Shown: in pieces, positions 1-64,000 of the stretch
Position numbering within the stretch: the stretch's first letter is position 1
Layout: each line of letters begins with the position of its first letter
Assembly (NCBI RefSeq): GCF_029227915.1
Contig: NC_079879.1
Span: 18,786,001 to 18,850,000, forward strand
From: Hydractinia symbiolongicarpus
Taxonomy: Eukaryota; Cnidaria; Hydrozoa; Anthoathecata; Hydractiniidae
Direction of reading: 5' to 3'
Length of the DNA stretch: 64,000 nucleotides
Program-made: the position numbers and the translations under genes
The notes under the pieces: generated by a model
Told to the model about the DNA's origin: nothing
The model's input: the letters and a program-made list of their open reading frames with translations, nothing else
Databases searched by the model: none

Positions 1-344
1 AGCTAAACGAGAAGAAGATTTTTGTGAATGGAACTTAACAAACAAAATCTTTGTTAAAGCACAAAATTACAGTTTGGGAAAAAAAGTTTGCAGGAAATTA
101 TTTAGCAAGGTATATTATCCGTGTAAAGTCGTGTATGGAAAAACAAGGAAAGACCTTTCAATATGTTTTTGCATAGCTAACCCAACATCATTGGAGACAA
201 GTGTCACATTAAAAGTTGATACAACAAAATTTCCTAGCATGGAGCAATGAAACCGGGCAAAGAACTAAAATATATATTCTACCGAAATAGTTAAAGAGAA
301 AGAAACCTAACCTAATAATACTATTGTAAATTAATGATACATAC

Positions 345-2446
345 TTTTCAATAAAAATGGTGCGATCCAAGCATGCATGTAGAGCAATCAACTTCTCCTT
401 AATAAATGTTCTTCTTGTTTCTTCAAACTTCTGACACTTTCCAAACTCGTACTGCATGTCGTCCATATATTTAGGATTATAATTGCTGATGTCTCGTAAA
501 GCTTCTTTATACTTTTCTTTATTGACGTCAATCTCTTGTTCTAATTTTTTAACTTTTGTTTGAAGTTTTGACTTCTGTTCAGGTGTTAATTCAGTAGAGC
601 TTTTTTCTTCTGTTTTTGCAAGTCCCCAAAGATGATTGGCGGAGTGGTAGGCTTTCATACATTTGTTAGCTATATCAAAGAAAAAGAAGAGAAAAAGTGA
701 GGTGTTTTTTTTGCTTTATTTTAACAGATTAAGCAGGCTTTTGTAAAACCATGTGTTACTTCTAGATTTCAAACGGGTTTTTTAGCATGTAAAAGAAAAT
801 TAGTCGTTTGACATAATAAAACGTAAAACATTATAATTCCTGGTGGTCAATTGTCTTGAAGTACTTCTACCAAATATAAGTTATAGTGCCCACCTGGTGC
901 ATACCAAGTGGCCAATTTGATACGTATACCATATGAACAATAAGAACACACCTTGTAGATGTATACAACTAGGCGTTTACCCATAAAATAATCCACTGGA
1001 TCGCTCGTTCTTTTATATATTGCATTTTGTGTTTCCGTAACACGATTTTCTAACTTGCGTGAACTCTGCGCAGAGACAGACAGAGAAGAGAAAAGGCCAT
1101 TAAAGAAATTGCACGTTTGTATATCGCATACAAAAATATGCTGCGTTTCGACGCTACGTCACTGAGAATTCTTTGTAGCAGAGGGAAGTTAAGACGAATC
1201 GAAAAGAAACAAAGTGCACTGAGAACGACTTTGTGTTTTGTAAAAGAAACTTCAATCGGTGTAATTTCCAGACTTTAATTACTTGCAGGTCAAGTATTTT
1301 AAAAAAGGTTGCTACTGACGAATTCAAAATAAATATAAATAGCTCCGTGGCAATCGTGGTTTGTTTTGAGAATATATGAAGTTAATTTGAATTCAATCAT
1401 TGATAAAATTGAATTGGAAAAATAAATATTAAATGAATACCTTCGTTATATTTTATAACCCAAGGCTTTTGAGCTTTAGCAAAAGCTTCTTCGCTTCTTT
1501 TTGCTTCTTTTATTTTTGTGAGCGTTTTTGGGTAAACTTCATTTCTCCATTCTTGAATACTTTTACTTAGACCTTCAAGCCTCGTGTAAACTGATGAATG
1601 GAGATCTGCTAACGATACTCCTTCTTTTAGCCCGTCGATGACAGCTGAAAATGATGTCCCATATTCGAAGGATTTGTTGGAAACTTCGAACCACTTGTTC
1701 TGCCATGCTGAGAAGTAAAAGCAGTTAGAAATAAAAAAAAAACGAAAACAAAAACAAAAACAGAGAGAAAAAAATGACTTACATTTAAGTTTAGTCGCAT
1801 ATAAATTTTCAATTTCAGCCCTTTCGTGGATCATTTTAGACAAATCTTCCAATGTTTTAGAACCATCCTCTATTCGTCGTACAACTTTGCGATAATTATT
1901 TTCAATCCAAAAATTTTCTTCAACAGGTTGAACCTTGGTGTTTCCTTCTTTGATTTCAATCTCTTTAACTAATTTCTCTTGCTCCTGTAAAACTGGATAC
2001 AGTAGAGCGTCGGCCGGCGGTGGAGCAGTAGGTGTGGAAGGTTTGTTTATAGGTTTATCGCGTTCATGCTCAGCTGAGGTTTCGTCGCTTGAAGGCTCTT
2101 TTACTTTCTCTTGCTCTACAATCTCCTTAGTTGCCTCTGGCATTTCTTCTTCTTTTTTATCGGCTTCTTTTTCCTTTGTTTCTTTCTGCTCCTTATTCAC
2201 TTCTACGTCTTTTTCTTGTTCTGGGTTTTCAGGTTCTATTGCTGGCAAATCTTCTTTCATTTCTTTTTCTTTCGATTCATCATTTTCTTTTTCAGTGTTT
2301 TCTTTTATTTCTTTTACTTTTGAATCATCTGTGGAATCCATTTCTTTGTCACTTAGATCTATATCTGAAATATCTTCAATCGCAACGTCGTCTGCTGAAT
2401 GGTGAAGCGTTTTGTTGTTATCCTGCTGGTCTGTAGATTGTTTCAT
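345..2446 (-). CDS. PACSIN: PACSIN/syndapin F-BAR protein, 5' part (three exons, continues past the window start)
   Basis: Exons on the minus strand: 1783-2446, 1441-1707, 345-669, with GT-AG junctions in matching phase; further exons must lie left of base 1. ATG at 2446 is the first Met after an in-frame stop. From about residue 175 the protein reads as a PACSIN F-BAR domain: FWIENNYRKVVRRIEDG, then KAQKPWVIKY and KAYHSA, then an E/K-rich coiled coil. PACSINs bind and bend plasma membrane and link it to dynamin and actin through a C-terminal SH3 domain, which is not in this window. Oddity: the F-BAR is preceded by about 170 residues rich in Glu, Lys, Asp and Ser. The PACSINs I know start within about 15 residues of the F-BAR. 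The F-BAR call is strong; which PACSIN paralogue is not resolved. Introns at 670-1440 and 1708-1782 hold nothing recognisable. Confidence 0.9.
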
Positions 2447-3063
2447 ATCTCGTGTCGAAAAATGAATAGAAATAAGAATAGCTTTTTCTGTCGTTTTAGT
2501 AAAAATAAATTCATTCGTACAATTTGTTTAACAATTTTATTGATATTCTTATTAATTCATTTTGTAAAAATATTAGTGGTTTTTATACTAATGTTACTTC
2601 GCCGAGAAAAGCAATTGAACTTCTCACCTGGTCACTATATACGAGAGGATATTTTAAGGAATGTTCGTTGCTCAATAAAAACCGCTTTGTGATGTAGCGT
2701 AAGACTGAAGTATTACAACTCAGGGGTCGTGAGACCCTGGGTGACGAGATATGATTGGCAATTTTGTTTTATTTGTATAAGCAAAAAGTCAAATAAAGAA
2801 AAAGTAGTTGAAGAACAAAAAGTTTTATCTTTGATAAAAATAAAATAAACTGCAAATTACTCAATTTTAAGCAAAAAAAATCAATAGATAGCTGGGCTAA
2901 ATTCAGTCAGTAAAATACACATACGTGACTATTTAGACCAATCAGTCAGTTCCCGCCATATTTGTTCAGGATTTGCCGCGAACAAAAATAGTGGTGATCA
3001 CCAGAGATCACAAACAGCATAAAACTCCATATAACTTTACACTAATTCTCACATAAATATAAA
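2447..3063. promoter_or_regulatory. Divergent promoter region between PACSIN and RBBP4
   Basis: 617 bp separate the two start codons. On the plus strand near RBBP4 there is a CCAAT box (2938-2942), an E2F-like TTCCCGCC (2950-2957) and an overlapping YY1-like CGCCATATTT. These sit 107-126 bp before the RBBP4 ATG, where core promoter elements would be expected. An E2F site fits a chromatin assembly gene needed in S phase, but its use is inference. The left half holds only AT-rich sequence and a stray CCCTGGGTGACGAG motif at about 2733. Confidence 0.5.
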
Positions 3064-9055
<5,992 letters not shown>

Positions 9056-9459
9056 AAAGAACGCGATAGTGAAATGTTCGTTTCATTATCGATACTCGTC
9101 TAACGTTAATAAACGAAAAAGAAGTGGCCTAATATTTTGTTGCTGTTGCGCTAAATCGGACAATGCGGAGACTTTTAGGAAGTACTGTAAACGTAGAAAA
9201 TATATATAAAAAAATTAAGATTTTTTCCTAAAGAAAATTCGTTTTAGACAACTTAACAAAACAAAATTGTGTTCGAGCATATTTTTCCTAGAAATAAAAT
9301 TTTAAAATTTACAAAAAAGTATATTAAAATACCGTAACCGAAACAATATGTATATTCAGTTTTTATTCTTGTTATGAATATTTATTTACACGGATATTGC
9401 GTCGATCGACCGAAAGATAGTCCTGTTTTGTTACGTAATTTGATTTTCTTCCTTCATGT

Positions 9460-12400
9460 TTATGCAAAACTTTCTTTGTGGAATATAAAAGAGTTTTCGC
9501 GGTCCTTCGTGACGGTGCAAGCTTCATATAAAGCGTGTGCTAGCGGGTTTGGTCCACAGAAAAACACGCCAATTCTTGTTCTAAAGGAAGAGCAGTAAAC
9601 ATGTTAGCACGGATGTAGTTTAGTTTAAGGGGTTAACTAGAATTATAAACTATTATATTATTAAGAGGGCGCCAGAGGCTGATTACACTTGTTTCAATTT
9701 GATTAGATAAAGAATATAAATTTTAAAATCTTGGACTTGTATATTTGTAGGTTGCCATACTTGTTATAGCTCTGTGCTATTGTTTTTAAGATTTCGTCGA
9801 ATTTAGGTCTTCCGTAATTCAGCCGCTTTTGAAACCATTGCATTCTCTGATCAATCATGGAAGGATCGTCTGTCGTAAGCTTCGAATCACGTGTGACGTA
9901 TAAATGACAGACAAGCATATCTGGCATATTAATCGATTCCAGCTGAAAAAAACATTTAAGATAATTATTCTCGACAATTATACTTAATGAAGTAAAGTCT
10001 ACCGGTAAAAATCTTTGCAGAACTATAAAGTTTATCGCTAAAGACACTTGGGACGAGAATGAGCAAGGAAGTCCTCAAATATACAATAAAACTTAGCAGG
10101 AACCTACGTGTTTCACGGTATCAGACATGAGTTCCAGGAACCATGTAAATTCTTTTATATCTCGACAAACCCACACAAGGTAGATTCTTTTCATCTTAAA
10201 TTTTTTGTTCAAATTTGTTGGGTCTAAATATCTAGAAAGAAGTTTGTTACATTTTATATTTTCTTATATTTTACTACGTTTTCAATAGAAACCCTAGGTA
10301 TACTTGGTCGAAGTGACGGTTGTTCATGTTTGACAAGTACTTAAAGTGGTCACACTTTCTTTAAATAATTCATCACAAAAGCAAATGGTCACACTTACTT
10401 TAAATAATTCAACACACAAGCAAATGGTGTAATTCCAATACCAGCAGCTACACTGACATTAACTGGATACCTGAAGGAATCCTGAAAAAAAGATATTCCA
10501 CACTTCAAAACAAACTCTCCTCCATCTTATGTATTTTAAACTTGAAAGTTGTTTATGTAGGAGTTGATATAACTCGCCAGGACGCTCTGCGGAAATTGTT
10601 ATCATTTTAAATTGGCACAAAAACAGACGAAAAAAATGCAATAGACTTGCTTGAAGATTACCCTTCTTCACAGGATAATTTAAGATTTTTTTACATTGGT
10701 TAGCTTAAAAATCTAATAGTGATTCTGCTTGTTTACTCTCATGAATCGAGAGACTCAGCTCTATATACTTCCCTATTAGTGTTTATCCCCAATCCCATAG
10801 GGCTGTCCAAATATAGAAAGCCTCATAAGTCCTGGGGACGAGGTTGCAAACTCGAGCATGTTTAGGTTTCGACCAAGTAAAAAAAATTGGAAAGTTGGAA
10901 TAATTCAATCATAGGTTTAATTGTTTACCTCATTAGGACTACCGTACGGACCGTCAACTCTAATAATTGGAAGGGCTCCTCTGCAAGCAGACTCCGTCCA
11001 CTCCGCATCAACTTTCATTACACAGCTATCCCCAACTCTCTTAAGCTCGACACCATTCTCCTCGCAACTCTCCAGCAACAATTCTTTTAACAGTTCAGTC
11101 CAGTTACCGGTAACTTTTATATGCACGGAAAATGTGGCGGCATCACCTTCCTTAGCAGTTGGAATCTAAGAAGGAAAACTTAAATATATTATATAGCAAA
11201 TAACACCTATAAATACATTTTGTTATTGAATACGAACGGATCAAAATTTCGAAGGCAATTTGGAACTAAAAATTTCATTTGCGATTTTGCACTAAAAAAT
11301 GCTTAATTTTTTGACTTGAAAATGTCCCAGTACGTTTATTTTTTTAATTAAGTCTAATATCCCGAATAGTTCCTTGCATATGATAAAAAGTAAAGTAAAG
11401 TTCTTCGTAACCACACGGGATAATACAAACTTCGTAGTTTTTAAGTAGAACGGCAATAGTACATTACGAGGTTGACTAACTACATAATTTTTTTATCGTG
11501 TGCCGGTTTTCTTACCTTGCTAAGAGTGAATGCATGCCATTCAAATTCTGCGATATCCGGACATTGGACAAGTATATACTAAAGCATAAAGATAAGAGAC
11601 GTGATTGACATATTTTGGCTTTCGAAATGATTTCTTGTTGCATATAAAAAACAGTCATCGGGTAAAATAGATTGATAAATTTCGTGCCCAGGACCCTGTC
11701 TCTTCACTGTTTCTTCGAAGGTTTAAGAAAGAAATTGGATATAGTAAATACATACATGTCCAGGTTTAGCTTTAAAACCTTTCTTCAACATATGCAACTC
11801 AATCACTCTTCCTTCATGTAGAGTTACCTGGTAAATAGACGGATCAAATCTTCAGCATGATGGACACATTACAAATGGCATATATAGAATGAAAATTTAT
11901 ATACTCTGGTTACCTTAGCAATGGTAACATTGCGGGTTGCTCTGTACCATCGAATTATACGATCAATAATGTACAAGCAAAATGGACCAATCAGCCACTT
12001 CCATGTCTAGATTAAAAGTATTTCATTGGATAATAAATATAAGAACCAGGAAAACACAAAACAAAGTAAAGTATGCAACATAAACTTACTTGTGCGCCAT
12101 TAGGTTCAAACTTAGGAGGTTCACAATGCATGGTTTTGTTCATCCATGTTTTATAATCAAGGCTTTGACATCTGCGCGGATGTTCGTTTAAATTTGATTG
12201 CCATTTTGTTATCCCACTAAAGTAGAAAAAAATATATTTTGATTCCGTGTTACATAGGATCTATATATATATATATATACAAATTAAAGTTTTGTAACTT
12301 ACCCTAGGCCATGGATTCCCACGAGAATTAAGAAACACAAGGATAGATGATGTGTGTACCAGAATATTTCATAATGTTTTCGACGAACTGCTTGAAATGA

Positions 12401-14260
12401 TGTTAAAACCTAAACTCAAAACAAAAAATAGTAAGAAGAAGAAGAAAGAAGAACAAGAACAAGAACAGGAACAAGAACAAGAACAAGAACAAGAACAAGA
12501 ACAAGAACAAGAACAAGAACAAGAACAAGAAGAAGAAGAAGAAGAAGAAGAAGAAGAAGAAGAAGAAGAAGAAGAAGAAGAAGAAGAAGAAGAAGAAGAA
12601 GAAGAAGAAGAAGAAGAAGAAGAAGAAGAAGAAGAAGAAGAAGAAGAAGAACATACCACCGCTGAAAGGACCAACAACATGACAATACCACTCCAACCAG
12701 CAACTGAAAACAAAAAAAGAACAACATTAAATACCAACATTAACAGTCACTTCGCTACTAGTAACGTGCACAAAAAAATGAGTTTTACCTTCAGTTAAGA
12801 AAAACCACAACGTCGTATCCTCTTTCGAATTTTTATTAGGATTTAAGTCTTCCACAACCTTTGTATAATTCATGCGAAATCGCATAACATTTACCAAGTG
12901 AGACAATGAATGTGTAACTAAACAAAGAAATAGTTTGGTTAAACGAGACATAAAGTGAAAAATAACGAGTCTGAGTATCACAAAATAACAAAAAGAATTC
13001 GGTAAAATTATTTACGTACCCCCAAGGACGCATATCGTAAATGCACACATAATGTGAAGTCCCTTCATATGGTTGATCAAACGTCTTGGATTGCTGTGTA
13101 TATACTAAAATTATATCATGTAAAATAAGTGTTTGTTTATTTATTTTAAAAAGTAAGTTAGCTAATTATATATAAAGTTTAAATAAACTACCTTGAGTAT
13201 TTTGGTCCTCACAAATGAATTCACCGTCCGGCACATAGGGATAAGGATCAAAGCACAATTGAAATTTAATGCCATTGCGCATGCTCGAGACAAACATATG
13301 GAATCCTAAAAATAGAAATAAGTTGTTATCAACGAATGGAACAAGGAAGTTGATTCCTAGAAGATTTTGTTTTGTCTTTTGATTTGAATTAGTTAAATTC
13401 ATGCAAAGGGCCTGAATCTGAAAATTTAAGAAACAAAATACTCCATGGAAAATGAACAACAAGACAACTTAGTCATTGTTTAAGACTACACCAGCTGCTT
13501 TTTTTACAGCTCGTTGTGAGTATACATGATGTATAATCTGCATAACGATTTAAAAGCAAAATAATACATCCATAATGGTATACTCATTAACCAACCAATA
13601 TCTTACCTTCAGCAGCATATATAGGTAGTGGTATTTATCCGAATTTCTGTATAGCAGATACGTGTCCGTAAATAGATAGATATTGACGCCAAGCCATACC
13701 GTCTACAAATGAAAAGCATGCCGTGTTTAAATAATTAAGTTTAGAATAACACCTTCGTTTACAGGACTTTACGCGTTCGTTTTTTAAATCATAAACAAAC
13801 GCGTTAGGACCGATTTTTGCGGTACTTTTCCGAGGTCAGGAGGCTGAGTTCAAGGTTGTTGGATTTAAATCCTTAATTTTGTTCATACTCGACTGATACA
13901 TTATTTCTCTAGAAGCTGTGCAGAGGCTGTATAAAATTGACGGATGTAATAAAAAACCTAAAAATTAGCACTCAATTTCAATTTTGTTTTTTTTATGAGA
14001 AACGTTCGCGTCATTTACCTGATGAGTGTAATTACAGTAAGTGGGCAAGCATTCTTAAAAAATAGATTATTTTCCTCATTGTTTTTTGTTTTCTAAGTTG
14101 TTTATAAAAAGTAGAAAAAAGGTTGTCAAACTATATTTCCTGTAAACTTAATATAAAATTCGATAAATAAAAAAAAGCAAAATTTAGAAAAAAATATACT
14201 TACCCAAATAAATATTTTTAAGGCTTGATTTTGTATAAAAGTTCTAATATTTTTGCCCAT
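9460..14260 (-). CDS. NADPH oxidase, NOX family (gp91phox/NOX4-like), complete
   Basis: Sixteen minus-strand exons: 14204-14260, 13607-13702, 13192-13305, 13020-13104, 12789-12917, 12657-12703, 12303-12409, 12090-12216, 11914-12006, 11756-11827, 11516-11578, 10929-11165, 10399-10481, 10108-10231, 9761-9942, 9460-9580; 1737 nt, 578 aa (human NOX4 also 578, NOX2 570). Starts MGKNI. The ferric reductase part has two heme-ligand His pairs at 106/120 and 196/209 (FWYTHH...GIHG). The FAD region has HAFTL. NADPH binding is shown by AAGIGITPFA and FFCGPNPL, ending in an aromatic KESFA. It should pass electrons from NADPH across a membrane to oxygen, giving superoxide or peroxide. There is no EF-hand, so it is not NOX5/DUOX. 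CLSRACA and the length lean to NOX4, but paralogy needs a tree. Two odd points are reported as findings: a repeat-filled intron and a duplicated splice-site segment. Confidence 0.95.
10348..10425. repeat. 39-bp tandem duplication across a NOX exon end
   Basis: Two units, 10348-10386 and 10387-10425, differ at only a few bases (both start GGTCACACTT and end AAGCAAAT). The 10387 unit contains the 3' end of the NOX exon 10399-10481 and its donor. The other unit lies in the intron and has lost the donor. Confidence 0.85.
12434..12651 (+). repeat. GAA / GAACAA microsatellite
   Basis: About 80 bp of GAACAA hexamers (about 12450-12528, with one GGAACA variant) run into about 41 uninterrupted GAA triplets (to about 12651). 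It fills most of the 247-bp NOX intron 12410-12656; on the NOX sense strand it is TTC/TTGTTC. The poly-Glu, poly-Ser, poly-Phe and poly-Leu frames over it are artefacts. Confidence 0.95.
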
Positions 14261-17200
14261 TTTTTTTGTTTAACTAAAAAAAAGAAAAAAGAACATATCT
14301 ACATCAATATGTTTACATATAGCAATGGCTTCTGTCTAACAATCTTTAGTATATATGTACATAAAGCACTGACTACAATAACCCTCACTGACTCTTTCAC
14401 AAGCACCAATCCAAAGCAAGTACACTTTATTTCATATCAACAGTTGTATACAACAGACAACATTTTATTAGTCAAAACTACATATATAATATATATCCAA
14501 CAAAAATCAAACTCTTTAACTAATGTAAAATTGAATATGAAATCTGTTTATCTTCTTCTATCCCAACTTGAAAACACATTGTTAAGAGGCAAACGAAATA
14601 CTTCAGAAAGTCATTAACGATAATTTTCGCAAGCCTTTAACGAGGTGTTTGATTAATTACGCCAGATCGGAATTGTGTCATTGTGTCAGCTTGCATAATG
14701 ACAATAATTACACAATGTTGATTTCATCTGTAAAAAGATGGGAGCAGATTCGATCAACTTTTGTGTCCATACCACTTTGATGTTTGATATGTTTGTTAGC
14801 AATCATCGTTGGGAATGAAAATAAAAAGGGTGACAAACTTACTGTGATCTTAATTCAATTATAACGATTTATAGTCATTTTAACCCACTTATAATATCGT
14901 TGAAATTTTATTGTTAAACTGATATTAGGGCTACCCTCATTCATAACTAACATATATATTTTATTGCTAAATAACAGCGATTTGTTTCCGCGTTTTATTA
15001 TAATTTTTTTAAGTCATTTCGGCTGAAAAAAACTTTTTAACACGTGATTTATTGTACATGTAATACACCTTGACTGTACTTTATAAATCTTTGAAAGAAA
15101 TTTTTGTTTAGATAATAAAAGATGTGAACTCTTGTGCAGATATTACTTTTTGGTCACAGGAAATAAGTTTTTTAAAATATGTTGATCCAGTTGCTGTCGT
15201 CGGCTTTCGTTTTCGCTGGCTTTCGTTTTCACCGGCTTTCGTTGTCGTCGGCTTTCGTTGTCGTCATTTTTTAACATAAACCTCTAGTTATTTAAATGTT
15301 TCAGATGAAACTCTATTTTTTCTCTCTTTTCCTAATCAATAGAAACTAATTATCGCTCAAAATACAACAACAACAACGGGTGAGTAAAAGTTAAATGTAA
15401 AAAAGGAGTTCGAGGAATTTGAACGCTTTTGACGTCTTTATATATTGACATCACGAAACATAATTATCCACAATTTCCTAATTTGTAATAGCTTGTCGAA
15501 ATGAGCATGACATGGCTTCTTTTCTCGTCAAAAACGATTTTCACATTCTCTGTAAGGAAACTTCCTTGTATTAAAAATTATTCTACACATAAACCCCGCA
15601 GATGTCAACATCTGCCTACGCTCGAAACATTATACCGAAAAAAAAAAACAGTTGTTAGTCGTGGAAAAAAGCACGAATTCGCCCTACTTGAATTATGCGT
15701 CGAAACAAAGTGAACAAAAATATATTTTATTTGCTATTATGTGTGCCCGTAACACTGTTTTTTTGCGCATCGATAAAATGACAACTGAACTGAACTGAAA
15801 TATTGAAAGGCTAGAGGCCGAGCACCTCTAGTAGACCTTTAAGAAAAATTGATATAATCTATAACAATGTGAATTATATTTTCCTAGTTAACGCTCCCTT
15901 TAAATATGTAAGTAACAGTACGCGATATTAACACTGTGTATAATCTTATTTTCCCCAACATTTTTTAATTTTTTTTTTTGGTAAATAAGTTGCACGTGTA
16001 AAAACTTTTAGAACTCTTAGTATTCGCTTTCCTATAAAAGAGTTTCTTATAAAAAATATGCGTCTACGTCGAGAATAATCAAGGCAGGATATCAACTGGT
16101 TTAATCAGCTTAAAACATACAAGTAACGATCTTATAAAAAATTGTATCGCATGCTTTCTAACCCAATTAATCATTTTTGTAAGCAGGTGTGGCGAAGAAC
16201 ATCAACCGCCATAAGTAATAATACATGATCATACAAAATGGAGTAGGAGATACTGTTTCGTGAATCTTTGCACGACAAAGTCGAAAAGCGTTTTTACGAC
16301 TCCTATCTTGACGTTTTATTATATAACATTTTATAAATGACACTTACTTGTTAATATCTGATTTGTCATGGGACACCACCCTTCCCCCTTCTTGGTGGCG
16401 GTGCCGGGTACAAGGTGTTGAGGTGTAAATTTTTATAAAAAATGTAGTATTTTGATGAGGAAGGCATTGATGAGCTTTAGGCCCTCTATTAGGCCGATGT
16501 TGCTTGATAAAAAACTTACAGAAGACACGACGAAATCTACGGCTACGACGACGACATATATAAAAAAAACAAGTGATGTTGTCATCCCAGTCAATCTCGA
16601 TATGGGACATCCTCATAAAAGGCCCTGGGATCGAGGTTGCGCTTAGTTTTAAGTTTAAGTTTTAGCAGTTAAGATCATTTGTAGACATGTTCTTCAAATA
16701 CGCACATTATATGATCTTGTCTCTAGGGCTTTCCTTAATTTGTGAAAGTAACTCGCATAGAAAAGTAGAAGCGGAGGGGTCGAGGTGGAAAAAATACCGG
16801 TTGCTAAATTTAGTTATTAGAGCGGTTAGGTTTCAGAATATACCAAATGGGAAAATGAATTATAAAAGAAAAAATGGTTCAAGCTCGTATGTAAAATTTA
16901 ATTATAAAAGAACAAATGGTTCAAGTTTGTATGTCAAATCGGAAAAAAGTTATTACTCCTATGTAAGTTTTAATTATTTCGTTGTGTAAAAAGTCACGTA
17001 AAGCAAACAATATCTTATTCTGTTCAAAATGGTTGCACACAGCTTACTCCGTAACCCCGCAGAATAAGTTAATTACTTCAACAAACAAAGATAAAAGAAA
17101 GAGTGATTTGGGGAAGGTCAAATTTACCACGGGCTAATAATTATTATTTAGGGTATCCGTTGTGTTGCTCTGAACACGAAAAATGCAAATGGGCCAAGCT

Positions 17201-17807
17201 GAAAAAAAAGAATAGACAAATCCGCGGATTTATCAGTGGGATTACGACCAGTTTCTACATTAATAATCCCCGTGTTCTGTGGATCTGTGTACGCAAAAAA
17301 AAAGAATTCGTGCTACAGGTACACGAAATAGCAAATACGATATATTTTTTATTTACTTTGTTGCGACAGACGAATTCCCGTAAATTTAAAGGACGGGTGA
17401 TCGGTCCGCAAATCAAGAAATCAACAAAAAAAAATTCGCGTTGTGGAAATGCCAATTGCATTTCGAATAAAAAAAGGCTGTCTCTTTCACTGAAAATTGT
17501 TTTCTTTATAAACATTTTTCTACCAACCTCGTTCCTAGGGCGTCTTACCTAACTAGCAGGATAGAAAGAGCCTAAAGAGAGTGATCTGATAATACAAAAA
17601 AGACAAGATTACATGGGATCGAGTTTGACTCCTTGATTTTGTGGATTAATTATGCAGTCTGTCCTGTTTTGAATTCAAGTTTTTAATTGAGAAAATTTTT
17701 TTATGGAATTCTTGTTGAATTTTAGTGAGGAAATAATATAGTTACTCGATGACGAGGAATAAATTAAATTAGAAAATCATGTTCTGCGTGAAATAAATAT
17801 TCTCTAA
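14261..17807. other. Intergenic, no gene seen
   Basis: AT-rich sequence upstream of the NOX gene. It holds a four-unit 16-bp tandem repeat (15202-15265, unit GGCTTTCGTTNTCNNC), a two-unit 42-bp tandem repeat (about 16861-16944, unit starts TATAAAAGAA), CCTCGTTCC-type motifs at 16624 and 17524, and one copy of a 70-bp dispersed repeat (about 17308-17380). Open frames here are short and look random. Confidence 0.6.
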
Positions 17808-18461
17808 AGCTTGGCTCTCACTATGGGCTAACGATGTGCTAACCATACTGCGCATGACGCGCTAAGACCTTATCCCATAGTGTGAACGTAAAAGTACCTG
17901 CTTAGCTAACAGCTGAACTCATCGTTAGCTCATCGTTAGCCGATTTTTTAAAATTTTCTAATTTTTTTTTTTAAATTTTTCGGCTAACAGTGAGATAAGC
18001 TCACTTTCAGCAACCTTCAAAGCAAGCCGACATAAATCATGCTAAAATCGATTTATTCGTGTTAAAAATAGTAGTATGTTTTGTTGTGAAAGGTCATTTT
18101 CAAAACTAAAATGGGTGACAAAATTAAAAAAATGATGTTTGAAGAAGAAGGAGAAGAGTTGGTGTTCCGAGTGAAAGATTTTCTCTACCTTTCTGACCCA
18201 AAGTCGTTTCCTTTTTCGTAATTTTGTTAATTCCTTTCTTTTCCAGGCTACGTCTCTTCTCGAAGTAGTAATAATAACAAGACTTTCTTTCTATTTTTAT
18301 TTTTCTGTTCTTTTTCACATTAAAATCGACTACAAAAGAGCTAATGATGCACCGCAGTGTGAACGTGAAATGAATGCATCAGGTACACGCAGCTCAAAAA
18401 TTGAAATCGGCTTATGCGCACTATGGTTAGCTCATTGTTAGCCCATGGTGAGAACCAAGCT
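17808..18461. mobile_element. MITE with about 50-bp terminal inverted repeats and TAA target duplication
   Basis: Left end AGCTTGGCTCTCACTATGGG..., right end (reverse complement) AGCTTGGTTCTCACCATGGG...; similarity runs through GCTAAC-rich sequence to TGCGCAT, about 50 bp. TAA flanks both sides (17805-17807 and 18462-18464), as expected for PIF/Harbinger-type elements. Subterminal copies of AGTGTGAACGT sit at both ends. No transposase inside, so it is non-autonomous. Length 654 bp. Confidence 0.8.
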
Positions 18462-18464
18462 TAA

Positions 18465-21400
18465 CCTACTTTGTCAATCACTTTATGGATTGTACTATTT
18501 ATTTGCATATTTTGTAGATTTATTTAAAAGAACGCTTGCAATTGGTCGAACTAAATAGTGCTACTACATGTTTGTACATAATCAATACAATACCGTACTG
18601 TCATCCCTGCAAATTTGTTTATTTCTCATGCGTTTTCTAATTAGGACAAAAATAGACCTTTAAATAAAATATTATTACCCCTTATTGTCTAGAAAATAAT
18701 AATTTCTTTCGTTAATTAAAATGGGGTATACATACAAAGTGCAAATTAACGATTAGAAAAGACATATGAAAAGCCATACACAAAATTAAAAAGAATGCTT
18801 TGATAACAATTTCTCTTTACTAGAAATGATGAGTCATGCAATTAAAAATCAGCTTGCGTCTGATGCACGCTACATCTCCGAATAAAAGATAAAATACCTG
18901 TATTTTTTTATATTCTGTTCATTTTACTCTTTGAACAAATTTAATCTAGATCAAAAGTTTCGAGCAAATGTTAAAAAATGGTTTTTGTTTTTTTTAAATT
19001 GCATTATTATTATCTCAATATGGGAATTTAACCTATGGTTGCCATCGACTTGTCCTATTTGAAAAAAAAATTATTTTCCATAATATTTGAGAATTTTAGC
19101 GGTATTTTAATTTCGAAAATTTTAAAATTCGCTAAATTCGCTACTTTGTGAGGCTTCAGAACGTTCAGGTGCAAAGAAGAAACTTCACGATTGTCTAAAT
19201 TATTGGTCAAATGTGTTAAACTACGGTGTGTGTTTTTTCATCGCCTGTTTTTTTAGAAAGAAATCCCTAAATCCCTTTTGAAATCCTTAAATTATTTCAA
19301 GACATTCTAAGGCACTTTCTTTCCTTCCTTTAAGTTAATTTTGTTATTCTTGATTTTTAGAAACGCCTCACAAACATATAACACACATTCATAGCGTCAA
19401 CTTCGAGAGAATTGTTATTTTAGTAGCCATGCCGCGCTAGTTAAATAAGATTGTGGCTAAAATTGCAAAATTTTACTGCTATCACACAAAGACTGTGCCT
19501 TTTTCTTCATTTTAAAGTTCGCGCATAGTGTAAATCAAATATTCGACTATGAATCACCTAATCTAGAAATTTTTAAAATAACATGAAAAAAATATGATAA
19601 GGCACTTTAAGTTAGCCACAAACAAAGATACGCTGCAAAAAGTTTACAAAAATTGTATTTTTGATGAGTAATCTCTATTAATTTTTTCACAGTAAGTTAT
19701 TGTTTATCTACGGCGCGAAATATGTCCCTACCTCGCGCATGCGTAATTGACACTTGAAGAATATAAGAACGCATGTCACGGCTTTTCCACAGTTGAAGGT
19801 CACATGCTATTAATGACACTGGGTTTACGAATGTTATCATCCCAAACATAATTAAATGACAGACATTTAGAAAAAAAGAGCGGTAATCAAAAACTGGTAT
19901 TCCAGAACTATAAAAGATATAAAACAGTTGGAGATAAACATCAGATTAATAAAAGAATTTCGAAGTAAGCCTGATGAGGAAACGAAACCATCATTTTTAT
20001 AATAAAGAAAAGAACAGAGAGATATATTAAACAAATCGTAGCTAAGTTGATTGCAAAGTAAATGCGCTTAAACTTACACCGAAGAACCGGTATGCTCTTT
20101 ACTTTAGTTTCAAATTGTGAACTGAACGCCCTGTATTTTAAAAATAATGTTTATAAGAATCATTGAGGCTGAATTTCCAGAATTTTAAGTATATCATAAA
20201 AATGATGTAAAAGGTTATTAGACAACTATTCTAAAAAAATTGAAAATATGTTATACACTGGTTCTAATTAGATATTAACCTGTATTCCTCTCATTCATTC
20301 AACAATGTTTTAAATGCTATAACATTTTTTGGCAGTTTTACTTAAACTATTCGTCGAATTTTTTAAGAACACGAGACTCGAATCAACATATATGATTCTT
20401 ATATTATTCAGGTGTGCAGTGGAAGTAAAATACGTTTTCTTTGTTTTATAAACATAACTTTTATAAGCTTAGAATATTCTTAACTTCACCATCAAAGCGA
20501 CCAAATGATAAAGCTGAAATTATAACGAGGAAGTTCAAATGAAACCATAAAATCTGACATTCTCGTCCCCAGAGCTCTAAATCTTATCCATGGGGATGAG
20601 AATGCATCACATAATTTTAAGTGAAACGTACTTTTCACAAACGCATACAAGATGCTATAATCGGAGTACATTTGCTATTTAAAAGCTTTATGAAACCAAT
20701 ATAGTATGAGAGCTAGATGGTCAGAACAATGATCTTATGAAAATAGTTACTTTAATGTACTCTACTTATCTTCTTCTTTAAAACAATCTTCTGTTTCTTT
20801 TCTTCGTTTTACACGAGTAGCCATTATTTAAACAGAAAAAATAAAAACACAACAATGATGTCACAGCAAAGTATCATTTCTTATACATGCACGATCAATA
20901 TGAACAATTACTTCATTTAATGTAACAACCTAGTTCCAGCTCTCTTATCTGGCATAAACCAACACTATGTAAACATAAAAAGAAAAGCACTGTTTATGAA
21001 TGCCATTGTAATCTTCATGTGAAGGAAACACGAAAGTAACAATTTGGAAATAGAACACACAGCTTTTGGTGAGATTTATAGGAATATTTTTTTCCAATTT
21101 TTGTTGTAGTATTATACACAGTTAGTCACGTGATAACTAGTGGTCACGTGGTCTTATAGTATGGATAATTTAATTGACGGCTATTACTTTACGCACGCTG
21201 CTTTTTAGAGTCGTTAGCAAATGTCATATCAGAGGAATTGATATGCTTTAGAATTATTTTCCATCACCACGCAAAACATTTGTTCACCTGAAGCAGAAAA
21301 TCGAAAATCCACCCCCTCCCTGCTATACGAAAATGATGGCCTGCTTCGAAAGTTTTAAAATGCGTAGGTTGCACTTTGTGTTGATGCTACCAGGAAAAAA

Positions 21401-24400
21401 TTTCTGCGCAAAAAGTCATTACTAAGAAAAAAGATACTCGATGTCAAAGTTATTAAACACAATCGCTTGAGAGAACATTAAAAAATAGATTCAAATCTCA
21501 CCGGACTGTATTGACATAAAAACGTGGTTATTTCATCCTCCTGTATTCATGAACCCACTCTTTTAATCATGTTTTTTTCTCAGAAGTATATAATAAGTTT
21601 ATTTAAAAGCAAGAAACCAAACAAATTTTTCAAATAGTTAAAATGGAAAAACATTAGGCTTGATTGACGTCAATTTTAAACTCTGTCAGGTTTTTATATT
21701 TACATCGAAACATTCTGCAAAGAATTGTGGGTATCAGAAGCTGCGGAAGTGAATAAAGCAGATAAAATAATTAAAAAACGTAAACATGGCAGATTCATAA
21801 AGCGAACGGAACCTGAATTGTTTAGGATCTGTCTAAATATAAGAAAAAACATAACAAGTCCTAGGTACGAGGTTGATGAGATAATTTGCTTTAATAATGT
21901 ACTTCGTCGTTCACACTGCACTTTGATCGTCGTCAATTCTAATTGACTGTCATTATATGTTACTGCTAGCTAACAATTGAAATCGCTTTCGACTTTACGA
22001 AGTTGAAAGGTAAGCTTAAACGTCGACCTCGGTCAACAATTTTTTTTGCATTTAAAGCAGGGGTAAAATATAAACATGAATTTTAAGTTTTACATACACT
22101 TTGTAATTTCAATCGGCCCTTTTTATGTTGCGAAGAATAAAGATAAAAAAGAATGTCTGAAAAATGTTTTCTTTTCATTTCGAATTTTCTTTTTCTTTAT
22201 ATTAGTATTTTTCTGCAATACATTTTGGTGATTTTACAGATAATAAGATTTTCGTTAATTAGTTAACCCAGAAATTTTCAACTTTACCTTTTTTTTTTGA
22301 CTTTGAATACTGCAGTAATCAAAACCTAAGAAACAGAATTAACATGAGCTTGCAGTTTCCTTACTTTTTATAAGCAGCCTATTTAAAATTACCACTAAAC
22401 AACACATTTTTTGTTATCAAATCTCAGAGTTCATTACAAGTTCACCACGATTTATAAGAATCATCAAAAGGTCAGTTTCTGAAATTTAAAGAATAATTTA
22501 AGAATAATGCAGAGGCTTTCTCATAATTTTTTGTTAAAATTCGATTATTCTGAAATATTCACATTCTTTTTGTGCGTTACATTACTTTTTTTTCAGATAT
22601 TTTTGCTTTTCCTTATTTCTTTACCATGTCAAAGTATTATTCACGTCTCTGTCTTCAAAAATTATTGGAGAATCACAACAAGTCGAGCTACAGACACAGG
22701 AAAAGACAAATGCGATATATTTTATCCACTTTGCTTCAAGCAGCGATTTCCTTTTTAACAATTGTTGACACATGTGTTTTTCTGTGAACGAGAAAAACGT
22801 CGTGCTACAGACACACGAAATAACAAATGCGATATAATTTTGTCACTTCGATACGATGGGCGAATTTCCAGACTGACCAACCTGTGGTGTTTTACTCGAC
22901 ATAACGATTAGTCCCTATAATAATACTACCCATGGTCCATCTGTTCGTTTGTAACGCATAGTTGGGTCGTGTTACAAAAACACAAAATGCAAGATGTATA
23001 TAAAGGACAAGCGAACCTGTGGATTTATCCACGGTCCCCCGTAGTCTATAATAGTAACAGTCAATTTTCCGTATGTTTGAAAGCCAAAGATATTTATAAA
23101 AAAACATTTGCAGAATTACCCCAAAGAAACAAATAAATAAAAAAATACCAAGCCGTTGATATCAAAAACTATGTACTTCGTCTGATGAAACATCCTTAAC
23201 AGTCAAGACCGCATCCACTGCGAATTTCATATACAATCATAACTCCCCTTTTGTTTCTTTAATATCGCAATTCAACCTTATTAAAAACAATGGCATTGGC
23301 TAATCGAGTATAAGCAAAGTTTAATTACACCATGTAGGAGTGAAAGGATCGAAACTAGGGGAAGTATTTGTGTTAGACGGCGTTTTCTTGTCGTCAGAAT
23401 GACTCGACAGTTACTACAGCTTACGACAGGCTTAAAATAAGCGTGTGGAATGTATTTTACATAGACACTCCCTTCAGTTACAATTAAACCATTTTTGATA
23501 CCACTTTTTGCTTTTATTCTTAAAGTTTGTATATCCGGTTTCACATATAAACTGTTAAGTAGTAAAAATTTATCTAGGCTGCGAATTTTCCCCTTAAAGA
23601 TGACACAACGCATTGCTTTTTTTGTCATGCATGACTCTATATTTTTAAGAAGTCAGTTCAGACGTTTTAAATATGTCTCGCTTTCAGCCTAAAATTTGTC
23701 CTGTTATGTATATAGATCTTTATTTATGTTCGGTAAAACATACTTATGTTTGTATATATATTACGCATCAGGCTTTGATTTGGGGAGTTGAGAATACATG
23801 CTTAAAAACAAACGACATAACATATCCTTAATATATTATTCCATAGAAGTTAGGAACGGCTTAACAATAAGACCAGACTAAATTTTTTTATTAAAATTTT
23901 TTGACTCTTGTTGGAATCTTACTTTCTACAATTATTTTTTAATATGACAAAAAGCGTGTAAAATAAAGTAGCAGCTATAGTGACTCCTATGGTCAATCGT
24001 AATTCTGCAGGAACGTAAAGTTCTTCTCAGCCACTCCCAGTCTCATTACAGAATTGTTCTTATAAAAACTTCTTTAACAATTCACGCATTCATAGCATTA
24101 CTAACTTAACATGTGCTCAACATGAATTTGGTCAGATAGATAATCGAGAACACGCATTAAATGTTTATTCTTGATGATTCACGTTTGATAAAAAAGCGGA
24201 AAAAAGATTACGATGAAACTTTCTCACATGATTTGTAAACAAGAAAACCGAAAGTTACTTAAAAATGCTTTATTGTATGCAAAAAATAAAATAGCTAAAT
24301 TGCGATTTGCTAGACATTTTAGAAAACTTTCCTTTCTAATCTTAGATAATAGTAATGCAATTTTAAAAGCCTGGTTTAATAATCGGAGCAGAACTTTCAT

Positions 24401-27266
24401 GTAATCAGCTACTACTTGACATGCCTTTCTCGTTTTCAGGGATTTATTTTGTCTTGTTCACGCAGAAGCTTTATACAAGACGAAAAATCCCTGGGAACGA
24501 GAAATAAAAAACTTCTTGCTTCAAGGAAACTTCAAATTTATGAGTGATTCTCACTTTTAAGAACAAGATTTAGCACTGTCTACTACTCGCGAAAATAACA
24601 ACAACGCCTTCTTAGAGCACTGCAAAATACAGAGTCCTAATAGATGTTTGATGTTTCCCGTTAAAAGTGTAAATAAAGACCAATACATCCCTTTCCAGTT
24701 AGTCATTATTTCAACAATTCTTCAAATAATTTTTAAATTAAATGACACGTGTGCGGTGGAAGGAAGTTGGAAGTAAAGGTGCGACATGCTAATTAAAAGG
24801 TGATACAAACACTTTAGGAAATTTTCTTCAGACAGTATTGAAAATAGTCTGCAGCCTTTCTTTCCGTTGAAGGAAGAAGTTTCGGAAAAAATAAGGTGTA
24901 CTTTCTTTCGAGCTGTGAAGCAAACCTACAGGGAAGGAAAGATTTTATCACGTAATCTTTCTAGAACATAAAAATCACACTGAAGACGACGACAAAGAGG
25001 ACAAAATACAACCTCGTTCCCAGGGCATCTTGCGTTTTTGATTATTTTGGTTGCAGGCTTTTTAATAATGGCGCCGGGGGCTAGAGATCCTGGGGACGAC
25101 GATAGATATAGTTGCAACCCGAGATGAAGTGATAAACCTTTTTTTAATCTACAATTTTCATAAAAAAATAAAAAAAATGAAAGTCAAAAAAGATGACAGT
25201 ACTTAGTATATATATTTTCAAATGTTTTGTGCAAAAGCAACATTTCCTTAGCAAGGATATAATAAAACCTCTACAGGAAAATATTACAATACAATGTCAT
25301 TTAAAAGAAACCAGGTATGAATAGATTTGAGCGCGATAACGATTCTTGATGAAAATTTTATTTTTGTCGCTGTAAGTATTGTATGACTAATAATCCACAT
25401 TTAAGGTGGTCGCTACGTTAACTTTATTTGAAAAAATATTTTTTAAATTTCTTAAATGTGTTGATTACATGTGAGGTTTGATAAACCAAAATTTTTAATT
25501 AACAAAACCAACGAATTTGGGAATGAAAAATGAAAATAGGCTGAAATTTTGCAGATTTTTTTTTTTTGTCTCGAAAAACACTCAAAAGTTGGGAATATAA
25601 ATTTCCTTAAAGCACGGGTCCTGAAAATAACCGGCTAAAATTGGGCTACAAAAGCCACACTGTTACAACGCCATAACCATGAAAAGTGCTCATGTTTTAG
25701 AAAAGGTAAAGCCTCCCCACTTTTTTTGCCAATTAGTGATGTTTTTTTGATAAGGTTATCAAGTGTTTTAATCAATTATTAATTCGTCAATATATACATA
25801 CGCTCTGTATTCGTGCTACAATTATATGGAAAAAATGTTATCTAAATACCTGATCAAAATTGCCATATACTATAGCCTTTCTCTGCATTATCTTTATTTT
25901 GCTTCGATATTACTATTGCTTATTTTGAAAATATATCTTACATAAAATATGGCGTGTCTTCTATATTTCTATATGTAATCTCCTGCATTTAGTGAAGGCT
26001 TTCGAGTGCAATATTTCGAAATTTTGAAGTATGTTTTAGCCAATCTAGGGGGGCACAAGTTTAAAAGTTTTTTTAGCCCGTCGGCTCCACCCAAGGTTAG
26101 ACCTCTTTTAATACTTAATAATTCTACATTTCTACAACTTCTCAGAGTGTTTTAACTTCGTATCGGAAAATTCCAATGTAAAAAATCTATAAAGTCTTGG
26201 GAACAAGGTTGATGTAGCATGTCAATCATACGTCCCCGTCTCCCCTGACTCTCTTGTCTTACAAAAGTGGACTTACATTTTTACCAGACAAACCTAAAAT
26301 GAACAACATCGCTTGTTTTAATGGTAATCACCGAATTAACTTAACTAAGTTTAATTCGTTGAATCTTGATAACAAAGTAATTAGTGAAATCAAGTAAAAG
26401 CAGATAGAAAGAAATTCAATAGATCTAAAATACCATAATAGAGGGGTAAAAAAAGAAAATTAATATTATACATTTACATGCAATGAATAAGCAAATTACA
26501 TACTCCAATCAGTGGGTGTGGTCTAGAAGGTGTGATGAAATATAAGCATATATTTTATTGGCTTACAAAGAGAAGGCATCACAACAGAGTGATCGCATTA
26601 CAATTATAATAATTTAGGCTTGGTTACCATGGTAACAAATTCAGTCTGGTCGTTATGCTACCTGCTGTTGGATTCATTTGCAAGATCATATAATATTAAC
26701 GTAATAACATCGTGCAGCATACATGTTGTTATGTGGCTTATTGCTGATGTTTTCCAATTTTAAGGGCGTTTTCTATTTTTTTTATTATATATATTAGAAT
26801 CATATAAATTAATATTATCATTCAATTTAAATTTAGTACCTGGTTAAACACAACCTGTGTTCATGTCGGGTATTACAAAAAATGTCAGTTAGAACAAATA
26901 CACCCGGAGAAATTCACCCTCGTTCCCAGATTTTTTTGACTTTTGCCTCTTAGATCGGAATATCTGTGGGAACGAGGTGGGAGAGAAATCATCGATTAAA
27001 ACCATTAATAAATAGATGTAACCTCGTTTTCAGGACAAAGCAAAATACTCTGATAATCTAAGAGGGGGCAGGTTTGGTTGCGGAAAAAAACTCGTCGCTA
27101 ATAAGCGTCATCTTTAGAAACCAATCAATTCTTGTTTAACGAATCAATTGCTTGTGTGCGCTTTTTCCGCTATGGAATATGTTTTGGAATACCGTTTGGC
27201 GAATCTCTAAAGAGCAAAAAGCAATTATAGAATGCGATAGTAACGAGTTATCTAAAATGAGAATAG
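18465..27266. other. Intergenic, repeat-bearing, no confident gene
   Basis: About 8.8 kb of AT-rich sequence. Recognised content: two further copies of the 70-bp repeat (22685-22752 and 22802-22870, starting GAGCTACAGACACAGG and GTGCTACAGACACACG), several CCTCGTTCCCAGG foldback motifs (24427-24503, 25009-25101, 26196-26211, 26917-26980, 27020-27034) and simple AT-rich tracts. No exon with family similarity was found on either strand. Confidence 0.55.
24427..24503. repeat. 77-bp foldback element of the CTCGTTCCCAGG family
   Basis: Left arm TTCTCGTTTTCAGGGATTTA... (24427-24457) pairs with right arm ...AAATCCCTGGGAACGAGAA (24475-24503) over about 29 bp with few mismatches and a short spacer. 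The arm ends match motifs scattered elsewhere in the window. Confidence 0.75.
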
Positions 27267-27304
27267 TTGTTCGTCTTTACGATAAAAGTCTTTTTGTTTC
27301 ACAG

Positions 27305-27731
27305 CAGTAGTTCTGAATTTACACGCTTCACCTACAAAGAAGTCTTCTACAACTGGAAGCCGCAGACGAACGCACTACTCTACACCCGCTCGCTGCAGCA
27401 TTCCGAGTCCCGTTCGCTACCAGGCAGTGTTAGTAAAAAGGAGTGTGCTTTTATATGAATATACTAATTATACTCGGCAGTCATGATCGAAGTGCAATCG
27501 GGGGTGAACCATTCTTATTATCTACATCTCCTGCTTAAATTGCTCATGGAATCCCTTGCATAAGCTAACATATTGCAAATTGATTTTATCTGAATTGTCT
27601 TACAGAAGACCGAAGAAATCGTAAGAAAGAAGCAGCTGAATTCCAAGGAAAAAAATCCGCGGAGTAAGACATCTCGATCGTCAGGGACTGTTTACTTAAA
27701 AGTTATTTTAAAAGTTAAGTTGTTTTGTTAA
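27305..27731 (+). CDS. Candidate two terminal exons of an unrecognised gene
   Basis: Exon 27305-27428 follows TTTCACAG and precedes GTTAGT. Its open frame includes SSEFTRFTYKEVFYNWKPQT and continues with ALLYTRSLQ. Third positions are strikingly C/G-rich (CGC, TTC, ACC, TAC, GTC, AAC, AAG, CAG) for such an AT-rich region. A following exon could start at 27606 after TTACAG and end at a stop at 27731 (phase 0). No upstream exon and no family match were found, so the start is unknown. Splice choice is uncertain, and the frame of the second exon even more so. Confidence 0.3.
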
Positions 27732-27787
27732 ATCGATGGATGTTGTAATACAAAAATATGAAAATCAATAATAATTTAAAAATGATA

Positions 27788-28120
27788 AGTACTGGGTACG
27801 AGGTTGGCTGGGACGTAGTAGTAATAAAAAGTTTCTAGACATTAAGTCTTACTATAAAGCAAAACAAGTCACAGTCATGCCGTGCACACTGAAAATCAAA
27901 CATAAAACTAATATACGTAGTACTGGGTACTAAATTGGCTGTCACGTTATAGTAAAAAAAATGCTCTAGTCAGAAGCAGAAGAAACTACAGGTTATGCCA
28001 TGTACACAATGAAAATCAAACATAATCTAAGTTAAGAAGTACTGGGTACGAGGTTGGCTGGCACGTAATAGCATTAAAAATTCTCTGGACATCAAGTCTT
28101 ACTATGAAGCAAAACATACC
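27788..28120. repeat. About 2.7-copy tandem repeat, units 119-131 bp
   Basis: AGTACTGGGTAC begins at 27788, 27919 and 28038. Each unit contains GAGGTTGGCTGGCACG (degenerate in the second) and most end near GAAAATCAAACATAA. The unit carries the same GGTACGAGGTTG core as the dispersed foldback family. Confidence 0.85.
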
Positions 28121-29214
28121 TTAAATGAAGTTCTTTATTACAACAGTCGACAAAGATAAAGCACAGGAGCTTCTGCGTTAAGCTACCATTTTTAATCATA
28201 TCAACGTGTATGATTCAGCGGGCTTTAAAAAATAGACTTCCGTTAAAAAATAGTCCTTATCTACTTCGCTTTTTTATCAACAAAAGTTTTTATCAACAAA
28301 GGTGAATGCAAAACAAACAATGCGCGGTCCTGTCGTGCTATGACGAATGAAATAGTGTCATAAAATCGAATTGATTGACCGAATCTTTCGTACTGTCGCA
28401 CTGATGTTAAAAATTCTGAGATGAAAACTAAAACACTTTTAACAAATAAAAATCAAATCAGTGTATTTTTTTTTACTGTTACATTAACGAAAAACAAATG
28501 AACAAACATTAAAAATACAAATAAAAAAATAAAAACTAGAAAATTTTCTAAGTAAGAAGGAAATCGATAAAAAAACGATTTAAATAATTTTATAAAATAA
28601 CTCACCAAGGATAAGGGTGGCAAAAAATCATTTAAGTACATGATCGTCAAAAAGTTAAAGAGTTAAAAGCATTTTATATTTAGCTTGGCCCTGCATGTCA
28701 GTACCTAACTGCATCTGTAGTTTTTACAGATAGTGATGTATTCTTTAAGGCATGAACGAAATTGATCGACGTCGAGCGATTCGACCATTTCAATCCGACC
28801 AAATCCGGTAACGCAAAAGAATATAGCTTTTAAGTTAAAGTGTTAATATAAAACTTTAAGTCAGATATTTTAAATCGTTTAAAATAAATCTATTTGTTTT
28901 TTCCATGTCTGTGTTAAGATGTTTAAAAATTCACTGTAATTTACGTGCGCTCGTGAACATATTTGAGGACAGGGGACATGTGCTATATACTTTTAATAGA
29001 AAGAAAAAAACAATTTATAGTAACCACACTAATTTTCAGGTCAGTGGATGAGAATCAACATTATTTATAAACGATTAAATATTACATTATTTTCACCTAA
29101 GTGGATTTTTACCACCAACATTGTACTGTGTCGAAATATATCTACAAATTGACGTCAAAATATTATCAGAAAATTATAAAACAACGTGTTAAGCGGTTTA
29201 TTACTGGCATTGGA
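28121..29214. other. Intergenic, 3' side of HGD
   Basis: AT-rich, nothing recognised; it includes the likely HGD 3' UTR just below 29215. Confidence 0.5.
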
Positions 29215-32200
29215 TTATCGGTTTTCTTCCGGTTTCCAGTTCGGGTCAAAATTGGGTTTCAAGTCTTGCCAGCATTTGTAATAGTTTTTATCTAATTTCT
29301 TACACGACATTTCACCCCATTCTGTCAACCCGAGGCTCAATGATGATTCGAACATAAATGCCTAAAAACGAAATGTATACGAGTTAAATACATGCTTATA
29401 GCAAATTTTGAATTGTATTTCACTACTGTAATGCTTCGAATAAACGCCCGGGGCGTTTATTAAATATTTTGACATTTTTGGGGGCGTCTATTCGAGGGAG
29501 CGTTTAAAAGAGGGGGCGTTTATTATAGAATTTATTATATATAAATTTATTATAGAAAATTTCCTTATTTTGCCGATGATATGAGGGATTGTGTTTATGA
29601 AATTTCTATATTATAAGCACCATTAAAATTGCCTTTTAATTAAAAGAGCAAAACAATAACAGTTATTGATTTTTTTATTATATATTTTTACTATCGCCTC
29701 GAGTAAACGCCCCCTTATGAGGGAGGGGCGTCTATTAGAGGGGGCGTTTATTTAAAAAATGATTGAAAACGTGGGGCGTCTATTCGAAGGATTACTACAT
29801 TTTTTATAAGAATCATACTGTTTGGTTTGAGCTTTGTCATTTTTAGGAAATCGCTATTTTAAATGATACTTTAGCGAATATAAAATTGTGGATAGTGTAA
29901 CGCAGTTTCAAACATGGTTGAACAAACGAGGCCGACATTTTATAAAAAAGCCCGCCTTTTTTACAAACAAAATAAAAATATTGTCTAATGATCGAGCCTC
30001 AGAATTATTTTTTAAAAATTTTAAAAATTTAGGGATTGCGCCTTGATAACATTTATAAAAGAATGTGTACAATAAAAGAATAAAATGAGATAACTTTGAG
30101 AGATTACATAAGATCAAAAAGTAAGAATACTTCTAATTTCAAAACATTTTGACCCAACTACTGTATTCTGGTAACAAATCTTACTGCGTGCTTATATTTT
30201 TCTTATTCAAATTTTAACGATGGTGAACGTACCAAATGCAAACACGACAAAATCTCCTTATTTTGCGACACTTGTAAAAACGGATTTTGTTGGAAGACAT
30301 TCAATATTTTAATTATCTACAACAATTTAACTATGCAGGATAATTAACAAAGACTTTCCGGGACTTCCTTCGTTACTATAATCACTCCGAAATGCGTCAA
30401 CATTTTGGAAGTCTACACATGACATGTCATCAGCAACAAAGTTCACTGGCACACAAAACAAAATGATTTAATATTGTGTATAAAAAAATAACTTACAAGC
30501 GCTCCTTCAGCAATTCTCTCTGGTTTCAAGTCTGCTTTTGATCCAGCCTCAAATACATTTGCAGCCGGACCATGTGGGGTCATCATACTATGGAGGGTTG
30601 CTCCACCAATAGAAACATTCTAAAAAAACATGCTGGCTAGGTTAAACACAATGGTATAAGTTAAAGCAGATTATGCGCGCGAATTGAATTTTTGTTGTCT
30701 GTACAACTGGGAAGTTACCATAAGTTATTACAAACAAATAAACGAAACTTTTACATCAACACTTAAGAATACAACGCTTTTATCAATCAACAAAACTTAA
30801 CCTAACTCCACCTTTTTAGCTTCGTATTGACCTTTCAAAACACCCATAAATTCACTCATGCAGTTGCCTATTTAAAAAAAAAATATTTTAAAAACAATAT
30901 ACATTGATATAAATATATGTTAGCCCGTGGAAAAGGCCTAACGGGCGCATATATTTCCTATCGTCATTCCGTGCATCCTTGTTAGCTATAAGTATGAAGT
31001 AGTCGAATTTAATCTGCTGGGGGTCTGAAATCCAGCTGTGCACAATTAAGGAAAATTGAGCACACGGAACGAAATTGGAGGAAAGTCAAGATCCGTTTTT
31101 TCAGTAAAAAAAACACCCTTATCACGCTTCTCAATCAGCAAACTTTTGTATTATGTTCTCATTTCACCACCCTTTCTCAAGCTTGTGAGGAAAATTTTAA
31201 AACAAACGAATCATTAACACAAGTTTAATTTATTACCACACACATCCCCTCAATCTTTATTTATTTCTCAGCTCTCCCAACTATTATGAACCTGTCCCTC
31301 TTCCCAAAATACAAACGTCGACTTAAATGCCTATTCCCTCCCGTACAATTATAGAGTCATTTAAAAATTCAACAGAACACATAACACCAGTACTTACGGT
31401 GATAATACGGTGGACGAAATGTGTTTTCGTGCACCGACCAGCGTGGCGGGAAGATGACAAAATCAGCTATTGCAGTACCAGGTTTGTGACCAGGACAACT
31501 TAACACTGTAAATATTGAAGGATCCTTAAAACAAGTTTGCGAGAAAAAGGTGAAAATAACATCAAAGCAAAACATCACGCATGTTTTTTTATATAGTCTT
31601 TGAGTTCAGTATCCACGTGCTGGACTACAATTCAAATTTAAGACTAAAATAAATTTGCTTACATTGTGAACAAAATGAAGCACTGAGTATTTTATTTTGT
31701 ACGAAGAGCTTAAAAAAGCTTTTTTAACATGCCATATTTTTCTCTCCATCTTAACCCTTCACACAATGGATGTTATAAAACCACGTGCTATTTATTTCAA
31801 CGTGCAACATTTCACATTTGTTTACATTTTCAAGGAAAGAACTAAGATTTTATATTTCGTAATAATAAATATTCAAATGAAGCGATAATTGAACTTACCA
31901 TGTGATCAAACGATACGGAGTTTACAACATTAAACTTATTCAAATCATACTTGTAGGGTGCATAGTTGCCATGCCAAGCTACAACATCAAACGGAGTGTG
32001 ATCCTAAAGAAAAAGAAAAGATCTTCACAGAAACGGTTTCAGAGCTTACTTTTTAAACTAGGCTCTTAACTTTTTAAACTCTTCTAATTTGCAGGCTTGT
32101 GTACTTCATGATCTTAATTTTTAAAAACATTTAGCCTCCTTTTATTGTACCTAATTCATGATCTATCCTGTGGATCGTCCAAATGTCTTATCCATTCAAT

Positions 32201-35200
32201 TCACACGTATGATATTGAAAAAAGACCCTTGAAAGATTTTCATGTCAGATTTGGAAAAAAAAGCATTTAAGAAAAGAATCTGCATCACAAACCTGCACAG
32301 CCTTAAACAATTTTCCTTGATACTTTAAAATGATTTCGTAACCATCTGGCCGCATGTAATCTTTATCGTATGCAGCAACAGGTGTCAAAAAATGTTTGGG
32401 ATAAGCAAGACCATTGGCACCTAAAAGCAGATTAAATTTCAATATTATTTGTTGTGTGGTGGAGGTGGCATAACATTACTATTTTTTCATGGTGGCCGGT
32501 CAATATTTTCTTACCAATAGGTCCTAAATCAGGCAGCACAAAGTGGTTATCAAATACTTCAAGGATGAAACCTCGACATTGTTGCTCAACATGAACTGTA
32601 AATTTGATACCTTGCTAAACAGTAAAACATAACATGTGGGAAATTAAACGATAAAATTGATATACTATTTCTGCTGGAAAGCCAGTTTGACCTGATCCAA
32701 AAAGTGACACTTTTTTGATTTATGACTTCAACCATTGTACCTGAGCATGATCACTGAAAAGTGACATTACACACTCGAGATTGTCCTGCGTATTACCTGA
32801 ATTACACAAATTTCGTCAGGTGCAACTGTCATCTTTCCAAATTCAGTAAAAATGCCAAGAGCACCATGCTGTGGAACTAAATTAAAAAGATTACGCGACA
32901 TATATCAACACGTTACGTAAACATATCAACACATATTGTTACATTCAAGTAAGAAACAGCCCATGAAATGGGCAAACAACATCGCCTGACAAATACCCAG
33001 CCGGTAGGCTGTAAAACCTCTACTTTGGCACATTGAGACCTGGGAATACAACATGCATTAATCACAATTTTTTTGTCCATATTATGAAACAATTAATGTA
33101 ACGTAAAACCTGTTTTAACATTGACAAGTTCCTAAACCTAAATTTTTTTAGCCAGTGTAGACATCTTGTTAAAACTCTGCTCAAAAATATTAAAAATCTA
33201 AATTTAAAAATTTGCAGAAGAATTGAGATGACAAATTTACGTACCAATAAGAAAGTCTCCATCAGAATTGTAAAAGCATCTAAAAGAGAGATGCTAGTCA
33301 TATAAAACTTCTTGTTATCTTGTTGCTCACTACATGATGAAATATATTATATTTTGCTCTGATATGTACATAATTAGGCTACGTCCAGCGAGTACATAGA
33401 CTCGTTGGTAGAGGTAGAAACTTCGATGACAACTTTCAACACCTAAAATAATTTGTGAATTGCTATTTCCTGTGCTCTTTAGAACACAAGTTCGGCAGTA
33501 AAACAAGAATTGACAATTCTTAAAGAGATTAGGGTTGCGTGGTGCCTAACATTTGCTAATACAAAGCACAAACCTGTCCCCCATTGGTTTGTTACAGCAG
33601 TAAACATGGATTCCTAGTCCATGGCGTGTCTTTGGATCTCCAGCCCCACAAATGGTTGCTAATCCGTCTATAAAATCAGTTGGATTTTCTGGAAGGTCAA
33701 ACGGGTTCCATTTTAACTACAAAAAAATGTGTACAACTGTAATTGGCCTAAATATGTCAATTTTTCCTCACCATCTATCTTTTCATGCGTTAGTACTTCA
33801 AAATAATAAAAAAGTAATAATGTGTAATGATCCTGTCGATCAAACAGTGGAACAGACAAAAAGTCAGTAAAATAATACCAAAACAGTATATGTTACTTTT
33901 TTTTTTGAGGGGGGAGAGGGGGTGGGTGGTTAAGCAAAACTTTAAAGGGACCCTAACACAAATAATTATTTTTTTATATATTTTAGAGGATAACAAATTA
34001 TTTAATAAAGTCTTTTGGGAGTTTTTAAAAATGTATTTTCGTTCTTAAGATACTTAGGTTTAAAGATTTCCATTTGACCTTATGACATTATTATTGACTA
34101 ATTAACAAATCAGTAGAAAGATCCACATAGGTAGTCAACTTAAGTACAATAGAAAGGTTCATCTGAACTTTGATAATGTCAGCAATGACCTGTCGATGCA
34201 CAAAAAATTTTTTTACCCGCTGCCTTAAAAAAAGATATAGCACCATTTGCTTTTGACTTTGCCACACTGTTTCTAAGTTATTTGGCCTCAACATTATAAG
34301 TGGATATTAATGGCTGCATTAATGTAATTTAAGCTATTGATGTTAATGTACTGCTATTGACATTGAATTAACTTTATTGACATTGTGATGTTTAATTTGT
34401 CTATTAACATTCAAGACATGCGTTTTTGCGACTTTAGTCAGCACAAACTAAATTTTTAAATGTCTTGTGGAATTATATTATTAATATCTTGACATAAACA
34501 AATTTTGAAAGCTTAATAATGAACTTATCACAAGCTTGTTTTATGTCAATTTGTTTTTTGTGCAAAAAAGTGGCTACATTTTAATGTGAATTACAATAGG
34601 AAGCAAATCTAGAACCCTGTATTTTCCTAATGAATATTTATTTCCTCAAGATTCAAATTAAACCTTATTGTCCTAAGGTGAAATTGAATATCATATGCTT
34701 TAAAGTGAGAAAATGTGGTTTATCTTAGATAGTTCTAGAGTGTTAGGAACGTACTCGCAATCTTGTGGGTGAAGATATCAATATGGATAAAATTATGTTT
34801 ACGTGATTTTTAATGGCTTATAATGCCAATTTCTTGTAAACAACTTTTTATCATCTGCAACACACACGAAAATCATTTTCTGTGTCAGAGTATGATTTGT
34901 GCAGTCCATGTAAATTACAAATGCAGATGTTTAAAACAAACCTGATTGGGATTAGGGTGTCTGTCATTCCAATCACCGTTAAATGTATTCATGGGATACT
35001 TCTCAAATGGTGAATGCTTTACTGATGGCAGTATTCGATAAAGCCAACTGAAAATTTTTATAGGAAATTAACACATTTGAAATAATAAAAATAATTTAAG
35101 AAATCTACCCTTGAAGTGATATAGAATAAATCCGCTTTGCTACAAATAATAAAGACTTACGATCTTTGGTTATGTGTTTTTGGGCATGTAAAAGCTGTGC

Positions 35201-38200
35201 CAGACAATTGTTCTGCATATAAGTTATATGGACAAACTTGCGGTGTGTTCTAGATGTGTGAAAATGTAACAATACGCAACTGAAACTTAAAGTTGCACCA
35301 AGGTCATAGGAATGTTTTAAAATCTCAAGTTATCCAGACAAGTGTATACCTATAATGGCATTGAGTTGGAAAAACTATATACAATTTGTGATGTGATCCC
35401 ACAGCAATATCAAAATGTGAAAGCAATAATTATTAAAAAAAGATTATGGAATACACCCAAAAACTAAAAATGTTGAAAGGAATAGTGAGATAAAATGGGA
35501 CAACTAAAAATTCTCTTTCATTTTGAGAACCACAATCGGTTTGCTGAATTTGCATTATTTCTTTTAACAAATAAATTTCAAGCCTTGATGGAATAAAAAA
35601 AAATATTCATATATAATGTAATTTTTTGTTTCTAACTTACTCCATCTCTTGGTAATGCATGTGGTAATGCTTCTGAAGAAAACTCGTTGCCAAAACCGCT
35701 GACATACTAAATCAACAAATCAATACAAGGTAATCAGTTAACAGTCTACATTGGTGTAAAAATATGGAATTGAAAAAATCACAAATCTGTTTTTGCACAT
35801 ATCTAGATTTTATTCTTTTTATGGTCAACTAAGTCTGATTACAAGGTTCTCGATATTCACAACGTAGTAAGAGATAGTAGTTAAAATTTTCAAATGTTTA
35901 CAAAGTTTTAATACACATATCAAGCAAACATATGATGAAAGTCAAAAACGAAGGGTTAAATTGTAAAAATAGTGTAAATGTCCAATTAAGAGTTCTAGAC
36001 ATTTATTTAACCTCACAATTTTATAGGTTGGTGCTTAAAAATAGATGTTAATCAAGCACTGGGTGCTTGCTGACAATAACTTAATTCTATTCATGCTGTA
36101 GTAGGGGATTTTTTTGAAAATATGCCGAAATGTTGCCACGGCAAACAATTTTTTGGGTTTAGTATATTTTTCATATTTTTTCTTTATAAAAAAAATTAGT
36201 TTTCCCCTAAAGCAAACTGTATTTATTTGCTTTAGGGGACTTCTTGGGAGACAGTATATTAATACATTATTTTTTGTTTGTAACATTAGTACGACTAAAT
36301 ACAAAGCAATTATACAAATCTTATTAGGATTTATTTATTAGGAAAATTTTGATTTAATTTTGAGAACAATATATGGAATCACAGTCCCGATATTTACTTG
36401 CTCGCGCATCTAAGTGAATACGTAATCCCAGATGCGCGCGGAGAAATGGAGGTAAAAATGTAAACAAACCAAGCGGGCACATTACTGTTCTTCCCAGATT
36501 GCGAAAACGGCCTGTTTACAACCAGGACAGCCGGATTATGTATGCATGGTCCGATTATGTCTTTTTTGCACTGGTTATGTCGTGGTGACAGGATTATGAA
36601 TGCTGATATATATGGCTGGCCAGGCAGGCTGCACGCATATTTACGGGACGAATTTATTTGTGTGCATGCGCTGAATCACACTCGTGAAAACTAAACTTTT
36701 TAAAAATGGTAACCATAGCTACGCCGAGCAAGGGAAAGACAATAGATTGCAACGCTTCGTTGATTATAAGTTTTTAAATAGTTTATAGTATGCGCGGTTT
36801 TTTACATTGAGAATTTTTCTGAAGAGGAAGGAGCGATGTAGCCAGAGGAATAAGTAAGTTATAAAAAAGTTTATTGTTTTCTCCAGTATTTGACGTGGGA
36901 CTTCGTCCCCTTCCAAAACATTAAAATTGGTAGTGGGTGTAGTAAAATTGTAATATCTTTTTAACTAAAGTTTTCTGTGGGAAAGACTCTTAGATTTAGC
37001 TTATCAACACCATCCTGATGGTAAGTTTAGTAAATTAAAAACCATTTCACTTTTTTTTGTGGTGTTTTTATTATCACAAAGTCGAAGGAAAAAGGCACCT
37101 TCCACACCACGGTGAGTCAGCCTAGCTATTCAATGAACATCCAATAAAAATATTTACATTATATATACATGATATACACATTGTGTAGGGATGCTCTATA
37201 AACATCAGCTAGAGCTAGCTAGTAGAGAGTTTTCTCTTTTTTATTTCAGGAACCATCCCTTGTCCTACGGGGTTACATCGCAAATAATGCTCCTTTGTCA
37301 TTAAAAGTAGACGATTTGTGTCCGGTTTTACTGCATGGTATAGCCGTGCAATGCCATTGAATTCAGCATGGATGCTTTCTGCACCTTGTTCTCCATAGAA
37401 CCCTAAACCTGTACCCCAAGCAGAAACAAAGTTTACGGCATGATCCTCAAGTAGATGTAACTTTGGAGTGATCGATTGAAGGGGAAATATATCTCGAAGA
37501 AACACCATCAGTTCTTTTACATTTAGTTCTAAAACAAATGTTTACATGTTATGGCTTTTATATATGTGTGTAATTTGTGCAAAAATGTGACCAATTATTA
37601 GTGTTTATATAATATACCTACCAAAGTTTTCAATTTTGTCTTGGTTCATAACTTCACGTGTATTTAATGTTTTGTGACATTTCGAATAATGTAAAAACAG
37701 CTGTTTAAAGTTTTCAGCATGTAAAATAGCATCTGCATGTATGTCTGATCCATTGTATCCAAGTTTAGTGACAGTGATTGGAAGTATATTGCACATTTGG
37801 ATAAAGTTGTTAGGCTAAATATCAAATGTTGTTGATTACAGTTTCTGTTAATGCACTTTTTTAATAATAAGCAAATATTATTAATTACTATTCAAGCCCT
37901 AGTTCGTTAATGGTAAGTTGCTTATTAAAAAATATACAATATAGAACATTATTTTTTCACCTCAAGCATTTTATTTACATGATTTCCAATAAAGCTACCA
38001 CCATAATAAGCTTGGCGTTTAATGTTGAGCTTGTTGAGGATAGCATCAACTGCTTGCACACAAGGACCATCAGTTTTTTTAAAATTGTTTGCTTCTTTTA
38101 ACTCAAAATATTGAATTAAATTGAGAATATTTTTTTGCATTTGTTTTGAAAAAATTTGTCTTCAAATTTAATATTTATACCTTTTCAATCTTTTTTGCTT

Positions 38201-41200
38201 CAAAGTGTTCAATTCTTAGTTGGTACATGTTTTTAATTTTATCCTCATTGTTTGGGTCTCGCATTACAGCTGCAATGATGGTGTCATTAATCAATTGGAT
38301 CTTTTCATCACAGTCTTCAATATTTTTTTCTAACAAGTCTATTTCTGATGTTAAAGCAATAAACTTGTTAAATTCCTCTTCTTGGGTTTTCTGATTAGCG
38401 TTTGCCATCTTGGTTGCTAACGCGATGTCCACACTGTGGCATTTATCTTCAAACATTGTAAAAAATTTTAAAAAACATCCCAAGGAAATGTGTAGTCCAG
38501 GTAAAGATGCCTAAAATTGAGTAATAAAACTTGACTGATTAAATATTACTTTATTATCACTAATATATATAACTATGACTAAAATGTATTTTAAAACAAT
38601 AGTTTTGGAGGCAACAGTGATCAAAAATATACATACAGTATAGTATAGCATGAATTTTACTTACCTGGTCAATTGGAATGTTAAAAAGTGGGTCATCAAT
38701 TACATTGTAGTTGAATTTTGCATTCTTCAAATTGCCACCAGAGTCTCTAAATTTTGCTAAATTCTCCTTCAAAGTTTCCAGGGTTCTTACAGGAAATTTT
38801 CCACGTATATCCACAGGTTTCTGTATTTCTTCTTTTGTTGCTATGCAATACAAACATGGGTGTCTCCCTGAATATTTTAAATGAAAATAAAATAAAATAG
38901 GATTTTTTATTTTGACTAATACATTTTATATTTTGTACTTTTTTTATATTTTGTACTATTTTTACATACCGTTAGCTCCGGTTATGCCATATGCACTGCT
39001 TAAAAATTTGTAATCACCCGAAAGAAATACTCTTACTCTCTGGTCACTAAATGTAGAATATAGGTATAAATTTTAAACATAGAAGTGTTAACTCTAACAA
39101 AAATGTGATAAATACCAACCCAAATTTGCTGGACTGTAGTCTATCAATTTGTTCTGTAAATCGACTTGTCCCAATTTTCAAATTTGATCTTCTATCCTTG
39201 GCCTCAAAGATACTGAAGACCACAGTGTTTGACTATAAAAATCATAGGAAAATAATGTTTTTTTTTCTAAAAGGTAGTAAAAGTTATCTAGCACTTTCTT
39301 TTACCTTGCTGTTTGGATTCTTTGTGTTACATATTTGAAATGAAAGCTTGAATGAACCACCGCCATGATCTCCTCCTATTTTTACATGTATTTCATTATT
39401 CATGAAGGGGTAATCAGTTAATAGTCCATTCCTAAATAGAAGTAGAATTGCATCTGTCTTAAATTTTTATTTTTATTTATTTTTTAAGTTTTTTTTAACT
39501 ATATGTATCTTTTTCCTAAGAGTAAGTAAACACAAAAACCTACTGTCTTAGACAGTGAAACATTGTTTTGACTTAGGATTCCAGGCTTTCAACATAAACC
39601 CATGCCGCACTTCTTATTTCAAATTTGCCTTTGTGCCCTTTAACTTCGAATGAGAATGGAGCTAGTTCTGAACGCAATTGATCACCAGTCCATTCCGTAG
39701 CCACTTTTCTTTGTTTTCTCTGTGATGGTATGGATATGTTAAAGGTTGATAACCATCTATATGCAGAATATTATTATTTTTTTAAATGTGCATACTATAT
39801 ACCTTAGGAAAATAAAGTTTGCAGTTTTCTTTTTTGGTAAGAATTTAATTTGACAGATGCTAAATAAAATAAATTTGATGAGCACTAATCCACCAACACT
39901 GCTGACACACTTTCTTTCCTTAAGGTATTAATTTTGCATAAATGCTATTATGATAAATATATAAACAGGTAGATGTATAACACCTTTTTCATAAGAATTA
40001 TACTTTTCATTTGAGTCTCATGATTTTAAAAGTCTTATTTAAAAAGGTGTAACATGTCTATTCTGTCTTTTTTGTGAATTTTCATATATATAATTATTTA
40101 TGTATTAGTACTCAATTTTCAGCCATACCTTGACATTGTTTTTAATTTTGACAAGGGAATACTCAAGTCTGCCTTCATTGCTACAAATTCCTCTGGAGTT
40201 ATACTCTTTGTTGTTATATTGGCTCTCTTGAGTATTTCTACTCTCTCATTTTCCTTCAGACTCTTGACTAATTTGCCAGTTTGTACGCTGAACCCACTTT
40301 CATTTCCACCAGAAGAAAAAAGTAATTGGTTTTTTAAAAACTTGTTCCTTTTTTCTATGGTCCGCTTGCAGACTTCATTACTATTTTTAACCGGTTTCGG
40401 TGTTGAGGTAAACATGTAGGGCTAAAATAAATTTGTTTGAAATCATTAGTTTAATTTTATTTAATTTTTAAAATATCAAGGATATATATGTATATATATA
40501 TAATGTAAAATAATTGGATATGTAAATCAGTTATTTTTGTAAATATATGCATTTTCCATTAACTGAGATTTTAAGATACATACCCTAGGTCCTCCACTTT
40601 TAAATTCTATGCTGTTATTTATATCAGTTGATTGTTTCATTTTATGTTTTAAAACATGCAAGGTGGCATCCTCTATTTCTTTTGGAACAGGAGATGACTC
40701 GTCCAATAAAAATACATCTCTTATTGAATAATTTGCACTTGTATTTGAACTTGTGGATGTGTTGCACGATATATTGTGTAATTTAAGCTCATGTAATTTA
40801 TCCAATGTAAATTTCTCTCCACATTTGTTATCACAGTCAACTTGTAAACTATTTACCATGTGGTTTCGGTGCAAACTTGGTTTTAAATTTGATTGGTTGA
40901 CAAGAGTGATGATGTCATCGCGTTTGCACTTAGGGCATTCACTTTCATCTTGAAAACTTCCTTCAAGATATATAAGGATGCATTCTTTACAAAATGCATG
41001 TTCACATGTGATAACCATTAAAGGTTGTCTCAGAAGATTTCCACAAAGCATGCACAAACAAAACTTGTAATGTGGATTTTTTTCTAAGCCATGGTGACTG
41101 ACAACGGGTGGAATAATGTCATTTAAATTTTTGTCACTAATTTCCTCTAAGGCTTTTCTTGACCATATCTGCTTAAAAGTACTTGGTCGTCCTGTTTTCT

Positions 41201-43086
41201 TCTTTTTTGATAGCCTGCCTCCTTTTTTCATACCTTGAACATTTTCACATACAGAGCAAACTTCTGTATGGGGAGACCAATTTTTAGGTTTCAACTGTGT
41301 TGTTGTATTCCTATTTTCAATATTTTTAAGTGTGTTGTAACACCGAAAGCAAATATATTTGGGATGAATGTTGTCCACATCCTCCTGGATATGAACAAAA
41401 AGTAGTTCTAATTCCTTCTCCAATGTCATTTTCTGTTTTGCAATACCTTTACTTTTAGTTAAAAATTCTCCACAAACTCTACAAAGTTTTGCCAACATGT
41501 TTTCATGGTTTGTGGCGGCCATATTTTTTTCAAAAAGCAGGGTCTGTTTCAAGTCTTTAAATTTTTAGGAAAAAAGTGAAATGCATTCCAAACATAGTTT
41601 TTTGAAGAGCTTAAGGTCTGAACTAAATGCTGTAAAAACCTCTTTGGTAAAAAAACTTTGGTTGTCGAGATATTTAATGATGTAGCTAGGTCATTTTTTG
41701 TGTTTACTTTCGTTTTGTTTTTTTACCGCGTAACTTCAAAACAAAAGCAAGTAAGATGTTTTTTTCGCTTAGTTACGTAACCTGGCCTCACTTCCTTCAA
41801 TTAAAATAGTACATTTCCTTAGTTTGTTGGTTAAATCGCCGTAAAAAGCATCAATTTTGGGATAGGCAATCTGACCAAGAATCGGGCTTTCGCCTCTGAG
41901 GCGCTATATTTAAAAAACAATTTTTCGCGCATGCGCATAATTAAATTCGCTATCCGCGTACCGCTAGAACTAGCGTGGCTGTGATTGGCATTTTCTTCGA
42001 ACTTTTGTGAATTAAAAATTTCCTGGAAGGTAGAACACCCTTAAAAACTAGACATGGCAAAAGAAAAAAGTCTAGACGTAATTCTTAGTATAAAGTGCTC
42101 TTGTAGTAAATACATTTCAACATAATATACTTAGAAGTAACTAAATTTCACGGAACCTAAATTATTCTTTTTGTGGGAGTTAAGTTTGGTGAAAAGATAT
42201 TAAACTTGCGAATCCTAAAATTTAGTATTTGTCACGAAATTTCGTTTTATTTGAGAACAACAACAACTTTGCCACCAGTGATGACGAATGATATAAAAGC
42301 GATCGGCCCGATTATATTTGTTCTAGAAGTCTCGAACAATATTTGACTGTCATACATTAGCTGGCCTTGCCCGATTATGTGCGTTCTATAATAAGTGAGA
42401 AATAATATTAGACTGTTGTATATAAACTGGTCTGCCCTGATTATGTTCCTTTTATATGTGCCAAATAATATTTTTTTGAGTAATAAGCCAGCCCATCCTG
42501 ATTATGTTGCCCTGATTACGTATTTTCTGCCCTGTTCTTAACCGGGGCAAGCTGTCATACTTAATCAGGGCAGCGTTTATTATCCGGGCAGAACATTACC
42601 TCCATTTCTGCGCACGCAGGAAAAACATGGCACTATGATTGAATGTATGGTCATGCACGCTCTTTTGTGTAGGTAAAAAAGCAGGACTTACAAAATGGTT
42701 ATTAATGAATATTAAAGATTTTTAGCATAAGATCCAAGAGGAGTCGGAATTAAATTTTAACTTTATTCTTCTAATTTTTCTTAAAAAATTTCACTTTTTT
42801 AGGCGAATATATTTTTTGGGATAGATTTCTTTGATTATTGTGGTTTGTTGTTGATATTTTCTACCTATAGAAATACTTGTATGAAAAAAAAAACTTTATA
42901 AAAAATATTTCACTCTTTGCTACAAGCCTTCTTATGACACACCTCCCAATACTCCCTTTTGTGTCTTGTGGATTCTTACAGTTTTTCAAAATTCCAATTG
43001 TAGTTTTTGATGCAACGGTCTGAAATTTAAATTGCTGTTTCCCTCACCTTACAATCAGCAAAGGCTACAGACGATAATTCAGACAT
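29215..43086 (-). CDS. HGD: Homogentisate 1,2-dioxygenase, complete
   Basis: Fourteen minus-strand exons: 43048-43086, 35641-35706, 35161-35249, 34942-35047, 33574-33716, 33245-33279, 32797-32876, 32515-32614, 32293-32420, 31899-32003, 31398-31524, 30812-30867, 30497-30619, 29215-29361; 1344 nt, 447 aa (human 445). It reads [52 protein letters not shown] and [10 protein letters not shown]. The Fe(II) ligands are present: His in PPYYHRN, Glu in MSEFMG, His in MTPHGP. The enzyme opens homogentisate to maleylacetoacetate in tyrosine breakdown, in the cytosol. Exon 1 ([13 protein letters not shown]) is the least certain: it was chosen because its frame and phase join to YVSGFGNEF with a GTGAGG donor. 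With it, intron 1 is 7.3 kb and contains the RAG1-like gene on the same strand. Confidence 0.95.
29429..29794. mobile_element. 366-bp MITE-like element in the last HGD intron
   Basis: Ends TAATGCTTCGAATAAACGCC and, reversed, TAATCCTTCGAATAGACGCC (19 of 22 matching over the full repeat). Inside are several copies of GGGGCGTTTATT / GGGGCGTCTATT in both orientations. No coding frame. No clear target duplication. Confidence 0.7.
36203..36239. repeat. 14-bp hairpin TCCCCTAAAGCAAA ... TTTGCTTTAGGGGA
   Basis: A short perfect inverted repeat (36203-36216 with 36226-36239) with a 9-base loop in HGD intron 1, outside the proposed RAG1-like element. Function unknown. Confidence 0.8.
36519..36610 (+). 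repeat. Left subterminal CCGATTATG-type motif cluster
   Basis: Motifs within about 90 bp: AGCCGGATTATG, GTCCGATTATG, ACTGGTTATG, ACAGGATTATG. Related motifs cluster at the other end of the element, so these look like subterminal binding repeats. Confidence 0.6.
37215..41552 (-). CDS. RAG1L: RAG1-like recombinase/transposase, complete 11-exon gene
   Basis: Exons: 40584-41552, 40129-40421, 39600-39756, 39305-39457, 39120-39232, 38970-39046, 38665-38867, 38181-38510, 37961-38101, 37622-37814, 37215-37528; 2943 nt, 980 aa, no stop (vertebrate RAG1 about 1040). Met11 is an alternative start. N-terminal zinc region: C24-x2-C27, HPKYICFRC (63-71), C99-x2-C102. RING C3HC4: C167, C170, C183, H185, C188, C191, C206, C209, then a C2H2-like finger, as in RAG1. 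Core: D503 in KIGGDHGGG (RAG1 D600), D573 in FLSGDY (D708), C592/C595 (C727/C730), H901/H906 with RAG1's five-residue spacing (H937/H942), and E927 in GEQGAESIH (E962). It should cut DNA at element ends by the DDE mechanism. Acceptors for 37961-38101 (TTTTGAG) and 39305-39457 (TTTAAG) are weak; those borders are less sure. Confidence 0.9.
41560..42060 (-). promoter_or_regulatory. Putative RAG1-like promoter
   Basis: About 380 bp upstream of the ATG lies a palindromic NRF1-type GCGCATGCGC (about 41930-41939), and further up a CCAAT box read on the minus strand (ATTGG near 41985). The stretch is more GC-rich than its surroundings. That this is the promoter is inference; transcription could also come from HGD. 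Confidence 0.35.
42300..42595 (+). repeat. Right subterminal motif cluster of the RAG1-like element
   Basis: Contains CCCGATTATA, CCCGATTATG, CCCTGATTATG, TCCTGATTATG and CCCTGATTACG in plus orientation, then TTAATCAGGGCAG and TTATCCGGGCAG in the reverse sense close to the inner terminal repeat. Confidence 0.65.
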
Positions 43087-45274
43087 TGTTTGATTTGATG
43101 TTGTTGTGTTGTGATGGCTTGTTTTGTTGGTGATGTTATCAGCCGTCAATCAATGTTTCCGTGTATTGGTACCACCATTGAAGCCTGTTTTCAAAGAACG
43201 GCATCACCCGCCACCCTCAGTCCCGGGCTTTTAACTTTTGAGATAAAAGAGATGACCACTGCGGGACGAGGGTTAAGTGCACCCCTTACATTTTTTGAAC
43301 GCGTGTTTGATTTTTATACAGCAGGGGGTATAGGTTTGTCTATGGTTTGTCATATGATCTAATAGAAGTCATATTACGGCCTCTTTGAAGGCCTTTGCAT
43401 AGTTGACGGCGTTCCGAGGGCCAAGCGCCAAGGAAAACGACTTGGGACGTCTTAGTCCTGGAGACTTGAAGGATTATACCGATGGCGCAGCGAGCGTATA
43501 TTAAAAAAAAGCGGTGAATTTATTAACTGCCATTGTATATCATTCTCAGGCTTATTTTGAAAAATTCTTTGTGGCAAACAGGAGGGTGTATTCTGTACGT
43601 TTGTATAGAAACTAAATACGGGAAATGTCGCTTTAAAGAACGCCTTAAAAAGTAATTTTTTCAATCATTTCACACAAAAATTGAATGCCAACAAAGAATC
43701 CAAATTATTATAACAAAACAGGTAACTGTGTTAAATGCACTCAAATTAATACAGAAAGTGAAAATTCTAAGAAAACGCTGAAAAGGGCCCTGTTTGTTTT
43801 TGTAGGCGAATTTTCATTTGACAAGTTCTTTTAATCGTCAACAAATATTTCCAAGCACGCACTTTCTATATCCGTCATTAAGTTGAGCAACTTCGCTTAT
43901 AGGACATTTTGCCTTTTTCATTAATTTGATAGCAGCAAAAAATTGTTGGCTACTCCGTTAGCGGCTCAGGGACCAAAAAAACCCTGAGGATGAGAATGAT
44001 ATACTTTAGGAGTACTAATTTTCACGGGTATTTATTTTCGCGAGTCAAGAAAAGTTGTACTTCACGGGTATTAATTTTCGCAAATCGAAGAAATGTTGAT
44101 TTTTCGCGAGTAATAATTTTCATGAATTGTTCGTATTTCGAATTTTCGCGGGAATTGATTTTCGCAGAAGTAGACTTTAAATAAAAAAATGTAATTTATT
44201 AACTTTGCATTCCACAAGGCTAATCAAACTAAATTGTTTAGTTTTATAAATGTATAATATAGATAGGAAAACAGATGTTATAGGGGTCGATGTATTTAGC
44301 AATCGTATTTGCAGCCAGCGAACTTGTTTCCAGAGTTTTTTTGTTTCTGGTAAAAAAAGAACGAACATAACTGTGTAAGATAAATAAATCCCAAAGTTAA
44401 CGTTGGCAAAGAGCAGAACTTAGAGTCCATTGCCCATGTGATTGCGAGTAAAACCTCTCACCAAAATATAGTGAGAGTAACAAACTTTCGACCATTTTAC
44501 AAATTCGCCAATTCTTGGCATGCGACGCAAATTTCTCAGATTCGTAAGTTGCATAAATTACGTTTCAATTGCGTCTGCTTCGTGCCGAAATATTAAAAAT
44601 GGCCATGCTGACACCAGAAAACTGGACATTATTAATTATTTATTTCTTTTTACATATAAATGATAAAAATCCAAGACTTTTTTCGTAAATATTATTATCA
44701 ATATAACATTGCTATTTTTTCTATTTGTACTTAGACCTTTATTATTTGTTTTGTTTTTTTCCCACTCTCAAACTGTCGTGTATATACAATTAATAGCTAC
44801 CACTTTTAACGCCACACACAAATATAAACTTACAAGGATAATTGGTTTTATGACACATAAATGCCATTATCCGTTTTAAAAACGGAATAATAAACAGTGT
44901 GATAGCAAGCATAAGACAGTGATAAACAGCAATACTTTCCAGAGGCAAAATTCTAGCTATGAGATATTAAAGTTGCAAAAACATTTAGAAGAGTTAAAAG
45001 TATAGCATTGTTGCAAACAAAATAATAAAAAATAAAATATAATTTTGTATTACAATTTTATAATCTTTTATTTAAATTTTTAAAAATATAATTTTGTGTT
45101 AAAATTGTGTTAACAAAATTGGCAAGATAAATGTAAATGTTTTAAATATTTGATATTAATAAATGCATTATGTTTGGATGAAGTGTAAAATCGTTCAAAA
45201 TTAATCCTACTGAAATTTTAATTAATTTCATTTAAACTTTTTAAACGCTCAGTTTCTGCAAGAATAAAAAAATA
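43087..45274. other. Intergenic between HGD and PDXK; tandem TTTTCGCG repeat
   Basis: The first few hundred bases should hold the HGD 5' UTR and promoter (HGD reads leftwards from 43086). At about 44015-44175 there are about four degenerate units of roughly 41 bp, each with TTTTCGCGGGTATTAATTTT-like sequence. The rest, below the PDXK stop, is AT-rich with nothing recognised. Confidence 0.6.
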
Positions 45275-48200
45275 TTACGTGAAGGTTCGAATTTCAGCCG
45301 TGAATGTTACTTCGGGATTTCGGATTATGTCTAAGCTTTGAACTAGACGAAGTTCTTTTTGTGCAACTGATGGTTTCTTTCCTTCTTCAGCAAGAGCTAA
45401 AAACAAAATAGACACTACAATTCTATAGCCAAATCATACATGTAAAAAACACTGAAATACGAAAAACACTGGCTAAATCGTGGTGTTTTTTAAAGCAGGT
45501 TTTTTACCACAAGATGCAAGCCTTTAACACATAATGGGCATTGAACTCCTTCATGGTAACATTTCTTTCTCGCATTGATATTCACTCTTTCAGGAAAGTA
45601 TTCCTGATCTCTCAACGCTAATTTATTTGAGTTTCGCTAATGCTTCAGGTCAAAGCTTTAACATGTTCTTTTAAAATTTATAATTAGAGTCCATTTTAGT
45701 AGGAGAAGGTAAATAGAGCATTTAAACATTCGAAAAATCAAATATATCTAAAAAGAAAATTGTTTAAAAAATTCGAATTATCAATTTTTTGGGAGTCAAC
45801 TATAAATGATTACATAAAGTTTTGCGGTTTTGATTGGTTCACATCTTCAGATGAATATCCAATCACCTGATTCAAGGCTATCGCTCACAACCTCAAAAGG
45901 TTTGGAAAAAGAAGTTTCATGCAACATACCATTCGCTTCCATCAACGTTTTTTTCAACACCGCTTGCATTGCAGACATGGTCTTTTCGCATGCCAGCTAC
46001 ATAAAACAAATTTTAGGAAAGTGAGTTAGAGGGGAAACAAAACAATCTATCCTGCAACAACAAGGTTTCCACTCATTTTGCTAATAATTTTTTTCAGCAT
46101 ATTGAAGAGAATTTAGAAGAATTTAAGCGGATTTTTTGGAGATTGTTTTGACTAGCAAGAAAAAACAAATATAAAGTTTAGAAGATTTTAGGAGAATTTG
46201 AATTAGTGAAAGTGTTAGGATCACAAGAGTCAGGAATTCCAAAAAAAAATTGAGCAAGGAAGACAATAGAATTGACCAGATCTCATTTCTGCATTAGCTG
46301 ATTAAGAGTATAATGTATTAACTTATATTACGCAAAAGAAAATCCATTACAAAAATTGAGTTTTTAAGAAAATTTGAGTCCTATTTACACCAATAATTCA
46401 TCAAAAATATGCAGAAGTAACACACCTTTAGATTATCCGGATGCACGTGTAGCCATGCCAACAGCATGCTGGAAAACAAATCCCCAGTACCAGTAAAGGT
46501 CTCATCAAGTCGTGGAACCGGTAGACGAATATAGTGGCCCTTTTCTAATAGATTAGAAGAAGATTGACATTAAAAAACATGTTTTTCAACGACATTTAAA
46601 TGTCAAAATAATGAACAAGAGTTATTTCCATTTAACAAGTTTACAAACTTAGGTATATTGCAAGTTTGACCCAGTCAGACATTTCATTTGCTGAAATTAT
46701 TTTGGTACTGCCCAATGCATACTCAAGATATACCAAGAAACGACTAAAGTTGTGCCAACTCAACTAAAAGCAACTTACTATCATGCTGTGAAGCCAGTAA
46801 AACCAACCTGTCTTCGTTCTCTAAACATGTACTTGTGAGAATGACTGTTTTAACTCCTATGCTGTGCAGCAACTTTAATGCCTGAAATATCAAACACGTT
46901 CTTAAAGTTGGTAGCCAATTTAAAACATTGAATTTCTGTACATCTAAATTTTCGTACAAACTACACAGAACTAATAAAGTATGTTTTTTTTTCTTTCCAT
47001 GGTATTTGTAAGGGAAAAAAACCTTCCAAAGTGACTTAATTCTTCTGTACACGAGAAGAGATAATGAACATCATCAAACCGTAGTTAAATTTCATTAAAG
47101 GAGAATTATAGAAAATTCACATTGCACAACAATTAAGAAAAAAGAAAACCGCAAAAATACCTTGCAGGCATCTGACTCAGTTTTTATTTCCACCCCAGTT
47201 AAAAGTCTGAAAGAAATAGTTGTCTACACACTCACTGTAATGCAGTAATTTTTAATCAACAAGCATCTAACGTCCTATACATATGTATACCCTGTATGAG
47301 CTCGGTGTTGGGGAGGGAGAATTATAAAAGAAAAAGAAATATCCGAAATAATAATAGAGTATCAACCATTGTAATAATTCCGTGTACACTTTTGTTAGAA
47401 AATGCTGGTACTAAAATAATTTTTAATTTCACTTACTCAGCTTCGAATTGATTAGGAGTCAAGATATCAGCGAGAGGAACAAGTTCATCACGATAGATCG
47501 GCAGCAAACTTTCAGGAACATACTAGCAAAAAAGTTAACTCAAATAGTGCAAAATCATTTTTCTTCGTATTAACAAAAGTAAATGTACAAAGCAGGTTCT
47601 TTAATTCATTTTTTATGCAAAAGATAGACCATCATAATGTTAAAAAAATATCAAACTTACAAATTTCCCATCATCTCCCATAACAGGATCACACACTAAA
47701 AATAATAATAAAATAAGAATAATAATTAACACGGAAATAAAATAAATAAATAATTAAAAATACAATAAATGTACCATATATTATGTTAGGGTTTTTTAAT
47801 TTGAGGTGTTTTAAAACATTTACTATCTCCTTTAGAAATGATTCTGAGCCACAATATCCTAAAAAAAAATTAAGGCATATAATTTCAAGTTTAGTGCTCT
47901 ATCACTTTATAACAAAAATATTAAGACAGTTTTCTTTTGTCACACACAATGCTATCTAACATGTGTGCACTTTGAGGCAGCAATTTGTTATTTCTATATG
48001 TATACTTACACACTTTTCCTTGAATCTTTTCAAAAAATCAATATCATTTCCTTTCACCAGTGAATTTTACAACAAAAAGTATATTTTTCATGATGGTGTT
48101 ATACCAAAAATTTATTTTTGCAATTTTCTAAGTTGAAGACATGGGTTGAGACTATTTACCTACTATCTGCACACAGTAAAAGACGCTATTTTTAGTGTTA

Positions 48201-51006
48201 ACAATGATTTCCAATATTTATTACTTTATGAATTTTAACATTTTATTGGTTTGGTTACCAATCTATCGGTTTATCAGTATAATATACCGGTTTTTAAATA
48301 TATCACAATGTCAATACAATTACATTGACATAAAAACAGAGTTTATCATTACTCTGCCATTCACCTATAACCTAAACGTTTAAGGACAGCGGCCATATTG
48401 GGGCTAAACTAACCTGTTAAAAAGTGAGAGTAAATATCAATTTCATTTTCTTTCAAACCATTAAAAAGTACTTTTAACTCTTCTGCCTGTAGAACTTGAC
48501 CTTGAATTGATTTATAACCTGCAACAAGAATAGCAAATGTAATTATAATGAAAATAAATAAAATTTGATTGGATCTAATACCTGATTTAAAATAGTACAT
48601 CTGCTACAAGCTGTTACATGCGGTTAATATTTGCAAGTTTTAACGTAATCCTCAAAAACAAATAAGTGTACAATGCAAATCTTGAAGGTATCAATGTTAT
48701 GCACTTTGTGTTAAATTTATACAGTACATGAAAAAAATATGACCGCAAGACCTTTGAAATTCACCTCACAAAAACAATATCTAAAGTATTGTCTCACTCC
48801 TATTACATTAGCAAAGAATTGCAGAGGTAAAAAAATATTTCTCTTATCTTATAGTTTTTATTATTGCAAATTCAGTTCACTTTAAAACCAATGGAAGAAA
48901 ACTAATCAGTTATAGAATCTACAATACAATTCGTACCAAATACTGCGAGTTTGAACAAACATGACACTTTAATCAACCGAAAATAATAATTGTATTTCAA
49001 ATAAAGATTTGAGCATATTTCATCAAAATTAATCTGAAACAAAACTTTGTACAAAGTCGTCTGCTGTGGCTAACAATGTGAAAATATAAAAAAACCCGAC
49101 TTATTTTACTAATCTAATAAAAGTGGATCCTATCTGCTGAACCATCTTTTTTAGTATGTAACAAAAAATTGTTACCTGTGTGGTTAGACAATTGTACAGA
49201 ATTCATTGCATCCACATCAAAACCTAGAACCTAAAACAAGAGGTTCACACAATTTCACATGATGTTTGATGGTTTCATCAGCAAATCATAGTGAACACTG
49301 ATGCAATTCCTATCTCGATAATTAAAGTTGTTTACATTACATTTTATTCAAAATCTCTTGTGTTTTTTAAGGTTGATTTTAATTTTTCATTACATTAATG
49401 TGTATGTAAACAAACTTAAGAACTATTAAGCAGACAAACAAAACAAAAAAAAGTAGAGGAAGTCAATTTTAGTGTGCTTGTAAACAAATTATATCATTCT
49501 ATATACTTGAATTTTGTCACATCAGGAATTAATTGCATCCCCGTTTGCCAACTGCCAACATGTATTGGAAGGGATACATTCTGGTTTTGGTTTATAATAA
49601 GTTTGACCAAATTTCTTGCAGCAGTAAATAAAAACAGTCGATTGATATTTTTAGTTGTTCAATGACTGCTTTAATTATCATCATCAGCATCATCATCGGA
49701 TTAACATCCGTTTTCCATACTATCATGGGATATATTAATGACTGTTTTTAATCTGATCCAGAATGTGCTTGTTTTAAACTCAAACTCGTCTGCATTAAGT
49801 CTGCCCTTTTAACCACCTGCCAAATCTTTCCCAGTCTAGCACTTGTCCTAAGACTACACTTTATCCTCCTCTGAATGCCCCAGCCAAGCAGATCTTCTTA
49901 TCTGGGTAATGGCCCAAAAGTAACTCAGCCTGCTTTTTAGCTTATCTAAACTCTTTCTGTCTTTCAAACTGGTGTTACACATCCACCTAACTATTTTCAT
50001 ATCATTCTTTTCTGAATCGCTCTGTGTGAATAAAACACAATAATACTAGGAAATTTGAATTAGCAAGTATTTAAACTACAATTATTTTATTTCTAATTTT
50101 TTTTGAGTTAAATGTCACTTTTTTAACAAAAATAAATAACTTGTACCTCCAAGCAATGTTACCCAGAGACAGATAGGATTAAGTCTGTACTAAATGTTTA
50201 TGATGGCATTATCAGAGGATATTGACTGATGTCTAAAGCATTGCTTGACTTGCGGGTACAACTGTTTTAGTTGTGCATATTTAGTGATACATATTGTGGT
50301 GTTCATTTGTTAATCCTGTATAGGCATTTTTGGCATTTGCATACTGTTTGTGTCTTACGCGCTCCGTAACTGTACGTAATTTGTTGAGAAACGGTAAAAA
50401 CTATCATAAAATATTAAGCAACTGTTATAACTGAGATACTTCTTTCTAATTACATTCACGCAGATACAAAATAAACACCAAAAATCACAATTACATCTTG
50501 GAATAATCAATAGACAAATCCAGATAATAATCTTTCTCAGTTTGGAGGAGATATCACAGTTCAAAAAGTTTTTTATCTTTATTTTATCAACATATGCTCA
50601 CTCAACCACCAGAAAATATTTAAAATTTAAAAAAATGAGAATTTTATAATTTTAGCCATTTTTATACTTATATTTAACTCCTTTTTTAAAAAAATATTAA
50701 AATTAATTATCATATAAAGGCCCTAATATCATATTTATTTTTTTAGACTAGTTTTACGGGCATACAGGAAAATGTTACTTTATATATCTTTCTTCTACAA
50801 AAGTGCTAAGTTTGACTTAACTTCGCTAAGTTCAGGAGGGAATGTAGACCAGCCAGAAATTATTAAAAAGTCTTTGAGCAGACTAGGATTAATGTAGATA
50901 TTACAAATTTACTAGACACCTGTAAGGGAAATGTTGCAGACTTGTTTCCAACATAGCCAGACACAACATGACTTTGTATTGACAGAATACGTTTCAACTT
51001 TTCCAT
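45275..51006 (-). CDS. PDXK: Pyridoxal kinase, complete
   Basis: Eleven minus-strand exons: 50920-51006, 49176-49230, 48414-48518, 47775-47858, 47661-47695, 47437-47522, 47161-47206, 46779-46881, 46426-46544, 45930-45996, 45275-45396; 909 nt, 302 aa (human 312), all phases consistent. The N-terminus [20 protein letters not shown] and then [10 protein letters not shown] match the pyridoxal-binding start of [23 protein letters not shown] and [13 protein letters not shown] follow, then [15 protein letters not shown] with the catalytic Asp of the GTGD anion-hole motif, and KELRLVQS near the C-terminus. It phosphorylates pyridoxal, pyridoxine and pyridoxamine with ATP in the cytosol, supplying PLP. 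It has no operon-like link to its neighbours. Intron 2 carries a non-LTR retrotransposon relic. Confidence 0.96.
49672..50045 (-). pseudogene. 3' end of a degenerate non-LTR (LINE) retrotransposon
   Basis: On the minus strand from about 50045 a degraded frame reads like the C-terminus of a LINE reverse transcriptase ([17 protein letters not shown], then [13 protein letters not shown]), with stops. It leads into a 3' tail containing CCATGATAGTATGGAAAACG and a GATGATGATG simple repeat, the usual 3' signature of one widespread invertebrate LINE/SINE family. It lies in a PDXK intron, same strand. Dead copy. Confidence 0.6.
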
Positions 51007-54000
51007 TGCCATTAACACATTCACCAAATTAAACGCTTCTAATAACCTTTTTTATATATCTAAAATAAAACTTTATGAACATTAAAGCTGAAATTCAACC
51101 ATTGAGACAAGAAAGACTTTTTGGCAATGTGGCAATTGTTTAGGGGTTTCGAATTAAGATTTTAAATAGGGTTGTGAACTTTTTTTAATGGTATACATTG
51201 ATGTACTCAAATGTTTGATAAATTGACACAACTGTTGTGTTAAACTTTGGACCATCTATGTTTAAAATTGATTATTGTCAAGTTCTGCATCTGGGATATA
51301 TTTTCCACATTTTGCTTGCATACATTAATTTATTTTCTGTGAAATAAATTTTGCATTTCTGTTGGAGTTTTAATCTCAAGAAACCTAAAAAGTACAACAG
51401 AAGAGAGTTTGTAATAATGAAAAATAGCAAGGTGGTTCGAAGGGAAACATAAAGATTAATGTTAACTTTATTTAAGCCTTTTTGGGGGGCTATAAAAAGC
51501 CTGTGGAAGGATAAATACCCTCTTCAAAAATAATAAAGCAGATATAAAGGCCTATCAATAAGAGAATAACACTCGAGCGAAAAATCGATTCCCCAAAATT
51601 ACAATAATTTAGACTGGGCAAGCAATCTGAATAAATAGAATAGAATAGATATAAACGCATATTTTATCACAAAGTCTTTTTTTATTTTACTTTATCTTTT
51701 TTATATATTTTTGTTTTTTACTGTAAATAATAAGGAGAACATTGATTTCCATGTGAGATAAATTGATATTGCTCAGCTCCAAATTTTTTTTTTTTGGAAT
51801 TGGGGGAGCAATTAATGGCTCAGCAAGTTTCTCATTCCTCAGAATTGGGCGAGCCTTTGCGTGAGCAAGAGCAATTGTTCTTCCGTTATTGATAAGCCAG
51901 CAGACATCATATTGGCGCAAAACTTGACACAAATGTTTGTTAGCACATTAGGGGACAACCGAAATAAAAGAATTTTGATGATCCATTAACTAAAATTGTA
52001 AAAAAGGTAACAAATTCCAACCTCTATAATGTATGCTTCAAAAGTTATTACAAAAAAAATTTGAAGGGTCGGGGCATAAAAAGCTCTCTACTTACTGTCC
52101 ATCTTACTTACTGTCCATCTATGGATTTGCTTGTTCATTTAGAATTACCTACAATTTTTTTCACAAAACTAATCTACAATCATTATTAAAATACTTTTCA
52201 ATGTCAAATTATTTTTTCACATAATCTTGTCATGTCATGATAACTAATAAAATTGCCTAGACCTGCTGCTGCTAGTTTAATTCATTTCCCTAATACTAAA
52301 TTTTAGAGGCTACATCCATACACAATTTACCACTGCCATAATAGTAATAATTTTCGCATGCAGAAAAATTCACAGTTAAAAAATATGAAAATTTTACATT
52401 ATTTTCACAAGATTTCCACAAGATTTACAATTTAGTTTTTAATTTATTTATTTGTTTTGCACCTTTCTAATTTCTTTTTATTCTATATACTTTACCTTTA
52501 TTATCACTTTCAATTTAATTTACTTTTAATTTGCTTCTTTAAATTTAAAATTTAGCTTGGCTAAGAGCTGTCATGGCAAACCATAATGCATTTTGCCATT
52601 GACAAGTGTGCACTAGTCAAAAAAATTTAAGTGGTGATAGAAACAAACCCTGTAGTGCAATTTTACAACCCTCCACCCCTTGAAAACCTAACTTTAGGGT
52701 CAGAACTTTTGCAGGCAGATTAGTTCGCTTCTTTGCATTTTATGGTTGCTTTCACGAAATTTTTTCACTACAAAAAAATCAAGGTTAGTGATTTAATTCT
52801 TCTTTAATCATCAACTAAAATACATTTGTTGTCTTTATTCTTCTTTGGTGCTATAAACATTTCTTGGATATTCCGATTTCTTGAAAAAGTAATAGATGCA
52901 GACTTCTGATTACTAAAAAAAAGATTTTCCTTGTCAATTAAGTGGTTTTTGGTTTTTAGAATAGTTTTGTTGCAAAATTTTGCAATTTTTAAGCAGTTCA
53001 GAATCAAAACTGCAGAAGCAAGACCTAACAAAACAAGAGTAAATAATCAAACTAATTAATTCTATTTTTATAATGTATGAAATGCGTAGTTTGGGTAAGC
53101 ACTGTCTTAATATGAGACAAGGATCCGGATCACCTTTTTTATCATAACATTTGAAGCTTTCATTAGAACGAGAGTTATATGTCATTGATAGAAGATCATC
53201 ACAAATTTATTTAAATATAAACAAATATATATGATAAAAAACTTATATTGTGTACTATTGTTTCCGAAATACACTTCTTTATTTTTTATACAGACCTTAA
53301 ATAAAAATCACACCACTCTTAAAATAGCAACTAAGTTATATAAGGGCATGGGCCAGAGGTTGAGTAAGTGTCTAACAATAAATGCGTTTATGACAATATA
53401 AAAACAGGTATTTTAAAGGTATTATGGTACACTATGGCAACTCTTGCCCAAGCGAAATTTTTAATTACATTTGTTTTAATTTCATTTTTGTTTTAGGCTA
53501 AAAGTAAAACAATTTTAAATTAAATTATATTTAAAATGAAATAATTATAAAATAGTTTAAGTTTAATTTAAAAAATATATATATACATACAATAAATAAA
53601 AATACAAAAGTCAAATTAAAAGTAAATTAAATTAAAAGTAGACAAAAAAGAAATTAAATAGAAAATAAAAAAATCGAAAAGAATTGAAAATGAATATATA
53701 AATAAATTAAAAATGCAATTTTAAACAGTTTTTCAAGTGACAGATCTCGGTGACCATACTAATGGCTAGATCAAGAATATACAGTACTGGAAAAAGGTTG
53801 TTTAACATATCGAGCGCGCAACGTGAGCGGACTCCTTCAATACGCGATGTACCACGTTTATAATAATAAGAAACAATTAAAATAAATTGTCAAGATCTAT
53901 CGAGAATCTAGTATCATGACAAAATCCATCTCAATGTGTCGATGATAGGTGATAATAAGAATACATAGAAAGTTTTTTTAATGAGAATAAAGAAAAAGTT

Positions 54001-54900
54001 TTTTTTTCAAACACATCTCCGTTTTATTTTATTTTTATTTTAAATAAGTGTATATTAAAAGAAAATTTTTAACTTTTGTATTTATTAAAGTTTTCAACAT
54101 ATTTTTTTTATCACTGCTTTTCGTTTGTAAACTTTTAAAAAAGCGATCTAAAAATGCTTTTCTATCACCGCTTTTCGTTCTTAAACTTTTATGCATAAGT
54201 TAAAAAAATATAACACAAAGGAAGTATAATTATATTTAAACATCCCGCGATTATTGTTGAATACATTCTTATAGTTTTATTATAAGAAAGTGTTAATGGC
54301 CTTTATAACTTCGAGAATGATATCGAGACAGATGCATCATGAAGCCCTCTTGATACAATTTGAAGGTAAAAAAACGTCTATTGCAATTTAAGAATACCGT
54401 CGCGAAGCGCGATGTTAAACAAAATCTTTCCAGTACTGTATGTCTAGCTAAGACAAGATACTGTGATGTAATTTTTCTTAACCTGTTACATTGATAATGG
54501 GATAAGTTGAATCATCAGGACATAGTAGATGAGTTGCGAATGCTTCCAAAGTTCCGCATATGCAAGCGCATCCTGACAAGCAAGAAAAGAAGGACCATCT
54601 TTTTTTCTAATCTATGGATTTTTAGGAATATAAGGTTGAAAATAAAGTAGAATAGTTTCTCCACTATTATCTTCTCTGTTTTTAAGTGCAGACATCACAA
54701 ATTTTAGAACCAGTTTTTTTTTTACCCTTAATATTTGCCTGTGCACATGCGTGTGCATGTCCATTGTTCTTGATGCAAAATCAAAACATTACATCACATC
54801 GAAATTCATCTATAACAGCACAGGCAGCAAGTTGGGCTAGGAATTCCCTAATTAGCAGTATAGCCACTTAAGTTGGCCAGCTGGGGAGAGAATTTCTTGT
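51007..54900. other. Intergenic upstream of PDXK, mostly AT-rich
   Basis: No confident gene. Weak items: a minus-strand 81-codon frame (51687-51932) with no family match, a short duplicated TACTTACTGTCCATCT (about 52089-52125), a possible small two-exon gene (next entry), and an exon-like open stretch near 54489-54577 on the minus strand with AG and GT borders. Long A/T tracts fill 53450-54250. Confidence 0.5.
52804..53185 (-). CDS. Possible small two-exon protein, unrecognised
   Basis: Exons 53134-53185 and 52804-53024 would join in phase (donor GTGATC, acceptor TTTTGTTAG) to give about 90 aa: MTYNSRSNESFKCYDKK, then a mildly hydrophobic LASAVLILNCLKIAKF stretch and a basic tail ending CILVDD. 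No known domain. Short length and a weak donor make this a guess. Confidence 0.2.
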
Positions 54901-54911
54901 TGAATTTCTTT

Positions 54912-55243
54912 GTGGTGCCAGAGATTAGTTGCTATAGCTCTCGTACTCTGTGCAGGAGACCAGGGTTCGATTCCTCTTGACAGCGATTCAACATGGACGA
55001 GTGAATGTTACAATAGCCCCAGGTTAACCCAAGTCATGTGAGGGAAGGTGGCACACTGTGTGGGCTGTTGGGTGTTGCCGAGAGTTGTCTAGTAAAATGT
55101 GGACCCTAATTGGGTCTGCATAGCTCAAAATGAGCATTAAATACTCTAGGACTCTCCATCTAAGCCATGGCTCCTCCTGGAAATAATAGACAGGGTATAT
55201 CCCTCGATATTTGTGAGGCTAGCCATGTAAAAATATGCACATC
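54912..55243 (+). repeat. tRNA-derived SINE, copy A
   Basis: A tRNA-like head with TCTCGTACTCTGTGCAGGAG and B box GGTTCGATTCC is followed by a body with TAAATACTCTAGG and ACAGGGTATATCCC, ending GCCATGTAAAAATATGCAC. Its body matches copy B at 56412 along its length with many differences, so the two are independent insertions. Confidence 0.7.
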
Positions 55244-55376
55244 ATCTAATTTCCAAGATCCTGTAGCTCAGAGAGCTTTAAACACAAAAAACAGCTTTAT
55301 TATCTCTCCCCTCCTTGTACATAAGTAAGTAAATATTATTTCACACAAGTACTTTTAAGCTATGGCTATAGCTACA

Positions 55377-55551
55377 ATACATGGAATCACATTCCCAATA
55401 TTTACTTGCGCGTGCATCTAAGTGATTACGTAATGCTCGATACGCGTGCAAAAATGGAGGTAAAAATGTAAACAAACCAAGCAGACACTAATGTGTCTGC
55501 TTGGTTTGTTTACACACGCAGGAAAAAACACGGCACTATGATTGAGTGTAT
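55377..55551. mobile_element. 175-bp non-autonomous element matching the RAG1-like element ends (copy 1)
   Basis: Starts ATACATGGAATCACATTCCC and ends CGGCACTATGATTGAGTGTAT, matching 36369-36480 at the left and about 42616-42648 at the right of the RAG1-like element. Between them the internal part is replaced by a 21-bp perfect inverted repeat (55468-55488 and 55493-55513, GTAAACAAACCAAGCAGACA...). TACA lies on both outer sides, a possible 4-bp target duplication. Confidence 0.7.
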
Positions 55552-55662
55552 TACAATAAAAATGATGTTGGATAGGAAAAATATGAAAAATGCTAGGTAA
55601 TGTCCATGTCTCTCAAAATTATCAAAGCAAACAGAAAAACGAACGTATAAAATATGTAGCGT

Positions 55663-55992
55663 GACGCTGTAGTTTAGTGGTTTTCACTCTCGTACTTTGT
55701 GCGGGAGACCAGGGTTCGATTCCTCTTGACAGCGATTCAACATGGACGAGTGAATGTTACAATAGCCCCAGGTTAACCCAAGTCATGTGAGGGAAGGTGG
55801 CACACTGTGTGGGCTGTTGGGTGTTGCCGAGAGTTGTCTAGTAAAATGTGGACCCTAATTGGGTCTGCATAGCTCAAAATGAGCATTAAATACTCTAGGA
55901 CTCTCCATCTAAGCCATGGCTCCTCCTGGAAATAATAGACAGGGTATATCCCTCGATATTTGTGAGGCTAGCCATGTAAAAATATGCACATC
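55663..55992 (+). repeat. Hybrid SINE at the duplication junction
   Basis: The head up to GTGCGGGAG is type B (as at 56412). From GGGTTCGATTCC onward it is type A (as at 54961). See the finding on recombination. Confidence 0.8.
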
Positions 55993-56125
55993 ATCTAATT
56001 TCCAAGATCCTGTAGCTCAGAGAGCTTTAAACACAAAAAACAGCTTTATTATCTCTCCCCTCCTTGTACATAAGTAAGTAAATATTATTTCACACAAGTA
56101 CTTTTAAGCTATGGCTATAGCTACA

Positions 56126-56300
56126 ATACATGGAATCACATTCCCAATATTTACTTGCGCGTGCATCTAAGTGATTACGTAATGCTCGATACGCGTGCAA
56201 AAATGGAGGTAAAAATGTAAACAAACCAAGCAGACACTAATGTGTCTGCTTGGTTTGTTTACACACGCAGGAAAAAACACGGCACTATGATTGAGTGTAT
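56126..56300. mobile_element. 175-bp non-autonomous element (copy 2, from the tandem duplication)
   Basis: Identical to 55377-55551 and exactly 749 bp away, so it arose by duplication, not a second insertion. Confidence 0.7.
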
Positions 56301-56411
56301 TACAATAAAAATGATGTTGGATAGGAAAAATATGAAAAATGCTAGGTAATGTCCATGTCTCTCAAAATTATCAAAGCAAACAGAAAAACGAACGTATAAA
56401 ATATGTAGCGT

Positions 56412-56693
56412 GACGCTGTAGTTTAGTGGTTTTCACTCTCGTACTTTGTGCGGGAGACCAAGGTTCGATTTCCCCCTTGACGGCAATTGGGGAGATGTTG
56501 CACTGGTGGGCCGTTAGATGTTGCAGGGAGTTGTCTGGGCAGAGTGCTGACCCTAATTTAGTTTGATCAGTGCAGGACAGAGAGAGCATTAAATACCCCA
56601 GGATTCCCCATCAAAGCCTGGCCTCTCCTAGAAATAATAGACAGGGTATATCCCTTGATATTTGTTAGGCTAGCCATGTAAAATATGCACATC
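56412..56693 (+). repeat. tRNA-derived SINE, copy B
   Basis: Head GACGCTGTAGTTTAGTGG (A box) and AAGGTTCGATTTCCC (B box), body with TAAATACCCCAGG and ACAGGGTATATCCC, end GCCATGTAAAATATGCACATC, followed by a CTATCTAT-type simple tail. Confidence 0.75.
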
Positions 56694-57690
56694 TATTTAT
56701 CTATCTAGCTAACCAGCTACTACACAATTGAGAACAAAATAGATGATGGCGTGGTTTTCGATTTTTCGCTTAAAATGTATTTCGGACGTCGGAGGAGCAG
56801 CCCCTGCGGTTAAAGTCCCGAAAAATTCGGGAGACATTTGGAAATCTTTCCATTAAAAAATCGGAAATATGGAAAATAAAAAGTTACCCATTTACACCAG
56901 GGGAAAGGCATTTACGCAAAACTGAAAGAAGAAAAGATTTAGCTCATAGTTTTTGTTACATATTATTTTTGTAGTGTTAAAGGAAGTAAAAGTTATAAAT
57001 AAAATTTCCTACTAATTTGTTTCATTGACGGACGGTAGGGTTCACATTTTTTTATTGCATTCAGGATTGAAATTGGAGTGAAATTTGAAAGATTAAAGGA
57101 GTGAGAATTTGAAGGATTAAAGGAGTGAAATTTGACCTATGTGTCATGTTATTAATGGGGTGACATAGTTTCCTTATTTTTCTTTTTATAGCTATGGATA
57201 TGTTCATTTAGAAAGTTGCCAATCTCCAAAAGTGTCACATTTTACTTTATTTTTACCTATTTTTACTGATTATCTGTAATGTAATGTTTTATCTTGTTTT
57301 ATTCTTCAGGTCATGGTACATCACTGTCATTTTTAAGAAGCAACTTTACTATAACAATTGTAAAAAAACATTCAATGTAGCATATTATTTGATAAGATTG
57401 CTACAATGATAGCTTTGCTGAAACTGTTAAAATTGCTACAATGTGACAATTACTACATTGCTACAATTGCCACTTGCTACAGTACTGTAAAAAGGTATCC
57501 TAACATTGTGACCCTGTAACATGCGCACAATTTATACGCAATAGATTTTTTGACATTTCAAATCTATCAGGACAGGATATTGCGATAGACCTGATTTATA
57601 GTGCAGCATTCACTAAATGAAATGAATTAATTCATGTTTATTATTTCATATCAAATATTATGCTTGAAAGAAAGAATAAGAAAAATGAAT
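56694..57690. other. Intergenic, no gene seen
   Basis: AT-rich; contains short direct repeats (GGAGTGAAATTTGA-like, about 57078-57135) and TGCTACAATTG-like repeats (about 57400-57480). No exon recognised. Confidence 0.5.
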
Positions 57691-59640
57691 ATATGCAAAA
57701 AGCTTTGCAATCCTGTTTTAATATTTTTTAAATGAATCACAATGATGGTACCTTTCTGCGTTCACATTTTAATTATTTTTAAACAAATTATATAGCAACT
57801 TTTAAGCTTTCTGCAATCCTGTTTTGACGGATTTAGACAAATTGGGACAACGTTAGTTTTTCACAATCTCGTTTTGATGGTATTTGGTATTAAATCACAA
57901 GGACAGTTAAGCTTCCTTATTTTTAAAAGGAATTATACCTTTTTAACTCTCTTGTTTTAATGGTTTACAATCAAATAATGATATTTAGGCTTTCTGCGAT
58001 TTGACTTTGTAGTAATCAAATGAATAACAGCAATGTTTTAGTTTTAAACAAACTTGTTTAGATGGTTTTTAAAATAATGGCAGCAACATTTTAGCTTTCT
58101 ATGGTCTTATTTTAGTAGTGATAGCTGATAATGTGGGAAAAAAAGAGCAAGCATAGTTATTCGCATAAATTCTACTGCACAGCTGGCCGATCCTTTCTTC
58201 ATTCACAAGACTGACCTGTACGTTGTTTTTTTAAGACCTATTGCTAATAAATTTGATATTTAATCAATGCAATTAACAATTTCAAATTAATTTTCGCAAA
58301 GTAGATTTCTAAAAGTAGTCTTCCACCTTTTCTTAATTTATATACATTGGTTCGCGTTAAGAGACTGTCTCCCAAGAGGCTGATCCAGATATTTATTTTG
58401 GGCGTCGTTAGCCCCTGCCCCTGAAATGTTTTTAGAGACTTTGCAGGGGGTCTCTAGATTGGCTTAAATAGCTTTACCTAGAAACACAAAATGTCTCTAT
58501 AAAACTTTTGATATTTCCCAGTCAAAAAAACAAAATTTATGAACGATGGCCACCTATTTTTTCATATCTCTTTCTTGGAATAAAGTTTTTATTATACTTG
58601 TCTCGTTTATAGGTGAATTATATATCATATAGTTGTCCAAACTTATAAACCAATACGAACGCAAGTAATATACACTGACAAACGATCAAAGAAATCTGAC
58701 ATTTTGAATTTAATGACTAATAAGATCGCGCATTAAATAATAAATCAATCAATAAACAGTGAACCTTGTTGCCATGCATCTATTTATCAACATGTTTTGT
58801 TGAAAGTTTAGTTCATAAAAATGAAATTATATTTTTGTTCTGAGCAGGTCTTTTTGTAATTCGATTTATATAATTTTAAAATTTGTATTTGAATTGAAAC
58901 AATGCAACTGCATTCGTTTTTTTGTTTTTTTAAATGTGGTTTATGAAAAGTTAGTTGCATTTTTAAATAGTTGGGGAAGGTTTTAGAGAAGGTTTTATAT
59001 AGTTCAAGAAATTTTCAAATAATCCAAAAATAAATCTAGCGCTACTGTTTGGGCACCCAAGTATATATCTCCCCAAAATTGGTATACCGATGTCCAAATT
59101 GACCTGGATCGGCCCCTGTCTCCACCATCGTTTCACATCTTATACAAATTGAAACATTATTTATGGATTTTGAAACTGTTTTAAAACGAATCTAGAAACA
59201 AAATTTGAAACAATTATGACATAAATTCCAAAACAAATTGTTTTCTCAAAGCAATTAAAAATGTGATGAATTTATTATGTGAAAGTATTTTTGAACAATA
59301 CTTTTCTTCGTCAGATGTCACAAAAATTTACCCAATGTTACTTTCTTTGAAAGGATTAGAAAAATTGCGTATTCATAGTTTTGATTCAAACAATGTACGG
59401 TGATCTTTACGCTTTCTATGATCCCCATTTTGATTGTTTTTAAACGATCTATGGCAATATATCTTTTTGTTGATCTTGTTTTGACAATTTCTAAATGATC
59501 TATGGCGTCTTTTTGCTTTCTACGATCTTGTTTGACTGTTTTTAAACAATGTACAGCAATCTTTTTGCTTTTCAAGACCCTGTTTGACAGATTCTAAACA
59601 ATATGCTGCAATCTTTTCGTTTACCAACTGTGAAGCGCCA
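57691..59640. repeat. Degenerate minisatellite in two blocks
   Basis: Diverged units of roughly 60-70 bp share CTTTCTNCNATCNTGTTTTG, then a T-rich stretch, AAACAA/AAATGA and a GCAA-containing end. Block 1 is about 57700-58130, block 2 about 59390-59640; 1.2 kb of unrelated AT-rich DNA lies between. The 85-codon minus-strand frame in block 2 is a translation of the repeat, not a gene. Confidence 0.65.
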
Positions 59641-60150
59641 TGTTAACAATATGTCAGTCTACATAATAGTTACAAACATTAATGACTCCTCTTACAACTG
59701 TTTCGTATATTCCTGGTCATAAACATTGCTGAAATTTATACTATGTTTGTTCCCCATGTCAACACAACAACCTCTGCACAGTGTACACAGCAAAGGAATT
59801 TTGTTTCCTAATGTTTTGGAATTCTTTTCATAATGTTTATTTTAATATCATCAGCTAAAACTATTAAAGCCTGTGTGCGCGATTGTGATTGTGCATGTGT
59901 TTTATCTTATAGATTGGCCTGATTTCTCAAGAGAAAAATTCAGCCTGCAATCTGTTGCTTTGTTTTAAATAAAATAATTCTTAGAGAATTTTCTTTTAAA
60001 CCTTGAGGAAATTTGCTGAGAAAAACACTATTTTAATTTCACTTAAATTACCTTTGCTACATGTAATATGTACAGTGTTAATCACTGTAAATGCTAGATT
60101 TCTAATATAAAACCATTGCGCTTTTTATTATAGAATATTCACAACATAAG
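59641..60150 (+). promoter_or_regulatory. NUBP2 upstream region
   Basis: A likely 3' splice site TTTTTATTATAG at about 60134 precedes the ATG by 17 bases, so the transcript may have an upstream non-coding exon or a trans-spliced leader. No core promoter was identified. Confidence 0.35.
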
Positions 60151-60927
60151 ATGACTGAGAACTTGAAATCTATTAAGCATGTGTTTTTAATTTTGTCTGG
60201 CAAAGGAGGAGTTGGTAAAAGTACATTTGCTGTACAGTTTGCTCAAGGCTTGGTGAAGCAGGGAAAGAAAGTTGGCATCCTGGATGTAGATTTGTGTGGT
60301 CCAAGTATACCCCACATGCTAAAACTAAAAGGAAAGGATATTCACCAGTGCACAGAAGGTTGGGTGCCAGTGTACACAGACAGCAGTCAGAATTTAGCAG
60401 TGATGTCTATTGCTTTTTTACTGAAGAACGAGAATGATGCAGTTGTTTGGCGAGGTCCAAAAAAGAATGCTATGATCAAGCAGTTTTTATCTGATGTTTA
60501 CTGGAAAGATGTAGAATATTTAGTAATTGACACCCCACCTGGTACTTCAGACGAACACATTTCAACAGTGGAAGCCTTGCAAGCATTACATCCAGACGGA
60601 GCTATACTGATAACTACTCCGCAAAATGTTGCTACTGCTGATGTAAAAAGGGAGTTGACATTTTGCCGTAAAACTTCTATGCCTGTATTGGGTATAGTTG
60701 AAAATATGAGTGGTTATGTTTGTCCGTCTTGTAAAGAATGTTCAAATATATTTTCAAGTGGTGGTGGCGAAGAGCTAGCAAAACATGCTGGTGTTACTTA
60801 TTTAGGAAACATACCTTTTGATCCTTTGTTAGCAAGCGCTCTTGATGAAGGATCCAACATGATGGATTCGGAGGATTCTCCAACAACAAAAGCAATTAAT
60901 CAAATTATTAATTTAGTTACATCCTAG
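60151..60927 (+). CDS. NUBP2: Cytosolic Fe-S cluster assembly factor NUBP2
   Basis: A single uninterrupted exon of 258 aa, near the size of human NUBP2 (271). P-loop GKGGVGKS at residues 17-24 (deviant Walker A of the Mrp/MinD ATPases), DVDLCGPSIP at 45-54, DTPPGTSDEH at 127-136, and the Fe-S-binding pair CPSC at C191/C194 in GYVCPSCKEC. NUBP2 works with NUBP1 (Cfd1/Nbp35 in yeast) as the scaffold that builds 4Fe-4S clusters for cytosolic and nuclear proteins. It lacks the N-terminal four-Cys extension of NUBP1, which settles the paralogue. An intronless CDS is unusual among its many-exon neighbours. It could be a retrocopy, but the frame is intact and no poly(A) tail was seen. Confidence 0.96.
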   Translation: MTENLKSIKHVFLILSGKGGVGKSTFAVQFAQGLVKQGKKVGILDVDLCGPSIPHMLKLKGKDIHQCTEGWVPVYTDSSQNLAVMSIAFLLKNENDAVVWRGPKKNAMIKQFLSDVYWKDVEYLVIDTPPGTSDEHISTVEALQALHPDGAILITTPQNVATADVKRELTFCRKTSMPVLGIVENMSGYVCPSCKECSNIFSSGGGEELAKHAGVTYLGNIPFDPLLASALDEGSNMMDSEDSPTTKAINQIINLVTS

Positions 60928-62750
60928 TTAATAACATAAAAAATGATTTATTTTTAATTATACGTACTTCAAAAAATAGTTTTCTCTTCCATACCAATGT
61001 TATCATTCAGTCCGGGTCATATGAATTTTAGAGTGATACTTCACTCGCCTTGATTGTCGTAGGTGTGTGATGAATTTCACGCGTCTTGCCTTAATTGGGG
61101 AGAGTGATTATTCAGTTTTTTATAATTTGAGGTGCGTGATAACACATGAAAAGTGTGGTCATCTGGTAGGCCTACTGAGTAATTGAATGTATTTGCATCT
61201 TTATTAAAGGACCGTCTCAAAATTTCAAAATTTTGTGAAATTTGAATGAATGCCACAATCAAAAACGGTCGGTGTTATTATGAAGAATGTAAGGTAGAGA
61301 ACATTAAAGTAGGCCCCTTTCCTTCATGCTGACACTCTTATGCCCGGCTGATGCATTACACTGAGATTGAACGAAAGACGGCAGACCATTTGGAACCATG
61401 TCACAAGTCAGTCCGACCTTCATCGTCACAGAGAATACTGCGAGTGGAGTGCGCACATATGGAAGTTAAATATAACCAGAACTTGGGAGAGGTTAGGTGT
61501 CTTGAACCTTAGTACAGCTTTCAGACAAATACCACAGAAAAAACATGTTGAATAAAGTTTAATCTTTTTAAAAGGGGAAAGAGAAATCAAATATCTTTAG
61601 TATTAATAATCGAAAAAAATTGTATATAGTATTAAAAAGAAGTCCAGAAGTTCTGTCTCCCACGCAACACAGCAGGCAATAAGTCCTGCCCTCAGTTTTG
61701 TAAGAAGAGATGTTCTGCGAAGACTCTAACAATTGAGTCTCCTGTACAGTTTTGCTTCATGTTAAGCTGTGCCAGTGACAAGCATTTTCGAAGCATGTCA
61801 TTGGCGACTTCTGCTATATACAACTTAATGATGCCCTAACCTAATGAATTTATCTAGAACGTTTTCAACTTCTAAAAATAATTCATTTTTAAACGCGCCT
61901 GTTTTTCATTCAAATTCCGAACTTTAAGTCATTTTTTTCTTTAATTATTAGCATAGATAATAATTACTTTATACAAAAGACATTTCAGGTGCCCATTATT
62001 GAAGTGACTAAAGTGTTTTTGATGCGTGATTGAAAACGCTGCTCCATTGTTGCAGGAGCGTGTGGAGGTGCGGGGCGTGATCGCGCACCTCAAAAGACCA
62101 GGACTGTCATTATATGTTTAACTTTAATTTATGCAGTTAATTGTCATAGGAATTCAATACTTTTCTTTTTAAGTAAAAGAATAAGTTCAGAAAATACTTT
62201 TCTACACATTTGCTGTGATTAAAAAAATTGTTTTGTAAAGAACAATATATATATATATAACAAAATTCCTATCCTTTTTAAAGTAAAACTTTAAGTCATA
62301 AGGTAAAAATATGTTTTAACTGATGACATAAGGTTTCACATATGAAAAGCTTTGTGATTTAGTTCTTTATAATTATGTTGTTATTTAAATACACTATTTA
62401 ACTGTACTTTTCTTTGCTGTATGTATGTTTCTTTGTAAACTGTGACAATAACACACTTTCCTATCTGTCTTGTGATAGATACGCAATCTAAATAGTTGTC
62501 ATGGAGAACAAGCAAACAACATTCTGTAAGACATTGGTTTTTGTCATTAACATACTAAAATTTGAAACAGCAGCCATATTGGTGCTGAGCTTTTTAACAG
62601 TAAAAAGTTTGAGCAGACTTTTATGTGTGTATGTGTGTAAACATCACTATGACTGTCACCTCTTTCATGAATTATTATTTTCAATACTAGATGTTAGATA
62701 ATTATTTCTTTGAACTGAGACCAGATTGATAAAGTAAAAATTTTCTCACC
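60928..62750. other. NUBP2 3' region and TAK1 upstream region
   Basis: A possible distal poly(A) signal GAATAAAG is near 61551. At 62241-62260 there is an (AT)n run. The short open frames here have no family match. The TAK1 5' UTR should end at 62750. Confidence 0.45.
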
Positions 62751-64000
62751 ATGACTGGTAAGTTTATGTGTTGTGCTTAACAAATTTTGAGAACGAGAAC
62801 TGGACTCTGTGTATATGCTTGCATTTCCTTTAAAAGCTATCAGAACAATTCATATTGGCATTAAACTATTTTTAAGAATTATCAACACATATCGTGTTTT
62901 TTGTTCTCAAGATATTTTGTATTCAAGGATTGTCAAGGTGCATAAATATGACGTCCAAAAATTTTTTTTGATACATGTAATAATATTTATTGACAAATGG
63001 GACCAGTAATAGCCTACAAGCCTAAGATGGATTTAAGTTATTATGAATTCCCAGTTTTTTAGGGCGGGGCGAAAAAAATTGGATATCAGTTAATGAAATT
63101 AATTGAATTGAGAAGAGACATTTGACTGAAGAATCCCACCCCTTTGTCAGGCTTGAAGAGAGGAGTATATTTATTTACTCCGTAATTAGAAATTTTTAAA
63201 ACAAACTCAAAATAAAGGGCACCATGTTTTGTCAAATTTTCTTTGTATGACTGTATGGAGCCTTCATTGTGTTATTATGTCCAGGGGTTTTTTCTGTCAA
63301 AAAATTGCTTAATATTACCAAAATTGCTAGATTACGACTCCGTTTCAATTTTTGTTAGCTTTTAAGTGTTTAATATAAATAAAATAACACTACTATTTTT
63401 TTTATTTCAGCTTATGAACCCATCGGTAAGTTTTCAATCATGTGTACATTGTGATTTTTGCCGGAACATACAAGTAATATTTTCTTTATTAACATTTTTA
63501 AATGCTATATTCAGATCTTGAAAAAGGTTCATATTATTTTATTGTTTCTTAGATTCCCTCGATTTTGAACCGTTGGCGCCATATGGATTTATCAATGAAA
63601 TTGACTATAATGAATTAGAATTACTTGAGGTAGAATTCTCTTGTTTCTTTTATTAACTAATTCTGTTTGGCATAACTGATAGTAAAAATAAAGAGTGCAG
63701 TCTAAATCCTGGGAGATTTGAGCAGATTTCTTTTATGACAAATTGCTTGTACTTGTGCATAAATTTCTTTTTAAAATTATAGATAGTTGGAAGGGGAGCA
63801 TTTGGTATTGTTCAAAAAGCCAGATGGAAAGGTCATATTGTTGCCATCAAAACCATTGAAAATGAGAATGGTGAATTTAGGGATGAAGTATGGATAAAGC
63901 AAGAATTTTTTGTTTATTATTTTTATATTATTTAAGCAACGAAGTGATATATCTGTCCTAAGGAATAAGAATATGATGCCAATTATTTTAGGTGGAGTCT
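62751..64000 (+). CDS. MAP3K7: TGF-beta-activated kinase 1 (TAK1/MAP3K7), 5' exons, cut by window end
   Basis: Exons 62751-62757, 63411-63425, 63553-63629, 63783-63887 and the first 9 bases of the next (from 63992); all phases join. The protein starts MTAYEPIDSLDFEPLAPYGF, then INEIDYNELELLEIVGRGAF. It continues with GIVQKARWKGHIVAIKTIE, giving the kinase glycine loop (GRGAFG) and the ATP-binding Lys of VAIK. EIDYxELxxxEIVGRGAFG is the TAK1 signature that precedes its kinase domain. TAK1 (with TAB proteins) activates JNK, p38 and NF-kB pathways downstream of TGF-beta, IL-1 and Toll receptors. The first coding exon is only 7 nt, and the second 15 nt, so automatic annotation would easily miss the start. 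Confidence 0.93.

Follow-up and report, generated by a model that had tools for sequence, protein, structure and literature searches.

A probable Chapaev-group DNA transposon in Hydractinia symbiolongicarpus, recently mobile, combines RAG1-type zinc modules, a RING finger and a core with a RAG1-like predicted fold

A multi-exon gene enclosed by transposon ends

The window, a 64,000-nucleotide stretch of Hydractinia symbiolongicarpus contig NC_079879.1, carries a gene on its minus strand (41522–37215) for which splicing, predicted throughout from genomic DNA, gives 11 exons with GT..AG introns only, bearing out the exon count of a preliminary description of this locus. The gene lies within a DNA transposon, with the following features.

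36632–41977, minus strand: DNA transposon of 5,346 bp with CACGC...GCGTG ends (gene strand), its limits being those of the homology to five sister copies
36628–36631, no strand: 4-bp target-site duplication 3′ of the gene, GCTG on the plus strand, identical to 41978–41981
41978–41981, no strand: 4-bp target-site duplication 5′ of the gene, GCTG on the plus strand, identical to 36628–36631
40584–41522, minus strand: exon 1, the entire N-terminal region (residues 1–313), open from the ATG at 41522 to the donor GTATGT
40129–40421, minus strand: exon 2, predicted
39544–39756, minus strand: exon 3, predicted, preferred form (alternative end 39594)
39305–39431, minus strand: exon 4, predicted, preferred form (alternative start 39457), first catalytic D at 39370–39368
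39120–39232, minus strand: exon 5, predicted
38970–39046, minus strand: exon 6, predicted, second catalytic D at 39015–39013
38665–38867, minus strand: exon 7, predicted, C-x2-C zinc pair
38181–38510, minus strand: exon 8, predicted, LH motif
37961–38101, minus strand: exon 9, predicted, with the least certain start
37622–37814, minus strand: exon 10, predicted
37215–37528, minus strand: exon 11, predicted, H-x4-H zinc pair and catalytic E at 37379–37377

At least six closely related copies are present in the genome (the window copy and five dispersed sisters). All five both-ended copies have CACGC...GCGTG termini and 4-bp duplications, the latter of five different sequences, while copy L009 lacks its 3′ end. 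Aligned as inverted repeats, the two 70-bp ends of the window copy score 33, a value reached by 2 of 2,000 random window pairs. The gene leaves only 583 bp (36632–37214) and 455 bp (41523–41977) of the element uncovered. Six open frames located in or near these outer parts matched neither kelch, PHD nor RAG2 models, their only two hits having E about 0.2, below the cut-off.

The ends had first been placed at 36366 and 42648, from repeats inside the window, and 55374–55551 and 56123–56300 were taken as short relatives alongside them. These ends were discarded, as the sister copies place them at 36632 and 41977 and the inverted-repeat alignment for 36366/42648 is weak (score reached by 78 of 2,000 random window pairs). 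Eight of the 14 window matches to the CCNGATTATGT repeats fall in the flanks outside 36632–41977; the outer flanks and these repeats are probably another repeat that this transposon invaded.

The exon 3/4 junction and an in-frame stop

Joining 39756–39544 to 39431–39305 gives 980 codons and matches the earlier residue numbering exactly: this one junction reproduces D503, D573 and E927 and the zinc pairs C592/C595 and H901/H906. That reading had been reported as free of stops, but it contains one.

39573–39575, minus strand: in-frame TAA, codon 472, in preferred exon 3; absent from all five sister copies

An alternative junction, 39756–39594 to 39457–39305, gives 972 codons with consistent phases and no stop. 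Searches used this 972-codon protein; comparison with homologues favours the 980-codon form, which contains the stop. The acceptor score slightly favours the alternative (4.0 versus 2.8; other introns 9.4 to 14.2), while its donor scores −0.2 against 5.0 for the preferred junction (nine other introns, 6.1 to 11.6). In the preferred junction, too, the acceptor is weak, and the donor score falls below the range of the other introns. Elsewhere in the model, the window protein is 6 residues shorter than the Hydra homologue P0003 in the exon 9 region.

If the transcript used the alternative junction, it would skip the stop and leave the window copy functional, and the frame this requires is open in all six copies. 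We consider this unlikely: besides its poorer donor, the 972-codon form lacks eight residues whose length the homologues keep, its family profile score is 22 bits lower (851 versus 873), and the five sister copies, which have no internal stop with either junction, are open under the preferred one. The window copy is thus likely to be disabled by the premature stop, with the sister copies reading through, and the gene, previously called intact, is probably not so here.

A host gene domesticated from a transposon might also present many exons and a nearly complete frame. Complete transposon ends and a duplication enclose this gene, however, five sister copies are dispersed through the genome, the window copy probably carries a stop, and 8 of the 11 codons that differ between it and sister copy L010 change or end the protein; we regard domestication as very improbable.

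A RAG1-type N-terminus and the transposase core

Two domains were located in the N-terminal region.

41169–41522, minus strand: RAG1-type N-terminal zinc region (Chapa-like), about residues 1–118, from profile matches
40917–41060, minus strand: RING finger, about residues 155–202 (Pfam RING E 1e-7, match at residues 157–199)

A domain search with the window protein matched RAG1_imp_bd at residues 42–109 (E 1e-9), and the region also matched the solved RAG1 N-terminus 21wb (E 1.8e-4) and, in a profile comparison, RAG1 (E 1.4e-20). RAG1_imp_bd and RING are both encoded in the single exon 1. The motif HPKYICFRC, read earlier in the N-terminal cysteine region, was found at residue 53; the RING finger is likewise present, although its earlier numbering (167–209) was about 10 residues off.

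In the core, D503, D573 and E927 and both zinc pairs (C-x2-C and H-x4-H) are all present and aligned with homologues. The first catalytic D is invariant in 15 of 15 aligned proteins, across which, gaps apart, the DDE residues occur with C(2)C, LH and H(4)H motifs. DUF1280 is the core match in the window protein and in 18 of 19 homologues, whereas no RAG1-core model hit the window protein, with matches allowed to E 5. None of the domains PF12940 and PF260xx/PF261xx, present in RAG1 proteins, was among the precomputed domains of 20 homologues; a core profile run against solved structures found neither RAG1 nor Transib, and profile comparison with the RAG1 core gave a probability of 6–7%. The RAG1 core profile is the less sensitive probe, because its alignment holds less diversity (Neff 1.5) than that of the N-terminus (3.3), and in one of the searches the core is spread over exons while the N-terminus lies in one; both points weaken the contrast between the two halves. 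For a homologue with 41% identity, structure prediction gives a fold whose best match among solved structures is RAG1; the first 113 residues are of low model confidence. The core has a RAG1-like predicted fold but comes from a different transposase family, probably Chapaev. One predicted gene does combine, as the preliminary description held, RAG1-type zinc modules and RING with a complete DDE core that has zinc pairs in RAG1 style. At the sequence level, however, the searches speak against a RAG1-like core, an outcome which that description had named as refuting it.

That description saw here a RAG1-like gene, and a true cnidarian gene or transposon of RAGL type, ancestor-like to RAG1, would fit the RAG1-type N-terminus (by profile and structure–sequence matches), the top solved fold match and the shared catalytic triad and zinc pairs. 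We think it improbable, as the core lacks a RAG1-core profile match and is 14–15% identical on structural alignment to RAG1/RAGL (vertebrate RAG1; amphioxus BbRAGL 6b40); the invertebrate RAG1L tail motif Cx2Cx3GHx4C (PMC7204232) is missing from the window protein and all 19 homologues; the element has no convergent RAG2-like partner; and its duplications are of 4 bp rather than 5 bp, the length given for TransibSU in PMC4411706. The Aurelia RAG1L reported in PMC7204232, also cnidarian, differs in having no RING. Transib (HzTransib 6pqx) differs in its 5-bp duplications and, according to PMC4411706 and PMC7204232, has no RAG1 N-terminal region, which is present here. N-RAG-TP of Aplysia is, like this element, mobile with RAG1 N-terminal-like sequence, but is described in PMC8355894 as made entirely of such sequence.

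Chapaev transposons, as outlined by Kapitonov and Koonin (2015, PMC4411706), have an N-terminal Chapa (RAG1-like zinc) domain, after which two subgroups carry a RING, and a DDE core distantly related to that of Transib, so that this domain architecture has been in print since 2015; PMC4079192 gives CAC/GTG termini and a 3- to 4-bp target-site duplication for Chapaev (CMC). The present family has the 4-bp duplication, CAC/GTG-type termini, the DDE core with C(2)C, LH and H(4)H, and the RAG1_imp_bd plus RING N-terminus (Chapa being judged via RAG1 N-terminal profiles, not a Chapa model). C(2)C and H(4)H alone cannot separate Chapaev from RAG1 or Transib, because both of these also have C(2)C and H(3-4)H motifs (PMC12730594). 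The name Chapaev is given by hallmarks, not from a tree. A point of difference from the published Chapaev transposons is the set of near-identical, in-frame open copies found here. Our literature search found no paper on this transposon family. The same core (39–47% identity) occurs in uncharacterised Hydra vulgaris proteins (P0003, P0004, P0006–P0008), with RING in P0003 and P0004 and the N-terminal zinc region in P0004; these belong to other families, several being predicted without the N-terminus.

Together, we read the locus, with a probability of about 0.85, as a recently mobile DNA transposon copy, probably of the Chapaev group, with RAG1-type zinc modules, RING and a DDE core predicted to have a RAG1-like fold, and likely disabled by its stop. 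Judging from the motifs and the homologue's predicted fold, the transposase is expected to bind and then pair the inverted-repeat ends CACGC...GCGTG, and its D-D-E triad would cut, with the C2/H2 zinc site in support. Insertion would involve cuts staggered by 4 bp. By analogy with RAG1 (PMC4411706), the zinc region and RING may serve protein contacts, perhaps with ubiquitin-ligase activity. A RAG2-like gene would not fit in the element, so the transposase would act without such a partner.

Origin of the N-terminal half of RAG1

How RAG1 gained its N-terminal half is disputed in print. In one account, N-terminus and core were already fused in the ancestor that Chapaev and Transib shared (PMC4411706); in the other, the N-terminus came later through recombination between transposons (PMC8355894). 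The present family holds N-terminus and core in one gene, with a measurable mismatch in their distances to RAG1, and has near-identical open copies with clean duplications; its history, and its chemistry as a transposase that works without RAG2 and pairs a predicted RAG1 fold with a RAG1-type N-terminus, are therefore directly testable.

We expressed relative distance as that from cnidarian Chapaev to RAG1 divided by that from cnidarian to sponge Chapaev, the yardstick being one protein, P0012, inferred to be from a sponge. It was 0.92 for the N-terminus, pulled towards 1 by distances near saturation (about 3 to 5), and 2.02 for the core, with zero overlap in 1600 bootstrap replicate pairs. 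The N-terminal value was 1.11–1.12 in a larger alignment, where only 2 of 12 Chapaev sequences were nearer to RAG1 than to the sponge protein. In both families, evolution is faster in the N-terminus than in the core. A simulation in which the two halves diverge together, run with the smallest rate ratio observed for Chapaev (about 1.7), gave an N-terminal identity of 0.16 (95% 0.196; largest of 200, 0.24) against a mean observed 0.243, or 0.112 against 0.192 without Cys/His, bearing in mind that identity is inflated by optimised alignment and that rate ratios may change. In the larger tree, which is unrooted and does not discriminate between the histories, RAG1 lies next to P0012 with 75% support. 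Tentatively, and at clearly less than even odds, we suggest that RAG1 is a mosaic: its N-terminal zinc/RING half would stem from a Chapaev-type transposon, by acquisition or by exchange, at a time when the Chapaev and Transib/RAG cores were already separate, the family here being a still-mobile living relative of the donor.

Copies of the element and the state of the window gene

A profile search for DUF1280 over the species' own genome (480.9 Mb, 76 contigs) returned at least 77 matches; the window copy and five others have the same exon-4 signature. Homology with the other five, the sister copies L009–L013 (compared with their flanks), begins near 41977 and stops near 36632. In 5/5 both-ended copies, the window's included, the termini are CACGC...GCGTG and the flanking 4-bp duplication is perfect, its sequence differing from copy to copy; L009 retains the 5' end alone.

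Duplications flanking both-ended copies (gene strand)
Window copy: CAGC
L010: TTTC
L011: GAGG
L012: ACGC
L013: CATG

L010–L013 are 99.96–100% identical to one another, and all five sisters are 99.5–99.6% identical to the window copy over the part shared with L009.

Window gene, with splicing entirely predicted from sequence
41522-37215, minus strand: transposase gene, 11 exons by hand splicing
39756-39544, minus strand: exon 3 of the 980-codon reading, joined to exon 4 (39431-39305)
39575-39573, minus strand: in-frame TAA, codon 472 of the 980-codon reading

The preliminary description reported 980 codons with no stop. Its residue numbers and codon count exactly match junction 39544/39431, but that junction brings in the TAA at codon 472. 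An alternative exon 3/4 junction is predicted to give 972 stop-free codons, with an acceptor that scores slightly higher; its donor is poor, eight residues present in homologues are missing and it scores 22 bits lower on the family profile. The single-gene architecture of RAG1-type N-terminus, RING and DDE core therefore stands as described, on predicted exons, and the unbroken frame probably does not. Under the preferred 980-codon reading the premature stop is unique to the window copy, 5/5 sisters being open under either junction, and of the 11 codons that separate the window copy from L010, 8 alter or end the protein. The element is a recently mobile transposon, and the window copy a decaying one.

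Domains and family assignment

Pfam identified RAG1_imp_bd (E 1e-9, residues 42-109), RING (E 1e-7, residues 157-199) and DUF1280 (E 1e-13, residues 380-550) in the window protein, whereas RAG1 core models gave no match up to E 5. Among solved structures, the protein matched RING fingers and the N-terminal half of RAG1 (21wb; E 1.8e-4 with exon 1 alone) and no RAG1 or Transib core; profile A3 (11 homologues, mostly core) also matched neither RAG1 nor Transib there. Profiles bore out the N-terminal region and RING of the preliminary description; the core was matched by DUF1280.

Twenty related proteins were found, from organisms including Hydra vulgaris, Ephydatia, Branchiostoma, Acanthaster and Diadema, the best with 96% coverage, 41% identity and the same domains. 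One weak match that looks unrelated (P0020) was left out. DUF1280 was detected in 18/19 homologues, RING in 5/19 and RAG1_imp_bd in 4/19, many of the predicted proteins having a late start. The D-D-E triad and the C(2)C, LH and H(4)H motifs are conserved at every covered site in 15 aligned proteins.

In the available text of PMC4079192, Chapaev elements are marked by duplications of 3-4 bp, by termini of the CAC/GTG type and by the motifs C(2)C, LH and H(4)H; the window family has all of them. As for RAGL features, the RAG1 core profile is absent from the window protein, the invertebrate RAG1L tail motif is absent, no RAG2-like gene lies within the window element, and the duplication is 4 bp in 5/5 both-ended copies rather than 5 bp. 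The element is probably a Chapaev, as assigned by hallmarks rather than by a tree against named references. The available text of PMC4411706 already reports a RAG1-type N-terminus with RING in Chapaev, describing two subgroups that have a Chapa domain and then RING, in RAG1-like order, and a transposase that is only distant kin of other Transibs. Among the available texts of six papers (PMC4411706, PMC7204232, PMC8355894, PMC4079192, PMC12730594 and PMC12220107), that combination is shown in the first alone; literature searches including these texts did not find the window transposon family. The jellyfish Aurelia has a RAG1L–RAG2L pair whose RAG1L is without a RING domain, according to the portion of PMC7204232 available.

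N-terminus and core compared with RAG1

In a profile comparison with RAG1 from vertebrates (14 sequences), the N-terminal region matched with 99.8% probability (E 4e-29, 227 columns), or 99.3% without RING (E 1.4e-20), and the core with 6-7% (E 0.005-0.007). The N-terminus evolves faster than the core inside each family: human RAG1 compared with that of shark and bony fish gave 31-47% for the N-terminus and 76-81% for the core, human with frog 53% and 87%, and ten Chapaev pairs 21-47% and 30-63%. In maximum-likelihood distances (bootstrap, 40 replicates each), a test limited by saturation and by a single yardstick (one sponge sequence), the distance from cnidarian-side Chapaevs to RAG1 over that to the sponge was 0.92 (0.82-1.05) for the N-terminus, 0.97 without Cys/His columns and 1.11-1.12 in a larger alignment; for the core it was 2.02 (1.76-2.29), placing the RAG1 core twice as far away as the sponge core, with the RAG1 N-terminus at roughly the sponge's distance. 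The RAG1 N-terminal profile matched 22/26 DUF1280 loci fetched from the genome and the RAG1 core profile 0/26, although the loci include several copies of a single family, the core lies on more than one exon and its profile has the lower diversity. On these comparisons an exchanged N-terminal module is favoured, though not proven, over joint descent with the core.

Other DUF1280 transposase families among the fetched loci (L001-L008, L015-L018, L022-L026) also have the RAG1-type N-terminal region; in L001 and L023 the N-terminal exons are seemingly without RING. A score of exactly 61.1 bits is shared by at least 13 DUF1280 matches, suggesting a further family that spread recently. L014:3743-6832 holds a DUF1280-type core in one intronless open frame of 1030 codons.

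Flanks and other features of the window

The transposon is probably nested within another repeat: the sequences on its two sides (36366-36627 and 41982-42648) resemble short copies located at 55374-55551 and 56123-56300 (87% over 115 bp and 92% over 37 bp). CCNGATTATGT repeats cluster in these flanks, which hold 8 of the 14 matches in the window, where 3.6 would be expected over its full length. The segments 55243-55700 and 55992-56449 belong to a 749-bp tandem duplication and are identical at 458/458 bases; the duplication either arose very recently or is an artefact of the assembly. Within each unit lies a short sequence related to the outer repeat, with TACA on either side.

Other window features
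1400-2527, minus strand: F-BAR (FCH) protein exons
5339-5407, minus strand: tRNA-like match (32.2 bits, cut-off 29)
7366-7758, plus strand: THOC3-like WD40 protein exons
12298-12798: simple repeat with open frames of (EQ)n/(E)n, and serine runs on the opposite strand
60142-60927, plus strand: NUBPL/ParA P-loop family, in an open frame without introns (Pfam E 4.5e-95)
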